From assembly GCF_019598945.1 (NCBI RefSeq), contig NZ_CP080598.1, positions 2,170,001-2,234,000 on the forward strand: 64,000 bases of DNA, written 5' to 3'. Below, in pieces: positions 1 through 64,000 of this stretch. The DNA comes from Sphaerospermopsis torques-reginae ITEP-024. GTDB lineage: Bacteria > Cyanobacteriota > Cyanobacteriia > Cyanobacteriales > Nostocaceae. Every line of letters starts with the position of its first letter. The first letter of the stretch is position 1. A model generated the notes under the pieces. That model had not been told where the DNA came from, searched no databases, and saw only the letters and a program-made list of their open reading frames with translations. The position numbers were made by a program, and so were the translations under genes.

Positions 1-39
1 ATATAAAAATTTAGTCCCATCACCTAAAAATTACTGTAA

Positions 40-67
40 TTTTCAATTTTCAATTTTCAATTTTCAA
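40..67. repeat. STRR array, 4 x TTTTCAA
   Basis: Four perfect tandem heptamers just downstream of the PEP-synthase-like gene. Period-7 arrays like this recur in most intergenic regions of the window and match the short tandemly repeated repetitive sequences known from heterocystous cyanobacteria. Confidence 0.9.
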
Positions 68-2421
68 TTCCCCAAAAGTTTCCTAGCTGCTGCTAAAATC
101 AAACGTTGTTCAGCACGAGCGATCGCTTGATAAGTCCTTTCCACCGCTTCCGGTTCTACAGAAATAGAACTAATACCCCATTCCACCAATTTATCAATAA
201 TTTCTGGATATAAAGCAGGTGCTTGACCACAAATAGAACAAAAAATACCCCCATCTTTAGCCATTTTAATTAATTGAAAAATTGCACCCATCACCGCTGG
301 ATGACGTTCATCAAATATACTTGCTAATTCTCCTTGTTCTCGATCCACCCCTAAAATTAATTGTGTCAAATCATTAGTACCAATAGAAATCCCTGCTGCC
401 CCAGCTTTAATATATTCTGGTAATAAAAATAATATACTCGGAACTTCTGCCATGATCCATAATTGAAAATGGGGATTTTCCGTTAAACCAACTTCTTCAA
501 CTTGACGACGACAAAATACAAACTCCTCCACAGTCCGCACAAAAGGCAACATCAAATGAATATTACTATAACCATTTTTTTGCAACCTTGCTAAAGCCTT
601 CAATTCTAATTCAAAAACAGCCGCATTTTTCACATAACTCCAAGTACCATGTTCACCTAAAATTGAACTTGTTGCAGATTCTCCACCATAATTAAAAGAC
701 GGAAAATCCTGTATTCGCCAATCTAAAGAACGATATAAAATAGGTCGAGGTGCAAAACCAATGGCAAATTTTTTAATTTCCTCAGATAAAGTTTCTAATA
801 ATTCAGTTTGTCTACCATCCAACAACCAAGCATGAGGATTTTGTCCCTGCAAAATATTCAAAATCATCAATTCTGAACGTAACAAACCCACCCCATCCAC
901 AGGTAAACTTTGTACTGTTTCAATCAAATTTACTTGACTAAGATTAACTAATAATTGGGTGGCAATCATCGGTAATATTTTAGCATTACTCAACCCATAA
1001 TGAGACTGATTTGCATGATGATCAAATTGTTCTTTTTTATTCTCGGTTAATGAAATTTTCTCTCCATCTTTCAAGATATTACCCTCTTTTGAACCACGAT
1101 AAACTTCTCCCCTATCACCATCAAGCAATAGTCTTTCACCAGTTTGAATTAAATTAGTCGCATTTTTCGCACTGACTATAGCAGGAATACCCAATTCCCT
1201 AGATAAAATGGCAGCATGACTGGTTAATCCTCCTCCTTCTGTAATAATACCACTGACTTGATGTAGTAAAGGCAACCAATCAGGAGTAATGGACGGAGCG
1301 ATTAAAATTACTCCCTTGGGTATTTGTGAAGGTTTGGGTTGTGAAGCAAGAATGACATACGCAGTAGCAGTTATCCGCCCTCTAGCCGCCCCTATTCCTT
1401 TGAGGAGTAAATTAGGAATTAAAGACGGTGGAACATTAACTTGAGTAATGTAAAGTTTTGGGGTAGGAATATTGATTGTAATTGTCCATTTTATTGTTAA
1501 TTTTGTCCCTATTTCACTAAATAATTGATTGCCTAAAATAATGATTTGTTGGAGAAATTCTTCTGGAATTGCATACTGTTTTTGTTTTTCCTCACTGATG
1601 AGATAGGAAAATAAACAATTTTGATCTGTGATTAATTTAGATGGGTATTCTTCAGCAGTCACAGATATAGGATTATGAACAGAATAGGCGATAATTTTAT
1701 TTCCTAATTGTTGTTCTTGAATAACTCCAGTGTTTTCTTCAATGTAATAAACATCTGGTAATACTTCACCCTTCTTAATAGCTATTCCTAATCCATAAGT
1801 TGCTTCTATTTCTGCTCCTGATGTATCAGATTGGAATGAACCAGAGGCGATCGCATTTTCTACCGGTTGCACTAACACCGCAAAATTAATGTGTTGTAAA
1901 TTAATGCCGACACTTTGCCAATATAGTAAACTTTTAGCACGAAATAACTGACTCCAAGTTTGTTTTAAACCTTCAGCGATAGCTTCCTCATTACAAACAC
2001 AAAACACCGATTCCAGCAACCCAGAAATATTTCCCATCAACTGATTACCAGATGATATACTTAAACTCGGACGCAAAATTAAACATTTCCCTTCCCAGGT
2101 TTTAGCAACTTGGAAAATCTCACTCACCCAATACTGTGGTAAACTACCAGCAATAATTTCCTGACGCAAACGGCCAGCTACCTGTTGAAGTTGTTGCCAA
2201 TTACCCACATCTAAATGTAGAGAAGAATAGGGTAAGTCCGCAACTAATGACTCTGAACTATTGAGAGTTTCTAGAAATTCTCGCCACACATTTGCAGAGA
2301 CTACAAAACCAGGTACTACTGGATAGCCCCTTTGCATAATTTTACTCAAGTAAAACGCCTTATCCCCAACTTGGGCGCGGTCTTGTGGTTTAATGTTGTC
2401 TAGCCAGTAGAGTTTGTCCAC
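64..2421 (-). CDS. PEP synthase-like / PEP-utilizing enzyme
   Basis: 785 aa with the layout of phosphoenolpyruvate synthase / pyruvate phosphate dikinase: an N-terminal nucleotide-binding region beginning VGDKAFYLSKIMQRGYPVV, a central swivelling phosphohistidine domain with GGGLTSHAAILSRELGIPA (acceptor His about residue 402), and a C-terminal PEP/pyruvate barrel with GISIGTNDLTQLILGVDR and a catalytic-type Cys in ICGQAPA. Enzymes of this family make PEP from pyruvate and ATP. The length fits PEP synthase (about 790 aa), but the N-terminal third diverges from the textbook ATP-grasp, so the true substrate is uncertain. The gene is monocistronic, with STRR arrays on both sides. Confidence 0.8.
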   Translation of the reverse strand: MDKLYWLDNIKPQDRAQVGDKAFYLSKIMQRGYPVVPGFVVSANVWREFLETLNSSESLVADLPYSSLHLDVGNWQQLQQVAGRLRQEIIAGSLPQYWVSEIFQVAKTWEGKCLILRPSLSISSGNQLMGNISGLLESVFCVCNEEAIAEGLKQTWSQLFRAKSLLYWQSVGINLQHINFAVLVQPVENAIASGSFQSDTSGAEIEATYGLGIAIKKGEVLPDVYYIEENTGVIQEQQLGNKIIAYSVHNPISVTAEEYPSKLITDQNCLFSYLISEEKQKQYAIPEEFLQQIIILGNQLFSEIGTKLTIKWTITINIPTPKLYITQVNVPPSLIPNLLLKGIGAARGRITATAYVILASQPKPSQIPKGVILIAPSITPDWLPLLHQVSGIITEGGGLTSHAAILSRELGIPAIVSAKNATNLIQTGERLLLDGDRGEVYRGSKEGNILKDGEKISLTENKKEQFDHHANQSHYGLSNAKILPMIATQLLVNLSQVNLIETVQSLPVDGVGLLRSELMILNILQGQNPHAWLLDGRQTELLETLSEEIKKFAIGFAPRPILYRSLDWRIQDFPSFNYGGESATSSILGEHGTWSYVKNAAVFELELKALARLQKNGYSNIHLMLPFVRTVEEFVFCRRQVEEVGLTENPHFQLWIMAEVPSILFLLPEYIKAGAAGISIGTNDLTQLILGVDREQGELASIFDERHPAVMGAIFQLIKMAKDGGIFCSICGQAPALYPEIIDKLVEWGISSISVEPEAVERTYQAIARAEQRLILAAARKLLGN

Positions 2422-2766
2422 TCAATTCTTTAGGTGTCATTTGTGCAAGTTTTACGTATCATTTGTCAGTTATCGACCTACTATTCTTATGGTAAAATAT
2501 AATTGTTACATTTTTTGATTATGTCCTCAATCCACAATATAAATCTTCTATAGGACTCCTATTTGATTTTTGAAACAACTCCGTACACCCAAATTATCTA
2601 AAACCCTATTCCCTATTCCCTATTCCCTATTCCCTGTCTCCACGGAAAATTTACAAATCAAATCAGAACACTAGAAATATAAATAAATATTATTGAACAT
2701 TGACTTTTTGCCATTGCATTACTAATTAAGGTAAAATATAATAACTTTTTCGTTAATACACATTTA
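2422..2766. other. Divergent intergenic region with STRR
   Basis: This lies between the divergent PEP-synthase-like and mgtC genes. It holds four copies of CCCTATT (2604-2631) plus a degenerate fifth. The string GGTAAAATATAAT occurs twice (about 2491 and 2731); the second, AT-rich with TATAAT, sits about 25 bp before the mgtC start and could be its -10 region. No small ORF is convincing. Confidence 0.5.
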
Positions 2767-3225
2767 TTGACAAATCCTTACTACATTGCCAGCAATGATT
2801 GGCTGAATATCTGCTTTCGCCTCTGTCTAGCATTGCTAATTGGTTCTATAATCGGCTTAGAACGGCAAATCAAGCATAAACCGGCTGGTTTAAGAACTCA
2901 TATGTTAGTCAGTTTGGGTTCAGCCGTGTTTACTATCACAGCAATACAAATTGGTGGACAAGAAATTAGTGCCGATGCTTTATCTCGCGTGATTCAAGGA
3001 ATTGCTGCTGGAGTTGGTTTTCTCGGTGGTGGCGAAATTTTGCGCGAATCTTCTCAAAAATCAAAATCAGCAGAAGTTCATGGACTAACTTCGGCCGCAG
3101 CTATTTGGGTGGCCGCTGCTTTAGGAGCAGCTGCTGGATGTGGTTTGTGGCAACTAGGATTAATTGCTGCTCTGTTGACAGTTATAGTTCTTTATTTATT
3201 TAAAAAATTAGAAAAATTGCATTAG
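2767..3225 (+). CDS. MgtC/SapB family membrane protein
   Basis: 152 aa hydrophobic protein with the MgtC N-terminal signature (RLCLALLIGSIIGLERQ, then GLRTHMLVSLGSAVF) and about four membrane segments. MgtC proteins sit in the inner membrane and act in Mg2+ homeostasis or modulate the F-ATPase. This copy has the membrane half only and lacks the C-terminal ACT-like domain of longer MgtC proteins, as is common for the SapB-like subgroup. The start is a TTG: no in-frame ATG precedes the conserved N-terminus. No other magnesium gene is adjacent. Confidence 0.8.
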   Translation: MTNPYYIASNDWLNICFRLCLALLIGSIIGLERQIKHKPAGLRTHMLVSLGSAVFTITAIQIGGQEISADALSRVIQGIAAGVGFLGGGEILRESSQKSKSAEVHGLTSAAAIWVAAALGAAAGCGLWQLGLIAALLTVIVLYLFKKLEKLH

Positions 3226-3230
3226 TTTGA

Positions 3231-3307
3231 TAATTGGTAATTGGTAATTGGTAATTGGTAATTGGTAATTGGTAATTGGTAATTGGTAATTGGTAATTGG
3301 TAATTGG
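3231..3307. repeat. STRR array, 11 x TAATTGG
   Basis: Eleven uninterrupted TAATTGG heptamers just after mgtC. A second array of the same unit lies about 150 bp further on, and the unit recurs, often inverted, elsewhere in the window. Confidence 0.95.
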
Positions 3308-3455
3308 TATAGTCATTTAACTTTAGATTGAGACATTAAGCTAAACAATAACCACGGAAATTTAATCTTCCAAACAATTGGACTACCTTGGTTATCCTAA
3401 AATCATTATCTACAGAACCTATCACTTTTTGTCTCATTTTTAAGTTAAACAACTA

Positions 3456-3557
<102 letters not shown>

Positions 3558-3989
3558 CTATAATTCGGGAAAATTAAACAATTTTAAGACTTTCGCAAAA
3601 ATTTCCTCATCTGCCCTTGTTTCTAAAATAGATTTTACTAGATTAATAAATTCCCAATCATATATATCATCATTATTTATAATTTTACTAGCAGCATAAA
3701 AACTTACATCATCAATCATTAATTCATTAGTAATGCCGGTTTGAAATTCAGTATTATTACTGCACCAAGAAAGAGATTTTCCGCGTAAAGTAAATTGAAA
3801 CCAGATAATTTCCTCCTTTTTTAATTCCAAAAAAATATCAAAATAAGGTTCTCCTCCTTGTAACCAAATTCTCACTGTATCTGCATGATCACATGGTTTC
3901 AGTATTCTTGGCTCAATAGCCCTCAATGATGCACCTAATGATGCAATTTCATTTTTATCTAATATCATGTTATTTTGTTGTAATTTCAT
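3558..3989 (-). CDS. Hypothetical protein, 143 aa
   Basis: I do not recognise the family. The product is a soluble, slightly acidic 143-residue protein without signal peptide or membrane segment. It has alternating hydrophobic/charged strands (VRIWLQGGEPYFDIFLELK, IIWFQFTLRGKSLSW), which suggests a small beta-rich fold, and a helical C-terminus (EIFAKVLKLFNF). An internal Met at residue 8 is an alternative start. It lies just downstream of recF on the same strand, separated by an STRR, so co-transcription is possible. The many Asn/Ile codons and AT-rich composition suggest a poorly conserved or accessory gene. Confidence 0.55.
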   Translation of the reverse strand: MKLQQNNMILDKNEIASLGASLRAIEPRILKPCDHADTVRIWLQGGEPYFDIFLELKKEEIIWFQFTLRGKSLSWCSNNTEFQTGITNELMIDDVSFYAASKIINNDDIYDWEFINLVKSILETRADEEIFAKVLKLFNFPEL

Positions 3990-3998
3990 ATTTTTTAA

Positions 3999-4026
3999 GG
4001 GAATAGGGAATAGGGAATAGGGAATA
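3999..4026. repeat. STRR array, 4 x GGGAATA
   Basis: Four tandem GGGAATA heptamers between the hypothetical gene and the recF 3' end; reverse-complement relative of the CCCTATT array near 2.6 kb. Confidence 0.9.
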
Positions 4027-4077
4027 GGAAAATGATTTATTTTTCCCAGTCACCAGTCACCAATCACGTTAATATTT

Positions 4078-5193
4078 CTACGTTAATATTTCTCCTGCTT
4101 TTACAAAGAGAATCTGAGAAGATTTTAACCATTGAGAGTCAAAAGCACCTAAATGAGTAGTAGTAATTAAAGTCTGAAAACGGTCTTGAATCGCATTAAG
4201 TAATTGATTTTGACGGGAGAGGTCTAATTCTGCTAAAACATCATCTAATAAAAGTAACGGAGCTTCATGAACAACTTCTTCAATTAATTGTAATTCTGCT
4301 AATTTTAAAGCTAAAACTAAAGTACGTTGTTGACCTTGAGAACCATATTGACGAGCAGGTGTTTGATTAATAATTAATTCTACCTCATCCCTGTGGGGTC
4401 CAACAAGAGTAGTACCTCGGTGTAATTCAATAACAGAACGTTGTTGAATTTTCCCGAAAAAAGATTGTGTAATATCTTCATTATCATCTTTTCCTATAGG
4501 CACATTAGGAGCATAATTAATTTCCAAAATTTCTGTACTACCACTAATACTAGCGTGCCATTTGGCAGCAATAGGTGTTAATCTTTGAATAGCTCTGTTG
4601 CGTCTTCTAATTACCTTTGTGCCGGCGTTAACTAACTGTGCATCCCAAATAGCTAATTCCGAATTTTGAATATTATCTCCTGACTGCTGACTCCTTTTCA
4701 AAAAAGCATTACGTTGGCGTAATACTTGGTTATATTGATGTAAAATGTGAGCATAAACTGGTTCGAGTTGAATCAAAAGAGTATCTAACCAATTACGACG
4801 AACTTCAGGACTACCACGCACCAATTCTAAATCTAAACTAGAAAATTCTACAGCATTTAAAACACCGAGAAAATCCATTTGACGGCGGACTATTTCACTA
4901 TTTATAGCTACACTGCGGCGGCCATGTCGGCGTAAAGTTAATGTTAAATCACTTATTCCTGCGCTTCTTTCTAGGGTAGCATTAATTTGCGCGATATCTT
5001 CCCCATCTTTAATAAAATCACGATCTTTACCCATGCGGTGCGATCGCAATGTAGCTAACAACTCTACAGACTCCAATAAATTAGATTTTCCTTGGGCATT
5101 ATTACCAACTAAAATTGTTTTAGGGGCAGTAAAATTAATTTTCTGCTCTTGATAATTACGAAAATTTCTGAGGTGTAGATTTTTAAGATACAT
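4078..5193 (-). CDS. recF: DNA replication and repair protein RecF
   Basis: 371 aa, full length for RecF. The N-terminus MYLKNLHLRNFRNY and Walker A GNNAQGKSN (about residues 30-38) are diagnostic. GSQGQQRTLVLALKLAEL is the ABC-type signature and LLLLDDVLAELD the Walker B. RecF is an SMC-like ATPase that binds gapped duplex DNA and loads RecA through RecO/R. The gene stands apart from dnaN and gyrB, as usual in cyanobacteria. Its last codons overlap a direct repeat of ACGTTAATATTTCT, so the C-terminus may be strain-variable. Confidence 0.95.
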   Translation of the reverse strand: MYLKNLHLRNFRNYQEQKINFTAPKTILVGNNAQGKSNLLESVELLATLRSHRMGKDRDFIKDGEDIAQINATLERSAGISDLTLTLRRHGRRSVAINSEIVRRQMDFLGVLNAVEFSSLDLELVRGSPEVRRNWLDTLLIQLEPVYAHILHQYNQVLRQRNAFLKRSQQSGDNIQNSELAIWDAQLVNAGTKVIRRRNRAIQRLTPIAAKWHASISGSTEILEINYAPNVPIGKDDNEDITQSFFGKIQQRSVIELHRGTTLVGPHRDEVELIINQTPARQYGSQGQQRTLVLALKLAELQLIEEVVHEAPLLLLDDVLAELDLSRQNQLLNAIQDRFQTLITTTHLGAFDSQWLKSSQILFVKAGEILT

Positions 5194-5376
5194 ATTTAAG
5201 CATTCAGGAGTCAGGAGTCAGGAGAAAAATAATCAAATTTTGACTATTTACTATATTCTCTTATTTACAAATTCCTAAAAAATTTGTTCATCAAACTATT
5301 TTATTCATTTCAACTTAGTAATAGGTAATATTGATTGATTATTACCAATTACCTATTACCTATTACCAATTACCTA

Positions 5377-8250
5377 TCAAACATTCTTCTTGCCCATGAC
5401 GCGGAAGAAAATCTTTTCTCCTTCAATCCAAACGAACATCAAGGCACTGAAACCAATACAAATTAGTAACTCATTAAAAGGCAGATAATGAGTACCAAAA
5501 AAGGCTCGCAGAGGTGGAACATATATTAACATCAACTGTAAAATCGTAGTGGCAACAACAGCGCCCAATACGAATTTATTAGAAAGAGGATTCATTTCAA
5601 TTGTTAGCTGATTGTTAGAACGAATAGCGATCGCATGACCCATTTGGGCAAGACATAAAGTAGTAAATACCATTGTCTTCCAGCGTTCGGGATTTAGATT
5701 TTCTCCGGTGGCTATTTGGACGTGAGAATAAGCCCATTGCATGAGAATAATTGTAATAATCGCAAATACAATCCCAATTCGTACCATGTAAGCACCCAAA
5801 CCCCTAGCAAAAATACTTTCACGGGGACTAAAAGGTGGACGTTGCATGACATCTGGTTCTGGGGGTTCGACAGCTAAAGCTAAAGCAGGTAAACCATCTG
5901 TCACCAAGTTCATCCAGAGAATTTGCAAAGGTGAGAGGGGAACACCACCCAAACCTAAAAGGGGTGCTGAAGCAATGGTGAGAACTTCGCCGATATTACT
6001 ACCCAAGATGTATTTGATAAACCGTCGAATATTGGTATAAACAACCCTACCTTCCTTAGTAGCCGCGACAATGGTAGCAAAGTTATCATCTAACAGCACC
6101 ATATCGCTGGCTTCTTTACTGACATCTGTACCGGTAATACCCATAGCGATACCAATATCAGCTTGTTTCAGGGCGGGTGCATCATTAACACCATCCCCAG
6201 TCATGGCCACAAATCTACCACGACGCTGTAAAGCTTGAACAATTCGCAGTTTGTGTTCTGGAGAAACCCTAGCATAAATACTGACTAAATCAACTTGTTG
6301 TTCTAGTTCAGGATCACTCATGCGCTGTAATTCTTGACCAGTGAGAACTCTAGCATCTGCATCAGCGATACCCAAGTCAAGAGCGATCGCCCTAGCAGTC
6401 AACTGATGATCACCAGTAATCATAATCGGGCGAATACCCGCTTGACGACATTCTGCCACAGCCGCCCGCACTTCAGGGCGTGGAGCATCCAACATTCCCA
6501 CCAAACCCAACCACACCAAATCATTTTCAGAAGTATCTTCTGAAGCTTCGGGGGGTATTTCCGTTAAAGGTTTATAAGCAAAACCCAACACCCGCAAACC
6601 TTGGGAAGCCATTTGGTCATTAGCTGCGAGAATTTGAGCGTGTTGTTCTTCGTCTATGGGAACAGAGCGATCGCCTAAATAAATATGAGTACAACGAGCT
6701 AAAGTTAATTCTGGTGAACCCTTAGTAAACATTAAATACTGTTCCGAGTCCACAAAACCCGCTATTACCGGATCAACCCCAGTCATCCCTGGATCACCTG
6801 TGGCCACTGCTTCCACCTGAGAAATAACACTCATGCGTTTTCTTTCAGAAGAAAAGGGAAACTCAGACACACGGGGTAACTTACTATTCCATTGATCTTT
6901 TTCAATACCAGCTTTACCCGCCAAAGTCATCAAAGCGCCTTCAGTGGGATCGCCTAAAATTGCCCATTCTCCCGCTTCTTTTTGCAGTACCGAGTCATTA
7001 CACACAGCACAAGCAACTAATAAAGCAGATATTTCTGGATGTTCTTCTAAATCAGCTTTTTGCCCATCTAACTGAAAATCACCAACAGGAGCATAACCTT
7101 CCCCTGTCACCCTAAAAGTTTTTTGATTGGTGTAGACTGACTGCACCACCATTTTATTTTGAGTTAAAGTCCCGGTTTTATCAGAACAGATAGTAGTTAC
7201 AGAACCGAGAGTTTCTACGGCTGGAAGTTTACGAATTAAAGCATTATGGCGCACCATGCGCTGAGTTCCCAAAGCCAGAGTTACAGTAATCACCGCAGGT
7301 AAACCTTCAGGAACTACCGCCACCGCCATACTGAGAGAAACTTCTACCAACTCTTGTAAATTTTTCCAGCCTATTCCCTTAACTAAATCATGGATTAGAC
7401 CACCACCGACAACCAGAGCAACCAGCACCAAAGAACCAGATACCAACACATTACCGAGTTGAGTCATGCGTTGTTGCAGGGGAGTAGGTTCACTGTCCAC
7501 CGACTGTAACATGGTGGCAATTTTGCCTAGTTCCGTTGTCATGCCAGTATTGGTGACAAGCACCTTAGCACGGCCTTGGACAACTTCCGTACCTTGAAAA
7601 ACTAAATTAATGCGATCGCCGAGTGACGTATCTTCTGGTAATGTAAGTATGGCTTGCTTATTGACAGCTTCAGCTTCACCAGTTAATGCTGACTCTCGCA
7701 CTTGCAAATTAGACTGTTCGATTAAGCGTCCATCAGCAGAAACCTGTACCCCCGCTTCCAGTAGCATCACATCCCCAGGTACAAGATCCTTCCCCGCTAC
7801 ATCCGTCAGTTTACCATTACGGATCACGCGCACTGAGGGCGAAGAGAGTTTTTTCAAGGCCGCCAGAGCTTTTTCTGCACGGCTTTCCTGGACATAACCG
7901 AGAATACCATTCAGGATTACAATTGCCATAATCGCAATTGTGTCTTTAAATGGCACTTCACCAGCTTTTAAAGTACCTTGTTGCAACGCCAAAAAATCTA
8001 AACCACCAGAAACGAAAGCCACAAAGATCAGCATCAATAACATGATGTTAGTGAACTGATCTAGGAGAATCTCCCAAGGGCTACGGCCACCCTGTTCTTC
8101 TAGTTCGTTGGGACCGTATTTTTGCAAACGTTGTTCAACTTCTTGGGGTGTTAAGCCGCTGTCTGCATTGCTATCAAGCAGTTCTAAAGCTTTATCAACC
8201 TCCAAACCATGCCAAACTGCGGCACTTTCAGGTAAAGAATGAGCAGACAT
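5377..8250 (-). CDS. pacL: P-type Ca2+-transporting ATPase (PacL-like)
   Basis: 957 aa P-type ATPase of the SERCA-like IIA class. It starts with a cation-ATPase N domain ([16 protein letters not shown]) and has the actuator TGEAEAV loop. [11 protein letters not shown] carries the membrane Glu that ligands Ca2+. The phosphorylation site is [11 protein letters not shown] (Asp about 357), the hinge is [16 protein letters not shown], and a six-helix C-terminal membrane domain follows. The family exports Ca2+ across the plasma membrane. The name PacL follows the cyanobacterial SERCA-type enzyme; other cations are possible. Downstream of its end is a short A/T-rich palindromic stretch with TAATAGGTAA repeats. 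No regulator is adjacent. Confidence 0.88.
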
Positions 8251-8332
8251 CGTGTAGGTTACAGGAAATGGTTACAAAATTCGATCATAATTTAGTGATG
8301 GCAGGATTTCCATCAATCATGTATTAGGAATC

Positions 8333-8453
8333 GGGGACTGGGGACTGGGGACTGGTGATTGGTGATTGGTGATTGGTGATTGGTGATTGGTGATTGGGGA
8401 AGAATATTAACTTTTGCCTCTTGCCTTTTGCCTTTTGCCTTTTGCCTTTTGCC
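8333..8453. repeat. Compound STRR: GGGGACT x3, GGTGATT x6, TTTTGCC x6
   Basis: Three GGGGACT and six GGTGATT heptamers run in one phase from 8333 to 8395; a second block of TTTTGCC units (one variant) follows at 8412-8453. A further degenerate TTCCCTA / ATGACTA stretch leads into the start codon of the next gene. This is the whole of the intergenic region, so no conventional promoter stands out. Confidence 0.9.
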
Positions 8454-8502
8454 TTCTGTTCCCTGTTCCCTATTCCCTACCATGACTAATAACTAATGAC
8501 TA

Positions 8503-10188
8503 ATGACTAATAATATGAGTTTGACACTCCCTAGTTTGAATGTTAGCCAGATGTTTGGGCAAAAAACTATTCGACCGTTTACTGCTGCTACCCTCTATGG
8601 TATTGCTTTCATTAAAGATAAACTCATTGCTATTGACTCTATCAAGGGACATCTGCTAGAGATTGACCCTATCTCTGATAACAGTAAAATTCTTAATCCC
8701 CACCAAGTTAAGGAATTTACAGATGTTACTGGTTTAGCTGTGTGGGAAAATACACTCTGGGTCAGCCGTGGTAATAGCGTTTATTTGTGTAAGTTGGGTT
8801 CTTGGGGTTTGGAGCATTTTGTTACTTTACCTTATGCGGCTGATGGTGTTGCGGTTTGGGAATCTACTGTCTATGTTAGCTGCCAAAGACTAGGTTATAT
8901 TCTGATTTTTGACAAAGATACACGCAAAGAAATTACTAGATTTTATGCCCCTGGGGTGGGGAGAGAAAATTTGGCAGTCAGCGAAGAAACTCTCTGGGTT
9001 TGCGATCGCACAGAACAAACAGTTTACTCTATGGACCGGGCAACTGGAGAAGTTCGTTTTAGTGTCCTCACTCCTTTTGCTTCTCCTACAGGTATTGCTA
9101 TCAACAGTCAGGAGCAAACCACAGGTAAGGATCTGCTCTATGTTGCTTACTCTACAGAAGAGCCTTATATTCGTGATAATCCCAATGCTGATCCTAATCA
9201 TGAGCTAACTTATCGGGATATCACTTTTATTCATCCCTTGTATTATCACTACAACCTAGATAAACGCTACGCCTTATCTAATGGTTATTTGGTGGAAATG
9301 TCTTATGTGGAAGAAATTTCACCTTTAGAAGAAGTTTATTTACCCAATGTTGAATGGCGTATTGCTCTACCATCAGAAACAGAACGCCAAAAGGTGAAAC
9401 AAGTTGAACCTATCGGTTTACCCTTCACAGAAGAAATTATTGAAGGACAACGGGTAGCTGTATTTAATTTTGATACTCTCGTTCCCGGTGAACGTCATAT
9501 ATTTGGCTGGAAGGCACTTTTAGAAGTTCGCGGTATTAAGTATCGCATTACACCCAAAGATGTAGAAGACCTCCCTGAACTCACACCAGAATTACAAACT
9601 CGCTATTTGGTGGATGATGATGATTTAGCAATGGATACAACCATTGTCCGCCGTGCTGCTCGTGATGCTGTTGGTTCGGAAACCAATATGTTACGAAAAA
9701 TGTACAATATCCGCAACTATGTCTATGATGAGTTATCCTATGGTATTAAACCCCACATAGATACACCAGACATAGTTTTAGAACGGGGCGTTGGTTCTTG
9801 TGGGGAATATGTAGGCGTATTGCTGGCTTTGTGTCGTTTAAATGGTATTCCTTGTCGCACTGTCGGCAGGTATAAATGTCCTCCATATCCTGAACTACAG
9901 GGAGTCCCTCTGCAACCTGACTTTAATCATGTTTGGCTAGAGTTTTACATCCCTGGTTTTGGTTGGCTACCAATGGAATCTAATCCCGATGATATAGGTG
10001 ATTATGGTCCATATCCTACACGCTTTTTTATGGGATTATGCTGGTATCATATCGAAATTGGTAAAGGTGTTTCCTTTGAAACTCTTACCAGTAATGGTGA
10101 AAGGCTAACCAAAGAAGAAATATCCATTGGCAATTTGGCGATTAACCATATTCGGTTTACAATTCTTAAAGAATTACCACCGATTTAA
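8503..10188 (+). CDS. Beta-propeller plus transglutaminase-like protease
   Basis: 561 aa. The N-terminal 210 residues look like NHL/SMP-30-type propeller blades: repeated W-E-x-T-L/V-W/Y-V-S/C units such as AVWENTLWVSRG, AVWESTVYVSCQ and AVSEETLWVCDR. The C-terminal half is a transglutaminase-like cysteine hydrolase with triad Cys433 (GSCGEY), His476 (FNHVWLEF) and Asp496 (ESNPDD). No signal peptide is evident, so it is probably cytoplasmic. The family includes peptidases and amidases; the substrate is unknown. The ATG at 8503 lies inside an ATGACTA heptamer repeat, and the ATG at 8515 (MSLTLPSL) is an alternative start. No operon partner. Confidence 0.75.
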   Translation: MTNNMSLTLPSLNVSQMFGQKTIRPFTAATLYGIAFIKDKLIAIDSIKGHLLEIDPISDNSKILNPHQVKEFTDVTGLAVWENTLWVSRGNSVYLCKLGSWGLEHFVTLPYAADGVAVWESTVYVSCQRLGYILIFDKDTRKEITRFYAPGVGRENLAVSEETLWVCDRTEQTVYSMDRATGEVRFSVLTPFASPTGIAINSQEQTTGKDLLYVAYSTEEPYIRDNPNADPNHELTYRDITFIHPLYYHYNLDKRYALSNGYLVEMSYVEEISPLEEVYLPNVEWRIALPSETERQKVKQVEPIGLPFTEEIIEGQRVAVFNFDTLVPGERHIFGWKALLEVRGIKYRITPKDVEDLPELTPELQTRYLVDDDDLAMDTTIVRRAARDAVGSETNMLRKMYNIRNYVYDELSYGIKPHIDTPDIVLERGVGSCGEYVGVLLALCRLNGIPCRTVGRYKCPPYPELQGVPLQPDFNHVWLEFYIPGFGWLPMESNPDDIGDYGPYPTRFFMGLCWYHIEIGKGVSFETLTSNGERLTKEEISIGNLAINHIRFTILKELPPI

Positions 10189-10516
10189 TTTGGGACTTCA
10201 AAATTGACAAATTGTATTTAGTAATGGGGTATCAGGTAGGAGCAGAATTAGCTCCTAACGCCCCTGGATACGGCTGATCTGCCTAAGTTAATCAAAAGTT
10301 TAAGGTTTAGGTAAAAAATTTTTATTTAGCCTTTAATGAAAATATCAGTAATTTTTCGGTTTAAGCTGTAAAATGGTGATATAAACTGCTCATCAGGAAA
10401 GATGGAAAATAAACTTTATTCAACCATTGTTTGTGAAAACTGTATAAGTCAAGTTCACACGCACCTATTGAAGTATGAAAATAACGGATCAAGCAATTTG
10501 TAAACGGTAATAAAAG
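10189..10516. other. Intergenic region with a strong hairpin
   Basis: AT-rich gap of 328 bp. A long imperfect hairpin occupies 10229-10271: outer arms GTATCAGG / CCTGGATAC and an inner perfect 7-bp stem TAGGAGC / GCTCCTA around a 7-nt loop. No U-tract follows, so it is not a standard terminator; it could be part of a transcript leader or a small RNA. The rest shows no motif I can name. Confidence 0.5.
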
Positions 10517-11881
10517 GTGAAAAATTGGACAAGTTCTGAATCTGAAAAAACTGTGGAACAAACACCATCAGGAAAAGTGCATGGTGGTAAACAAGAATAC
10601 CTGCACAAGTACCACGACTGTTATCAAGAAGAACAGTTGATATATCAACATTTGCTGCATTTGGTACAAATGGAATCTCCAGACCAAATGATTGGACGTT
10701 TTCGCGCTCTTTTTGTTGAACGTGCAAATTATCCAGAACCAGAAATCATTACAATTTTAGACAAAATTACCGCATCCAAGCAAGCACAAGATGAGTTTAA
10801 ACTTTTTATTAATCGCTGTTGTCATATTTTAATTAATCGTTGGTACATACAACCAAATTTGCATTATGCAATTGTGGATTTAATCAATTTGTTTGATTCA
10901 CCATCTAATAGGTTGGGAATTAATTCTTTACGGATACGAGAAATTAGGCGTTTGCGGGAACTGATACAGATTTTTATTAATAGTGAGCAGTATGTAATCT
11001 TACGGCGATTTTTGCAATTAGTGAATCAAACTCCTAGAGTAAATAGTCTTGAAGAACACCAGCCTTTAAGTAATTTAATTCGGCGCTATCCCTATTTATA
11101 TGAACATTGTTTAATTAGTGAAAATTCTACTTTTGAACAACAAGAAACAGTGAGACATTTTCAAGCAGAGGTACAAAAAAAATTTGAAGTAGATTTATCA
11201 CAATATATAACTTATAAAGTGCGTCGGATTCAGGTTTTAAGAAACGTTTCCCCAGCGGAAGCTAATCGGATATTACGCCCTGTTGATAATCCTACATTAT
11301 TGAGTGATAGGGATCTCTACAGTACGGTAAAACAATTTATTGGTAAAACAGATAGTAACTATACTTATCACGAGAGAGCGCAGCAGTTCTTACAATATAT
11401 GAATCACAGGGGCAATAATTTCCATAATTTTAAGAAAGATTTACATGAGTATCTAATATCTTCCATTGATAGTAAATATAGTCAACGCCAATTTAATCAA
11501 CGTTTGTCAAATCATTTACAAAATATATTACCGGATGCTGATGATCAAAAGATCAATGATTTTTTGGTGGTGAGAACTTGTAGTCAGTTATTAAACTTTT
11601 TAGTTGTTAATAGCCAAGCATCACCACAACACTCAACTTTTTTAGATTTAATTAGTAATCAAGGTTCTTTAGCAACCATTGGGTTGTTGCTAAAAGTGGT
11701 GTTAATTTGTAGTAAAGTGAAACCATATTTAGAAAAAAGATTTGCAATTTTATTTAATCATTATGAAAATGCAACTACAGATGTTATTGATTGGTTAGTA
11801 GCAACTTTAGAGCAATTAAATATTGCCATGAGTATTCATTTTGGTAATATTGATTTATCGTTTTTTAAGAGATTTTGTTAG
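10517..11881 (+). CDS. Conserved-looking hypothetical protein, 454 aa
   Basis: No family recognised with confidence. The 454-aa product is soluble and almost entirely alpha-helical by eye, without signal peptide, membrane segment or metal motif. It has a basic central region (YKVRRIQVLRNVSPAEANRIL) and many Leu/Gln/Asn-rich helices resembling a helical-repeat scaffold. The start is GTG with AAAGGTGA just before it; the ATG 150 bp downstream would remove plausible coding sequence. It is followed at 11.9 kb by a convergent nuclease gene. The size and well-kept reading frame argue that it is real. Confidence 0.6.
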   Translation: MKNWTSSESEKTVEQTPSGKVHGGKQEYLHKYHDCYQEEQLIYQHLLHLVQMESPDQMIGRFRALFVERANYPEPEIITILDKITASKQAQDEFKLFINRCCHILINRWYIQPNLHYAIVDLINLFDSPSNRLGINSLRIREIRRLRELIQIFINSEQYVILRRFLQLVNQTPRVNSLEEHQPLSNLIRRYPYLYEHCLISENSTFEQQETVRHFQAEVQKKFEVDLSQYITYKVRRIQVLRNVSPAEANRILRPVDNPTLLSDRDLYSTVKQFIGKTDSNYTYHERAQQFLQYMNHRGNNFHNFKKDLHEYLISSIDSKYSQRQFNQRLSNHLQNILPDADDQKINDFLVVRTCSQLLNFLVVNSQASPQHSTFLDLISNQGSLATIGLLLKVVLICSKVKPYLEKRFAILFNHYENATTDVIDWLVATLEQLNIAMSIHFGNIDLSFFKRFC

Positions 11882-11948
11882 TAGGTGACAGGTGCTATGC
11901 CACGGTGACAGGTGACAGTAAAAAGGCAGGATGTTTTAAATTACGAAA

Positions 11949-12800
11949 TTACGAATTACGAATTATTGGCGTTGAATGTGATTTTTCCGGGTTAAATTGA
12001 GAAAATTCACAGATTGAGTTAAACGGACAAAATCTACAATGATAACCAGGGTTAGGTGGAAAGATTTTACTAAAGTTATTGCTTCTAGCTGCATAGTTTT
12101 GTAAATCAAGTTGGTGTTTATTCGCTACATTAGCCAACTCAAATTCCAAAGATGCTAACTCATGATTATTAATAGTAATCACATCAGATTCTTTACCAAT
12201 TTCCAAATTATAAAATGATGCTACGGCAGTTTTACCAGGATAAAGATAACGTGCTGCTAATAAATAAACTAAAGCTTGTCTTTGATCAAAATCTGACTTA
12301 CCAGTTTTAAAATCTAAAATATGTAAAGTGCTATCAGACTCAATAAAAACACAGTCCATAGCAGCATATAATCGAAAACAATAATTGGCTTTTTCAATGA
12401 AAATTGGTTTAGGAAAACCTTCATCACCAGGAGTTAATTGCAGAATGCGTTTATTTAACAGCAAAGGCGATTTTTGATATTTTTGTAAAATGTGCAGTAC
12501 CCGTTGCTTGACTTGAAAAGTAAAATTGCTTAATTTTAACAACTGGGCTACTTTTTCCACACCATCCGATTGAGTTAACCAATGGAGATGATGATGAAAT
12601 TCATAGATACCCTTTTGGGCAAGGATACCAATCCGCTGTGGTGGTGTAGCTTGGGATAATAAAGCTTTTACCTCTGGTTCATGTTGTCGTGCTTTAATGA
12701 ATCCCCTTCTCATTTGACAATGCCAATGTTCTTGGCCTCTTTTGGGGGAAACTAGGGACCAAAGGTGGTAACTTACAAAGGGTCTAGCAGGGATTGACAT
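11949..12800 (-). CDS. PD-(D/E)XK (RecB/Cas4-like) nuclease family protein
   Basis: 283 aa. The core motif is AAMDCVFIESD followed by LHILDFKTGKSDFDQRQAL, giving the Asp ... Asp-x-Lys plus Gln/Tyr arrangement of RecB-like PD-(D/E)XK nucleases. The C-terminus carries C-x2-C-x5-C (YHCRFCPFNSICEF), and an isolated N-terminal Cys (HWHCQ) could complete a 4-Cys iron-sulfur cluster as in AddB/Cas4-type enzymes. It probably acts in DNA processing or repair. There is no cas gene or CRISPR array nearby, so a repair role is more likely than adaptation. The gene is divergent from the phosphohexomutase gene across 116 bp. Confidence 0.72.
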   Translation of the reverse strand: MSIPARPFVSYHLWSLVSPKRGQEHWHCQMRRGFIKARQHEPEVKALLSQATPPQRIGILAQKGIYEFHHHLHWLTQSDGVEKVAQLLKLSNFTFQVKQRVLHILQKYQKSPLLLNKRILQLTPGDEGFPKPIFIEKANYCFRLYAAMDCVFIESDSTLHILDFKTGKSDFDQRQALVYLLAARYLYPGKTAVASFYNLEIGKESDVITINNHELASLEFELANVANKHQLDLQNYAARSNNFSKIFPPNPGYHCRFCPFNSICEFSQFNPEKSHSTPIIRNS

Positions 12801-12916
12801 TGCTCAGGTACAGTGAGAGAAATTACCTTGGGGATACTTGCAGGATGGTGGTTGTTCCACAAGCTTTGCGGGATGCTTCCTCATAGTAGTGATGATGCAC
12901 GGGAGAGAGTAGCAAA

Positions 12917-14344
12917 ATGAGTAACCCTAACAATTCTGGTAAAATAAAATTCGGTACTGATGGCTGGCGTGGCATTATTGCCGATGATTTTACTTTTCCT
13001 AATGTACGGAAAGTAACTAGGGCGATCGCTAGTTATCTGGAAACTGCCTATAGTAAAGACAGACCAGTTTTAATTGCCTACGATACAAGATTTTTGGCTG
13101 ATGAGTTTGCACGGACATCTGCTGCGGTTTTGGCAGATTTAGGGTGGAATGTGAAAATTACGGATCGGGATTGCCCGACACCTGTGATTGCCTACAATGC
13201 GAAACACCTTAATTCCGCAGGGGCTTTGATGTTTACTGCTAGTCATAATCCTGCACCTTATTGTGGGATTAAATATATACCAGACTATGCTGGTCCTGCC
13301 ACTCCAGAAATTACTGATACTATTGTGGCCAATATAGAAACGGCATCGGATGAGTTACCAGGAAGTAACCCATCGGGGACGATTTCTACTTTTGATCCGA
13401 AACCTGATTATTTGCATTTTATCTACACATTGCTGGATGTGGAAAAAATTAAGGGTGCAAATTTAAAAGTTAAGTACGATGCTCTCTATTCTACATCTCG
13501 TGGCTATTTAGATGAGGTGCTGCAACATTGCGGTACTCAGTTGGAAAGTTTCCACACTTGGAGAGATGTACTTTTTGGCGGTGGGATGCCAGAACCCAAG
13601 GGTGAACAGTTGGTTGAGTTGGTGGAAGCTGTAAAAGCTGATAAAGCTGACTTGGGTTTAGCAACGGATGGAGATAGCGATCGCTTTGGGATCGTGGATG
13701 AACTGGGAAATGTTCTGACTCCCAACACGGTGCTGTTGGTTTTAGCAAGACATTTAATCAAAAATAAGGGTAAAACAGGCGCAATTGTGAGAACGGTTGC
13801 GACTACTCATTTGTTAGATAATTTTGCGGCTAAAAATGGACTGCAAATTTATGAAACTGCGGTTGGTTTTAAATACATTGGTGAGAAAATGCGGGAAACC
13901 GCTGTTTTGATTGGTGGGGAAGAATCAGGTGGTTTGAGTATTATTGGCCATATTCCTGAAAAGGATGGGGTTTTGGCTGATATGCTGGTGGCTGAGGCGA
14001 TCGCCTATGAGGGTAAACCTTTAAGTGTGTTAGTTCAGGAAGCTATTGCTGAAGCTGATGGTCCTTTGTATAACAACCGCTTGGATTTACACCTGACCGA
14101 ATCTCACAAAAACGCTGTGATTGATGCCTATACCAAAAATCCCCCTTCTGAAGTAGCGGGAATTAAAGTCAAGGAAGTGGGCAGAAAGGATGGGATCAAA
14201 CTGTATTTAGAAGAAGGTAGCTGGGTGTTATTGCGGCCTTCGGGTACAGAACCTTTGGTGAGAGTGTACATGGAAACTAACTCACCGGATAAACTGGGTC
14301 AAATTGCAGCAACAATGGAAGCGGAAATTGCTAAGTTAGGATAA
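12917..14344 (+). CDS. Phosphoglucomutase/phosphomannomutase family enzyme
   Basis: 475 aa alpha-D-phosphohexomutase. It begins IKFGTDGWRGIIADDFT. The phosphoserine loop is TASHNPAPYCGIKY, the Mg2+ loop is LATDGDSDRFGIVDE, the sugar-binding loop is GGEESGGLS, and the C-terminal phosphate-binding loop is RPSGTEPLVRVYMET. All catalytic elements are intact. The family interconverts hexose 1- and 6-phosphates. This shorter cyanobacterial type resembles the group reported to make glucose-1,6-bisphosphate, the activator of the main phosphoglucomutase, but I cannot assign that specifically. It is monocistronic and ends in an STRR-like GGTGACA pair. Confidence 0.85.
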   Translation: MSNPNNSGKIKFGTDGWRGIIADDFTFPNVRKVTRAIASYLETAYSKDRPVLIAYDTRFLADEFARTSAAVLADLGWNVKITDRDCPTPVIAYNAKHLNSAGALMFTASHNPAPYCGIKYIPDYAGPATPEITDTIVANIETASDELPGSNPSGTISTFDPKPDYLHFIYTLLDVEKIKGANLKVKYDALYSTSRGYLDEVLQHCGTQLESFHTWRDVLFGGGMPEPKGEQLVELVEAVKADKADLGLATDGDSDRFGIVDELGNVLTPNTVLLVLARHLIKNKGKTGAIVRTVATTHLLDNFAAKNGLQIYETAVGFKYIGEKMRETAVLIGGEESGGLSIIGHIPEKDGVLADMLVAEAIAYEGKPLSVLVQEAIAEADGPLYNNRLDLHLTESHKNAVIDAYTKNPPSEVAGIKVKEVGRKDGIKLYLEEGSWVLLRPSGTEPLVRVYMETNSPDKLGQIAATMEAEIAKLG

Positions 14345-14375
14345 GCGATAGGTGACAGGTGACAGAATAATAGAT

Positions 14376-14428
14376 AGCCAGGGAATAAATTCCCTGTCTA
14401 AAAGCAAAAGTCGGTTTTAACCGACTGG
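14376..14428 (-). repeat. Double-hairpin dispersed repeat, copy 1
   Basis: About 53 bp made of two small palindromes, CAGGGAATAAATTCCCTG and AGTCGGTTTTAACCGACT, joined by a TAAAAGCAAAAG linker. Two further copies in opposite orientation lie within 1.4 kb (14839 and 15680). Compensating changes in the loops and intact arms suggest a folded nucleic acid or a small non-autonomous element. Confidence 0.8.
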
Positions 14429-14511
14429 AAATATATTATTGAACTTCTGACTCCTGACTCAAGAGGGCAACCACAGGGGGTTGCCCCTACCCTTTTTTTA
14501 TATATAAAATT

Positions 14512-14781
14512 ATGAAAATGTTTGTGAATTTATTTATATCTATAGTTATAGCTGGTTGGGTGTTGGCGATCGCTCTCATTTCTGTGCAGAATGCTACTCC
14601 TGTATCTTTAAGGTTTTTGGTTTTTCAATCTATACAAGTTCCTTTTGGTTTGATGTTGGCTTTTTGGGTGGCTGTGGGTTTGGTTGGTGGGGTGGTTTTG
14701 CAGTCTCTTTGGGGTTTGGGTGAGTCGAAATCTAGGGTTGATGATGAGGCGGAATTTTTTATTGATGATGAGGATTTTTAG
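14512..14781 (+). CDS. LapA/DUF1049-family membrane protein
   Basis: 89 aa with two membrane helices separated by the signature SVQNATPVSLRFLVFQSIQVPFGLML, closely matching the LapA (DUF1049) pattern: the first helix ends in QNA, a short periplasmic beta segment follows, then a second helix. In proteobacteria LapA contributes to lipopolysaccharide assembly control; the cyanobacterial role is unknown. The acidic C-terminal tail (DDEAEFFIDDEDF) is cytoplasmic. It is flanked by two copies of the double-hairpin repeat, and its upstream region has no evident promoter. Confidence 0.75.
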   Translation: MKMFVNLFISIVIAGWVLAIALISVQNATPVSLRFLVFQSIQVPFGLMLAFWVAVGLVGGVVLQSLWGLGESKSRVDDEAEFFIDDEDF

Positions 14782-14838
14782 GGGTTTTCTCACGCAGAGG
14801 CGCAGAGGCGCAGAGAGGAGGAAGAGAGATTTTTTGTT

Positions 14839-14887
14839 AGTCGGTTTTCACCGACTTTTGCTTTTAGACAGGGAATTTATTCCCTGG
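14839..14887 (+). repeat. Double-hairpin dispersed repeat, copy 2
   Basis: Inverted relative to copy 1: AGTCGGTTTTCACCGACT, linker TTTGCTTTTAGA, then CAGGGAATTTATTCCCTG. The arms are unchanged while the loop bases differ. It follows a stretch of CGCAGAGG repeats after the LapA-like gene. Confidence 0.85.
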
Positions 14888-14963
14888 ATATTATTAAGAA
14901 TTAGGGTATCTATTGTTTAGTGATAAAATATTGCTAAAGTAAACAACTAACTAATTTAAAGTT

Positions 14964-15662
14964 ATGGTTACTCAACCTCTACCTGTAAATATATCAGAGG
15001 TCATCTACCCAGACAGTGATGGACAACCAATGGCTAATAATACAGAACAGTTTCGTTGGATATTAGTTATTCAACAAAATTTAGATTGGTTATTTGCAGA
15101 TAACCCTGATGTTTTTGTGGCTGGTGATTTATTTTGGTATCCCATTGAAGGGAAAAATTATATAGTCAATGCACCAGATGTTATGGTTGTATTTGGACGA
15201 CCAAAGGGTAAACGCGGTTCTTATTTACAATGGCAAGAAAATAATATTGCACCCCAGGTAGTTTTTGAAATTCTTTCTCCTAGTAATTCGCAAACCGAAA
15301 TGGAGAGGAAATTGATATTTTATGAAAGATATGGAGTAGAAGAATATTATATTTACAATCCTCAAAATAATCATTTGAGAGGATGGTTAAGAACGGAAGA
15401 TGGTTTAGATGTCATTTCGGAAATGGAAAATTGGGTTAGTCCCAGGTTAGGAATTAAGTTTGATTTATCAGGGGAAGAATTACAAATTTATCGTCCCGAT
15501 GGGAATAAGTTTTCTTCATATCTGGAAATTTCTCAACTTCTGGAACAGGAAAAACAACGTGCTGAACAAGCAGAAACCGCTTTAGCCGCAGAAAGGAGAA
15601 AAACGCAACTTTTAGCTGAAAAATTAAAGGCTTTAGGTGTGAATCCTGATGAAATAGAGTGA
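14964..15662 (+). CDS. Uma2 family endonuclease (DUF820)
   Basis: 232 aa. The Uma2/DUF820 core is present: VNAPDVMVVFG, then QVVFEILSPSNSQTEMERKL with the Glu of the PD-(D/E)XK-like centre, and YGVEEYYIYNPQNN. A C-terminal coiled coil (LEQEKQRAEQAETALAAERR) is typical of the cyanobacterial branch. These proteins form large paralogous sets in filamentous cyanobacteria and are predicted nucleases of unknown biological role. The gene is flanked by copies 2 and 3 of the double-hairpin repeat. A second Uma2 gene lies at 56.2 kb. Confidence 0.85.
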   Translation: MVTQPLPVNISEVIYPDSDGQPMANNTEQFRWILVIQQNLDWLFADNPDVFVAGDLFWYPIEGKNYIVNAPDVMVVFGRPKGKRGSYLQWQENNIAPQVVFEILSPSNSQTEMERKLIFYERYGVEEYYIYNPQNNHLRGWLRTEDGLDVISEMENWVSPRLGIKFDLSGEELQIYRPDGNKFSSYLEISQLLEQEKQRAEQAETALAAERRKTQLLAEKLKALGVNPDEIE

Positions 15663-15679
15663 TAATAAAAAACAAGAAT

Positions 15680-15729
15680 AGTCGGTTTAAACCGACTTTT
15701 GTTTTTAGCCAGGGAACTTATTCCCTGGC
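15680..15729 (+). repeat. Double-hairpin dispersed repeat, copy 3
   Basis: Same orientation as copy 2: AGTCGGTTTAAACCGACT, linker TTTGTTTTTAG, then CCAGGGAACTTATTCCCTGG. It starts 18 bp after the Uma2 stop codon, where it may also act as a transcript 3' end. Confidence 0.85.
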
Positions 15730-15767
15730 TCATCTATAGTATAATAAATGATAATTCATGGTGAAAA

Positions 15768-15977
15768 ATGATGACTAAGTTACTTGAACAAGCAATTGAA
15801 CAAATAAGACAACTTCCTGAAAATGAACAAGATATGATTGCTAGATTTCTTCTTAATGCTTTAGAAACTAATTTAGTTGAGAAAGGGTTATCTGCTATTG
15901 ATGAAAGTGAGACTTGGACAGAAGAAGATAAAATTGATATTACATCTTTTTCTTTACAATATGCGGCTTCGATGTAA
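15768..15977 (+). CDS. Small antitoxin-like protein, 69 aa
   Basis: 69 aa, acidic and helical (LLEQAIEQIRQLPENEQDMIA), resembling the N-terminal dimerisation region of many cyanobacterial RelB/DUF2281-like antitoxins. No toxin ORF follows directly. The 117 bp downstream holds only a short open stretch (ending LELDPENL, then a stop at 16077-16079) that could be a decayed gene. Start: ATG-ATG pair at 15768/15771 with no strong ribosome binding site. Assigned as an orphan antitoxin with caution. Confidence 0.5.
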   Translation: MMTKLLEQAIEQIRQLPENEQDMIARFLLNALETNLVEKGLSAIDESETWTEEDKIDITSFSLQYAASM

Positions 15978-16094
15978 CGTAGCATCTCATTGTATTAAAT
16001 TATATTGCAATTCAGATAAAATCATTTAGCAGAAGATCAAGCAGGTAAAACTTTAGAATTAGATCCAGAAAACCTTTAATGAGGTAAACTAAAA

Positions 16095-16526
16095 ATGACT
16101 GTAACTTATCAGACAGATTTCAATATGTGGCTAGAAGAAACCGCAAAACTATTACTAGAAAATCGCTGGCAAGAAATAGACAAAGAACATTTAATTGAGG
16201 AGATTTCCGACTTGGGTAAAAGTGAAAAAAGATCCATTTCTAGTCAATTAATTCGCCTACTTTTACACCTACTTAAATGGCAATATCAACCCCAACGACG
16301 TTCCGATAGTTGGTTAGATTCTATCACAGATGCACGCACTCAAATTGAATTAACTATAAAAGATAGTCCCAGTCTTAAAAATTATCCTCAAGAACAATTA
16401 ACAGAAAGCTATGAACAAGCACGTCGTCAAGCAGCCAAACAAACAGGATTGATAATTTCCACATTTCCCGAAGAATGTCTTTATGAATTAGAGTTAGTTC
16501 TAGATGAAGACTGGCTACCAGAATAG
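16095..16526 (+). CDS. DUF29 family protein
   Basis: 143 aa. It matches the DUF29 pattern well: YQTDFNMWLEETAKLL, then LIEEISDLGKSEKRSISSQL, LLHLLKWQYQPQRRSDSW and a C-terminal YELELVLDEDWLPE. DUF29 proteins are small helical proteins abundant in multicellular cyanobacteria; their function is unknown. The start has TGAGGTAAAC upstream as a weak ribosome binding site. It converges on ndhD1. Confidence 0.85.
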   Translation: MTVTYQTDFNMWLEETAKLLLENRWQEIDKEHLIEEISDLGKSEKRSISSQLIRLLLHLLKWQYQPQRRSDSWLDSITDARTQIELTIKDSPSLKNYPQEQLTESYEQARRQAAKQTGLIISTFPEECLYELELVLDEDWLPE

Positions 16527-16532
16527 AAAGTT

Positions 16533-16562
16533 AAAAAAAAGGGCAGGTATCAAACCCACCCT
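16533..16562 (-). terminator. Terminator of ndhD1
   Basis: Read on the minus strand: a 9-bp stem AGGGTGGGT / ACCTGCCCT (two G-U pairs) with a 5-nt loop, followed by eight U residues. It starts about 20 bp after the ndhD1 stop codon. Confidence 0.8.
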
Positions 16563-16584
16563 AATTAGCAATTATAACTAACAA

Positions 16585-18162
16585 CTATTCACCAATTACA
16601 GGCGCACTTAAAGAAACCTGTTCCACCGCTTTTTTAGCAGCCAAAGTAGGAACAGAATCCCGTAATCTTTCCGTCAATTGTACAGTAGTAGAATCGTACA
16701 TTTGAGTTAATAACTTGGGATAAAAACCAATCCCAATAATGGGAATTAACAAACAAGCAATGATAAACACCTCACGGGGTTCAGCATCAATTAAAGCTTG
16801 GTGAGAAACTAACTCTTCGTTTTCCTGTCCGTAGAATATTTCTCGCAACATTGACAGCAAATAAATCGGCGTTAAAATCACACCAATTGCCATCAAGAAA
16901 ATAACGATGACTTTAAATGTGGGGTTATAAGCATCGCTAGTTGCAAAACCCACAAACACCATTAATTCTGCTACAAAACCACTCATTCCTGGCAATGCTA
17001 AAGAAGCCATTGAACAAGTAGTAAACATCGCAAAAATCTTCTTCATCCGTTTACCAACACCACCCATTTCATCTAACATCAGGGTGTGTGTGCGGTCATA
17101 AGTTGCACCAACCAAGAAGAACAAACTAGCACCAATTAACCCGTGAGATACCATTTGTAAAACTGCACCGCTTAAACCTAAATCGGTAAAAGAGGCAATA
17201 CCAATGGTAACAAAGCCCATGTGGGATATTGAAGAGTAGGCAATTTTGCGTTTGAGGTTGCGTTGGGCAAAAGACGTTAAAGCCGCATAGATGATATTAA
17301 CTACCCCCAAAATTACCAAAACCGGGGCAAAATAAGCGTGAGCATCGGGCAACATTTGGGCATTCATGCGAATTAAGGCATAACCGCCCATTTTCAGCAG
17401 AATACCTGCTAGTAACATATGCACAGGTGCGGTAGCTTCACCGTGGGCATCTGGTAGCCAAGTATGCAGAGGGATAATAGGTAACTTAACAGCATAGGCA
17501 ATTAAGAAACCAGCGTATAGTAACAGTTGCAGATTAAGGGCGTAATCTTTGAGGGCGAGTGACTGCATATCAAAGGTGACATTATCACCATAGAAAGCCA
17601 TCGTCAAAGAGCCAAGCAGAATAAACAGCGAACCGCCGGCAGTGTAGAGAATAAACTTTGTCGCTGCGTAATGGCGTTTTTTACCACCCCAAATAGCCAG
17701 CAGTAGGTAAACCGGAATTAACTCCAATTCCCACACCAGGAAGAATAACAGCATATCCTGGACTGCAAACACGGCAATTTGGCCACCATACATGGCTAAA
17801 AGTAAAAAGTAAAATAGTCTGGGTTTAAAGGTAACAGGCCATGCTGCCAAAGCCGCCAAAGTGGTAATAAAACCCGTCAAAATAATTAGAGGCATGGATA
17901 AACCATCAGCCCCCACAGACCACTTCAAATCTATTTGTGGTATCCAAGAATAACTTTCTACCAATTGTAAGTCAGGGTTAGAGAAATCATAACCCAAGTA
18001 GAAAGCGGCAACAATGAGGGCAAAATCAATCAAACCCACAATTAAGGCATACCAACGGATGGTTTTACCGTCTTTGTCAGGGATGATAGGGATAAGTAGT
18101 GACGCGGCTATTGGTAAAAGAATAATCGTCGTCAACCACGGGAAATTAGTTATATTCATCAC
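16585..18162 (-). CDS. ndhD1: NAD(P)H-quinone oxidoreductase chain 4 (NdhD1)
   Basis: 525 aa, about 14 membrane helices, Mrp-antiporter-type proton-pumping subunit of the thylakoid NDH-1 complex. Signature stretches are [21 protein letters not shown], with the conserved helix-5 Glu, and [23 protein letters not shown]-1L (with NdhD1/F1) serves respiration and cyclic electron flow around photosystem I. Its partner ndhF1 lies upstream on the same strand but 7 kb away, with TA genes and an IS between. Assignment to D1 rather than the CO2-uptake D3/D4 forms is by resemblance and by the F1 partner. Confidence 0.92.
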
Positions 18163-18732
18163 AATTTGTCTAGGATTAAAATCATCTTTGGCAAAAGTCC
18201 TAGTTATTAACTAACAGCTTTTTACCAAATTTCCTGTTATTGTTAGGTTGATTTAATTAAATTGGCAATTTTCCATGTTTCCAGATGCCCCGGTAGAGGA
18301 TATTTACCAACTGGGTTGTATCTGGTAGGTAAATTGCCCGCCAATTGGCTTTGATTGAGCTATGATGGCATCTGTTTTACATTAAATGGCAATTTTCTCA
18401 AAAAGTCCAAATTCTTTACAATTCTCAAATTTATCAATGGGTATTGACAAGATGAGAGAATTTACAAAATTTTATTTTTATTTTTATTGCAATTTTTATT
18501 TTTTTAAGTTTATCTGTGTTAATGCTTGGAGGTTTTTTGTCTGAATCAGGATATCCAGGATTAAAGGATTTACAGGATGATCTGTTAATGAAGTTTTTTA
18601 GTAAAATAAGTTTATCAATTTTCAGAGGAGAATTATATTAAAATAAAAAAATCTTAAAAATTGCTTGAAATAAAAAAATCTTAAAAATTGCTATAATATC
18701 AACATTCTTGTAAAATCATATCATGCTAAATC
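18163..18732. other. Intergenic region between ndhD1 and truncated phd
   Basis: 570 bp. It holds the ndhD1 upstream region (TGGCAATTTTC occurs at about 18263 and 18387). It also has one copy of the CAGGATTTACAGGATG repeat (18541-18580) and a tandem 26-bp duplication of AATAAAAAAATCTTAAAAATTGCT (about 18641-18690) that ends in a TATAAT -10 box at 18692-18697 for the phd remnant. No additional gene seen. Confidence 0.5.
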
Positions 18733-18894
18733 ATGCTAACAGTAAACATTGATGATATTCAAAAAAACCTCACCAGCTATCTTCACCAAGTAGCAGCAGG
18801 AGAAAGCATAATTATCATCCAATCTGGTAAACCAATAGCAGAAATAAAACCTGTTTCCCCAACATCTTCAAAACTCAGACCTTATGGTTTATGT
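18733..18894 (+). pseudogene. Phd/YefM-type antitoxin, truncated by IS4 element
   Basis: MLTVNIDDIQKNLTSYLHQV...GESIIIIQSGKPIAEIKP is a classic Phd/YefM DNA-binding N-terminus. The frame reaches RPYGLC at 18894, where intact homologues continue into the toxin-binding tail; here the inverted end of the IS4 element begins and the frame reads 19 foreign codons to a stop at 18951. The tail and the usual PIN (VapC) toxin are not found on the other side of the element, so the insertion was accompanied by deletion. Confidence 0.8.
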
Positions 18895-20166
18895 CTGAAG
18901 GGGAGACGAAATAAGCTACAAGACAGACTCTATAAGCCTCATAGCTCTTAGACCTTGTTGATAATTCTTACGTTTATTGCGATTTAATCTCATTAATTCC
19001 ATGACCATATCCATACAAATTTCCTTGAAATTAACCCAAGTTTGACCATATAATCCAATATAAAAACTACTATGTCTCCGTTCTGTTCGACCATATTCTT
19101 TGATGCGGGAAACATATTTCTGTATTCCTTTACGTTTGATTTGTTGACCTTGAATTGTTGCGGAAGAGTAAGCAATTGCTATTAATAAAACCAGAGAAAT
19201 AAAGCGTTCACCAGTTACATTAGTCTCTTCTAAATTGTAGCCTCCTTTTTTGAAATCTCTAAACATTTCTTCTATATCAAATCTCCTTTTGTATGCAGCA
19301 ATAGCTAATTCCAGACTATCAAAATTGGTTAAGATAAACCACCCTTCTTTGGGTGATACTCCGTTGATTTTACGCTTCCATTTACACGCCACATTAAAAC
19401 TGATGAAACCACGAGTCTTTGTTACCTTCACGCCTTTAATAAAAAACGATACGCCCGGTGCTAAACCAAGACTATTTAGCTCATAAAAAATATCTTTTTC
19501 AAATTCTACAAATTCGTTCTTTTTTAATCGCAGGCAAAAGTATACACCCAAGCTCTGAAGGTACTTAGCGAGTTTTACTGAACAAAATTCTCTATCACCT
19601 AATACACATACCTTATAGTTTTGAAAAAGTGGCATTACTTTCGCTAATAACTGTTGTTGCTCAGATATGTTACTGTTCCCTAATTTTGGCAATAATTTAA
19701 AATATATGGGAAATGCTCTTTTATCCCAAATTACACTCACCATAAATAAATTTATTCGATTCCAATTGGTTCTATCAATTGCTACATAAATTATTTTTTC
19801 CTTGGTAAAGTATATTGATAACCATTCCTGAATAATGGGAAACCAAATTTTTTCAATTGTTAGATTTGGTAATGATAAAAATCTTTGTATTCTTTTTCTT
19901 CTACTTTCAAATTTAATTGGTAACGGTACGCCATTCGCTAACCTTTCTAAATTCACATTTTTAATTGACTGTAAGATGTTCACCAAAATTTTGAGGAACA
20001 GATATTCTGCTAAACTCAATTGACTTTTTAAGTGCTTTTGATAGAATAAGGGTAACATTTTCATTCTTATTGGTCTTATTGACAATAGCTGACCTATCTT
20101 TTTTTACCATAAATCGTTACGTTCTTTATACCGTCTTGTTTTCAGCCTTGTTTGTCGCCCCGTCAG
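18895..20166. mobile_element. IS4-family insertion sequence
   Basis: 1272 bp. The left end reads CTGAAGGGGAGACGAAATAA; the right end, reverse-complemented, reads CTGACGGGGCGACAAACAAG. These are imperfect terminal inverted repeats of about 20-23 bp. One transposase gene fills the element on the minus strand. I see no target-site duplication in the flanks (TTTATGT against GTGTAAG), consistent with a deletion next to the element. Confidence 0.8.
18916..20085 (-). CDS. IS4 family transposase
   Basis: 389 aa, apparently intact. DDE-type elements are the first Asp in VAIDRTNW, the second in VLGDREFCS, and the C-terminal Glu in YKRRFDIEEMFRDFKKGGY. That last stretch is the Y-(2)-R-(3)-E-(6)-K signature of IS4-family enzymes. 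The N-terminus is helical and basic for end binding. The start ATG at 20085 is preceded by a region inside the right end of the element. Confidence 0.9.
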   Translation of the reverse strand: MSIRPIRMKMLPLFYQKHLKSQLSLAEYLFLKILVNILQSIKNVNLERLANGVPLPIKFESRRKRIQRFLSLPNLTIEKIWFPIIQEWLSIYFTKEKIIYVAIDRTNWNRINLFMVSVIWDKRAFPIYFKLLPKLGNSNISEQQQLLAKVMPLFQNYKVCVLGDREFCSVKLAKYLQSLGVYFCLRLKKNEFVEFEKDIFYELNSLGLAPGVSFFIKGVKVTKTRGFISFNVACKWKRKINGVSPKEGWFILTNFDSLELAIAAYKRRFDIEEMFRDFKKGGYNLEETNVTGERFISLVLLIAIAYSSATIQGQQIKRKGIQKYVSRIKEYGRTERRHSSFYIGLYGQTWVNFKEICMDMVMELMRLNRNKRKNYQQGLRAMRLIESVL

Positions 20167-20187
20167 GTGTAAGAGGAAAATTATATT

Positions 20188-20418
20188 ATGTCATCTCCAG
20201 CCATTACCACTGTAATTAAAATGATGGAATCTTTGTCAGAAGATGTTCAAGAACAAGTTGCAGAACATTTGAAAGAATATTTAGCGGATTTGCAAGATGA
20301 AATGAAATGGGATAATTCATTTAAGAAAAGTCAAAATAAATTGATTGCATCTGCTCAACGTGCTAAAAAAGAAATTGCGGAAGGACTGGCAACACCAATG
20401 GACTATGATAAGTTATGA
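20188..20418 (+). CDS. Antitoxin of a RelE/HigB-like pair
   Basis: 76 aa acidic helical protein (ITTVIKMMESLSEDVQEQVA; C-terminus AEGLATPMDYDKL), typical of the small antitoxins that precede RelE-like toxins in cyanobacteria. Its stop overlaps the toxin start (ATGA), indicating translational coupling. The ribosome binding site AAGAGG lies 11 bp before ATG, just outside the IS4 right end, so transcription may now originate in or be altered by the IS. Confidence 0.75.
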   Translation: MSSPAITTVIKMMESLSEDVQEQVAEHLKEYLADLQDEMKWDNSFKKSQNKLIASAQRAKKEIAEGLATPMDYDKL

Positions 20419-20678
20419 AGTCTGCAACCCTTCCTTCTTTTTGGAATGAATATCAGTCTCTTGACAAGCAAGTTAGACAAAATGCAAGGAAAGCTTACCG
20501 CTTATGGAAAGAAAATCCTTTTCATCCGTCTTTGCGTTTCAAATGTATCAATAACCAAGAAAATATTTGGTCTGTGAGGATAACTCGTAATTATCGAGCG
20601 ATTGGGGTTTTGGATGGTGATACAATCACATGGTTTTGGATTGGTAGTCATGACGATTATGAAAATTTCTTTTCATAG
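20415..20678 (+). CDS. RelE/ParE superfamily toxin
   Basis: 87 aa, basic. It matches the RelE-like fold: RQNARKAYRLWKENPFHPSL, then IWSVRITRNYRAIGVLDGD and a C-terminal WFWIGSHDDYENF. Such toxins cleave ribosome-bound mRNA or inhibit gyrase; the HDDYE ending is typical of the mRNA-interferase subgroup. Coupled to the preceding antitoxin through an ATGA overlap. Confidence 0.8.
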   Translation: MKSATLPSFWNEYQSLDKQVRQNARKAYRLWKENPFHPSLRFKCINNQENIWSVRITRNYRAIGVLDGDTITWFWIGSHDDYENFFS

Positions 20679-20679
20679 T

Positions 20680-20718
20680 CTGAATCAGGATATCCAGGAT
20701 TACAGGATTTACAGGATG
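20680..20718 (+). repeat. CAGGATTTACAGGATG-type dispersed repeat
   Basis: CTGAATCAGGATATCCAGGA followed by TTACAGGATTTACAGGATGG. It is nearly identical to 18541-18580 and related to two copies near 50.2 kb. It directly follows the RelE-like gene; the other flank has GAACGCAGATAAACGCAGAT units, another common cyanobacterial repeat. Confidence 0.8.
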
Positions 20719-20816
20719 GTTGATATATCAATAATTATTGAACGCAGATAAACGCAGATAGACGCAGATGATAGAGGATAAATTAATGGGTTTTGCGCCT
20801 TTTTCTGAGATATAAA

Positions 20817-21191
20817 TTATGGTACAGGAGCTTTTTTAGGATGTTTCCCTGCATAATAGACAACAACCTTTAATTGCTCCTCATCAGGAATATAAAATAC
20901 CCTATCACCACTTGTAACTTCATACTCCCAAGCACCTTGATAAACTTTACCCTTTAAAGGAAAAACCCGCTTTGGTTGTCTAGTTGTTGGTGCATTACAT
21001 AAATCTTCATAACAACGAATACAATTTTCTGGATAACGTTGTATTAATGCTTCCCAATCTCGATTAACTCTTTTATTTTTAGCAACTACTAACCAAATTC
21101 CAATTGTTTGAGATAATGCAGGGTGAGATAATTTTACTTCTGGTGGTTCTACATTATCTATTAACTCATTTTCAGTAGGATGATCTGACAT
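20817..21191 (-). CDS. Toxin-like partner of a TA pair, 124 aa
   Basis: 124 aa. The C-terminal half (RVFPLKGKVYQGAWEYEVTS followed by DRVFYIPDEEQLKVVVYYAG) looks like a RelE-type beta-sheet with the final lysine-rich strand GKHPKKAPVP. The N-terminal half is helical. It lies 8 bp downstream of an antitoxin-like gene with a Phd-like N-terminus, which supports the toxin assignment, although the family is less familiar than standard RelE. Confidence 0.62.
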   Translation of the reverse strand: MSDHPTENELIDNVEPPEVKLSHPALSQTIGIWLVVAKNKRVNRDWEALIQRYPENCIRCYEDLCNAPTTRQPKRVFPLKGKVYQGAWEYEVTSGDRVFYIPDEEQLKVVVYYAGKHPKKAPVP

Positions 21192-21199
21192 AAATTAAT

Positions 21200-21694
21200 T
21201 CAACCACCACTTTTAGTAATAGGTGGTGTTAAAGGTATTTCATCAGTTTCATCATTAAAAGCTGCTGCTAACTCAGGACTATTAATAGCTATTGAACTTT
21301 CTTTCCATTCATAAATAATTGCATCAAGCATATCCCAAGCATCAGGAGAAATATCAGTTAAGCGAAAAGCATCACTTACTTCTTTAATAAAATCTTGCAA
21401 TTCATCAGCATCAAATACGCTCAACCATCCATAGGGATGTTCATAACCTATTTGTTGTCCTAATAATAACCGAAATGCTACAGATAAAACTTCAAAAACA
21501 GCTTTACTTTGTGTTACTCCTTTTACTAAATAAGCCACATCTTCCCGACGCAATAGTGCAAAAGATTGGTCGTTTCTAGTAATAGTAATTGGGTGTTGAT
21601 ATGCTTTATCTAATACTTTTCCCGGTTGACGATTTAACTCTGTAGCTGTAATTAACTCATCTGAGAAAGCATTGGTAAAAATTGGAATTGACAT
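21200..21694 (-). CDS. Antitoxin, Phd-like N-terminus, 164 aa
   Basis: 164 aa. Residues 14-50 (LITATELNRQPGKVLDKAYQ, ITITRNDQSFALLRRED) are a Phd/YefM-type DNA-binding domain. The longer C-terminal part (FRLLLGQQIGYEHPYGWLSV, WDMLDAIIYEWKES) is not a simple toxin-binding tail and is a feature of a cyanobacterial subgroup. It is first gene of a two-gene operon with the toxin-like gene. The upstream region contains two inverted TTACGTA motifs (21733-21758), a plausible operator. Confidence 0.65.
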   Translation of the reverse strand: MSIPIFTNAFSDELITATELNRQPGKVLDKAYQHPITITRNDQSFALLRREDVAYLVKGVTQSKAVFEVLSVAFRLLLGQQIGYEHPYGWLSVFDADELQDFIKEVSDAFRLTDISPDAWDMLDAIIYEWKESSIAINSPELAAAFNDETDEIPLTPPITKSGG

Positions 21695-21836
21695 GATACT
21701 CGCGTTTTCCAGAAACGCTGATTTAATCTAAATAATGATATTACGTATTATTTTACGTAATCCTTTTTTAGATGTCAATAGGTAACATTTTCAAGGTTTT
21801 GATTCTGACAGTAGATAATGTTAGTAAATAGCCTGA

Positions 21837-22250
21837 TTATCCCCTAAAATCACCAATCAACTGCTTAAACGTAGACACAGAAACAATAGTAGTATTAACT
21901 AAATTCTGTGCTTGGTTAAAATCAGAATCTCCAGTAATTAAAAAATCAGCCTCTGCTGCAACAGCACAAGCTAAAAACTTTTCATCCTTTCTATCTCTAG
22001 CAAAATCTACTGTTACTTGAACATCAACTAATGTAGTCACCAAATTTATAATTTCTAACCATTCTTTTCTGACTTCATCAGTCAATTTAAACTTCTTCCG
22101 ACTTAATACATCCTGATACTCTGCTAAAATATCTTCAGAAACAATCCAATCACAATGAGGACTATCCACAACAAATTGAATAACATCTCTTGGTTCTCTC
22201 CCCTTGAGAACAGCAGAAACTAAAACATTAGTATCAATAATAACCTTCAT
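21837..22250 (-). CDS. PIN-domain toxin (VapC-like)
   Basis: 137 aa. PIN nuclease motifs are intact: first acidic residue in VIIDTNVLVSAV, the central Glu in WIVSEDILAEYQDVL, and the Asp cluster in DEKFLACAVAAEADFLITGD with SDF. It belongs to the TA toxin component, PIN family proteins, which are Mg2+-dependent RNases. The start overlaps the antitoxin stop (ATGA). Confidence 0.85.
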   Translation of the reverse strand: MKVIIDTNVLVSAVLKGREPRDVIQFVVDSPHCDWIVSEDILAEYQDVLSRKKFKLTDEVRKEWLEIINLVTTLVDVQVTVDFARDRKDEKFLACAVAAEADFLITGDSDFNQAQNLVNTTIVSVSTFKQLIGDFRG

Positions 22251-22486
22251 TCCCCACGCCGATAAGCTTCAATTTCTGCTGCTATTTCCTCATCTGTGAT
22301 ATCTTCCACACCGGGAATAGCCTGAGTTTTATCAAATAAATTCCGCAATTTATTACTAATTGTATCCTGGGGGTTATCTTCAGCTAAAACAATAATCTCC
22401 ACACGCTGTCCAACCTGAAAAGGTAAGTCAGATAAAACTACCTGCTTGGGGTCTTCAATGGTGATATAAGTTTTGTAAGCATTCAT
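22247..22486 (-). CDS. Antitoxin of the PIN toxin
   Basis: 79 aa. The N-terminus is a short beta-type domain (KTYITIEDPKQVVLSDLPFQ, VGQRVEIIVL) like AbrB/MazE-type or related cyanobacterial antitoxins; the C-terminus (ITDEEIAAEIEAYRRGE) is the acidic toxin-binding tail. Translationally coupled to the PIN gene. Confidence 0.75.
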   Translation of the reverse strand: MNAYKTYITIEDPKQVVLSDLPFQVGQRVEIIVLAEDNPQDTISNKLRNLFDKTQAIPGVEDITDEEIAAEIEAYRRGE

Positions 22487-22653
22487 GATTTATTCTGCTA
22501 TTTATCCTATATATATTTTATGATACTTTTTCATTAATGCGACGGTAAAAAATTTGTTAGATAGCATGACGGGAGAAGTTTAGATTTTGACAATAACTTG
22601 ATTTTTTTGGGATAGGCTTTTGCTTATCCCTTTTTTTGTTGATGGAATATAAA

Positions 22654-23088
22654 CTACTCGTTTTCTACTGCTATCTCAGTATCAATGTCTGAATCAGTGG
22701 ATGAATCCTTAGTAGTTTTAATAGTCTTGCGGATTTTATCTAGCTGGTCGTTGGAAACCCAATCACTAACAGGAGTAACTCTATATTCATCTGTGCGTCC
22801 TGTCCGTTTCGTCTGTGTTACCAAATTAGCCTGGATAAGAACTTTTATCGCTTGTTGAGCCTTACGCATACTCATTTTGCAAATCTCTGCTGTTTTGCGA
22901 AGACTTGCAAAACATACTCCTTGAGTCTTACCTCCTGTTCTACGCACTATATGAGCATACAAGCGAAATTCATAAGGATCTAATCCATATTCATCCAATA
23001 CGTTGTGGATAAATGCCACTGAAGATGGAAAAGAGTTTGATATTGCAGAAGATTTTGGTTGTTCAATAGTCTCGTTTTTAGTTGTCAT
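22654..23088 (-). CDS. Helix-turn-helix (HTH_36-like) protein
   Basis: 144 aa. Residues 30-95 resemble the winged HTH found in replication initiators and phage or plasmid regulators: LDPYEFRLYAHIVRRTGG, then FASLRKTAEICKMSMRKAQQ and a wing. The C-terminal tail is acidic and Ser/Thr-rich (DSSTDSDIDTEIAVENE). It is divergent from the ORF6C-like gene, and the pair looks like the control region of a prophage or plasmid-like element. No integrase or Rep is adjacent. Confidence 0.65.
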   Translation of the reverse strand: MTTKNETIEQPKSSAISNSFPSSVAFIHNVLDEYGLDPYEFRLYAHIVRRTGGKTQGVCFASLRKTAEICKMSMRKAQQAIKVLIQANLVTQTKRTGRTDEYRVTPVSDWVSNDQLDKIRKTIKTTKDSSTDSDIDTEIAVENE

Positions 23089-23587
23089 ATCATAAAATAC
23101 TACGCCTAGATATTCCCATCATACAATGACCCACGCACTTCATGCCACAGTCTTGTTATTATTTAAAGATATATCTTAATGTTAATTAACTTAAAGTTAT
23201 TACTTGCACCAATTCAAAAATTTTAACAGCAATGCCATACATCTGATGTAATTGCCGAAAATTAACCCTTGTCAAGCTTTTGATTTTCGCCTGACAAGGG
23301 TTAACTTTAATAAATTATGATTTCAAAGCTTATTTCCTTAAAAAAATTCTTAGCCCCTAGTAGCCAAATCTAGGGTTAGTGATCTATAATCTGAGAAAGA
23401 GGGTCATTCAGACGCTTTTTGTTCATAAAAGAAACACAAAAGAAACTAGCCCGACAACCCAAGCAGCTTTGCTGCTAAGGCTATCGAGCCACTTTTTTAA
23501 TGTATTAACTCCATTCTATCATGAGCTTGGGTGAGTGGCTAGTTTTCTTGTGAAATTCAGACCTAAATAAAAATTCAAAAGAAAATT
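23089..23587. promoter_or_regulatory. Structured divergent control region
   Basis: 499 bp between the two regulator-like genes. It contains a perfect 13-bp inverted repeat (23262-23274 TTAACCCTTGTCA and 23292-23304) with a 17-nt spacer. A TATAAT box lies at 23385-23390. The pair of 25-bp imperfect inverted arms at 23440-23464 and 23525-23549 encloses a small stem GGCT/AGCC followed by CTTTTTT (to about 23498), which looks like an intrinsic terminator in the leader of the downstream gene. The arrangement suggests operator plus attenuator-type control. Confidence 0.6.
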
Positions 23588-23992
23588 ATGAACTCACAGG
23601 ACAAAATGATGACTTCACAAGTCATCAACCTACTGACTAACAATCTCATGCAATTAACGGCTATTCATCAGCAATATGGAATGCAACTACATTCTGTAAT
23701 GTCTGATGTGAGTGAACAGAAACAACGTACAGAGGTATTAGAAATAAAATTTGATGCTTTAAGTGGAGCATCTGATTACAGCACTGTTCGTGGTTACTGT
23801 AATCTGAATCGGATTAAAGTTTCTGAACGAGATGCAAACAGCTTAGGCCGTCAAGCTGCAAAAATTTGTCGCCTGAAAGGTTATCCTATTGGAAAAGTTC
23901 CAGATGAGCGTCATGGGAAAGTTAATAGTTACCCTATTGAAGTCCTAGACGAAGTTAGCGAACCTTATAAAAATCAAATTAGAGTGAGCTAA
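23588..23992 (+). CDS. Phage antirepressor-like protein (ORF6C-type C-terminus)
   Basis: 134 aa. The C-terminal 75 residues match the ORF6C domain of phage antirepressors by eye: YSTVRGYCNLNRIKVSERDA, SLGRQAAKICRLKGYPIGKV, then RHGKVNSYPIEVLDEV. The N-terminus is a helical/coiled region (VMSDVSEQKQRTEVLEIKFD) rather than an AntA/KilA-N domain. ORF6C probably binds DNA. The start ATG follows AAAGAAAATT without a strong ribosome binding site. Probable remnant or satellite of a mobile element inside the TA island. Confidence 0.65.
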   Translation: MNSQDKMMTSQVINLLTNNLMQLTAIHQQYGMQLHSVMSDVSEQKQRTEVLEIKFDALSGASDYSTVRGYCNLNRIKVSERDANSLGRQAAKICRLKGYPIGKVPDERHGKVNSYPIEVLDEVSEPYKNQIRVS

Positions 23993-23999
23993 AGTACCC

Positions 24000-24120
24000 A
24001 GCGAATATAATTCGCGTCTACACAGACAAAACCCGCCTTCGTGGGTTTAAAAATCTTGTTATTAGTCCACGAAGGCGGACTTCGTTTGTATGGTTCCGCG
24101 ATTTCTAATCGCTAGGGCTT
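24000..24120. repeat. Long imperfect palindrome (MITE-like)
   Basis: About 120 bp. The inner arms CCCGCCTTCGTGGGTTT and AGTCCACGAAGGCGGACTT are mutually complementary. The outer segments AGCGAATATAATTCGCG and CCGCGATTTCTAATCGCT each form a hairpin and pair with one another. The CCGCCTTCGTGG core is, to my knowledge, a recurrent intergenic repeat in Nostoc/Anabaena genomes. It sits between convergent genes and may end both transcripts. Confidence 0.8.
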
Positions 24121-24129
24121 CTCAATTAT

Positions 24130-24420
24130 TCATTGAAACAAAGATTCCAAATCTCGATAACCACTAACTACACGCACAATTTCAACCCCATTATTAATAA
24201 CTCGATAAAGAATTATATAACCATCCAAAGGAACACCCCGCAAATCAACCCTAATATTTTCATAGCTACGCCCCATATTAGGGAAATTAGCTAAATACTG
24301 ACACTTCTTTTCAAACTCATCAACAAAACGATCTCCAGCATCAATATTTCTAGTAACAAAATAATCAATAATTTCTGATAAATCACGACTAGCTTCTGGA
24401 GAAATAATATGTATTTTCAT
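24130..24420 (-). CDS. ParE-like toxin
   Basis: 96 aa with the ParE/RelE pattern: ISPEASRDLSEIIDYFVTRN, GDRFVDEFEKKCQYLANFPN, GVPLDGYIILYRV and a final VRVVSGYRDLESLF. ParE toxins inhibit DNA gyrase. It follows its antitoxin with a 2-bp gap. Confidence 0.85.
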   Translation of the reverse strand: MKIHIISPEASRDLSEIIDYFVTRNIDAGDRFVDEFEKKCQYLANFPNMGRSYENIRVDLRGVPLDGYIILYRVINNGVEIVRVVSGYRDLESLFQ

Positions 24421-24422
24421 CC

Positions 24423-24683
24423 TTATATCTCTCTTGCTTGACGCAACTTATCCCGCAATTGTGAAATCACAACTTCCCCATTAATACCTTCACCTCTATC
24501 TAATTGTTCAATAGCAACATCCACCTTTTCCCGTGTTTCTTCCACCCAATTCTGATAACCCTTATCCCACTCCAAAAGCAATTTTAACGCCTTACTAATT
24601 ACATCTTCAGGATTTGTATATCTACCTGTGGCAATTTGCGCTTGAATAATTTGCTCTAATTCCGGTTTAATTTGGATATTCAT
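24423..24683 (-). CDS. ParD-like antitoxin
   Basis: 86 aa. The ribbon-helix-helix N-terminus is MNIQIKPELEQIIQAQIATG followed by RYTNPEDVISKALKLLLEWD; the C-terminal part (VVISQLRDKLRQAREI) is a charged tail that binds ParE. First gene of the pair, preceded 12 bp upstream by a hypothetical gene on the same strand that could share its promoter. Confidence 0.85.
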   Translation of the reverse strand: MNIQIKPELEQIIQAQIATGRYTNPEDVISKALKLLLEWDKGYQNWVEETREKVDVAIEQLDRGEGINGEVVISQLRDKLRQAREI

Positions 24684-24695
24684 AATTTTACCTTT

Positions 24696-25010
24696 TTATA
24701 CTAATTGCTCAAAATCTGGAATAGCAAAACCTTTCCACTTTAAAAGTGCATAGGCATAAGTTTTTTTTAACATTAAATAATCAGAACTCACGCGCAGCGA
24801 TTTCAACAATAACTTATCAGATTCACTTAATTGATTATTTTGATTTTTTTCTAACAGTTGAAAATGTAATTCTTGCTGACTTTCTGGAATTTGACTTTGG
24901 GCAATATTTAATAATTCCTCAATCGTTAATTCTTGCATAGCGATTAATTCCCCTTGTAATTCCAGAGGTGCATAATCAACAGTAGGAGGAGCATTAATTT
25001 GAGTAGTCAT
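24696..25010 (-). CDS. Hypothetical protein, 104 aa
   Basis: Unrecognised family. It is a soluble helical protein (LIAMQELTIEELLNIAQSQI, SESDKLLLKSLRVSSDYLML) with a C-terminal hydrophobic-aromatic segment KTYAYALLKWKGFAIPDFEQ. Similar small proteins occur beside TA genes in filamentous cyanobacteria as I recall, but no function is known to me. It lies directly upstream of parD (12 bp), so it may be in the same transcript. Confidence 0.55.
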   Translation of the reverse strand: MTTQINAPPTVDYAPLELQGELIAMQELTIEELLNIAQSQIPESQQELHFQLLEKNQNNQLSESDKLLLKSLRVSSDYLMLKKTYAYALLKWKGFAIPDFEQLV

Positions 25011-25212
25011 ATATTTTTATAGTAATTTTGTTTTGATTATAACTTAATATACTCTATCTTCCCCTCTTCCTTCCCCTTCTTCCTTCGCGTCCTTCGCGTC
25101 TTCGTGGTTCAATAACTTTGCGCCTTTGCGCGAAACAAAACCTTTCTCTGCGTCCTCTGCGCCTCTGCGTGCAAAAAAAACTAGGGGGCAGAAAAACCCA
25201 CCCCCATAAAAA

Positions 25213-27285
<2,073 letters not shown>

Positions 27286-27711
27286 CACTCACGCCTACTT
27301 TGAAAATTATTGACAAATTAAGGACAATGCTGTAAGAATATTCTTCTTAGGCTAACTTGTCCAGGTCAGAACTCCTAATAATTGTAAGATAACGCCAATA
27401 CTTGAAATTTGATTACCACAAACCAATATATTGATTTTTGCTATTGTTCCCAAAAATATAAAAACCCTTCTGAGCATTTCTGAGAAGGGTAATAAGTTTT
27501 TTAAGGTTGATTTTATATTTGAATCATGGAAAAAATTGGGTGAAGAGGAATGTTGATATAGGTAGGTTGGCGTTAGGTTGGGGTTAAAAATTGTCGTTGT
27601 GACAAATTAGAAGACAGTGGAAGAAGAAGCAGGGGAGCGGGGAGCGGGGAGCAGGGGAAGAAAAGATTTTTACCAATCACCAATCACCAATCACCAATCA
27701 CCAATCACCAA
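27286..27711. other. Intergenic region with terminator and STRR
   Basis: 423 bp between the ndhF1 start and the thioredoxin-like gene. It contains the terminator at 27452-27490, direct repeats of GTTGGCGTTAGGTTGGGGTT (about 27564-27584), GGGGAGC repeats (27632-27656) and five ACCAATC heptamers (27672-27706) that abut the stop codon of the thioredoxin-like gene. No other gene seen. Confidence 0.5.
27452..27490 (-). terminator. Intrinsic terminator downstream of thioredoxin-like gene
   Basis: On the minus strand: 8-bp stem ACCCTTCT / AGAAGGGT around CAGAAATGCTC, followed by TTTTTATATTTTT. It lies 220 bp after the thioredoxin-like stop codon and ahead of ndhF1. Confidence 0.8.
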
Positions 27712-28098
27712 TTAAACAGAGCGGCACTCTAAATCAGGCATGGTTGTTATACTCAAGGTGTTATGGTTGGTCATGCAACTGAGTTGAATTTCTTCCAGTG
27801 CTAGACGTAAATCATCTCTACTGCGGAAACCCTCAAGGCGTTGTCTGATCACACCTTTTTCAATTAGTAGTAAAGTTGGTAGTGATTTGAGACGATAGGT
27901 GGTAGATAGCTTGAAATTTTGATCAGCGTTAACCGCTACAAGTTTAATTCCGTTATCGCACTGAGCTTGAAATTGCAGCAACAATGGGTGAATGATGCGA
28001 CACAAGCCACACCAAGGAGCCTCGAAATTAACTAACACAGGAATTGGAGATTCTAAAACTTCTTGAGTAAATGTCCGCTCACTGACCGACAACACCAT
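27712..28098 (-). CDS. Thioredoxin-like protein with WCGLC active site
   Basis: 128 aa thioredoxin fold: VLVNFEAPWCGLCRIIHPLL with redox cysteines 30 and 33, and cis-Pro in LKSLPTLLLIEKG. The canonical Pro between the cysteines is replaced by Leu (CGLC instead of CGPC), which would change redox potential. Two extra Cys occur near the C-terminus (LSCMTNHN, DLECRSV), unusual for thioredoxins. It is probably a cytoplasmic disulfide reductase or regulator. It lies upstream of ndhF1 on the same strand but is separated from it by a terminator. Confidence 0.85.
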   Translation of the reverse strand: MVLSVSERTFTQEVLESPIPVLVNFEAPWCGLCRIIHPLLLQFQAQCDNGIKLVAVNADQNFKLSTTYRLKSLPTLLLIEKGVIRQRLEGFRSRDDLRLALEEIQLSCMTNHNTLSITTMPDLECRSV

Positions 28099-28419
28099 GA
28101 CGCCTCTTGATTTATAAGGTTTTTATATCAAAGTAACTACCACTGATGTGAGTTGGCAAGTCAGTATCATTAGGAGTTGCTGACAAAAAAGCCAGCGCGA
28201 TCAAATTCACGGTAGCTTTTTTGATGTTCAACGTCTGATTGCCGTTTCCTCCCCAGGAAAGTCAAGCGACCAGCAAATCCCAATATTCAATCTCAAACCG
28301 ACTGAGGAAACCCACACTGACAGTTGGTTTAATTCATCTTACATTGATTTAGTGGTATTTGATAAGCGGGAATTTTGATGAAATTAGTATTTTATGTTTA
28401 TCTTGGGGATCACTAAAAA
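28099..28419. other. Intergenic region, structured leader and terminator
   Basis: 321 bp between nnrU-like and thioredoxin-like genes, both minus strand. Read on the minus strand it contains TTTCCT-GGGG-AGGAAA (a perfect 6-bp hairpin, 28248-28263). A hairpin at 28185-28222 ends in six U residues; it could end the nnrU transcript or act in the thioredoxin leader. No gene. Confidence 0.5.
28185..28222 (-). terminator. Possible terminator or attenuator
   Basis: On the minus strand: AAAAAAGC ... GCTTTTTT (8-bp stem, 22-nt loop) with the U-run forming the right arm. It sits 198 bp after the nnrU-like stop and 87 bp before the thioredoxin-like start. Confidence 0.5.
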
Positions 28420-29136
28420 CTACCATGATATCCTACTGGTGGCTACGATCAATAGGGGGTGTAACCACCAGAACAAACCCACAAAAATGGCAACTCCCAA
28501 ATAAGCAGGACGAATAAATTCTTGCCATTTCAGAGATTGACGACCATCAAAAACTGCTTGAAAGGGAATAATTGAAGTGCGTTGTTTGACTACTTCAAAA
28601 GCTTCTCCATAGCGGTTGCTCAAACGGCGATCGCCATGCCAAACTCCAAACAAGTGATGTAGCACTAAACCCAAAGATGTAACAACAGTGAAGGTTGTAC
28701 CCAACCATAGCGTATGGGCAACACACCAAATAATTTGACCCACCATTTGCGGATGACGGGTAATACGAATGATACCTGTTTCATAAAGATGGACTTGGGG
28801 CTTTTGAATAGCCGCAATTTCTAGTAGATTGAAGGTAGCAGGATATAAAAATAAAAAGGAAATTGCTGATAGTACCCAAACTACTGGTTTCACACCTGGT
28901 ATATCCTGCACTTGCCACAGTTGCCAACCATCATAACGGTGATTAAAAAAGTAAGTAATTAAGATCACTGCTAAGGGTAAACTAACTAATGCAAACAAAA
29001 TGCGATACAACCTTGGTCCGATGTATTTTTCAGCCCAAGGACGCAAAGCAGCACCTCCGCTGTGGGCGATCGCAAAAACTAACTGTAACCCCAGTATCAC
29101 AAAATGACTGGTGGTGAACCAAGGACTAGACATCAT
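28420..29136 (-). CDS. NnrU family / Z-ISO-like membrane protein
   Basis: 238 aa, about six membrane helices. Signature stretches: FAIAHSGGAALRPW, GPRLYRILFALVSLPLA, TRHPQMVGQIIWCVAHTLWL and LFGVWHGDRRLSNRYGEAFE. NnrU proteins are the bacterial relatives of plant 15-cis-zeta-carotene isomerase (Z-ISO), a heme-dependent carotenoid enzyme. Some cyanobacteria carry a functional Z-ISO, so this could act in carotenoid isomerisation; His residues in SHF, AHS and RHP are candidate heme ligands. ATG 29136 is chosen over the GTG two codons upstream. Divergent from rbcR. Confidence 0.8.
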   Translation of the reverse strand: MMSSPWFTTSHFVILGLQLVFAIAHSGGAALRPWAEKYIGPRLYRILFALVSLPLAVILITYFFNHRYDGWQLWQVQDIPGVKPVVWVLSAISFLFLYPATFNLLEIAAIQKPQVHLYETGIIRITRHPQMVGQIIWCVAHTLWLGTTFTVVTSLGLVLHHLFGVWHGDRRLSNRYGEAFEVVKQRTSIIPFQAVFDGRQSLKWQEFIRPAYLGVAIFVGLFWWLHPLLIVATSRISW

Positions 29137-29142
29137 AGACAC

Positions 29143-29534
29143 AACTCAATTTCCGATGAAAAATTCAAAATTGAAAATAAAAGCAGCTAATATTGGTAAT
29201 TATCTTGACTAATAATCACTAGATGGTAAAAGCCAAGACAGTTGATTGCACCCTTAACAGTTTATACACAAGAGGATTTTTTGCAAGATGTTGTGTTAAT
29301 TTCTTTTTCAGATCACGTTTTTAAATGTCATATTTAAATGTCATAGCAGTTTTCAAGATCATTAGGAGCAGTGTATATTTTGGAATCTTTGTCAAACAAG
29401 AGTTTTCCAAAGCTGACTACTGACTACTGACTGCTGACAGCTATTACAATGCCATAAATCATGCCTAGCCCAAAAGCTATAGACCTTGATTTATTTTTAA
29501 AGCTGCTCCTTCCCAAGTTTGTGGGTTAAGCCTT
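29143..29534. other. Divergent promoter region nnrU-like / rbcR
   Basis: 392 bp, AT-rich. A TTTAAATGTCATATTTAAATGTCAT direct duplication lies about 29320-29343, and CTGACTACTGACTACTGACTGCTGAC heptamer-like repeats about 29413-29440. LysR regulators usually bind T-N11-A palindromes here, but I cannot single one out. Confidence 0.4.
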
Positions 29535-30554
29535 ATGTCTGACCTTCCTTTCACTTTAGATCAGTTACGCATTCTCAAAGCGATCGCACAAGAAGGGAGC
29601 TTCAAACGCGCCGCTGATAGTCTTTACGTCTCTCAACCAGCAGTGAGTTTACAGGTGCAAAATCTGGAACGCCAACTGGATGTCCCCTTATTTGATCGGG
29701 GTGGAAGACGCGCTCAGTTAACCGAAGCTGGACATCTACTCCTCAGTTACGGTGAAAAAATTCTCAGTCTGTGTCAAGAAACTTGTCGCGCTATTGAGGA
29801 TTTACAAAATCTTCAAGGTGGTACTTTAATTGTCGGTGCTTCTCAAACTACTGGTACTTACTTGTTACCGCGGATGATTGGGATGTTTCGTCAAAAATAT
29901 CCTGATGTGGCTGTACAACTTCACGTCCACTCTACCCGTCGTACAGCTTGGAGTGTGGCTAATGGACAAGTTGATTTAGCTATCATCGGTGGCGAGATTC
30001 CCGGTGAACTGGCTGAATCTTTGGAAATTGTTCCCTACGCTGAAGATGAACTGGCGCTGATTTTACCTACATTCCATCCCTTTGCTAAACTCGATACCAT
30101 TCAAAAAGAAGACCTATATAAATTACAATTCATTGCTCTTGACTCCCAATCTACGATCCGCAAAGTCATTGATCAGGTACTGGCACGCTGTGATATTGAT
30201 ACCAGACGTTTTAAATTTGAAATGGAACTAAATTCCATTGAAGCAATTAAAAATGCTGTGCAATCAGGTTTGGGGGCGGCTTTTGTTTCTACTTCGGCGA
30301 TCGCTAAAGAATTACAAATGGGTGTGCTACACTGTACCCCCATTGAAGGTGTGGTTGTCAAACGCACTCTTTGGCTGATTGTTAATCCTAATCGCTATCG
30401 CTCTAAAGCCGCAGAAGCCTTTAGTCAGGAAATTTTACCCCAGTTTGCTACCCCTGGATGGGATGGAGATGCGTTAAAATTATCACAAAAAAATCTGATG
30501 TTAAGTACATTAGAAATAGATACATCAACGTCTATTTCATCTGATCCAGAGTAA
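29535..30554 (+). CDS. rbcR: LysR-type regulator of RuBisCO operon (RbcR/Ycf30)
   Basis: 339 aa. The HTH ([40 protein letters not shown]) and effector domain ([40 protein letters not shown]) match cyanobacterial/plastid RbcR (Ycf30) closely as I recall it. RbcR activates RuBisCO and carbon-concentrating genes, sensing carbon metabolites. Its location near NDH-1 genes fits a carbon/energy neighbourhood. The Ser/Thr-rich tail after residue 310 is variable. Confidence 0.88.
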
Positions 30555-30646
30555 ATTTTTTGTCATTAGTCAGTAGTCAGTAGTCAAAGGTGTAGATAGC
30601 TAATGACTAATGACTCATGACTGGTGACTCATGACTCACAACTAAC

Positions 30647-32086
30647 ATGGAAGTTTACTGCACTCGTACCAACTGCCCCAGGCCAATCAACCATTTCGCG
30701 GATTTAGATGATGTTACAACTTTAAAAACTACTCAGCAAAAATACTGCATCAGTTGTGGTATGCCACTACTTTTAGATGGTCGTTATGTACCTACTCAGT
30801 TACTGGGTAAGGGAGGTTTTGGTGCTGCTTTTTTAGCACGCGATCGCCGTATTCCGGGAATGCGCTCCTGTGTGGTTAAGCAATTCCAACCTGCTGGGAA
30901 TTTAACACCTACTCAACTACAACTAGCACAACAACTCTTTGAACGAGAAGCAGAAGTTTTAGCGCAAATAGGCAATGAACATGAGCAAATTCCTGACTTA
31001 TTTGCTTTCTTCCCTGTCTCTGTCTCCAGTTTACCACCAGGAAAACAAGAGCAGTTTTTTTACCTCGTTCAAGAATATATTGATGGACAAAATCTAGAAG
31101 AAGAATTACTCCAAGAAGGTAAATTTTCAGAAATCGGAGTTACACAAATACTCACGGAAATTCTCCCAGTTCTCACTTTTATCCACGAAAAAGGCATTAT
31201 TCACAGAGATATTAAACCCTCTAACATTATGCGTCGTCGGGATGGTAAATTATTTCTGTTAGATTTTGGTGCTGTAAAACAAGTTGCTAATGTTCCTGGT
31301 GCTTCTACTGCTTCTACGGGCATCTATTCTATGGGTTTTGCACCACCAGAACAAATGTCAGGAAATCAAGTATTTCCCTCTACGGATTTATACGCTTTAG
31401 CTGTGACTGTGATTACTTTATTAACAGGACAGGAAGCTAGTAAACTTTTTGATTCCTATACTAATGAGTGGAAATGGCGGACACAAGTTACTGTTAATGA
31501 CAGACTAGCTGATATTTTAGACAAAATGCTGCTCCCTGCTGCTAATCAACGCTTTGAGTCAGCAGCAGAAGTTTTACAAGCTCTTTCTCCACCTGCTCCT
31601 AGTGTAATTCCTACAGCTTCACCTCCACAAATACAAACACCTCCATCAGTACCACAGGGACAAAAAATACAACCACATCCATCAACCCAACCTCCAACAC
31701 CAATACCACCACCACTAAAACCAATCCCACTACAACCAAAATTTGCTACTTGGGAATTATTAGCTGGGGCAGCTTTTAGCGGGTTTGAAGGAGCATTAAT
31801 AGCGATCGCCCTTTTCAGCTTACTCAACAACCCCATCATCACCTTGGCTATTTCAGTGGTAATTTTGAGTGGTTTAATCTTTGCTCAAACTAAACGCTGG
31901 TTGGAAAAATTTGACTTATTAATTATCCCTGCCATTACTTTGGCAATTATATTTTTTCTCCCCTTCTTACACCGTGGTATTGTTATTCAGAACGTGGTTA
32001 TTTTAGCATTGGCTTCAGCTTTAATAGCTATTGCTGTAACATCAATATTTCGTTTGATTTATAAATTAATATATTCAATAATTTAG
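30647..32086 (+). CDS. Membrane-anchored Ser/Thr protein kinase with N-terminal Cys motif
   Basis: 479 aa Hanks-type kinase. An N-terminal zinc-ribbon-like segment has four Cys (CTRTNC ... CISCG). The kinase domain follows: GKGGFGAAF glycine loop, CVVKQF lysine, HRDIKPSNIM (catalytic Asp188), DFGAVKQ (Asp206) and MGFAPPEQM. A Pro-rich linker (residues 310-365) leads to about four membrane helices. The Cys motif resembles that described for Synechocystis SpkB and may be redox-sensitive. The next gene, six bases after its stop in the longest reading and 53 bp with the chosen start, encodes a membrane-anchored binding protein, suggesting a sensor pair. Confidence 0.85.
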   Translation: MEVYCTRTNCPRPINHFADLDDVTTLKTTQQKYCISCGMPLLLDGRYVPTQLLGKGGFGAAFLARDRRIPGMRSCVVKQFQPAGNLTPTQLQLAQQLFEREAEVLAQIGNEHEQIPDLFAFFPVSVSSLPPGKQEQFFYLVQEYIDGQNLEEELLQEGKFSEIGVTQILTEILPVLTFIHEKGIIHRDIKPSNIMRRRDGKLFLLDFGAVKQVANVPGASTASTGIYSMGFAPPEQMSGNQVFPSTDLYALAVTVITLLTGQEASKLFDSYTNEWKWRTQVTVNDRLADILDKMLLPAANQRFESAAEVLQALSPPAPSVIPTASPPQIQTPPSVPQGQKIQPHPSTQPPTPIPPPLKPIPLQPKFATWELLAGAAFSGFEGALIAIALFSLLNNPIITLAISVVILSGLIFAQTKRWLEKFDLLIIPAITLAIIFFLPFLHRGIVIQNVVILALASALIAIAVTSIFRLIYKLIYSII

Positions 32087-32139
32087 ATATTTTGTTTTTT
32101 TTCAAAAGTCATTTAAAAAGTAAATTTAAGGACTCAATT

Positions 32140-33540
32140 ATGTTGCAAAAAGAAGTTAAAGTATTACTATTATCCTTATTGCTGACAAGTGCTGTACTGG
32201 GAATTGGTATATGGTTATTTTTACCGCTAACTAATCAGAAAACAAATAACAATAATCAATCAGAAACATCAGTTACAGAAAGGATTAGTTTTGGGGAAAA
32301 AATATTTAGCCCTGGTGAAGCTTCTCAACTTAAAGAAGATGGTGCTAAAGCAATAGGTAATAAAGATTATCTACAAGCGATCGCCAAATTTACAGCATCT
32401 CTAAAACTCAAACCCAACGATCCCGAAGCACTAATATATCTGAATAACGCCAGGATTGGATCTAGCAAAAACTCTACAAAAAACTATACAATTGTGGCAT
32501 CAGCCCCACTAGGAACAGACCCCAATGCTGGATTAGAAATTTTACGAGGTATCGCTCAAGCCCAAAATGAAATTAATACCAATGGAAAAATTAACGGAGC
32601 TTATTTAAAGGTAGGTATAGCTAACGATGATGATAAGCCAGAAATATCCAAACAAATCGCTGCTAACCTCGTCAAAAATCCAGAAGTATTAGGTGTCGTC
32701 TGCTGTAATACCAGCGATGCCACATTAACAGCAGGTACACTTTATAATTCTGGAAAACTTGTTGCTATTTCTCCTACTAGCACTTCTGTCAAAATTACCA
32801 ACTTTAGCCCCTACATTTTTAGAACAGTTCCCAGTGATTTTATAGCTGCTAGAACCTTAGCAAATTACATGGTGAAAAATCTCAATCAGAAAAAAGCAGC
32901 AGTTTTCTTTAATTCTCAAAGTGGCTATAGTCAGTCTCTGAAATCAGAGTTTGTTTCCTCTATGTTATTGGAAGGTGGAGAAGTATCTCAAGAATTTGAT
33001 TTATCCAAAGCCGATTTTAGTGCTGCTTCCAGTGTGAAACAAGCAACTGAACAAGGGGCGCAAGTATTAATGTTAGCTGCTGACACGGGAACTTTAGATA
33101 AAGCATTGCAAGTAGTTCAAGTAAATCAAAAGCGTCTGACATTACTAGGAGGAGATGATGTATATACACTAAAAACCTTAGAAATTGGCAGAGAACAAGC
33201 AGTAGGAATGGTATTAGCAGTTCCCTGGCATATTCAAGGTAATCCCAAATCGGAATTTCCCAAAACATCCCGAAAATTATGGGGTGCTGATGTGAGTTGG
33301 CGTACTGCCCTAGCCTATGATGCCACAAAAGCCTTGATTGCTGCCTTAGGAAAAGATCCCACCCGTTCTGGTATTCAAAAAACTCTTGTATCTCCTGGAT
33401 TTTCTGCTACAGGCGCTGCTGGTGAAATTCGCTTTTTACCATCAGGAGATAGAAACGCCTCAGTCCAACTTGTAAAAATTGTTCCTGGTAATCGTTCTCG
33501 TGCTGGGTATGATTTTGAGCCAATATCACCAAGCAATTGA
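32140..33540 (+). CDS. Membrane-anchored ABC-type substrate-binding protein with TPR
   Basis: 466 aa. It starts at ATG 32140 with an AAGGA ribosome binding site; the longer TTG-started frame lacks one. An N-terminal membrane anchor (VLLLSLLLTSAVLGIGIWLF) precedes one TPR-like unit (NKDYLQAIAKFTASLKLKPN). A type I periplasmic-binding (Leu/Ile/Val-like) fold follows (GLEILRGIAQAQNEINTNGK, GVVCCNTSDATLTAGTLYNS, SGYSQSLKSEF, SWRTALAYDATKALIAAL). No permease or ATPase gene is near, so it may serve as ligand sensor for the adjoining kinase rather than for transport. Confidence 0.8.
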   Translation: MLQKEVKVLLLSLLLTSAVLGIGIWLFLPLTNQKTNNNNQSETSVTERISFGEKIFSPGEASQLKEDGAKAIGNKDYLQAIAKFTASLKLKPNDPEALIYLNNARIGSSKNSTKNYTIVASAPLGTDPNAGLEILRGIAQAQNEINTNGKINGAYLKVGIANDDDKPEISKQIAANLVKNPEVLGVVCCNTSDATLTAGTLYNSGKLVAISPTSTSVKITNFSPYIFRTVPSDFIAARTLANYMVKNLNQKKAAVFFNSQSGYSQSLKSEFVSSMLLEGGEVSQEFDLSKADFSAASSVKQATEQGAQVLMLAADTGTLDKALQVVQVNQKRLTLLGGDDVYTLKTLEIGREQAVGMVLAVPWHIQGNPKSEFPKTSRKLWGADVSWRTALAYDATKALIAALGKDPTRSGIQKTLVSPGFSATGAAGEIRFLPSGDRNASVQLVKIVPGNRSRAGYDFEPISPSN

Positions 33541-33835
33541 AAATTGAAAATTAAGCAAGAAGTTCAGGAGTTAGGAGTCAGGAGTCAGAATATTTGGGAG
33601 CATCCCAAATGTGTAAGTTTATTTTTTTGGAATTTTGCAATTGATACAAAGCTTGATATGAATGAACCGCAAAAAACGCAAAGAACACAAAGTTAAGAGG
33701 TTTCAAGAGAGTTTTCGGTGTTGCTACCTCCTGCCTCCTTTTATGAGAATGTTTGCAAAAAAAATTAATACTTATCAACCCTAAATATTTCTATATCCAC
33801 CAAAAATGGTAATTTACTATGTCTCAAAAAAATGA
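33541..33835. other. Intergenic region with dispersed repeats
   Basis: It contains GAGTCAGGAGTCAG heptamers and a diverged copy (about 33660-33720) of the CGCAAAGGACGCAAAG-type repeat whose inverted counterpart is at 50400-50460. The stretch between the binding-protein gene and the PstS remnant shows no further gene. Confidence 0.5.
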
Positions 33836-34393
33836 ACCATTGGTTCTTGGTATATCTTTAACCCACTAAAATCCATATACACAGGCAAGATTAATAATTG
33901 GAATCAAGTGGGTGGACCCAATCTACCTATTAAGGCATTTACACGCCGAATTAGTGATGGTGGCACAGTTGAACTTTTTGTCCAAGACATTTTGGGTGGT
34001 CAAGCATTCAGTTCCCAAGTAGAGTTTGTTTCTACGACCACCCAAGCCTTAAAAAAGGTGGCTGATAGTCCTGGTGGCATCTATTACGCTTCTGCTCCAG
34101 AGGTTGTTCCTCAATGTTTGATTAAACCCTTACCTTTGGGACGCACGGCTGGGGAATACATTGCTCCCTATCAAGAACCATTGATTCTCCCTAATCAATG
34201 TCCTGAAAAACGGAATCAATTGAACATTCAGGCTTTTCAATCAGGAAAATACCCGATTACCCGGAATCTGTTTGTGGTGGTTAAACAGAATGGTCAAACT
34301 GAGGAGCAAGTCGGCGTTGCTTATGCTAACTTACTGCTAACAGAGCAGGGACAGGAACTAATTACCCAAACTGGGTTTGTTAAAATCCGCTGA
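33836..34393 (+). pseudogene. PstS-like phosphate-binding protein, 5'-truncated
   Basis: The open frame starts after a TGA at 33833 and enters mid-protein at IYTGKINNWNQVGG, a hallmark of PstS (the GKIxNWxxVGG segment). It continues with PIKAFTRRISDGGTVELFVQ, GGIYYASAPEV and a C-terminus QGQELITQTGFVKIR. The first 100-150 residues of a normal PstS domain are absent, and the only starts are internal (GTG 33908). Cyanobacterial kinases fused to PstS-like domains are known, so it may descend from a paralogue of the neighbouring kinase/binding-protein pair. Confidence 0.75.
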
Positions 34394-34464
34394 CACCTGC
34401 TAGTCATAGCTTCTAAAATTCCCAGAACCAGCTTAGACACTTCACTTGGCTTTGTGAATGTGTT

Positions 34465-35184
34465 TTAGTTGGCTCTGTTAATTGACTCTGCTGGCAAGCA
34501 AATCAGATTATCCCCTTGGGTGAGGATGAGTCCACGTTGACGCAATTTACCCATCAAGCGAGTAACTGTGACGCGGGTAGAACCAATGGCGCTACCAATT
34601 TGGGCATGGGTGAGAGGGAAAGGTAGGCAATAGCCGCGAATGACATCGGGATCGGTTTCGCTCATTGCCGGTTCTCCATATTCCTCAATCAATAAGGTGA
34701 GGAAACCTAGCAGTCGGTCAATTGTACGTCGTTGTCCTAAAGCACTTAGCCACAATAGCTTGCGCTGATGTTGATATCTAAAGGCATCCATGACTTCACG
34801 ACGGAAGTGAGGCCAGTTATCCAAATCATGCCAGTACATCCACAGCACCGCAGTTTGGTCAACGTGGGCGTAAGCTTGGAGTGTAAAGGGGGACTGAGCC
34901 ACGATTTCAAATGGTTGTCCTGCGCCCACAAAACCCAAAAAGGCTTCTTCAGGGGTTCTGTTAATGCGTCGAGATGTTAGCTGGCTGGCAGTAGCACTTA
35001 CTTGGGCTGTTCCTACCATGCGGATTGCACCTCTCTGCACTAAATACAGCAATCCGGGTCTGGCGGGAATGCGCTCATCTTTGCTGAAGGTGCGACAGCG
35101 GTAGTGTTCTTGCGCCCAGTCAAGAATTCGTTGCCAAGTTAAGAAAGGCCGTGATGCCTCGGAAAAAGAGGATTGAGATTGCAT
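34465..35184 (-). CDS. Crp/Fnr family transcription regulator
   Basis: 239 aa from ATG 35184 (a TTG ten codons upstream is the alternative). The C-terminal winged HTH is clear: FPLTHAQIGSAIGSTRVTVT followed by RLMGKLRQRGLI, the same recognition helix type as NtcA. The N-terminal cAMP-receptor-like beta barrel is divergent and lacks the cAMP phosphate-binding signature, so the ligand is unlikely to be cAMP. It is shared by many filamentous cyanobacteria as an uncharacterised regulator. Divergent from the DALR gene across 266 bp containing an 11-bp inverted repeat. Confidence 0.82.
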   Translation of the reverse strand: MQSQSSFSEASRPFLTWQRILDWAQEHYRCRTFSKDERIPARPGLLYLVQRGAIRMVGTAQVSATASQLTSRRINRTPEEAFLGFVGAGQPFEIVAQSPFTLQAYAHVDQTAVLWMYWHDLDNWPHFRREVMDAFRYQHQRKLLWLSALGQRRTIDRLLGFLTLLIEEYGEPAMSETDPDVIRGYCLPFPLTHAQIGSAIGSTRVTVTRLMGKLRQRGLILTQGDNLICLPAESINRAN

Positions 35185-35344
35185 AGTTAACAAAGAGCGT
35201 TCGGCTAAAAACAAAGACTAAATAAAAAGGTGCAAGGAGTGTCTTTGTGTTAACAGGGTAGGCTGAACACCCAACAGCGTCAGCCATCCAAAGTGTAGAA
35301 AGCGAATTTTGCCCTCTACTCTTTTGTTATACTTCTTACTGTAC

Positions 35345-35409
35345 AATGAGAGTAGTAAAGTTTACTAATCATTCATCGATTATTCATGAAATTTTATCCT
35401 ACTCTCATT
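35345..35409. promoter_or_regulatory. 11-bp inverted repeat in divergent promoter region
   Basis: Perfect arms AATGAGAGTAG (35345-35355) and CTACTCTCATT (35399-35409) with a 43-bp spacer, between the Crp/Fnr gene and the DALR gene. It could be a looped operator pair or a long leader hairpin for the DALR gene. Confidence 0.5.
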
Positions 35410-35480
35410 TTTCTTTACTTAGACTAAACTTCTATCTCAAGGTGGATGGAACAGGATAAAATCGTGATAACCGTAAAAGT

Positions 35481-36368
35481 TTGCTAAATAACTACGTGCA
35501 ACATTGGCTACTCTTTAAGAAGTATACCTCAATTAAACAAATAGTCCATATCCATTTAATAAATTTCCTCAGTGTTTATACTAAGGATGAGAAAATTCTA
35601 TGGATCAAAAAGGGAAAACTGCCTCTATATCAAGGTACAGATGGTAAAAAAATTTTATATATTTCTAGTGTAGCTTTGCAACTTTCTCCATCTGATAATT
35701 CAAAAGCGAAACATATTGTCAAGTCAATCGCTGCTTATTTAGCAACTTATGGCGAGATTTTTGACGTGAAAATTGTTCCTCCTGCTTTGATTCATATAGA
35801 ACTGATTGATTCTACTTTGGCAGTTTGGTTACATAATCTAACAGTCGGTGAAACTAGCTTAGAAGGAATTGGAGGTGGGGGAGATGGGGAGACGGGAAGA
35901 TGGCCAGATGGTGAGAATTACAACAATAAATTGTTTAAAATTCAATATGCCCATGCACGCTGCTGTTCATTATTGAGATTAGCTGATCGGGAGGGATTGA
36001 TTCAACTGATAGATAATAGTACAGAAGTGCTAGGTTTGCTGTCTACCCAACCGATACCTTGGCTAGACTGTGATCAAAAATTGCGTCTTTATCAAGGGGA
36101 TGAGGTGCGTCTGATGCACCTGTTGGTAAAAATGGTGGATGATTTGGTATTCCCTGATTCTAACACTTCAGTTAACTGGATGACAACTGCACTGAAATTG
36201 AGCGAAGCTTTTGAAAGTTTCTGGTGTAATTGTCGCATCTGGGGGGAAGTGAAAATTAATTCATTGGAGTTAGCTCAGGCTAGGTTAGGATTGCTGATTG
36301 TTACCCATTTGGTTTTAAGGTCTGTATTAGAAAGTAAATTGGCAGTTTTTGCGCCTGTGGAGTTGTGA
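35481..36368 (+). CDS. Stand-alone DALR anticodon-binding-domain protein
   Basis: 295 aa. The C-terminal 130 residues look like the DALR anticodon-binding domain of arginyl-tRNA synthetase (QYAHARCCSLLRLADREGLI, LLVKMVDDLVFP, ALKLSEAFESFWCNCRIWGE, ARLGLLIVTHLVLRSVLESK). The N-terminal part resembles the ArgRS additional domain region but has no class I catalytic HIGH/KMSKS motifs. It is a known cyanobacterial orphan family of unknown function. The 35481 start is TTG and poorly supported. A Gly/Asp-rich insertion (GIGGGGDGETGRWPDGENYN) is encoded by a low-complexity GGGGAGATGG repeat. Confidence 0.7.
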   Translation: MLNNYVQHWLLFKKYTSIKQIVHIHLINFLSVYTKDEKILWIKKGKLPLYQGTDGKKILYISSVALQLSPSDNSKAKHIVKSIAAYLATYGEIFDVKIVPPALIHIELIDSTLAVWLHNLTVGETSLEGIGGGGDGETGRWPDGENYNNKLFKIQYAHARCCSLLRLADREGLIQLIDNSTEVLGLLSTQPIPWLDCDQKLRLYQGDEVRLMHLLVKMVDDLVFPDSNTSVNWMTTALKLSEAFESFWCNCRIWGEVKINSLELAQARLGLLIVTHLVLRSVLESKLAVFAPVEL

Positions 36369-36370
36369 TT

Positions 36371-36412
36371 GGTGACTGGTGACTGGTGATTGGTGATTGG
36401 TGACTGGTGACT
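36371..36412. repeat. STRR array, 6 x GGTGAYT
   Basis: Six heptamers alternating GGTGACT and GGTGATT beginning three bases after the DALR stop codon; the last coding bases (GTGATT) are in phase with the array. Confidence 0.9.
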
Positions 36413-36502
36413 GGGGAGAATAAGATATTACTCCTTGATCTCCTGACTCCTGACTCCTTCCTGCCTCCTGAGACTGCAATTGAAAAAATTTGACTGTAGC
36501 TA

Positions 36503-36531
36503 TTGACGTGATCTGACTCCTGGGATATATT
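36503..36531 (+). promoter_or_regulatory. Sigma-70-type promoter of candidate small RNA
   Basis: TTGACG (36503-36508), a 17-bp spacer and TATATT (36526-36531): near-consensus -35 and -10 boxes at optimal spacing, with no ORF behind them. The predicted start of transcription is about 36537-36539. Confidence 0.65.
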
Positions 36532-36536
36532 AGCTG

Positions 36537-36602
36537 GTGTGTGAGGAGCGAACCAGCAAGGACACCGAGACGAAACACGGCCAGTCGTCGGTGTTCTTTC
36601 TG
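36537..36602 (+). ncRNA. Candidate small RNA, about 65 nt
   Basis: The predicted transcript begins GGUGUGUGAGGAGCGAACCA. It contains a 6-bp stem GCUGGU/ACCAGC around the GUGUGAGGAGCGA loop if transcription starts slightly upstream. It ends in an 11-bp stem (36558-36568 with 36588-36598, one G-U pair) followed by UUCUUUC. Composition is clearly more GC-rich than the STRR/AT-rich surroundings. The reverse complement of its 5' part contains CTCCTCACAC, similar to the conserved core of Yfr1, but on the opposite strand, so this is not simply Yfr1. Not matched to a known family. Confidence 0.55.
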
Positions 36603-36632
36603 ATGTTTGGGTAGAAGTCAGGAGTCAGGGAA

Positions 36633-36716
36633 ATTTTAGATTTTAGATTTTAGATTTTAGATTTTAGATTGAAATTAAGAAAAATAATCCAAAATCCAAA
36701 ATCCAAAATCCAAAAT
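36633..36716. repeat. STRR arrays, 5 x ATTTTAG and 4 x CCAAAAT
   Basis: ATTTTAG heptamers at 36633-36667 and CCAAAAT heptamers at 36689-36716, both between the candidate small RNA and the HAD gene. A similar pairing is found at 46100-46130 and 62712-62765. Confidence 0.9.
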
Positions 36717-36734
36717 AGAACCCCCAGTCACCTG

Positions 36735-37586
36735 TTAAAGTAAGAATTTTTCTAGGGCGATCGCTACTCCATCATTTTCTACACTGGGTGTCACCCACGT
36801 TGCTATCGCTTTTACTGGTTCTGGTGCGCTTCCCATTGCTACACCTATTCCTGCATATTCCAACATTTCTACATCATTAAAGTTATCCCCAATAGTCATT
36901 ACTTGACTGCTTTCTATTCCTAAAATTTCTTCTGCAAGGTAACGGACAGCAGTACCTTTGTTAACAAAAGGATTTGCTACTTCTAGGAAGGTGGCGACAG
37001 AAGTTGTCATGTATAATTCTGCGGGTGTGTATTGTAAACGTAAATCACCCATCATTTTTCTAATCAAGTCTACTTCATTACACAAGGCTAAAACCTTAGT
37101 GGGGATATTATCGGTTAATGCTTGACGCAAATCACCCACAGGAAGAGGAGTAACACCACAACGTTGAGAATAGTCTGCGGTATCTGTAGTGATTTCTCGC
37201 ACGTAAAGTTGATCATTAATATAAAAATGGACTGAAAGGAGCGATCGCAAATGTGGCTGTTCAAAGTAATCTAGTAATTGATGGGCAATTTCCTTAGTTA
37301 CAGTTAAATGACGGTGAAGTTTACCAGTATTAGGGTCTTGAATCCAAGCACCCTGATAAGCTACTAATGGTAAATTAGACCTTACATCTTGATGAAAGCG
37401 CAAAGCTGAACAATACATTCTACCTGTAGCTATAGCTACTTGAATACCTTTAGCTTGGACTGCTTTAATAGCTTGCTGTACAGTTTCACTGACTTGGTTG
37501 TCATGGCCAGCGATCGTACCATCTATATCTAGTACCAGTAGCTTAATATCTTTTTTATTTTCAGCCTGATTGTTGATAGATGTCAT
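36735..37586 (-). CDS. HAD superfamily (Cof-type) phosphatase
   Basis: 283 aa. Motif I is LLVLDIDGTIAGHD (nucleophile Asp20, acid/base Asp22), motif II is VAIATGRM, and motif IV is VMTIGDNFNDVEML, preceded by the Lys of NKGTAVRYLAEEI. The C2B cap of Cof/IIB type lies between. Members dephosphorylate sugar phosphates or other small phosphoesters; the substrate is unknown. Divergent from polA across 76 bp. Confidence 0.85.
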   Translation of the reverse strand: MTSINNQAENKKDIKLLVLDIDGTIAGHDNQVSETVQQAIKAVQAKGIQVAIATGRMYCSALRFHQDVRSNLPLVAYQGAWIQDPNTGKLHRHLTVTKEIAHQLLDYFEQPHLRSLLSVHFYINDQLYVREITTDTADYSQRCGVTPLPVGDLRQALTDNIPTKVLALCNEVDLIRKMMGDLRLQYTPAELYMTTSVATFLEVANPFVNKGTAVRYLAEEILGIESSQVMTIGDNFNDVEMLEYAGIGVAMGSAPEPVKAIATWVTPSVENDGVAIALEKFLL

Positions 37587-37662
37587 AAGATGAGCAGATA
37601 CATTATTTAATAATCGTCCCAGTAAGAGATTAACAGGCGATCAGCAATAGTTAAAATAGGCT

Positions 37663-40638
37663 ATGTTCCCAAACTCGACTAATTCAGTGATTTCAGATTC
37701 TGCAACTACAACCAATCCTACTATTATCCTTGTAGATGGACATTCTCTAGCTTTTCGTTCCTATTTCGCTTTTGCTAAAGGTAGAGATGGCGGACTACGT
37801 ACAAAAGCAGGTATTCCTACAAGTGTTTGTTTTGGATTTATTAAATGTTTATTAGAAGTATTAAAAAGCGAACAACCACAAGCAATAGCAGTAGCATTTG
37901 ATTTAGCAGCACCTACATTTCGGCATGAAGCTGATGATAACTATAAAGCGAATAGGGCAGAAACACCAGAAGATTTTATTCCCGATGTAGAAAACCTGAA
38001 TGATTTATTAACAGCTTTAAATATACCGATTATTACACAACCAGGTTATGAAGCGGATGATGTTTTAGGAACTTTATCACAAAAAGCATCTGCGGCTGGT
38101 TATCGAGTGAAGATTTTATCAGGAGATAGGGATTTATTTCAACTAATTGATGAAAAAAAAGGGATTACAGTTTTAAATTTTAGTCCTGAAGCGTTAAAAC
38201 GTTCTGCCAATAGTATCACAGAATTTCAAGCAGAACAAGTTAAAGAAAAATTAGGCGTTTTACCTACCCAAATTGTAGATTTTAAAGCCCTTTGTGGAGA
38301 TACATCTGATAATATTCCTGGAGTTAAAGGAATTGGGGAAAAAACAGCAGTAAAATTATTAAATACTTATAATTCTTTAGAGGAAATTTACGCCAACATA
38401 GATAAAATTACAGGTGCAAATCAAAAAAAATTAATTGCAGGTAAGGAAAATGCTTTACATTCTCAATATTTAGCCAAAATAGTTGTAGATGTACCTTTAG
38501 AAGTTAATTTAGAAGATTGTCAATTAACGGGTTTTGATACTGCTAATTTAATTCCCATTTTAGAGAAGTTAGAATTTAAGAAATTTTTAGAACAAATCAA
38601 CGAACTACAAGCAAAATTCGGGGGAGAAGTTCCAGAAACCCAAACCAAAACTATCAAAAATAACCAGATTAATATTGCATCTGAAGAAGATGATGAACTA
38701 TGGTTTTTTACTGCGGAAGATACAGCGAATGCTGAAAAATCAAATCATGGAAAAATTCAAATTCGCATTATTGATACAACAGAAAAATTAGAGGAGTTAG
38801 TGAGCATTTTAGAGAAATGCACTAACCCAGAAAAACCCGTTGCTTGGGATACAGAAACAACTGATTTAGAACCAAGAGATGCAAATTTAGTAGGAATTGG
38901 TTGTTGTTGGGGAACAGGAGAAAATGAAGTTGCTTATATTCCCGTTGGTCATAAAATAGGTAATATTGGCAATAATTTAAAATTAGATGTAGTATTATCA
39001 AAACTACGTCCAATTTTAGAAAATGCAGATTATCCAAAAACATTTCAAAATGCCAAATTTGATAGATTAATTTTCAAGTGTCAGGGAATTAATTTAACAG
39101 GGGTGGTATTTGATCCCATGTTAGCAAGTTATTTGCTCAATCCAGATAATACCCACAATTTAAGTGATTTATCTTTAAGATATTTGGGATTACAACTCAC
39201 AGAATATAATGATATTGTACCCAAAACTGGGAAAAAAGAACCACAAAAAACTATTGCTGACATTGGCATAAATACAGTAGCATATTATTGTGGAACTCAA
39301 GTTTATGCCACATTTCAATTAGTTGAAAAATTGCGAAATGAATTACATCAAATACCAGCATTAGAGAAATTATTGGTAGAAGTGGAACAACCCCTGGAAA
39401 CCGTTTTAGCGGAAATGGAATATACAGGGGTAAAAATTAATTCTGGTTATTTACAAGAATTGTCTCAGTTGTTAGAATCAGATTTAGCAGTTTTAGAAAC
39501 AAAAGCAACAGAAATTGCGGGAGAAACATTTAATTTAGGTTCTCCTAAACAATTGAGTTATATTTTGTTTGATAAACTTGCTTTAAGTACCAAATATTCC
39601 CGCAAAATTCAAACTGGTTATTCTACCGATGCTGCAACTTTAGAAAAACTCCAAGAAATTGATGATACTGGTTTTGTTGATGCGATTATTGAATATCGAA
39701 CTTTATCAAAATTAAAATCTACCTATGTAGATGCTTTACCAACGTTGGTACATCCGAAAAGTCAACGGTTACATACTGATTTTAATCAAACTGTAACTGC
39801 AACAGGTAGGTTATCTTCTTCTAATCCTAATTTACAAAATATTCCCATTCGTACCGCTTTTAGTAGACAAATTAGAAAAGCGTTTTTACCCCAATCTGGT
39901 TGGTTAATGGTTGCTGCTGATTATTCACAAATTGAGTTAAGAATTTTGGCACATTTGAGTCAAGAACCTGTATTAATTCAAGCTTATCAAAATAATGAGG
40001 ATATTCATACAGTAACAGCTAAATTGGTGTTTGAAAAAGATGAGGTGACATCAGAAGAAAGACGTTTTGCGAAAACAATTAATTTTGGTGTGATTTATGG
40101 GATGGGTTCGTTAAAGTTTTCTCGTTCTACAGGTGTGGATAAGAATACTGCAAATGAATTTATCAAGCGATTTAATGAACGATATCCCCAAGTGTTTAAA
40201 TATTTGGAAAGTGTGAAAAAACAAGCTATTGCTCAAGGTTATGTAGAAACAATTTTGGGTAGAAGACGTTATTTTGATTTTACTACTAAAAGCTTGAAAG
40301 AGTTAAGGGGTAGAAATTTAGAAGATATTGATTTGAGCAAGTTAAAAAATTTGGGTGCTTATGATGCGGGGTTATTGCGTTCTGCTGCAAATGCACCAAT
40401 TCAAGGTTCGAGTGCGGATATTATTAAAATTGCAATGGTTAGAATACATGAGGTTTTAAGGAGATATAAAGCGCGGTTGTTATTGCAAGTTCATGATGAA
40501 TTAGTGTTTGAAGTTCCTCCCCAAGAATGGGAAGAATTGCAAATAGAAATTAAGTCAGTGATGGAAAATGCGGTGAGTTTAAGTGTTCCTTTGGTTGTTG
40601 ATGTGCGTGCGGGTGATAATTGGATGGAAACAAAGTAG
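37663..40638 (+). CDS. polA: DNA polymerase I
   Basis: 991 aa. The 5'-3' exonuclease domain covers residues 1-315 (ILVDGHSLAFRSYFAF, ILSGDRDLFQL, ALCGDTSDNIPGVKGIGEKT). The 3'-5' exonuclease-like domain covers about 370-570 (Exo I WDTETTDLEP, Exo II FQNAKFDRLIF). The polymerase domain covers about 600-991 (motif A VAADYSQIELRILAHLS, motif B RRFAKTINFGVIYGMG, motif C LQVHDELVFEVP). Exo III reads YYCGTQVYATF: the expected Asp is Gln546, which may abolish proofreading. The C-terminus WMETK is intact; an ISKra4-like element starts 5 bp after the stop. Confidence 0.93.
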   Translation: MFPNSTNSVISDSATTTNPTIILVDGHSLAFRSYFAFAKGRDGGLRTKAGIPTSVCFGFIKCLLEVLKSEQPQAIAVAFDLAAPTFRHEADDNYKANRAETPEDFIPDVENLNDLLTALNIPIITQPGYEADDVLGTLSQKASAAGYRVKILSGDRDLFQLIDEKKGITVLNFSPEALKRSANSITEFQAEQVKEKLGVLPTQIVDFKALCGDTSDNIPGVKGIGEKTAVKLLNTYNSLEEIYANIDKITGANQKKLIAGKENALHSQYLAKIVVDVPLEVNLEDCQLTGFDTANLIPILEKLEFKKFLEQINELQAKFGGEVPETQTKTIKNNQINIASEEDDELWFFTAEDTANAEKSNHGKIQIRIIDTTEKLEELVSILEKCTNPEKPVAWDTETTDLEPRDANLVGIGCCWGTGENEVAYIPVGHKIGNIGNNLKLDVVLSKLRPILENADYPKTFQNAKFDRLIFKCQGINLTGVVFDPMLASYLLNPDNTHNLSDLSLRYLGLQLTEYNDIVPKTGKKEPQKTIADIGINTVAYYCGTQVYATFQLVEKLRNELHQIPALEKLLVEVEQPLETVLAEMEYTGVKINSGYLQELSQLLESDLAVLETKATEIAGETFNLGSPKQLSYILFDKLALSTKYSRKIQTGYSTDAATLEKLQEIDDTGFVDAIIEYRTLSKLKSTYVDALPTLVHPKSQRLHTDFNQTVTATGRLSSSNPNLQNIPIRTAFSRQIRKAFLPQSGWLMVAADYSQIELRILAHLSQEPVLIQAYQNNEDIHTVTAKLVFEKDEVTSEERRFAKTINFGVIYGMGSLKFSRSTGVDKNTANEFIKRFNERYPQVFKYLESVKKQAIAQGYVETILGRRRYFDFTTKSLKELRGRNLEDIDLSKLKNLGAYDAGLLRSAANAPIQGSSADIIKIAMVRIHEVLRRYKARLLLQVHDELVFEVPPQEWEELQIEIKSVMENAVSLSVPLVVDVRAGDNWMETK

Positions 40639-40643
40639 TGATC

Positions 40644-42569
40644 GGGAGCAATGCGATTTTGTGGGATGACCCCACCGGGAGAGCGATCGCTAATTAACAC
40701 TTCAGTAAGAAGTTAGCATTTAGTACAAAGTATATAGAGAAATTACTGAGAAAGACTCCGACAAGAAATAAGCTGGTAGTCGATTGTGGTGAGCAAAAAA
40801 AGGTAGAATTTCCTTTTAGGAATAATATTGAAAAAGGAAGAATCTACCTTGATAGAAAAAAATATATATGCAAATCTAAGTTTAACAGATTCCATATCAG
40901 AATTTCAAGATGAGGTGAAGAAACTTTTAGATTTGACAAAAATCGAAGAATGGGATGGACGAACAGTAAAAGAAAGAGAAGAAAAAATTAGAGAAGCGGC
41001 CTTAGTGTTAGCAGGTCAATGTATTGCAATATTATTGCATAAGCTTTCTCAATCAGAATTGGCTCATCAAACAGCAATAAATCAAACCAAAGGTTATTGG
41101 CATCCCAAAACAAAAAGACACGGTTGTAGAAAGAGAGAAATATTAACAATAGGTAATGTTTTAGTAACGCTCAAATTACCTTATGTCGTCAACAGAAAAG
41201 AAAAAAATCCTGAGAAAAATAAGTTGAAAAACCAAGGATTCTGTCCCTGGTTGAAATGGTTAGGAATGTCAGAAGGTTTAACCCCATTAGTGTGGTCAAA
41301 TATTGCCAAATATGGCGCAATAGCTAGTTCATTTGAAGCGGCACAAACAATCTTATCAGATTGGGGAATTGATATGAGTCTCAAACGAATTGAACGACTC
41401 ACATATAAATTCGGTAAAATTGGTATTGACTTACGTCAATCTCAAATAAATAACCTACAACAGGGGAATTTACCTAATAGTAATATTCTTCAGAATCAAA
41501 GAGTTGTAATTGCTGTAGACGGTGGTAGGAGTAAGATTCGGCTGAATAAAAAAGGGAGAAAGAATCCAAAAACCAACCGACATGGCTTTATTGGTGAATG
41601 GGTAGAGCCAAAATTATTAACAATTTATGTAGTTGATGAACAGGGAAAAAAAGTAAAAACTCAGGATATTCCTATTACCAACGATGGTACGTATGAAGAT
41701 TATAAGGGATTTTTACCAATCTTAGAAATGCACCTAGTTAGATTGGGAATTAGTCAAGCCAAACAAGTTCTTTTAATTGCTGACGCGGCGGAATGGATTT
41801 GGAAACATATTCCCCCACTATTGGAAAAGTTGAATTCTCCCAAAGAAACTTATCAATTATTGGATTTTTATCATGTTACTGAACGGTTACAAAAGTTCGC
41901 TGATGTGGCATTTAGTGATGAAAGCGAACGAAAAAAATGGTTTAAACAAGCACGTAAAACTTTAAAAAAATCTCATGCTCTTACTGTCATCAGACAGATG
42001 GATGAATTTATTGTCAAAGCCACCGGAGAACGTTGCAAAACTATGGTTACACAAAGAAACTATTTGTTGCGTGGATATAGTGAAGGGCGGTTAAAATATG
42101 CTCAGGTTTCCGCCCAAAAATTGCCAATTGGTAGTGGGGCTTTTTGATTGTTTAATTCGACAAGTCGTTAATTTAAGAATCAAAGGTAACAGTAAATTTT
42201 GGTTGAAAAATAATGCAGAAATTATGTTACATCTTCGATGTCAATGGATGGCTCATAGTTGGGATAATTTTTGCGATTCTATCTTCACATCTTTTATTCG
42301 TCCTCAAACTGTTGGGTAATTTTTATACATTTTTTTCTAGTTTGAGGTTTGTATTGTCATAATCAATACTTTTCGTCATTATCTTGACGTAGACTTTTTA
42401 TTTCTATCAATCTCAAATCATTGCTGTGTAGTCTTTTTGGGATATCTCAAGAAGATAAATTGTAGTTGCTGATTTTTCTCTTTTTGTTAATTACAAGACT
42501 CAGTACGACCATTGCTTCATTAGCGATCGCTCTCCCGGTGGGGTCATCCCACAAAATCGCATTGCTCCC
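40644..42569. mobile_element. ISKra4-like element with 51-bp perfect inverted ends
   Basis: 1926 bp. The left end 40644-40694 (starting GGGAGCAATGCGATTTTGTG) and right end 42519-42569 are perfect inverted repeats of 51 bp, each with an internal HIP1 site. Inside is one transposase gene broken by a frameshift. No target duplication is visible (GTAGTGATC against TTTCTATTT). The ends may belong to the transposase element or to an older palindromic MITE into which it inserted. Confidence 0.75.
40828..42319 (+). pseudogene. ISKra4-type transposase, frameshifted
   Basis: About 497 aa in two frames. The first (TTG 40828 to a stop at 42145) contains GYWHPKTKRHGCRKREILTI, VVIAVDGGRSKIRLNKKGRK (first Asp), VLLIADAAEWIWKHIPPL (second Asp), LLDFYHVTERLQKF and ends LPIGSGAF-stop. 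The second frame continues FDCLIRQVVNLRIKGNSKFW and an intact tail. The shift is at GGGGCTTTTTGATTG, a run of five T. The conserved Glu expected after GSGA is Asp here. Either a pseudogene or a +1 programmed frameshift at TTT-TGA. Confidence 0.75.
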
Positions 42570-42743
42570 TTTCTATTTTTAGCTGACGTGCCATTTTTGT
42601 CTTGTCTCACTTAACCCTCATATCTCTATTATATGCAACTTCAATGTAAATTGATATTAACTGATAAGTATTAGGTTAAATACAGCAAATTACGTTATAA
42701 TCAAATAAATATCAACAATTATTCCTTACCAATAACCACAACC

Positions 42744-42995
42744 ATGAACAGGGAATTAGTCAAAAAATTAGTCGAAATCATTCATTGTTTATCACCAGAA
42801 GAGAAACAACTATTAGAAACAGAATTACAAATTAAACCTGATTGGAGTATTATCCAAAAAAGCATCATTCACAGAGGAGAAATACTTAACCAAAGACTCA
42901 ACAATCAATCTTTACAAGATACAATTACTAATATTATCTCAGAAATGAGAGAAGAAAGATGTGAGGAATTAATCAATTCATTGAAGTTTATATAA
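42744..42995 (+). CDS. Small hypothetical protein, 83 aa
   Basis: 83 aa, charged and helical (MNRELVKKLVEIIHCLSPEE). The N-terminal pattern LVEIIHCLSPEEKQLLETEL is like small cyanobacterial antitoxins or DUF2281 proteins. No toxin follows: the 130 bp before cobW holds no frame longer than 30 codons. Possibly an orphan antitoxin. Start ATG 42744 follows CACAACC with no ribosome binding site. Confidence 0.45.
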   Translation: MNRELVKKLVEIIHCLSPEEKQLLETELQIKPDWSIIQKSIIHRGEILNQRLNNQSLQDTITNIISEMREERCEELINSLKFI

Positions 42996-43125
42996 TAGTT
43001 TTAAAATTAAATTATCTTTAAACTGGGTACAGTTTATCTCTCACTAGATCCTTTACTTCTTGAATAATTTGGGTATCTAGGGTGACAATATATGGTAAAA
43101 TTGATCTCAAAACTACACACAAAAC

Positions 43126-44178
43126 ATGGCCACAAAAATCCCCGTCACAGTCATCACCGGCTTTTTAGGAAGCGGTAAAACCAGCCTCATCCGTCACCTA
43201 CTGCAAAACAACCAAGGACGACGCATAGCAGTATTAGTTAACGAATTTGGCGAACTTGGAATAGATGGAGAATTATTAAAATCCTGCCAAATTTGCCCCG
43301 AAGATGAAATACAAGAAAATCCAGAAAATACTAATATATTTGAACTAACAAACGGCTGTTTATGCTGCACTGTGCAAGAGGAATTTTACCCCACAATGCA
43401 GGAATTAATTAAACGCCGTGATAGCATTGATTGTATTGTAATTGAAACCTCTGGTTTAGCATTACCAAAACCCTTAGTTAAAGCCTTTCGTTGGCAAGAA
43501 ATCCGCAATGCTGCTACAGTAGATGCAGTAATTACTGTTGTAGATTGCGCTGCGGTTGCTGCGGGAACATTTGCAAGTGATTTAGAAGCGATCGCCGCCC
43601 AAAGACAAGAAGATGATAGTCTAGAACATGAAACACCGTTACAAGAATTGTTTGAAGATCAGCTTGCTTGTGCAGATTTAGTGATTTTGAATAAAACTGA
43701 TTTAGTTGATGATCAGCAAAAATCAGAAGTTGTAGAAATAGTCAAAAACGAATTACCCAGAGAAGTGAAAATAGTCTCTAGTGATTATGGTAAACTTGAC
43801 CCTTCTATATTATTAGGATATCAAGCAGCAGTTGAAGATAATTTAGATGATCGTCCTAGTCATCACGACACAGAAGAAGATCACGATCACGATGATGAAA
43901 TAAATTCAACTCACGTCATTTTAGATCGTACCTTTGACCCAGAAAAACTGCAAGAAACGTTAAAGAAACTTGCAGAACAAAAAGAAATTTACCGAATCAA
44001 AGGATTTGTTGCAGTTGCGAATAAACCCATGCGGTTAGTTATGCAAGGTGTAGGGACAAGATTTGAAAAATTTTATGACCGACCTTGGAAACCAGAAGAA
44101 GCAAAACAAACCCGTTTAGTTTTTATCGGTCGTGATTTAGAATCTTCAGAAATAGAATCTGAATTAGTAGCATTGTAA
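43126..44178 (+). CDS. CobW/ZNG1-type metal-chaperone GTPase
   Basis: 350 aa G3E GTPase. The P-loop is GFLGSGKTSL (residues 12-21), the metal site is GCLCCTV (CxCC), the switch is VIETSGLALPKP, and the guanine motif is NKTD (VILNKTDLVD). A His/Asp-rich loop (SHHDTEEDHDHDDE) precedes the C-terminal CobW domain (IYRIKGFVAV, RLVFIGRDL). Members deliver Zn2+ or Co2+ to client enzymes; cobalamin synthesis genes are absent here, favouring a zinc role. No Zur-like palindrome seen upstream. Followed by a 10-bp palindrome. Confidence 0.88.
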   Translation: MATKIPVTVITGFLGSGKTSLIRHLLQNNQGRRIAVLVNEFGELGIDGELLKSCQICPEDEIQENPENTNIFELTNGCLCCTVQEEFYPTMQELIKRRDSIDCIVIETSGLALPKPLVKAFRWQEIRNAATVDAVITVVDCAAVAAGTFASDLEAIAAQRQEDDSLEHETPLQELFEDQLACADLVILNKTDLVDDQQKSEVVEIVKNELPREVKIVSSDYGKLDPSILLGYQAAVEDNLDDRPSHHDTEEDHDHDDEINSTHVILDRTFDPEKLQETLKKLAEQKEIYRIKGFVAVANKPMRLVMQGVGTRFEKFYDRPWKPEEAKQTRLVFIGRDLESSEIESELVAL

Positions 44179-44196
44179 TATATTATGAATCGGTAA

Positions 44197-44217
44197 GGGT
44201 TTAGCATTGCTAAACCC
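44197..44217. repeat. Palindrome between cobW and ABA4-like gene
   Basis: GGGTTTAGCA-T-TGCTAAACCC: 10-bp arms around one base, 19 bp after the CobW stop. It may serve as transcript end or processing site; no U-run follows. Confidence 0.6.
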
Positions 44218-44222
44218 CTACT

Positions 44223-44257
44223 GTCACCTGTCACCTGTCACCTGTCACCTGTCACCT
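44223..44257. repeat. STRR array, 5 x GTCACCT, at translation start
   Basis: Five GTCACCT heptamers end three bases before the ATG of the ABA4-like gene, so the array occupies the ribosome-binding-site position. On the coding strand it offers no Shine-Dalgarno sequence. Confidence 0.9.
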
Positions 44258-44260
44258 AAT

Positions 44261-44731
44261 ATGAATATCACCGATTTATTCAACATTGCCAATTTGTTTG
44301 TTTTACCCTTTTGGGCTTTAATGATTTTGTTACCTAACTGGAAAGTCACCCGCAAGGTAATGGAATTATATCTTCCTTTTGTGGTTTTAGCTGCTGCTTA
44401 TGTGTATTTATTTGTCAGCAGTATTACCCCAGAAAATGCTGCTGCTTTATCAAATCCTCAGTTAGCAGATATAGCTAAATTTTTTGGTGATGAAACGGCC
44501 GCTGCTACAGGTTGGATTCATTTTCTAGTGATGGATTTATTTGTGGGAAGATGGATATATTGGGAAGGTCAAAAAACCGGAGTTTGGACAATTCATTCTT
44601 TAGCTTTGTGTTTATTTGCAGGTCCAATGGGTGTACTTTCTCATATTTTCACAGCTTGGATTTTTAAAGCATTTTCCAAAACTTCTGAAGGTGAAGGTGT
44701 GACAGTAGAAGAAAAAGCTGCTGTTAATTAA
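44261..44731 (+). CDS. ABA4-like membrane protein (DUF4281)
   Basis: 156 aa, four membrane helices. It begins MNITDLFNIANLFVLPFWAL and carries GWIHFLVMDLFVGRWIYWEG, typical of the ABA4 family; plant ABA4 is needed for neoxanthin formation. In cyanobacteria the function is unknown but may concern carotenoids or membranes. The start is ATG 44261; the longer open frame upstream reads through the STRR and is not credible. Acidic C-terminal tail. Confidence 0.82.
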   Translation: MNITDLFNIANLFVLPFWALMILLPNWKVTRKVMELYLPFVVLAAAYVYLFVSSITPENAAALSNPQLADIAKFFGDETAAATGWIHFLVMDLFVGRWIYWEGQKTGVWTIHSLALCLFAGPMGVLSHIFTAWIFKAFSKTSEGEGVTVEEKAAVN

Positions 44732-44826
44732 ATTGTCAGCATTCAGTAGTCAGTAGTCAGCAAAAAAGAAGAAAACTATTCATTAAAACTGGTGTAGTTA
44801 ATCTCAGTCTCTCTCTAGAAAAAAGC

Positions 44827-44861
44827 TGATTACTGATTACTGATTACTGATTACTGATTAC
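44827..44861. repeat. STRR array, 5 x TGATTAC
   Basis: Five TGATTAC heptamers between the convergent ABA4-like gene and the 72-aa gene; the flanks contain related CAGTAGT units. Confidence 0.9.
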
Positions 44862-44881
44862 TGATAGCTGAATGCTTACAA

Positions 44882-45100
44882 TTATGCAGCGTGCGCTGTT
44901 TGGTAATTAGCATCTAACCAACAACGTGGTAATTTTTCCCCTGATGGAAAAACCAAATCTTCCTTTTGATAGGTGTCTGTTTCCTGTTCTTCTTGTCCTT
45001 CTTGATCTTTAGCGTGTACAATTTCACTATTAGGATCAATTAATTCTTGAAAATCAACAATTTTGACTAAATCCCGACTATTTTTGATTTGTAAAAACAT
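44882..45100 (-). CDS. Small conserved cyanobacterial protein, 72 aa
   Basis: 72 aa: MFLQIKNSRDLVKIVDFQEL, then a variable acidic middle (KDQEGQEEQETDTYQKEDL) and the distinctive FPSGEKLPRCWLDANY. I recall this FPSG-LPRCWLD ending from other cyanobacterial small proteins, but no function is known to me. Upstream GGAGGATTTTTGAT gives a good ribosome binding site for ATG 45100, supporting a real gene. Confidence 0.65.
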   Translation of the reverse strand: MFLQIKNSRDLVKIVDFQELIDPNSEIVHAKDQEGQEEQETDTYQKEDLVFPSGEKLPRCWLDANYQTAHAA

Positions 45101-45239
45101 ATCAAAAATCCTCCTTTAATTATGTGATTCAATACTCAAGGATGTGTGAATTTTCAACTGAGAATAACGTCGATTAACAGGTAAATCAAGTCAATTTTAT
45201 TCCTGACTCCTGACTCCTAACTCCTAACTCCTGAATAAC

Positions 45240-45548
45240 TTAAATTTCCCGTTGATATTTTTCTAGTATGTCAACCAAGCTTACTTGACATTGTAGAGGC
45301 AATAAATCAATCAAAGGTAGTTCTTTTCTCCCACCACCAATTTTTACAGGGATGGATGCTAATAATTCTAAAACTCTGTCTTCATTGACATTTTTATCAA
45401 CAATTAAAGGATATAATTTTTCAGCAACGACGGTATGAAGTTTGGCATCAGATAGGTAAAGATGCCATTTAGCAATGTCTATATAGACATTTTCGCCTAT
45501 TTCTGCTGCTAGGGCTTCTAGTATTTCTGTGGTAGGAGTTGTAGCCAT
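45240..45548 (-). CDS. DUF3181 family protein
   Basis: 102 aa. EILEALAAEIGENVYIDIAK, then WHLYLSDAKLHTVVAEKLYP and PVKIGGGRKELPLIDLLPLQ match DUF3181, a cyanobacterial/plastid family of unknown function. Ribosome binding site GAGG upstream of ATG 45548. The stop codon borders an STRR-like ACTCCTGA stretch. Confidence 0.82.
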   Translation of the reverse strand: MATTPTTEILEALAAEIGENVYIDIAKWHLYLSDAKLHTVVAEKLYPLIVDKNVNEDRVLELLASIPVKIGGGRKELPLIDLLPLQCQVSLVDILEKYQREI

Positions 45549-45677
45549 AAAATAACCTCATTACAAAACAAGGGCGCGGATTTTTAGTTTATTTCAGCTT
45601 ATTTCATATTATGGCGCAATTAGCTAGACTGTATCTACTACCAACGGTGACAACGCCCCAGCATTAGCAGTCAGTCT

Positions 45678-45935
45678 TCAGGTTGATGAGGGTGGAGTTT
45701 CTGAGTAATTAGCGATCGCACTAATATAAATGAAATGCAGCAATATTACCCCTACCCAACCTAGAGTTAATGGTGTCAACCATTCCCAGGATGTAGATTT
45801 CAAGATGTGGAAAAACCACAACCCAGAATTAACAGTAGCAGCAACAGCTACATGAAAAGCAAAATTCATCCGATCATCTAACTTACGGAACTCTGGATCT
45901 TTACGATCTGGTTTGCGTGGCCAGCGAGGAGGCAT
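45678..45935 (-). CDS. Two-helix membrane protein (2TM type)
   Basis: 85 aa: a basic N-terminus (MPPRWPRKPDRKDPEFRKLD) and two membrane helices (FAFHVAVAATVNSGLWFF; WLTPLTLGWVGVILLHFIYI). It resembles the bacterial 2TM domain proteins found next to regulators or alone in cyanobacteria. The topology by positive-inside is cytoplasmic N- and C-termini. Function unknown. Confidence 0.7.
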   Translation of the reverse strand: MPPRWPRKPDRKDPEFRKLDDRMNFAFHVAVAATVNSGLWFFHILKSTSWEWLTPLTLGWVGVILLHFIYISAIANYSETPPSST

Positions 45936-45998
45936 AAATAATTAATATTTGTGAATTTGTGAATTTGTTACAGATGTTAACACATTCTCGTTATTATT

Positions 45999-46130
45999 GG
46001 TGACTGGTGACTGGTGATTGGTGATTGGGTACTGGTGACTGGTGACTGGGTAATCAATTTTATTTTTCCCAATTACCAATTACCAATTACCAATTACCCA
46101 ATCTAAAATCTAAAATCCAAAATCTAAAAT
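45999..46130. repeat. Compound STRR between 2TM gene and moaC
   Basis: GGTGACT/GGTGATT heptamers (45999-46050), AATTACC units (about 46070-46098) and ATCTAAA/ATCCAAA units (46100-46130) follow one another without unique sequence between. The final unit lies within a few bases of the moaC stop. Confidence 0.9.
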
Positions 46131-46645
46131 TGCTGATAATCTCCAGATTTTCCACCTGTCTTACTAACCAAACTAATGGCTTCAATTTGAATCGACTTTT
46201 CCAGAGCTTTAGCCATATCATATAAGGTAAGAGCAGCAACAGAAACCGCTGTTAAAGCTTCCATTTCTACACCTGTTTCCGCCTTGGTTTTGACTGTGGC
46301 ATAAATTTGATAACCGGGTAGTTGTGCATCTGGTTTGATATCAACAGTAATCTTTTGCAAAGGTAAGGGATGACAAAGGGGAATTAAATTAGCTGTTTGT
46401 TTAGCGGCCATAATACCCGCTAACCTAGCAGTTGCCAAAACATCCCCTTTAGGAGCATTCCCCGCTTCAATAGCTGCTAACGTTTCTGGGAGCATTCGCA
46501 CTTTAGCAGTAGCCACAGCTTCCCGCACAGTGGCAACTTTCCCAGACACATCAACCATTTGCGCCTCTCCCTGGGGGGTGAGATGAGAAAGTTGAGAAAT
46601 ATTTTGAGAAATATGGGAAGAATTTGAAAAAACCTCTTGCGTCAT
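46124..46645 (-). CDS. moaC: Cyclic pyranopterin monophosphate synthase MoaC
   Basis: 173 aa. [20 protein letters not shown] is the canonical N-terminal motif. [12 protein letters not shown], then [20 protein letters not shown] and [12 protein letters not shown] are active-site segments of the molybdopterin precursor enzyme. The first 29 residues ([20 protein letters not shown]) are an unusual extension; ATG at 46645 is the only good start. Mo cofactor is needed for nitrate reductase. No other moa gene is adjacent. Its 5' end faces the tRNA-Arg gene. Confidence 0.92.
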
Positions 46646-46682
46646 TTGGGAAGTGTGTGTTACTATAAGATTCGTTGGTTAA

Positions 46683-46756
46683 GGGCGTGTAGCTCAGTGG
46701 ACTAGAGCACGTGGCTACGGACCACGGTGTCGGGGGTTCGAATCCCTCCTCGCCCG
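46683..46756 (+). tRNA. tRNA-Arg(ACG)
   Basis: The 74-nt cloverleaf is complete without CCA: acceptor GGGCGTG/CTCGCCC (one T-T mismatch), D arm GCTC-AGTGGACTA-GAGC, anticodon stem CGTGG/CCACG with loop CTACGGA (anticodon ACG, read as ICG after deamination), variable loop GTGTC, T arm GGGGG-TTCGAAT-CCCTC, and discriminator G. It reads CGU/CGC/CGA arginine codons. Confidence 0.97.
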
Positions 46757-46772
46757 TTAAATAACAATAATC

Positions 46773-46808
46773 GCACAAACTCGGTAATTGGGTTTGTGCA
46801 ATTTTTTT
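46773..46808 (+). terminator. Terminator of tRNA-Arg
   Basis: 8-bp stem GCACAAAC / GTTTGTGC around 11 nt, followed by AATTTTTTT; 16 bp after the tRNA. Confidence 0.85.
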
Positions 46809-46996
46809 AGGTGACTAGTGATTGGTGACTGGGGAATAGGTTTCAATAATGGACAATTAACAATGAACAATTGACAATTACTTCTCCGTTCCAGGAAGAG
46901 GATTTCACAAGCGGAATTTTGGGCTTTTTCCCCATGAAAGAGGAGGTTTTAAACCTTGAATGAAACAATTATCAATTGTCAATTGTCAATTGATAA

Positions 46997-48229
46997 CTAC
47001 ACCTTGCTTTTTAAAGCATAGGCATCTTCACCACGGCCAAGGGCAAAGCGGAACGACTGGGAGATATTTTTACTCGACTGTGTAATAAAAATCAGCACAG
47101 CCAGTAAAGTTAAGCCCGTAGCAAAACCAAACATACTGCGATATCCCATTTGTTGGGCAATAGAACCGACAACTGGACCGGCTATAGCTAGTCCTACATC
47201 AAATCCCATTAAAGACACGCCAAAAATTCGCCCTCTTTCATAGGGTAAGGCTCTATCTGTCATCATTGCAGAAATCATGGGAATAGCAGTTCCAGAAGCC
47301 GCACCTTCAACAACTGCACCTATTAAAAATGTTAAGGGGCTGTTTGCTTGCCAAATTAATACCATTGCCAAGGTGTAAGCAGTCAGGCTGAAGGTGACAA
47401 ATAAACCTCTACCGTATTTATCAGAAGCCTTACCAGCAACTAATCTAATACTGAAACTAGCAATAGCGGCGGCGGTAAAAAACAACCCCGCATTTAAATC
47501 TACTCCTGTTGATTTAATGTACAAGGCAATAAAGGTATGTACTGTCCCTAACGATAAGCCAATTAGTAACAACACAATAGCGGGTACACGGACACGGGGA
47601 CTGGTGATGAGTTGCCAAAATTTATCATCAGTAACGTCTTTGGGTTTTTCAATAATCGGTGGGTTAACAACGGGTAAAAGACAAAGTAAGCCCAAAAAAC
47701 CTAAAGTTGTAGATGCGATAAATAAAGGTGTGTAGCCTACTGTGGCTTGTAAATATCCCCCTAAAGCTGGACCGAGTGCTACACCGATGGGATTAACTAA
47801 ACTCATATAACCTATGATTTCACCCCGACGGTGTTCTGGTGCTAAGTCTCCCACCAAGGCAATGAAACCAGTACCAAAGGCGGCAATACTGATACCATGA
47901 AAGGCACGAATTACCATTAGTAGTGGTAGTGATTTTACTGCTAAATAACCCAATGGTGCGATCGCTGCTACTGCCAACCCAATCAGTAACACAATTTTTC
48001 TACCCTGACTGTCTGCTAAAATCCCCACTTGGGGACGAAATACTAACATCCCGATGGCAAAGCTACCCATAACAATGCCAATTTGTTGTTTTGTTGCCCC
48101 TAGAGATTCTATATATAAAGGTAATGTTGGCAACAAAGAAGCTAAAGCCGACCAGAATAATAAACCTGCTGCAAATAATATTAGTAGGTTGCGCCGCAAA
48201 TTAGCGTCAATAGTATCAAAATTTTTCAC
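46997..48229 (-). CDS. MFS transporter
   Basis: 410 aa, 12 membrane helices. The MFS loop 2-3 motif is GILADSQGRKIVLLIGLA, loop 8-9 is GKASDKYGRGLFVTFSLT, and motif C is GVALGPALGGYL in helix 5, pointing to the drug:H+ antiporter (DHA1) branch. It probably exports small molecules; the substrate is unknown. It forms a minus-strand pair with the GT2 gene 48 bp upstream. The terminal region downstream has AATTGTC repeats. Confidence 0.85.
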   Translation of the reverse strand: MKNFDTIDANLRRNLLILFAAGLLFWSALASLLPTLPLYIESLGATKQQIGIVMGSFAIGMLVFRPQVGILADSQGRKIVLLIGLAVAAIAPLGYLAVKSLPLLMVIRAFHGISIAAFGTGFIALVGDLAPEHRRGEIIGYMSLVNPIGVALGPALGGYLQATVGYTPLFIASTTLGFLGLLCLLPVVNPPIIEKPKDVTDDKFWQLITSPRVRVPAIVLLLIGLSLGTVHTFIALYIKSTGVDLNAGLFFTAAAIASFSIRLVAGKASDKYGRGLFVTFSLTAYTLAMVLIWQANSPLTFLIGAVVEGAASGTAIPMISAMMTDRALPYERGRIFGVSLMGFDVGLAIAGPVVGSIAQQMGYRSMFGFATGLTLLAVLIFITQSSKNISQSFRFALGRGEDAYALKSKV

Positions 48230-48277
48230 GGCAGATGTTATTTTAATTTACAGTAATTTTGTATTCCTATTGTTACG

Positions 48278-49246
48278 TTACTTAACATTTTTCGCCACTA
48301 CTTCCCGCACTCGATATATTGGCCTTCCTTGAGATTCGTGGTAAGTACGCATTAATAATTCTGCTAACAAACCAAAGCAAAATAACTGAATACCAGTTAG
48401 CAGCAATAACACAGCTAAAATTAATAAAGGACGATTACCAATATCTGCACCAAAAGCCAGTTTCAGGAAAGTTAAATAAATTCCTAGTCCGCCACCTGTA
48501 ACCATTGACAACAAGCCAAACAACCCAAAGACGTGCATGGGACGGGTGAGGAACTTTTTCATAAATAGAATTGTTAATAAATCCATCAATACCCGAAAAG
48601 TCCGAGAAATGCCATATTTACTTTTACCGAAGCGTCGTGCATGATGACGCACAGGCATTTCGGTGATTCTTGCCCCTTCGATATAAGCTAAAGCTGGCAA
48701 GAAGCGGTGTAGTTCTCCGTAAAGGTTCATATCTGCAACTAATTCTGCACGATAGGCTTTGAGAGAACAACCATAGTCGTGAATATAGACGCTAGTGGTA
48801 CGACGAATTAACCAATTAGCAATTTTTGAAGGAAGTAACCGATTTATTGCCCCATCTTGGCGATTTTTGCGCCAACCACTGACCAAATCGTAACCTTCAT
48901 CTAATTTTGCCAATAACATGGGGATATCAGCCGGATCATTTTGTAAATCAGCATCTAAGGTAACAATTGCTTTGCCTGTGGCATAATTAAAACCCGCAGA
49001 CATGGCCGCAGTTTGTCCGTAGTTGCGGCGTAAAATCACCGCTTTTAAATCATTGCGGAGTTGCGCTTGTTCTTTAAGAAATTCCGGTGAACCATCAGTA
49101 GAACCATCATCTACACAGATAATTTCATAACTTAACTCACTGGCTGTCAGAGTGGTAGAAATGGCTTCTAGTAATAAAGGTAGACTTTCTACTTCATCTT
49201 TAATCGGTACAACTACGGATACATCTGGTAATTGGTAATTGGTCAT
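48278..49246 (-). CDS. Glycosyltransferase family 2, DPM1/GtrB-like
   Basis: 322 aa. GT-A domain: VSVVVPIKDEVESLPLLLEA, CVDDGSTDGS, and TLDADLQNDPADI (DxD). Two C-terminal membrane helices (HVFGLFGLLSMVTGGGLGIY, RPLLILAVLLLLTGIQLFCF) are typical of undecaprenyl/dolichyl-phosphate sugar transferases such as GtrB and ArnC. It transfers a sugar to a polyprenyl phosphate for envelope glycans. The ATG at 49246 is preferred; residues 1-7 (MTNYQLP) are encoded by a heptamer repeat (GGTAATT in reverse). A TTG 12 codons upstream is the alternative. Confidence 0.87.
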   Translation of the reverse strand: MTNYQLPDVSVVVPIKDEVESLPLLLEAISTTLTASELSYEIICVDDGSTDGSPEFLKEQAQLRNDLKAVILRRNYGQTAAMSAGFNYATGKAIVTLDADLQNDPADIPMLLAKLDEGYDLVSGWRKNRQDGAINRLLPSKIANWLIRRTTSVYIHDYGCSLKAYRAELVADMNLYGELHRFLPALAYIEGARITEMPVRHHARRFGKSKYGISRTFRVLMDLLTILFMKKFLTRPMHVFGLFGLLSMVTGGGLGIYLTFLKLAFGADIGNRPLLILAVLLLLTGIQLFCFGLLAELLMRTYHESQGRPIYRVREVVAKNVK

Positions 49247-49444
49247 TGCTGATAGGCGATCGCTGATGGTTGATTTTACCAAAAATTTGGCTTGATGTTG
49301 TTCGTGGTATAGATCCCCTAATTCTTTAAGAAGTCGGGGATCTAGAAAACAATTACCTGTACCTGGAAGTGAGAGGATTGGAAATAGGAAATTTTTTCTG
49401 TTTTTTTCTCCTGCAAATGAGAGAATTTAAACCTTTAATAAAAT

Positions 49445-49472
49445 AATTATCAATTATCAATTATCAATTATC
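49445..49472. repeat. STRR array, 4 x AATTATC, overlapping a gene end
   Basis: Four tandem AATTATC heptamers that overlap the last codons and stop of the NlpC/P60 gene on the complementary strand. Confidence 0.9.
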
Positions 49473-50170
49473 AATTGACCAACATAGCTTTTCACAACTC
49501 TACCAGCACCCCGTAATTGTTTATAGTACGACTGACTAACTTTATCACCTTGTTCCGAAAGTTGATCAATACCTATACCGTTGCGTCCTTGTTCTTTTCC
49601 TGAACTGTGAATATAATAACCATCACCTAAATATAAACCTACATGAGTTGCTTTTTGCGGAGTTCCAAAAAAGATTAAATCCCCTGGTTCGATATCATGA
49701 ATATTAATTGGTTGGGTAAAAGCTTCTTGTTGATAAGCATCTCTTGGCAAACACACACCCACAGATACAAAAGCAGCTTGCATTAAACCAGAACAATCAT
49801 AATTTGGTCCTACTGTTCCACCCCACAAATAATAATTAGTTTGCTGCATTGCTTGTTGGGTAAATTCAATTACCTCTGGTAGTAGTTTTTTGATTTCCGA
49901 TTCAGTAAAAAATGCAGGTTCGTAGGGTGTGGTAGCAGGTTGTAATAAGGACAAATCATTAACAGCAACCCACCCTGGATAATCATCTTCACATAAACAA
50001 ACTTGAATTGCTGTATCTTGATGATTTGATGTGATGCGTAAATTGCGTCCAGCAGCAGCTTGAGTTGCTAAACTGACGCATTCAGGAGCATCATATAAAT
50101 TGAGGTCAGCTAGACATTGATATTCGTTGGTTGGGGAATGGGGAATTAGTAAATTTAAATTTAAAGACAT
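49457..50170 (-). CDS. NlpC/P60 cell-wall peptidase with SH3b domain
   Basis: 237 aa. An N-terminal bacterial SH3-like region (residues 1-95) is followed by NlpC/P60: catalytic Cys in YDCSGLMQAAF, His in THVGLYLGDGYYIHSS, and QLRGAGRVV at the end. It is very similar in layout to the crystallised Nostoc/Anabaena gamma-D-glutamyl-L-diamino acid endopeptidases, which cut murein peptides during recycling. No signal peptide, as in those enzymes. The last codons (QLIIDN-stop) are encoded by an AATTATC heptamer repeat, 49445-49472. Confidence 0.9.
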   Translation of the reverse strand: MSLNLNLLIPHSPTNEYQCLADLNLYDAPECVSLATQAAAGRNLRITSNHQDTAIQVCLCEDDYPGWVAVNDLSLLQPATTPYEPAFFTESEIKKLLPEVIEFTQQAMQQTNYYLWGGTVGPNYDCSGLMQAAFVSVGVCLPRDAYQQEAFTQPINIHDIEPGDLIFFGTPQKATHVGLYLGDGYYIHSSGKEQGRNGIGIDQLSEQGDKVSQSYYKQLRGAGRVVKSYVGQLIIDN

Positions 50171-50526
50171 ATTTTTGTCAGAATCAGGATTTACAGGATT
50201 TAAGGATTTACAGGATGATATAGTTAATTTTTGTCAGAATCAGGATGTCCAGGATTTAAGGATTTGCAAGATTATATCATGGTTGGTAAAAAAAGAGTCT
50301 CCTATTTGTAGATTAGAGTAATTCAATCAACCCAAAATTACGATAATTTCAGCGAATTTATCGTAAGCATCCCAATTTTGAAGAAATAAACGCAGTCACA
50401 TCAAAAACCCTCTGAAACTCTCTTTCCTTTGTGTACTTTGCGTCCTTTGCGGTTCAGTAAAATTAAGCTTGGGATAATTTTATATTTTTAGTAACAATCA
50501 ACTTACACATTGGGTATGCTCCCAAT
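50171..50526. other. Intergenic region with three dispersed repeats
   Basis: Two successive copies of the AATCAGGAT...AGGATTTACAGGATG repeat (50177-50218 and 50233-50270) and, at 50400-50460, CTTTGTGTACTTTGCGTCCTTTGCGG, an inverted relative of the 33.66-kb repeat. No gene. Confidence 0.6.
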
Positions 50527-51768
50527 TTATGTAATTGGCCATTCAGGAATAATCTGATCAATTTCTGTCATAATCTTTAATGTTTCTGTTAAAGCAACTA
50601 CTATTTTTTGATAATGCAGAATATCATCAAAGGATAAACTTCTATTTGCTTTTTTGCGGTCTTTTAACCATTTATCTAAAACTTGATATCCGCCAATTTT
50701 GAATTGCCATATTTCTGGGGTTATTCCTTGAAAATATCGGGTTTTATTGATGTAAACTCTTTGCTGTTGTGGTTTATAGGTGACTTCTGTAACGCTGTTT
50801 TCTCCTTCTCCTTGATATTGGGTAATTAAATGATTGAGTTTTGCTGATTCCATTAAATGTAATTGGACTAATTCTTCACCTTTGATGGCTAGATTTTTCC
50901 ATAGTTTTTCATTGGATGTGAGGGGTAAATGGGGAAAGTCTATTTTCAAAAATCCTGCATATCTTTGACGATAGGTAGGACTATGAAAAATGGCGTATAT
51001 ATAATAAAATATGGTTTCTGGTGCGGGGATATATCCTAATTTTTCTTGGATAGCGTTGAGGAATTTTTGTGATAGGTTGGGTGTGCGTTCTATAAATAAT
51101 GTTCCTTGGGCGTTTTCCGTGTCTGGGTAAAGGTAAAGGGGGAAAATACAAGATTGAGTTGTAGACTCTCCACATTTTGTTTCAGTCATAAACCGAGAAC
51201 AATAAAAGTGATCGCAGTCTTGAGATTTATTGCTTCTAGCAGAAATAATTGCCAGATTATCTGATAACATATTCCGCATGACTTCCAACCGAGGCATACA
51301 AATAAAACCTCGTGTTTGTCCTGTATAATAAGTGTATCTTGTGTCAAACGGACGATATAAAATAGGAACAATATTATTATCTTCAATACCATTTTTCTTT
51401 AAATCATTTTGAGCTAGTGCAACTTGCCAATCTCGCGCATCTTTTCCTAAATCATATTTTTCCCTTGCTGCTTCTACAGGAAGTGAAACAAAGTCTTTGA
51501 CTGTTTCTTTTACTTCTTGTTTAGACCATTTGATAGTTAGTGAATCTCGCGCTGTGACTATTCCTACAGAATTTACAGGCATTATATCTGTAATTTTCCA
51601 ACCTTGGTTATATTCGGTTAATAAATCTTGATTTTGAGGGGTGAAAAGATAAAATGGTGAGTTAGAAAAAAATTCTTGCCACTCAATGGTAGTAAAATCA
51701 TTTTCATCAAGAAAACTATATTTATCTTCCCTTGAACCCCAAAGATCAATATGATAAAACTTGGTCAT
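50527..51768 (-). CDS. Target-recognition half of a type IIG/ISP-like R-M enzyme
   Basis: 413 aa corresponding to the C-terminal specificity part of single-chain nuclease-methyltransferases. It begins MTKFYHIDLWGSREDKYSFL, the segment that in intact homologues directly follows the methyltransferase core, and contains PILYRPFDTRYTYYTGQTRG, RLEVMRNML, YIYAIFHSPTYRQRYAGFLK and a C-terminal YQVLDKWLKDRK helix bundle. It shares reading frame with the methyltransferase half; hicBA lies in between. ATG 51768 has no clear Shine-Dalgarno sequence and follows hicA by 23 bp. It could act in trans as a specificity subunit, or be inactive. Confidence 0.8.
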   Translation of the reverse strand: MTKFYHIDLWGSREDKYSFLDENDFTTIEWQEFFSNSPFYLFTPQNQDLLTEYNQGWKITDIMPVNSVGIVTARDSLTIKWSKQEVKETVKDFVSLPVEAAREKYDLGKDARDWQVALAQNDLKKNGIEDNNIVPILYRPFDTRYTYYTGQTRGFICMPRLEVMRNMLSDNLAIISARSNKSQDCDHFYCSRFMTETKCGESTTQSCIFPLYLYPDTENAQGTLFIERTPNLSQKFLNAIQEKLGYIPAPETIFYYIYAIFHSPTYRQRYAGFLKIDFPHLPLTSNEKLWKNLAIKGEELVQLHLMESAKLNHLITQYQGEGENSVTEVTYKPQQQRVYINKTRYFQGITPEIWQFKIGGYQVLDKWLKDRKKANRSLSFDDILHYQKIVVALTETLKIMTEIDQIIPEWPIT

Positions 51769-51791
51769 AATTTGTTTGAGATTAGAGGATT

Positions 51792-52016
51792 TTACTCAGT
51801 TTTCCATTCTGTTTCTGGAATGTCAGCGTTGATCATAATATTGCGTAATGTACCAACAGGTAAATTACACCCCTTATGATAGGGTACAATAGTTTGCAGT
51901 TGGCGCTCTAAATTTCGCCACTTGCGATGACTACCTTTCTGTGAAACTAATTCAAACCCGTAATTTTTTAAGATAGTTTCAACTTCATCTGCATTCATTC
52001 TGCGGATACGAGTCAT
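51792..52016 (-). CDS. hicA: HicA mRNA-interferase toxin
   Basis: 74 aa dsRBD-like toxin. ADEVETILKNYGFELVSQKG carries the conserved fold, and SQKGSHRKWRN includes the catalytic His. The C-terminus VGTLRNIMINADIPETEW is typical of HicA. HicA cleaves mRNAs. The start overlaps the hicB stop (ATGA). Confidence 0.92.
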   Translation of the reverse strand: MTRIRRMNADEVETILKNYGFELVSQKGSHRKWRNLERQLQTIVPYHKGCNLPVGTLRNIMINADIPETEWKTE

Positions 52017-52216
52017 GTTACTAAAACCTCTCGCATGACTGATCCTGGTTGTAATGTAATTGTGTCAGGTTCTAGATAAAGTGCGATCGCTTCACGAATA
52101 TTTTCTAAAGCTTCTGCTTCTGTTTCACCTGCGGAAACACAACCTGGTAATTCTGGACACCAAACCGCCCAATCTCCGGTTTCAGGATCGGGTTCTAAAA
52201 TAACACGCCATTTCAT
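52013..52216 (-). CDS. hicB: HicB antitoxin (short form)
   Basis: 67 aa partial-RNase-H-fold antitoxin: ILEPDPETGDWAVWCPELPG, CVSAGETEAEALENIREAIA, LYLEPD. It lacks the C-terminal DNA-binding domain of long HicB, so autoregulation may require another factor. ATG 52216 overlaps the stop of the methyltransferase half (ATGA) and has a strong AGGAGG seven bases upstream that is itself coding for the last residues of that protein. Confidence 0.92.
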   Translation of the reverse strand: MKWRVILEPDPETGDWAVWCPELPGCVSAGETEAEALENIREAIALYLEPDTITLQPGSVMREVLVT

Positions 52217-54075
52217 ATTTTTTCCTCCTGGGGATATTTAATCATAAAACAAATAGCGACTCCCTGCTGAATATCAAATACATTTTTATCTGGTAAACCA
52301 TCGGGAGTGACTTCTTTTTTCTTACTATTACCATGTAAATCCATTATATATATTTCATCAAAGGTTTTTGCTAAACTTTGTCGCATTCCTCGAAATGTGG
52401 GATTATCTAAATAACCATGATTGGTAATAAATGCTAAAATTCCTGAACCTGTTTTTTCTATGCGCCATTGTCCAAATCTGATAAATTTCACATAATCATC
52501 TTGTAACCATTTGGGGTTGCGTTCTTTTAATGGTAATCCATCTACATAATAATAGTCTTTGACTAATCCTGATATCCATTCACTTTTATTAGCAGAATGT
52601 CCAGAATAGGGAGGATTTCCTAATACTATCATCACGGGAAAATCTCGTTTGATAGCTGCGGCTTCATTGGCTTCTTGGGCGACATATTGCCCAAATAAAA
52701 TTTCTGATTTTTTCACCGCTTCATCTAGGGTATTGGTTAAATAAATTCCTAATCGTTGTTTACTGGTAAATTGATAGCCATAATTTTGTAATTGTAAGCC
52801 AATTTTTAAATGAGCGATCGCATAGGGAGCTATTAACAATTCAAACCCATATAACCGATTAAATAAATGTTCTTTAACATAATCATTCCATACACTTGCT
52901 AAACCCATTGATGCTAAATTTTGGTAAATTTGATTGATAACTGCATACAAAAAAGTTCCCGTACCAGTTGCCGGATCAAGAATTTGTACTCTCGGTTGTT
53001 TGGTACTTTCATCTTCGCTATAATCAGCTAAACCTAATGGTAAATTAAAACGAGTTTTGAGAATTAAATCTACTGAACGCACCATAAAATTCACCACAGG
53101 TTCAGGTGTGTAATAAACACCGCGACTTTTTCGCATAGCTGCATCATAAGCAGCAAGAAATGTTTCATAAAAATGAACTACAGGATCTTGTTGTCTGGTA
53201 TTTTTACCAAAATTATCTAAAATATTGATCATATTTACTTGGGCTAAAAGTTGTACTAAATCATCAACTGCCCAATTTATTTGAGAAATAGCATCGGTAT
53301 CAACTACAGTATTAAATAACCGTTTTAAAAATGGGTTAGTATCGGGAATATATAAACCTGCGGTACGTCGTTCAAAAGGGTATGTTTGGGGATTTTGGGC
53401 ATGACTTACCCTAGCTGTAAATAAACCATAAGCGACGGTTTGGGCATACATATCAGCAAAGGTAGATTCATCTAAATCAGGTAATAATATTTCTTGAAAT
53501 CCCTTTTTTAGTTGATGCAATTCTTGATTTTTTGTTTCCATTTTTAATGTTTCTGTGACTGCATAACGGATGGCTTTAGTTAACCTTGCCATTTGTTTAG
53601 CTAAGTCTTCTGGGTGATTAATAATTTCCCCTTGATAGTTGAGAAACCCTTGAATCAATTGCTCAGTTTTTTCAATATCTAGTAGTTGAATTTTCTGATG
53701 TAACTGTGCTGCTAAAATAGTTTTTAACCGCATTTTACCGTCAACATACCAGCGAAATTCCAGGTAATTTGTTAAGATTAAATTTGCCCCAATATGGGAT
53801 TCTCGATATCGTTCTAATTGTTCTGTTTTTTCAATTTTTTCTAAATCTACACCTACATCTTTTGCTTCTACATAACCTATTAATAAATCTCGTTTTCTAA
53901 TCGTAAAATCAGGAATACCTGCTTTATTACCTTTTTCTTCTATGGTGGCTTCAATTTGTGCTGATGGTTGATCAAGTAAGTATTTTAAAGCAGGGTAATG
54001 GGTGCGTTCACTACCACGGTGTAAGTTTTTTTGTAGGGATTGTAAATAATTTTCAACTTCAATTATAAAATTCAT
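52213..54075 (-). CDS. Nuclease-methyltransferase half of a type IIG/ISP-like R-M enzyme
   Basis: 620 aa from ATG 54075; longer frames cross a terminator and are rejected. The N-terminal PD-(D/E)XK nuclease is GIPDFTIRKRD...YVEAKD (Asp56, Glu70, Lys72). A helical connector follows, then the N6-adenine methyltransferase: motif I ILDPATGTGTFLYAV (Asp367), motif IV VLGNPPYSG (Asn487) and motif VIII-like FDIQQGVAICFMIKYP. It then stops within five codons (QEEKI) that coincide with the hicB ribosome binding site. Homologues continue into the target-recognition region, encoded here 444 bp further as a separate gene. Confidence 0.85.
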   Translation of the reverse strand: MNFIIEVENYLQSLQKNLHRGSERTHYPALKYLLDQPSAQIEATIEEKGNKAGIPDFTIRKRDLLIGYVEAKDVGVDLEKIEKTEQLERYRESHIGANLILTNYLEFRWYVDGKMRLKTILAAQLHQKIQLLDIEKTEQLIQGFLNYQGEIINHPEDLAKQMARLTKAIRYAVTETLKMETKNQELHQLKKGFQEILLPDLDESTFADMYAQTVAYGLFTARVSHAQNPQTYPFERRTAGLYIPDTNPFLKRLFNTVVDTDAISQINWAVDDLVQLLAQVNMINILDNFGKNTRQQDPVVHFYETFLAAYDAAMRKSRGVYYTPEPVVNFMVRSVDLILKTRFNLPLGLADYSEDESTKQPRVQILDPATGTGTFLYAVINQIYQNLASMGLASVWNDYVKEHLFNRLYGFELLIAPYAIAHLKIGLQLQNYGYQFTSKQRLGIYLTNTLDEAVKKSEILFGQYVAQEANEAAAIKRDFPVMIVLGNPPYSGHSANKSEWISGLVKDYYYVDGLPLKERNPKWLQDDYVKFIRFGQWRIEKTGSGILAFITNHGYLDNPTFRGMRQSLAKTFDEIYIMDLHGNSKKKEVTPDGLPDKNVFDIQQGVAICFMIKYPQEEKI

Positions 54076-54116
54076 GGCTTTGATTTTTATAGATAGATAA
54101 TTGATGGTTTTTAGCG

Positions 54117-54152
54117 AAAAAAAGGGCAAAGGTAAGCTTGTAACCTTTACCC
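54117..54152 (-). terminator. Terminator upstream of the R-M operon
   Basis: On the minus strand: 10-bp stem GGGTAAAGGT / ACCTTTGCCC (one G-U pair) with loop TACAAGCTT, followed by seven U. It separates the Rpn-family gene from the R-M/hicBA operon, implying that the latter has its own promoter in 54076-54116. Confidence 0.85.
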
Positions 54153-54164
54153 AGAATTTAGACT

Positions 54165-55019
54165 TTAGTTTTTCACCTCTGTTAACCAACTTTCTAAATC
54201 AGCTAAACTGGTAAAATCTAACAATGCTTCGCTCAAATCTTCAAGTACAGATAACGGTAAATCAGAAATTTCTGCGCGTCTTTCTGCTGATAATTCTCCA
54301 AAACGCTTAGTCAAAAGTCGGATCACTAAATTAACTGTTGCTTCTTCTACACCTTCTTCTCTTCCTTCTTCTTTTATGTCTCGATACAGTCTTGTTTCTT
54401 TGAGGGTTATTCCTAACATAGCTTCAGCCTCGCTGCGGGTTAAGTTTTCAAATTTGTACGAGATGATCGTGGTGATCATTTCTATTATGACTTGATTTGA
54501 TGGTGTTGGTATTTCTTGTTGAGTTCTTGTTAACAAATACCTTGCTGCTGCTGGTGCTTCACCTTCTTTTAGGGTTGTCAGTACCATCAATCCTACCCAT
54601 ACAGGTAATTGCTGAATATCTCCCAATTCATCTAAATATATACGATGAACTTGTTCACCATTCAATAGTGTACGATGAGGGTAAATATCGCTTTGTTCTG
54701 TGTTACGAGATGGGTAAATTATTACTGCTTGCCAATCACTAAATCTATCACGGTTACGATAGAAATATAATGCAGATTCGGCAAATACTCTTTCATAGAG
54801 TTTTTCATCTTTTTGAAACTGCACTTCACAGAAATAAACAACTCCTGGATCTTCGTTTTCCGGTGGTAAAAATACACCATCAATCTCAAATTTCGGTTCT
54901 TTGACTGCTACAGAATCAAATCTATAATCATCTGCATTTGCAGGTGGATTTTCCAAAAGCTGAAATAACAGCGATGGATATTGTTGAAAGAGTTTATAAA
55001 AAATGGAATCACGCCGCAT
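54165..55019 (-). CDS. Rpn family (DUF2887/DUF4351) nuclease-like protein
   Basis: 284 aa. The N-terminus MRRDSIFYKLFQQYPSLLFQ and FEIDGVFLPPENEDPGVVYF...EVQFQKD give the D-x(n)-E-x-Q version of the PD-(D/E)XK centre seen in Rpn/DUF2887 proteins. The C-terminus LIRLLTKRFGELSAERRAEI with LEDLSEALLDFTSLADLESW is DUF4351. Rpn proteins promote recombination in E. coli; cyanobacteria carry many paralogues. Divergent from the serine hydrolase gene over 95 bp with TATAAT at 55063-55068. Confidence 0.85.
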   Translation of the reverse strand: MRRDSIFYKLFQQYPSLLFQLLENPPANADDYRFDSVAVKEPKFEIDGVFLPPENEDPGVVYFCEVQFQKDEKLYERVFAESALYFYRNRDRFSDWQAVIIYPSRNTEQSDIYPHRTLLNGEQVHRIYLDELGDIQQLPVWVGLMVLTTLKEGEAPAAARYLLTRTQQEIPTPSNQVIIEMITTIISYKFENLTRSEAEAMLGITLKETRLYRDIKEEGREEGVEEATVNLVIRLLTKRFGELSAERRAEISDLPLSVLEDLSEALLDFTSLADLESWLTEVKN

Positions 55020-55114
55020 GAATTATAATTTGTTGCACATAATATTATTATACAATTAATGTTATAATAAATAGAGAAATTAACATTTTGATATTTTCAA
55101 GGAATTATTCGCAA

Positions 55115-56053
55115 ATGGTTTTCTTCAATCAAAACGAACAACTAGAAAATCTCGGTAATGAAATCTTAGAAGCTACTTTTTCTAATTTTCCTAATTTAAA
55201 CCGGGATCAAATTGCTTTAACTTGGGTTGTTTATGATCCTCCTATCCCTGTAAATACTGGTGGTGCTTTGACTCCTGACGCTTTTTGGGGTCATGGTGTG
55301 AGAGGTTTTAATTATCGTGGTGGAGAACGTATTTATCCTGCAAGTGTTGTCAAATTATTTTATTTAGTTGCGGTTCATGAATGGTTAGAAAAAGGCATGA
55401 CTAACACTTCTAAGGAATTAGAACGGGCGTTAAGTGATATGATTATTGAATCCAGCAATGATGCTACGAGTTTAATAGTTGATATTCTCAGCGGTACGAC
55501 TTCTGGACCAGAATTACCTATAGGACCTTTTGAAACTTGGAAATATCAACGCCAAATTATTAACCGTTATTATCAATCCTTGGGTTGGGAAGAAATGACA
55601 AATATTAATGTTTGTCAAAAAACTTGGGGTGATGGTCCTTTTGGGAGGGAAAGGGCGTTTTATGGGGAAATGTTTGAAAATAGAAATATGTTAACAACTA
55701 ATGCCACTGCCAGGTTATTACATAGTATTGTGGGAGGTGTGGCGGTTTCCAGTGGGCGATCGCAACAAATGATGTCTTTACTCAAACGCAGTCTTAACCC
55801 TGATGACTTACCCCAAGATGTGGAAGAAGACCAAGTTACAGGCTTTTTAGGCGGTGGTTTACCCCAAAATAGTCAAATCTGGTCAAAAGCCGGTTGGACA
55901 AGTTCTGTCCGCCATGATGCGGCTTATATTGAATTACCAGATCAGCGTCCTTATTTGTTAGTAGTATTTACAGAAGGGAAAGCACAAGCTAAAAGTCGGG
56001 AAATTTTACCTTTTGTTTCAGGAAAAATTGCCGAAGCTGTGAGCAATTTATAA
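55115..56053 (+). CDS. Class A beta-lactamase-related serine hydrolase
   Basis: 312 aa from ATG 55115 (AAGGA upstream; a TTG nine codons earlier is less likely). SxxK motif is YPASVVKLF (Ser77, Lys80), second motif SSNDAT (SDN-like), and third KAGWTSS (KTG-like). Overall fold is that of class A beta-lactamases/penicillin-binding enzymes, but no signal peptide is seen, so it is probably a cytoplasmic hydrolase or acts on cell-wall fragments. Substrate unknown. Nothing suggests antibiotic resistance. Confidence 0.82.
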   Translation: MVFFNQNEQLENLGNEILEATFSNFPNLNRDQIALTWVVYDPPIPVNTGGALTPDAFWGHGVRGFNYRGGERIYPASVVKLFYLVAVHEWLEKGMTNTSKELERALSDMIIESSNDATSLIVDILSGTTSGPELPIGPFETWKYQRQIINRYYQSLGWEEMTNINVCQKTWGDGPFGRERAFYGEMFENRNMLTTNATARLLHSIVGGVAVSSGRSQQMMSLLKRSLNPDDLPQDVEEDQVTGFLGGGLPQNSQIWSKAGWTSSVRHDAAYIELPDQRPYLLVVFTEGKAQAKSREILPFVSGKIAEAVSNL

Positions 56054-56151
56054 ACATGAAATACATGGTGCGTTAAATGTTCTTAACGCACTCTACTATA
56101 TGAGTGATATTATCAGATGTTGTGTGTGGAAATATCGCTCTTAAATTTAAT

Positions 56152-56763
56152 TTAAAATTTAATCCGCCGATAAATTTCTTTCATGGGAAGTTCTATATTT
56201 AAACTGTGCAGAAAAACTGACTGATCAATATGATCATAAGCTTTCAATTGCCAAAGATGGTTATTTTCTTCTTCCTGTTTATAATACTGCTCAATATAAG
56301 CTTCAGCTTGACTAACTAGCATATATTCACAAAAACTAGGAAGAGAACGATATTTTCTGAATTTATTCCCTCTATCATAACCTTCTGTTGAAGGTGAAAG
56401 AACTTCAATAATTAGGAGAGGATTGAGAATTTCATCCGTGCGATTATTATTAAACTCTGGTTCACCATTAATCACCAGCACATCTGCATAAGTTCCATGA
56501 TTAAAATTAGGAATCCAAACCCGCAAATCACCACCATAAAAACGGAAATCAGTATCCCTTAGTAAAAATCCCAAATAAATTAAAATATTACTAGCGATCG
56601 CACTATGAATTTCTGAACCTCCAGGCATAACAATAATCTCCCCATCGCTGTATTCGTGGCGTTCTTCGGCGGTTTCCTCCATCTCTCTATACTCATCTGG
56701 AGTAAAGTGAGTTTTTGTGATCTCTGGGGTAATAATCGGCGGGTTGGTATTAGCAATAACCAT
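56152..56763 (-). CDS. Uma2 family endonuclease
   Basis: 203 aa. The start at ATG 56763 (or 56766) is set by AGGAGGTGAG immediately upstream; the longer frame to 56823 is spurious. The Uma2 motifs are RHEYSDGEIIVMPGGSEIHS, then VWIPNFNHGTYADVLVINGE and LLIIEVLSPSTEGYDRGNKF with the catalytic-type Glu, and FCEYMLVSQAEAYIEQYY. Predicted nuclease of unknown role, full length. Confidence 0.88.
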   Translation of the reverse strand: MVIANTNPPIITPEITKTHFTPDEYREMEETAEERHEYSDGEIIVMPGGSEIHSAIASNILIYLGFLLRDTDFRFYGGDLRVWIPNFNHGTYADVLVINGEPEFNNNRTDEILNPLLIIEVLSPSTEGYDRGNKFRKYRSLPSFCEYMLVSQAEAYIEQYYKQEEENNHLWQLKAYDHIDQSVFLHSLNIELPMKEIYRRIKF

Positions 56764-56824
56764 CATCTCACCTCCTGAATAATTAGAACTGAAACCATTA
56801 TAACTTACAGCAATAATCAGCATT

Positions 56825-57811
56825 TTAGTCCCTGTGTATATCTACACAAGGTTCTCCTTGACAATGATTAACTTCCACAGAAACATGACCAAGAGACGGA
56901 ATATCTTTGAGGAGATTTTTATAATATTCCGGTGTTTGCGGATAATGGGTAACTAAAGAAATTGTAGCAGCTAAATGATGCTGACCCACATACCAAATAT
57001 GCAAATCTGTAACCCTATTATCAGCATTTTCTTCTATAGCATTAACAATAGCTAACTTGATTTGTTTATCACCTGATCCATCTAATAAAATTAAACCCGT
57101 GTCACTTATCAAACCATAGGACCATTTAGCAATTACCGCAGCACCAACAAATCCCATTGCTGCATCCATCCACACCCAACCCAAAAATTTACCAGCAAAT
57201 AAAGCAATAATCGCAAACACAGAAGTTAGTGCATCTGCCAAAACATGAATATAAGCTGCACGCAAGTTATGATCTTGATGTTCATGATGTTCATGATGTT
57301 CATGATGATGGTGATCATGATGTTCATGATGATGATCATCTGCATGATCATGGTGATGATGATCTTGCAATAAAAAAGCACTAGCTATATTCACAACCAA
57401 ACCAATAATAGCCACACCAATTGCTTCATTAAAGTGAATATTTTGCGGTTCAAACAAGCGCCCCAGTGATTCCATTCCCATCACAAAAGCGATAACTGCA
57501 AGTGCTACAGCACTAGCGAAACCACCCAAAACACTAACTTTTCCTGTACCAAAAGTATACTTGGGATTATTGGCATTATTTCGTGCATATTGATAAGCAA
57601 AAATTGTAATTCCAAAAGCTGCAACATGGGTGGCCATGTGCCAACCATCAGCAAGCAAAGCCATCGAACCAAAAAACGTTCCTGCGGCAATTTCCGCAAC
57701 CATTGTTAATGCAGTGAATAGCATCACAATTTTAGTATTTTTTTCTGCCTGATTTTGATCTACAGAAAAATCGTGAGAATGCTGCCATTGTTCAAGGGTA
57801 TGAATATGCAC
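56825..57811 (-). CDS. dmeF: CDF-family metal exporter, DmeF-like
   Basis: 328 aa from GTG 57811, which has AAGGAG upstream; the longer open frame starts in an STRR. The sequence begins (M)HIHTLEQWQHSHDF, a DmeF hallmark. Six membrane helices include ALLADGWHMATHVAAF and YIHVLADALTSVFAI with the H/D metal sites. A very His-rich cytoplasmic loop (DHHHHDHADDHHHEHHDHHH) and a C-terminal cytoplasmic domain (VTDLHIWYVG) follow. DmeF exports Co2+ and Ni2+; Zn2+ is possible. No DmeR repressor adjacent. Confidence 0.85.
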   Translation of the reverse strand: MHIHTLEQWQHSHDFSVDQNQAEKNTKIVMLFTALTMVAEIAAGTFFGSMALLADGWHMATHVAAFGITIFAYQYARNNANNPKYTFGTGKVSVLGGFASAVALAVIAFVMGMESLGRLFEPQNIHFNEAIGVAIIGLVVNIASAFLLQDHHHHDHADDHHHEHHDHHHHEHHEHHEHQDHNLRAAYIHVLADALTSVFAIIALFAGKFLGWVWMDAAMGFVGAAVIAKWSYGLISDTGLILLDGSGDKQIKLAIVNAIEENADNRVTDLHIWYVGQHHLAATISLVTHYPQTPEYYKNLLKDIPSLGHVSVEVNHCQGEPCVDIHRD

Positions 57812-57838
57812 GGATTTTTTACACTCCTTGTAATAATA

Positions 57839-57866
57839 GGGAACAGGGAACAGGGAACAGGGAACA
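57839..57866. repeat. STRR array, 4 x GGGAACA
   Basis: Four tandem heptamers upstream of the dmeF start; read in reverse they create a false N-terminal extension (MPLPVPCSLFPVPYY) of the dmeF frame. Confidence 0.9.
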
Positions 57867-57939
57867 GGAAGAGGCAAAAATTACATTTTCATTTCTCCTG
57901 CCTTCTGCCTCCTGACTCCTGAATTCTTCTATTTCGAGT

Positions 57940-60900
57940 TTAAAAATCCCTCGCAAATTCTGTCAAGAACTTCAAGGCTTTCAAAATATAACTCGCGCAA
58001 TCTCTGGGTGAAGTGTTGTAAAATTGAGGCCATGCTAAACCTTTATCTTCATCATAGCGATCGCCCCGTTCAGGATTTTTTTCTAACCACGCTAACCGTA
58101 CTGCGTGACCAATTAACACATCTAACACGATATAATCTTGAATTTGTAAATTAGGGTTATTTGCAGCTATAGCTCCTAACTCCATCAACGCTTCCACATT
58201 CACTTGGCGATATTCTGGCGCTTCAATTTTATTGAGTAAATGTTCAATTCTCAAGGCAAAATTTCTTTCACCCGCAGTCATTTCCGAAATCATCACCTCA
58301 CTTTCTAAACGATTCCGTCTTTCTAATTTATCGCCAATCACCAAACCTTTACAATGGTGCATTAACAACCAAACTTGTTTAAAAAAGTCCTTGGGAACTC
58401 GATTTATTGCCCCTTCCGCTTGACGAAATCTCCGCCAATTTTCTGGAGTCACGGCAATTTCTTCTTCACTAATTACAGGTTGCACTACCCAAGCAATATC
58501 ACTTTCTTTTTGCTTGATATGCAGTGATTCTTGTTGACGTAATAAACCACTCACCCCACTATAACTTGTTAAAACTTTTTCCAAACGCAGTTTCACTTCA
58601 TAAGGTGAAAGCTGCATCAGGTGATCATAAGCTTCGTCTTGGGTAACACCTAATTCTTGCGCTAATTCGCTAGTAATTAACAGAATTAAATAACCAACCC
58701 TCAGTGTTAAAAGTCCTTTAAATAAATCAGGATCTGATTTAATTAACACCCCTAAATAAATGAGAATTTCTTGAGTTAAAACCCTGTCTCTGATATCTTC
58801 CCGACAGAAATTATTAATTTTCTCGGCAATTTCATGATGTGATTTTGGTACAATTATTAACGAAGCTTCACTATAAGCCCTACCTACAGCAATTTGTTTA
58901 CCTCTTACCAAAATACTTGTCACCGCATCCGATAAACCAATATCCACCATTTGCCGTAAACCAGCAGCACGACGCACCACCGCCCACAAACCTAAATAAC
59001 CTGCTTTAGTGTAAACTTCATCCAATAAATCACCCACTGTCACACTATAACCATCTTCACCATAACCAGTATCAAAATCCAAACCCTTTAACCGATTTAA
59101 AGTTTGCAGTAATTCAATTTGTTCATAGATATTTTCTGAGGAACGTAAATAACTTAGTAACAAATCTAAGTTAGTTTCGCATTCCATTTGAAATTCTTGA
59201 GTATGTCCCAAGCGCCAATTTTTCTCAGGCTGAGAAACCAAGTAATAACAACGTAATCTCGCATTTTTAACTGGAGGACAGAATAATTCTATATCTGTAA
59301 TAAAATCAATTCTTTGAATTGCCGCAGTCAACATTAATTGATTTAATTTTCCTAACTTTACTGTCACACCACCGCAAACACCATTTTTCAGTTCTTGGAT
59401 TAATGCTAATAATGCATCTGAACCTGTTTCTAGCATCGTGCGAGTAATCATCAATGTCAAAATAGGACGACCTAAATCACTCCAATATTTTTGGATATAA
59501 GCCAATTCTCCCCGAATTTGATCCAGCAGAAAATGATAATCTAGCGTTAAATAAAACTGCTGTGCATCTAAGAAAGCAGGTAAAAATACAACAGTTTGAT
59601 TTTGAATTTTAAATATTCTGGAAGTTGTCAAACTCCGCAACCTTCGCACCGGACGACCTGTTAAACCTAATTGATCATTGCGCCCAATTTGCGTATAAAT
59701 TTCTGATAATTCCCCAGCTTGTCTCACTTGAATAGGTTCTACTTGGTTGGGTGTTTGACTTTCAATGCCATATACTTCTAATTGTGCTTGTACTTCTTCA
59801 TTTTCTGCCAATAAAGCAATTTGTATCATTGCTTCCCGTTTTTTACCCACGCACAAATGTCTACCCAAGGGGTCAATATCACCTACTGCGATTAAACCTT
59901 CACTCAACATTTGCCCCAGAAAATATAAACTTTGCGCCCAAACCAAGGGGATATTTTCATTAGGTAATCTTGTTTGTGAATGGGGATTTAATTTTTCGGC
60001 TTCTATATTTTCCTCTGGTACATAATACAATTCTGGTAATAACTGAAAACCATCTCTTTCTACCAGTAATGCTGCTAACAATTCTTGATATTTTTGCACT
60101 TGTTCCTGGTCTTGACGAAAAATACCATCAAGCACTAAATAAGTGAAAAATAGCGGCCATTCACATTCAATATCCTCAAATTGTTTCAGTTCCCAAGGTT
60201 CATAATGTAACCGATGAGTATCTTCTAAAACTGTTTGATGTCCATCTCTGAGAAAGCGTTTACAGCCATATTTACCAGCTAATTTATTAATAATTTCCTT
60301 ATATGTGCGTTCCCTCAATTGTGCATCTTCAACAGCAAAAGCAGGATAACTAATAATACTCAATAATGCAGCATCAACTTCTTTAGATGCAGACTCTCTT
60401 GGTAATAAAGATTCTAAAGTAATTCTCGCTCTAGAAATTTCATCTGGTAAAACATGAATTACTGATGCTTGACTACCATGCACACCAAATAAATTCAGTC
60501 CATTGATAGCTTCTAGTGCAGCTTTTGCCATTCCTAGAGAACTAGCGTTTAATTCTGCCTTACCATGATTAATTTTATTACCTCGCTCCCAAATCCCATA
60601 ATCTGGTGTGCGGTAAGCTCTACCAATGTAATAAACTAAATTTTGGACAAAGTTAACTTCATCCAAGGTAAAAATAATTGATAAACCTGCTGCTGTCATT
60701 TCTGCTAACATCAGCAAATATATAGATGTGGCATCTAGTTGTAAATGTCCCCATTCATCATCACCAACAACAATATCACCAGTAGCAGTGTTGTATTTGG
60801 CGTGCAGTCCATCTAACAAAGATTGGGTATGTTTAAATTTTTCAACTTTATGCGCCTGTCGCATCATAGCGAAGAGCAAACCACGCATTAATTTAACAAC

Positions 60901-61149
60901 ACTATATTCAAGTTCGTAAGTACGTCCTTGATCATTATCTATTTTTCGGTATGCTAGGGCTAAACCCCAAACTGCCAAAATGCTATAAACATTGTCTCGC
61001 ACCCACGCATCAGTATAATCACCATGAGCGGTAATTGCGGTACTCGCAGGTAACAAACCCGTGATAGGATTTTGACGAGCGAGAATAATGGTTTTGATTT
61101 GTTGGTAGTAGTAATCTAAGCGAGTTGGCAATTCTGTGGGTGTTTTCAT
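57940..61149 (-). CDS. GH15 / phosphorylase-kinase-alpha-like protein
   Basis: 1069 aa. The N-terminus LDYYYQQIKTIILARQNPIT, GLLPAS, YTDAWVRDNVYSILAVWGLA matches the phosphorylase b kinase regulatory subunit/GH15-like (alpha/alpha)6 barrel. Further segments are VVGDDEWGHLQLDATSIYLL and WPLFFTYLVLDGIFR. The C-terminal 400 residues match the PHK-type helical extension (LWAVVRRAAGLRQMVDIGLS). Eukaryotic homologues regulate glycogen breakdown; the bacterial role is unknown, but a glucan hydrolase or regulator of glycogen use is plausible. No signal peptide. The upstream region is long and AT-rich. Confidence 0.85.
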   Translation of the reverse strand: MKTPTELPTRLDYYYQQIKTIILARQNPITGLLPASTAITAHGDYTDAWVRDNVYSILAVWGLALAYRKIDNDQGRTYELEYSVVKLMRGLLFAMMRQAHKVEKFKHTQSLLDGLHAKYNTATGDIVVGDDEWGHLQLDATSIYLLMLAEMTAAGLSIIFTLDEVNFVQNLVYYIGRAYRTPDYGIWERGNKINHGKAELNASSLGMAKAALEAINGLNLFGVHGSQASVIHVLPDEISRARITLESLLPRESASKEVDAALLSIISYPAFAVEDAQLRERTYKEIINKLAGKYGCKRFLRDGHQTVLEDTHRLHYEPWELKQFEDIECEWPLFFTYLVLDGIFRQDQEQVQKYQELLAALLVERDGFQLLPELYYVPEENIEAEKLNPHSQTRLPNENIPLVWAQSLYFLGQMLSEGLIAVGDIDPLGRHLCVGKKREAMIQIALLAENEEVQAQLEVYGIESQTPNQVEPIQVRQAGELSEIYTQIGRNDQLGLTGRPVRRLRSLTTSRIFKIQNQTVVFLPAFLDAQQFYLTLDYHFLLDQIRGELAYIQKYWSDLGRPILTLMITRTMLETGSDALLALIQELKNGVCGGVTVKLGKLNQLMLTAAIQRIDFITDIELFCPPVKNARLRCYYLVSQPEKNWRLGHTQEFQMECETNLDLLLSYLRSSENIYEQIELLQTLNRLKGLDFDTGYGEDGYSVTVGDLLDEVYTKAGYLGLWAVVRRAAGLRQMVDIGLSDAVTSILVRGKQIAVGRAYSEASLIIVPKSHHEIAEKINNFCREDIRDRVLTQEILIYLGVLIKSDPDLFKGLLTLRVGYLILLITSELAQELGVTQDEAYDHLMQLSPYEVKLRLEKVLTSYSGVSGLLRQQESLHIKQKESDIAWVVQPVISEEEIAVTPENWRRFRQAEGAINRVPKDFFKQVWLLMHHCKGLVIGDKLERRNRLESEVMISEMTAGERNFALRIEHLLNKIEAPEYRQVNVEALMELGAIAANNPNLQIQDYIVLDVLIGHAVRLAWLEKNPERGDRYDEDKGLAWPQFYNTSPRDCASYILKALKFLTEFARDF

Positions 61150-61565
61150 AGTTTGTCAGTAAAGTTATAAATCAATTATACTCTGTAACTGTGACGTAAA
61201 CTTATCTTTTCAAGCAATAAATTAACTGGGAAATCATGAGGAAATTACAGATCATAACCAGTTGTTATTTATATATGATTTATATATGATTTATATATTA
61301 TTGTATGGGTAACTAAATTGTGCTTTCAGTAAGTATATCTAATAATTTCCAATGACAAAATTATTTGCCACATTGTTCAAATCTTCATGATATTTCCAGC
61401 TATTTTTCTGAAATTTAAGCTTTTCTTTGTTATTATAAAGAAAAGAGAAAAAACACTCACTCAAGGCAATCGAAACCACAACCAACTTCAAAAACATCTT
61501 TCTATTATATACATCAACTGCCTTGAAGACCAGAAAAATTTGTAACAGACAAGAGAGGATATGTT
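61150..61565. other. Intergenic region with long leader of the 44-aa gene
   Basis: 416 bp. It holds three tandem ATTTATATATG units (about 61268-61298). A TTATAAAG -10-like box lies near 61432-61439. An 8-bp inverted repeat TCAAGGCA (61461-61468) / TGCCTTGA (61519-61526) would form a leader hairpin 40 bp before the small ORF. No further gene. Confidence 0.5.
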
Positions 61566-61700
61566 ATGTGTTTACGTTACAATGAAAACCACGCTCCTTT
61601 GCTCAAAGTAGTTTACTCCCAAGTAAAAGTTAATGGCAAAACTGAATTAGTACCCTTAGAACTATATGCTGATGGTTCGCTTAAACGCGGTAAGTCTTGA
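61566..61700 (+). CDS. Small protein, 44 aa
   Basis: 44 aa: MCLRYNENHAPLLKVVYSQV, then KVNGKTELVPLELYADGSLK and RGKS. A GAGAGGATATGTT ribosome-binding region precedes ATG 61566 (another ATG five bases upstream is out of frame). The sequence alternates hydrophobic and polar residues and looks like a small beta-rich polypeptide, possibly conserved in Nostocales. It has an isolated transcription unit: a long structured leader before and a strong terminator after. Function unknown. Confidence 0.65.
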   Translation: MCLRYNENHAPLLKVVYSQVKVNGKTELVPLELYADGSLKRGKS

Positions 61701-61813
61701 GTTAAAATCAAACAAGAGTATTCCAGTACCGATGATCGTATATTGCCCCAAGGTTATTTTTCCCAAGTGAATTAATTAATTTATGGATATAGAGTCTGTT
61801 TTTTCCAAGTGCT

Positions 61814-61850
61814 AACCCCCCTGACATTTTCCGTTTGGGGGGTTTAAATT
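61814..61850 (+). terminator. Terminator after the 44-aa gene
   Basis: 8-bp stem AACCCCCC / GGGGGGTT with loop TGACATTTTCCGTTT, followed by TAAATTTGTTT. The U-run is interrupted but the stem is very stable. Confidence 0.7.
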
Positions 61851-61881
61851 TGTTTGGGGGTGTAGGGGAGAATAATAACCC

Positions 61882-61951
61882 ACCAATTACCAATTACCAA
61901 TTACCAATTACCAATTACCAATTACCAATCACCAATCACCAATTACCAATG
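61882..61951. repeat. STRR array, 10 x ACCAATT/ACCAATC
   Basis: Ten heptamers, seven ACCAATT, two ACCAATC and a terminal ACCAATG, between the terminator and the mazEF operon. Confidence 0.9.
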
Positions 61952-62030
61952 ACAAATTTACAGTTCCTAATGGATGCTGAAAACGATATCATATAAGGCA
62001 TCACTTCAGACATCACAGACTGAACGCGCC

Positions 62031-62306
62031 ATGAAAGTAGAAACTATTCGCACGACGTTAACGATCCCGAAAGAATTGTTAGAAGCGACTGATAAAGCTG
62101 TGTTAGAGGGGAAAGCCAAAAGTAGGAATGAGTTTGTGGTGCAAGCTTTGAAGCGGGAACTAGCAGCACAAAGACGAGCCGAAATAGATGCCGCTTTAGC
62201 GGAAATGACGAGAGATCCAGATTATCAAGCGGAAGTTTTAAGAATGGAGGCGGAATTTGCTACGGCTCAATGGGAGGCGTTGCAGCTAGGGGAATCTCCA
62301 CGATGA
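62031..62306 (+). CDS. Ribbon-helix-helix antitoxin (MazE-type partner)
   Basis: 91 aa from ATG 62031. RHH domain: ETIRTTLTIPKELLEATDKA, VLEGKAKSRNEFVVQALKRE. The long acidic C-terminus (EIDAALAEMTRDPDYQAEVL) binds the toxin. Its stop overlaps the mazF start (ATGA). The longer upstream frame to 61974 lacks a ribosome binding site and is not used. Confidence 0.88.
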   Translation: MKVETIRTTLTIPKELLEATDKAVLEGKAKSRNEFVVQALKRELAAQRRAEIDAALAEMTRDPDYQAEVLRMEAEFATAQWEALQLGESPR

Positions 62307-62671
62307 GAAGGGGTGAAGTGTACGATGCGCGTCTAGAAATGACTGAAGGTTCAGAACAAGGAGGAACTCGCCCCGTAATTATTGTCAGTCGTGACGTAAT
62401 TAATTTATCTAGCCCAGTTGTTTTGGCAGTACCTTGCACGACTTATCAAACCGGCAAGCGGGTTTACCCCACTCAAGTTTTAATTTTAGCACCAGATGGC
62501 GGACTCAGAAAAGACTCGATCGCAATGGCAGATCAGGTGCGGGTATTATCTAAAACGCGCTTTTTGCGATTACGAGGTGTACTTTCTGACGCAGTAATGG
62601 CACATCTAGCACAGGCTTTATTAATCGCTTTGGATCTACCAGGGGAAGTAGATATAGCAGGTGACAGGTGA
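62303..62671 (+). CDS. mazF: MazF/PemK-family mRNA-interferase toxin
   Basis: 122 aa. MRRGEVYDARLEMTEGSEQG-GTRPVIIVSRD is the classic PemK/MazF N-terminus. VLAVPCTTYQ and DSIAMADQVRVLSKTRFLRL follow. MazF toxins cut mRNA at short sequences. The last codons (AGDR-stop) lie inside an AGGTGAC heptamer array (62659-62686), which supplies the TGA stop. Confidence 0.9.
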   Translation: MRRGEVYDARLEMTEGSEQGGTRPVIIVSRDVINLSSPVVLAVPCTTYQTGKRVYPTQVLILAPDGGLRKDSIAMADQVRVLSKTRFLRLRGVLSDAVMAHLAQALLIALDLPGEVDIAGDR

Positions 62672-62765
62672 CAGGTGACAGGTGACAGCAAGAAGGGAAT
62701 AGGGAAGAAGATTTTAGATTGGAATTGACAAAAACAATCCAAAATCCAAAATCCAAAATCCAAAA
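62659..62765. repeat. STRR arrays AGGTGAC x4 and CCAAAAT
   Basis: AGGTGAC heptamers at 62659-62686 overlap the mazF 3' end; AATCCAAA units at about 62737-62765 follow. The order mirrors that before the HAD gene at 36.6 kb. Confidence 0.9.
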
Positions 62766-62797
62766 TAAAAAAGTCCAGTCTCCTGTTGTCATAAAAT

Positions 62798-62831
62798 ATG
62801 TGGAGACACGAATTTAATCATGTCCCCACAT
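62798..62831 (-). terminator. Hairpin downstream of the petN operon
   Basis: 11-bp arms ATGTGGGGACA / TGTCTCCACAT with one mismatch, loop TGATTAAATTCG, then ATTTTATG on the minus strand; 34 bp after the stop of the 53-aa gene. It is probably the transcript end. Confidence 0.7.
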
Positions 62832-62864
62832 AAAGCTTTGTATGTGTTTGTATGGGCTGTAAAA

Positions 62865-63026
62865 TCAGCGCCGTTTGGCAGTGCTGCGTTTAAGTTCACG
62901 GGTTTCGTCTTCTCGACGACGGCGATCGCGCCAATCTGCCAAGGTTAAATAAACTACACCACCTGTAACTCCTACTAGCAGCACTAGGGCAACTATAGCC
63001 AAAATACTCAGTAATGGACTTTCCAC
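62865..63026 (-). CDS. 53-aa single-helix membrane protein, downstream of petN
   Basis: 53 aa starting at GTG 63026 with AGAGG five bases upstream. One membrane helix (LLSILAIVALVLLVGVTGGV) is followed by a highly charged tail (ADWRDRRRREDETRELKRST). It lies 7 bp after petN on the same strand, so it is almost certainly co-transcribed. The basic tail would face the cytoplasm/stroma side. Not recognised; possibly an uncharacterised cytochrome b6f- or thylakoid-associated small protein. Confidence 0.7.
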   Translation of the reverse strand: MESPLLSILAIVALVLLVGVTGGVVYLTLADWRDRRRREDETRELKRSTAKRR

Positions 63027-63033
63027 GATGCCT

Positions 63034-63120
63034 CTAGAGTCCGTTGCGTCCCCAGACTACCATAGAAATCGACCAAGTGAACACAACCAAAAGTGATACC
63101 CAACCTAGTGTCAAAATCAT
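63034..63120 (-). CDS. petN: Cytochrome b6f complex subunit PetN
   Basis: 28 aa: [20 protein letters not shown], then VVWGRNGL. This is virtually the canonical PetN sequence, a single transmembrane helix needed for assembly and stability of the cytochrome b6f complex. It is one residue shorter at the N-terminus than the 29-aa form I recall. First gene of a two-gene unit, divergent from the 63.2-kb membrane-protein gene. Confidence 0.93.
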
Positions 63121-63221
63121 AGTTCTACTTTTCAAATAATTGCAAAAGGTTTCTAATGTTTATCATACCGGGAAAAGGCGGTAGATTGTTCATTGGTGTT
63201 TACAGAAGGCTGGCCAGGTTT

Positions 63222-63734
63222 ATGGAACTCATGCAAGAAAGGTTAGAATCTGTCAAAGCAGGTGTCATTGGTAGTTTATCCGTTGGTTCTGCTTTCTTAG
63301 TCACGACAGTTGTTAATGGGTTGTTGCTAAAGCAGTATTTTCCTATACTGAATATTAATCAAGGTTCGTCAATTGATTTACAAATAATTAATTTACAAAT
63401 TTCACAAATATCACAAATAATTAATTCACAAATTAATTTACAATTTATACTTAGTGCTGTAATTGCAGGTTTTTCCGGTTTTCTATTTGGTGTCACCTAT
63501 CGCTATATCATCAGAGTAGATAAAAATAGTCACCTCAAATCTGGTGCGGTATTTGCTTTTGGTTTAGTACGCGGATTAACTCAAATAGAATTTGGTTGGA
63601 GTTTTAATAATGCAATTTTGCCTTTTTTAATTTTAGCCGCAGAGAGTATTTTCTGGTTTGCCTTAGCAGTTACTTTTCTCGATCTTGCTATTTCTCTAAC
63701 TTGGTTAAAACCATTTATAGGAAATAGGGAATAG
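63222..63734 (+). CDS. Conserved membrane protein, about 170 aa
   Basis: Start uncertain: ATG 63222 (MELMQERLESVKAGVIGSLS) is preferred; an in-frame ATG at 63156 would add 22 residues. Four membrane helices (SVGSAFLVTTVVNGLLL, FILSAVIAGFSGFLFGVTYR, FAFGLVRGLTQIEFG, ILPFLILAAESIFWFALAVT). The region between helices 1 and 2 is a Gln/Ile/Asn repeat (LQIINLQISQISQIINSQIN) encoded by an ACAAATAATTAATT-type repeat, probably a strain-variable insertion. Widespread in cyanobacteria as I recall, function unknown. Confidence 0.7.
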   Translation: MELMQERLESVKAGVIGSLSVGSAFLVTTVVNGLLLKQYFPILNINQGSSIDLQIINLQISQISQIINSQINLQFILSAVIAGFSGFLFGVTYRYIIRVDKNSHLKSGAVFAFGLVRGLTQIEFGWSFNNAILPFLILAAESIFWFALAVTFLDLAISLTWLKPFIGNRE

Positions 63735-63783
63735 TTAAATAATTTCTTCCCAATCACCAATCAACAATCACCAATCAAATTAA

Positions 63784-64000
63784 TTATTTTACATCTGTCA
63801 CCCGCCAACTTAATTTGAGGTTAACCCAGAAATTCCAAATTGTTGCTACTGCGATCGCAATCAAGTTAGCAATATACTGATTACGAATCAAGAAATTATA
63901 AACAATATTCAAAACCAAAACATTAATTACCAATCCTGCTAAACAAACCACATTAAATTTGAAAAACCTCTTAATGCGTTGTTTCCATCCTTTTTGCTGC
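63784..64000 (-). CDS. GtrA-like C-terminus, partial at window end
   Basis: The last 72 codons of a minus-strand gene that continues beyond 64000. The visible part reads KRFFKFNVVCLAGLVINVLV, then IANLIAIAVATIWNFWVNLK and ends LSWRVTDVK. NFW-N-LSWR is typical of GtrA-family membrane domains, often fused to a GT2 glycosyltransferase (dolichyl-phosphate mannose synthase type). Which of the two it is cannot be told from this window. Confidence 0.8.
   Translation of the reverse strand, partial: QQKGWKQRIKRFFKFNVVCLAGLVINVLVLNIVYNFLIRNQYIANLIAIAVATIWNFWVNLKLSWRVTDVK

Follow-up and report, generated by a model that had tools for sequence, protein, structure and literature searches.

A Yfr2-type (Cyano-1) small RNA gene with complementarity to Yfr1, of a kind that is nearly single-copy and mostly fixed in position, in Sphaerospermopsis torques-reginae ITEP-024

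The DNA analysed here, referred to as the window, is a stretch of 64,000 nucleotides from contig NZ_CP080598.1 of S. torques-reginae ITEP-024. Positions 36503-36610 of the window consist of a promoter followed by a structured RNA and contain no plus-strand open reading frame (ORF) of at least 30 amino acids. The only ORF of that size across the segment, an 83-aa minus-strand ORF at 36327-36578, is a mechanical one. An earlier note on this DNA had reported the absence of an ORF, and since there is none on the plus strand a coding role was rejected. The element lies between a gene encoding a protein with a DALR anticodon-binding domain and a convergent gene encoding a HAD-family hydrolase. It is flanked on both sides by four short tandem repeat stretches (36365-36414, 36430-36469, 36633-36670 and 36686-36716), mostly of heptamers (GTGACTG, ACTCCTG, ATTTTAG and AATCCAA), in keeping with the heptamer repeats that the same note had seen around the gene. 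Rfam microRNA matches on these repeats fell far under the cut-offs and were dismissed as low-complexity sequence. The features of the locus are as follows.

35481-36368, plus strand: 295-aa ORF with a DALR anticodon-binding domain (Pfam), syntenic upstream neighbour
36503-36508, plus strand: -35 element TTGACG, read from the sequence; mostly TTGACN or GTGACA in 51 aligned copies
36526-36531, plus strand: -10 element TATATT, ending 7 nt before GTGTGAGGAG
36533-36538, plus strand: GCUGGU, 5' arm of a stem-loop proposed in the earlier note; non-conserved and probably largely upstream of the start
36537-36539, plus strand: inferred transcription start (best candidate G36539), based on the distance to the -10 element and a jump in conservation at G36539
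36539-36548, plus strand: 5' motif GUGUGAGGAG, 10-nt complement of the Yfr1 core, unpaired in folds starting at 36537 and 36539
36549-36553, plus strand: CGAAC, subtype-specific conserved extension, its GAAC able to pair with the Yfr1 GUUC beyond a single C-A mismatch
36554-36556, plus strand: lower helix, 5' strand CAG, pairing with 36600-36602 (97.4% of alignment cells paired)
36558-36568, plus strand: main 11-pair helix, 5' strand AAGGACACCGA, pairing with 36588-36598 (97.6% of cells paired)
36569-36586, plus strand: upper helix GAC/GUC with 12-nt loop GAAACACGGCCA (loop 36572-36583), the second family motif
36587, plus strand: single bulged G in the 3' strand, separated from the loop by three pairs
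36588-36602, plus strand: 3' strand of the main and lower helices, UCGGUGUUCUU-U-CUG, from the alignment and predicted folds
36603-36610, plus strand: presumed terminator tail AUGUUUGG, moderately U-rich, with a putative 3' end
36735-37586, minus strand: HAD-family hydrolase of 283 aa (Pfam), syntenic convergent downstream neighbour

A DNA search identified the element in 53 of 60 genomes, that of ITEP-024 included, giving 54 copies. This set contains the window copy, and three members (L070, L082 and L090) entered it through a relaxed pattern. The DNA search gave no match in seven genomes (G014, G038, G041, G045, G047, G053 and G054), all of which have Cyano-1 matches of their own. The promoter named in the earlier note, TTGACG and TATATT with a 17-nt spacer, is present at the positions given above. 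The match alone means little, because sites of this type occurred 9 times in 3 kb compared to 7.3 +/- 3.0 times in shuffled sequence; it is conservation that makes the promoter meaningful. The promoter scored at least 9 of 12 in all 54 aligned copies, a score reached by 125 of 5400 dinucleotide shuffles, and the end of the -10 box lay 7 nt from the 5' motif in 43 copies and 6-10 nt from it in all 54. A chance combination of promoter and hairpin was excluded by this conservation.

Conservation also points to the 5' end of the transcript. With G36539 taken as +1, identity per position across the 54 copies was 39-85% at -7 to -1 and 96-100% at +1 to +15, and with the spacing to the -10 box this suggests that transcription would start at G36539 or no more than about two nucleotides from it. 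For the Synechocystis RNAs Yfr2a-c, with 5' ends mapped by RACE, Voss 2009 (PMC2662882) reports a predicted lack of pairing over the initial 8-13 nt and high conservation of this unpaired 5' region. A primer-derived pattern based on the Synechocystis RACE positions matched none of 386 genomes.

The GC-richer stretch downstream of the promoter has a stable predicted fold, as the earlier note had proposed. For 36530-36610 the z score was -2.66 (4 of 200 shuffles as good), and with the start placed at 36539 it was -2.21 (6 of 200). In the alignment of the 54 copies, which has a mean column identity of 84%, a single long hairpin had 97.9% of its cells paired compared to 91.7% in shuffles. Eight of its 17 pairs were changed on both sides, in 59 cells compared to 16.2 in shuffles, and none of 500 shuffles scored as high. 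Two-sided changes occurred at 7 of the 11 pairs of the main helix and, at the outer pair of the lower helix, in 5 sequences, where the pair was seen as C-G, A-U and U-A. RNAalifold, unprompted, returned the same hairpin with 16 of the 17 pairs. The 5' motif was 98-100% conserved at each position in the 54 copies and the apical loop was nearly as conserved. The 11-bp terminal hairpin of the earlier note is supported by covariation, and its U-rich tail is weak: AUGUUUGG has 4 U in the 8 nt after the stem, with a mean of 4.4 in the 53 of 54 copies where the tail could be placed. A terminator scan did not list the site; the loop limit of that scan, 8 nt, excludes a 12-nt loop.

At the Rfam gathering cut-offs there was no match at the locus, and the only match in the window was a tRNA. 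Below the cut-off, positions 36535-36602 aligned over the whole of the Cyano-1 model (RF01701) with 37.8 bits and an E value of 4.1e-5. The gathering cut-off of 41 bits was not reached, which leaves the RNA outside the family by the operational cut-off of Rfam, with the structural features in common. The Cyano-1 motif has been tied to the Yfr2 family (PMC8400943), and its RF number is tabulated in PMC2864571. Members of the Yfr2 family (Yfr2-Yfr5 and Yfr2a-c) are described as having their own promoter and an abundant transcript of about 65-95 nt. The RNA described here resembles them in its own promoter, in its complementarity to Yfr1, in the unpaired 5' GUGUGAGGAG, which is predicted here if the start is at 36537-36539 as inferred, and in the 12-nt loop GAAACACGGNNA, present as the conserved central loop GAAACACGGCCA, at the top of a long stem. 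A single bulged G interrupts this stem three pairs under the loop and may correspond to the break of the family, which PMC2662882 puts at position -4. The RNA differs from the family in its upper helix, which is GAC/GUC rather than GUC/GAC or GUG/CAC, in carrying the stem break on the 3' side, and in the conserved CGAACCAG between motif and stem, a region in which Voss 2009 reports no conservation (PMC2662882). Yfr10 of Prochlorococcus is also an sRNA of the Yfr1/Yfr2 network, with its motif in a loop (PMC6778093), but it carries the Yfr1 motif, whereas the RNA described here carries the complement, most likely outside any loop. Yfr1 itself (RF01116) is the partner RNA, with the motif in the opposite sense. 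Judged by sequence and predicted structure, the locus is assigned as a Yfr2-family (Cyano-1) sRNA gene just under the Rfam cut-off. The small RNA gene with its own promoter and terminal hairpin that the earlier note had put forward is upheld, and what was there an anonymous candidate can be named as an RNA of the Yfr2/Cyano-1 type.

The genome of ITEP-024 also contains two ordinary Yfr2 copies, arranged in tandem at 956494-956738 (55 and 53.5 bits with Cyano-1). A fourth Cyano-1 match at 4144.8 kb (16.8 bits, E value 8.8), which has GAGTGAGGAG and no GAAACA loop in the stretch examined, was rejected. We designated the ordinary kind of Yfr2 A and the kind found in the window B; both labels are coined here. 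A covariance model, R1, was built from the 54 B copies. It gave 99.2 bits for the window copy, a member of the training set, and 47.7 and 41.7 bits for the two A copies of the host. Across 194 genomes of the phylum, some of them in the training set, a count by hand from the listing found 62 copies in 61 genomes with at least 74.5 bits, followed by a gap to 63.4 bits. All 61 genomes belong to the class of the window organism, and the upper group contains none from family f36, whose genomes are about 1.6-3 Mb. Subtype B was defined by an R1 score of at least 74.5 bits together with synteny with the DALR and HAD genes, both of which were found for the window copy. Of 242 genomes of the class, 149 contained a pattern for the B-kind loop, and 5 of these had it twice. 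The Rfam cut-off was passed by 5 of the 54 B copies and missed by 49, in a hand count that took copies beyond those listed as not passing.

The position of the B copy was assessed in two locus sets, which overlap in part and in which shortened loci lower the counts; the second comprises 80 listed of at least 114 matched stretches. The DALR gene had a homologue close to the RNA at 43 of 52 loci in one set and 62 of 80 in the second; for the HAD gene the figures were 44 of 52 and 54 of 80. Side and orientation were uniform, with 105 DALR matches upstream on the same strand and 98 HAD matches downstream on the opposite strand. Neither gene was found at any of 48 A loci, a control that is weaker than the number suggests since 18 of the 48 loci were short and some overlapped. 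These results indicated that the B copy stays mostly between the DALR-domain and HAD-hydrolase genes. According to the published accounts, yfr2 genes are present in multiple copies and their loci are not conserved (PMC6778093; similarly PMC1242208 and PMC2662882), with one to nine copies in varied arrangements (PMC5386190), and the segment between the Yfr2 motif and the loop lacks conservation (PMC2662882). The B copy, syntenic and nearly single-copy, departs from both descriptions. At the level of sequence, B stands out as a discrete, nearly single-copy Yfr2 subtype that carries CGAAC.

Two B loci are unusual. One (L083, in genome G051) departs from the single-copy rule, with a tandem of two B-type copies separated by about 180 nt. 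At the other (L070, in genome G015), several conserved pairs are broken by changes to the loop, the 3' strand and the 5' motif; this copy is perhaps decaying, in a genome that has three other Cyano-1 matches. The B subtype is apparently undescribed. No such subtype appears in the titles, abstract openings and passages of the Yfr2 literature covered here, and B may already have been described, for example in the main family paper (Gierga 2009). Four Yfr2 repeats are reported for Nostoc PCC 7120 (PMC6974561), and these may include a copy of the window type.

The B gene could be a redundant dose copy, a further Yfr2 RNA without a role separate from the tandem A copies, whose conservation and fixed position reflect vertical inheritance. 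B shares the 5' motif of the A copies and has a closely similar loop, and the energy of its core pairing with Yfr1 is about equal to theirs (net -15.4 for B and -15.9 for A). Against this, B is discrete in score, keeps the CGAACCAG segment that the A copies lack, and stays nearly single-copy where the A copies are often in tandem. We regard redundancy as a serious possibility, though one with the odds somewhat against it.

The complementarity of GUGUGAGGAG to the Yfr1 core, on which the earlier note had based a possible pairing with Yfr1, is confirmed. The genome contains its own Yfr1, at about 3715.9 kb, which matches RF01116 with 62.1 bits and in whose predicted fold CACUCCUCACACC is single-stranded. 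The 13-nt Yfr1 motif was present in 60 of 60 genomes searched. One genome, G009, had CACTCCTCACACC at 23 places, some of them in tandem, compared to one to three in other genomes; this excess is probably a repeat expansion, and a reversed control pattern also occurred at 15 places there. Cofolding of the RNA with Yfr1 gave a gain of -18.7 kcal/mol compared to -6.6 +/- 2.9 kcal/mol for shuffles, none of 1000 being as low. The gain was -20.0 kcal/mol for each A copy of the host. Since intramolecular structure does not enter the duplex energy, this score taken by itself did not discriminate, and 596 of 1000 shuffles did as well as the RNA. Pairing is accordingly strongly predicted by cofolding, and Yfr2-Yfr1 pairing has been published: in Prochlorococcus by pull-down and GFP reporter (PMC6778093), and in Nostoc, where a Yfr2, the copy not being specified in the passages seen, shifted Yfr1 in an EMSA (PMC6974561). 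In an E. coli assay, Prochlorococcus Yfr2 restored a reporter repressed by Yfr1 (PMC6778093).

The host genome also suggests what such pairing may compete with. The 11-mer ACTCCTCACAC occurs three times, Yfr1 being one occurrence. At a second, its complement lies just before the ATG of an OprB/SLH porin gene (L065 1500-1523, about 2034.75 kb), where the sequence GGTGTGAGGAGT contains the Yfr2 motif and ends 9 nt before the ATG. This sequence is likely a Yfr1 target site. Porins are published Yfr1 targets (PMC6974561), and the Yfr2 motif therefore looks like a mimic of a Yfr1 target site. The third occurrence, again as the complement, covers early codons of a 388-aa ORF (L067 1500-1511, about 4493.85 kb), which is possibly another Yfr1 target. 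In the mechanism that we propose, the free 5' motif would pair with the single-stranded CUCCUCACAC of Yfr1, and this pairing would keep Yfr1 off its targets, such as the OprB-porin leader with the same GUGUGAGGAG before its ATG. The RNA would in this way act as a target mimic, and it most likely mops up Yfr1.

An alternative is that the main partner, a protein or mRNAs, binds the apical loop GAAACACGGNNA and that pairing with Yfr1 is secondary. Conservation of the loop falls little short of that of the 5' motif, both subtypes have the loop in large part in common, and many other RNAs were pulled down with Prochlorococcus Yfr2 (PMC6778093), all of which would suit a loop-centred role. The 5' motif, conserved at 98-100% per position in the 54 copies and complementary to an RNA whose own 13-nt motif is in 60 of 60 genomes, speaks for Yfr1, and we consider a loop-binding main partner rather unlikely. 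Our preferred reading, which we hold to be quite probable as a whole, is a gene for a trans-acting Yfr2-type (Cyano-1) sRNA of about 64-72 nt, which belongs to subtype B and would act by Yfr1 target mimicry.

How the motif is presented depends on the 5' end. In the earlier note GUGUGAGGAG sits in the loop of a small 5' stem-loop, and a second hairpin downstream serves as terminator. The Yfr10 motif is presented in a loop in the same way. This stem-loop is the best fold if the RNA starts at 36532 (-30.8 kcal/mol), and the window copy is one of 10 among the 54 with the full CTGGT arm; yet it forms only with the earlier of the starts examined (36530 or 36532, as opposed to 36537 or 36539), and its 5' arm is placed after the -10 box but ahead of the expected start. 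The arm is variable, and the alignment lends the stem-loop no covariation excess: 59.0% of its cells were paired compared to 58.0% in shuffles, a level that 96 of 500 shuffles reached. ACCAG, the 3' half, is retained by 48 of 54 copies regardless of the sequence of the 5' half, and its CAG covaries instead with the 3' CUG. With a start at 36532, as the stem-loop needs, the cofolding gain with Yfr1 was -15.7 kcal/mol. We judge presentation in a loop to be very improbable. The anatomy that the modelling most likely supports is an exposed 5' GUGUGAGGAG followed by one long hairpin, with the motif free. The conservation in related genomes that could be expected of a real gene was accordingly found for the promoter and the long hairpin and not for the 5' stem-loop. 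That the element is simply the 3' UTR or terminator of the DALR-domain gene, which lies on the same strand about 170 nt upstream and is syntenic with it, is hardly credible given that all 54 copies have a promoter at almost constant spacing and that Yfr2 family members elsewhere have mapped starts of their own (PMC2662882).

The CGAAC that follows the motif sets B apart, and its GAAC faces GUUC in Yfr1, so that the pairing could extend to 14 of 15 positions. With Yfr1 picked out by its sequence context, all four extension pairs were possible with the Yfr1 of the same genome for 49 of 52 B copies and for 0 of 48 A copies; with G-U counted, 38 of the 48 A copies reached three. Two B copies were left out of this test, from G009 with its 23 Yfr1-motif places and from G039, where Yfr1 was identified by eye, and the A set, 48 copies in 28 genomes, is partial. 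The hybrid energy over the 15-mer was -22.4 kcal/mol for B and -18.4 kcal/mol for A. Opening the Yfr1 side costs 4.9 kcal/mol, so that no net gain is predicted from the extension (-15.5 for B compared to -15.4 for the core alone). Yfr1 reads GCU for GUU in two genomes of different families (G048 and G058), and both have deviating B copies, as does one of the other 50. This pattern is one of joint loss and not of compensatory restoration. The Yfr1 GUU is also part of the 5' hairpin of Yfr1 itself, so its conservation does not require Yfr2. In the host genome, the best match of the B model outside the three Yfr2 genes was the antisense strand of Yfr1 (3715909-3715963, plus strand; 16.3 bits, E value 1.8), which would reflect the extended complementarity and is not significant by itself.

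The extension may give B a different hold on Yfr1 from that of the tandem A copies, a weaker claim than the pairing of the core, and we treat it as a testable lead rather than a result. In its boldest form, which we offer as a speculation that is more probably wrong than right by a wide measure, cyanobacteria of many families would keep, beside tandem Yfr2, one dedicated and vertically inherited Yfr1 antagonist at a fixed place and with its own promoter, whose CGAAC would invade the 5' hairpin of Yfr1 (14 of 15 positions paired) and so lock or dismantle Yfr1 rather than mask it.

Yfr1 and Yfr2 are reported to be almost universal in cyanobacteria (PMC6778093), and in Nostoc Yfr1 controls cell-wall and outer-membrane genes (PMC6974561). 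The RNA described here belongs to a known sRNA family with a known partner and is ordinary in kind; what looks new is a positionally fixed subtype that is apparently undescribed, most copies of which the Rfam cut-off leaves out (49 of 54 by the hand count above). A fixed, nearly single-copy member of the family would offer one gene for a clean genetic test of the restraint of Yfr1 by Yfr2.
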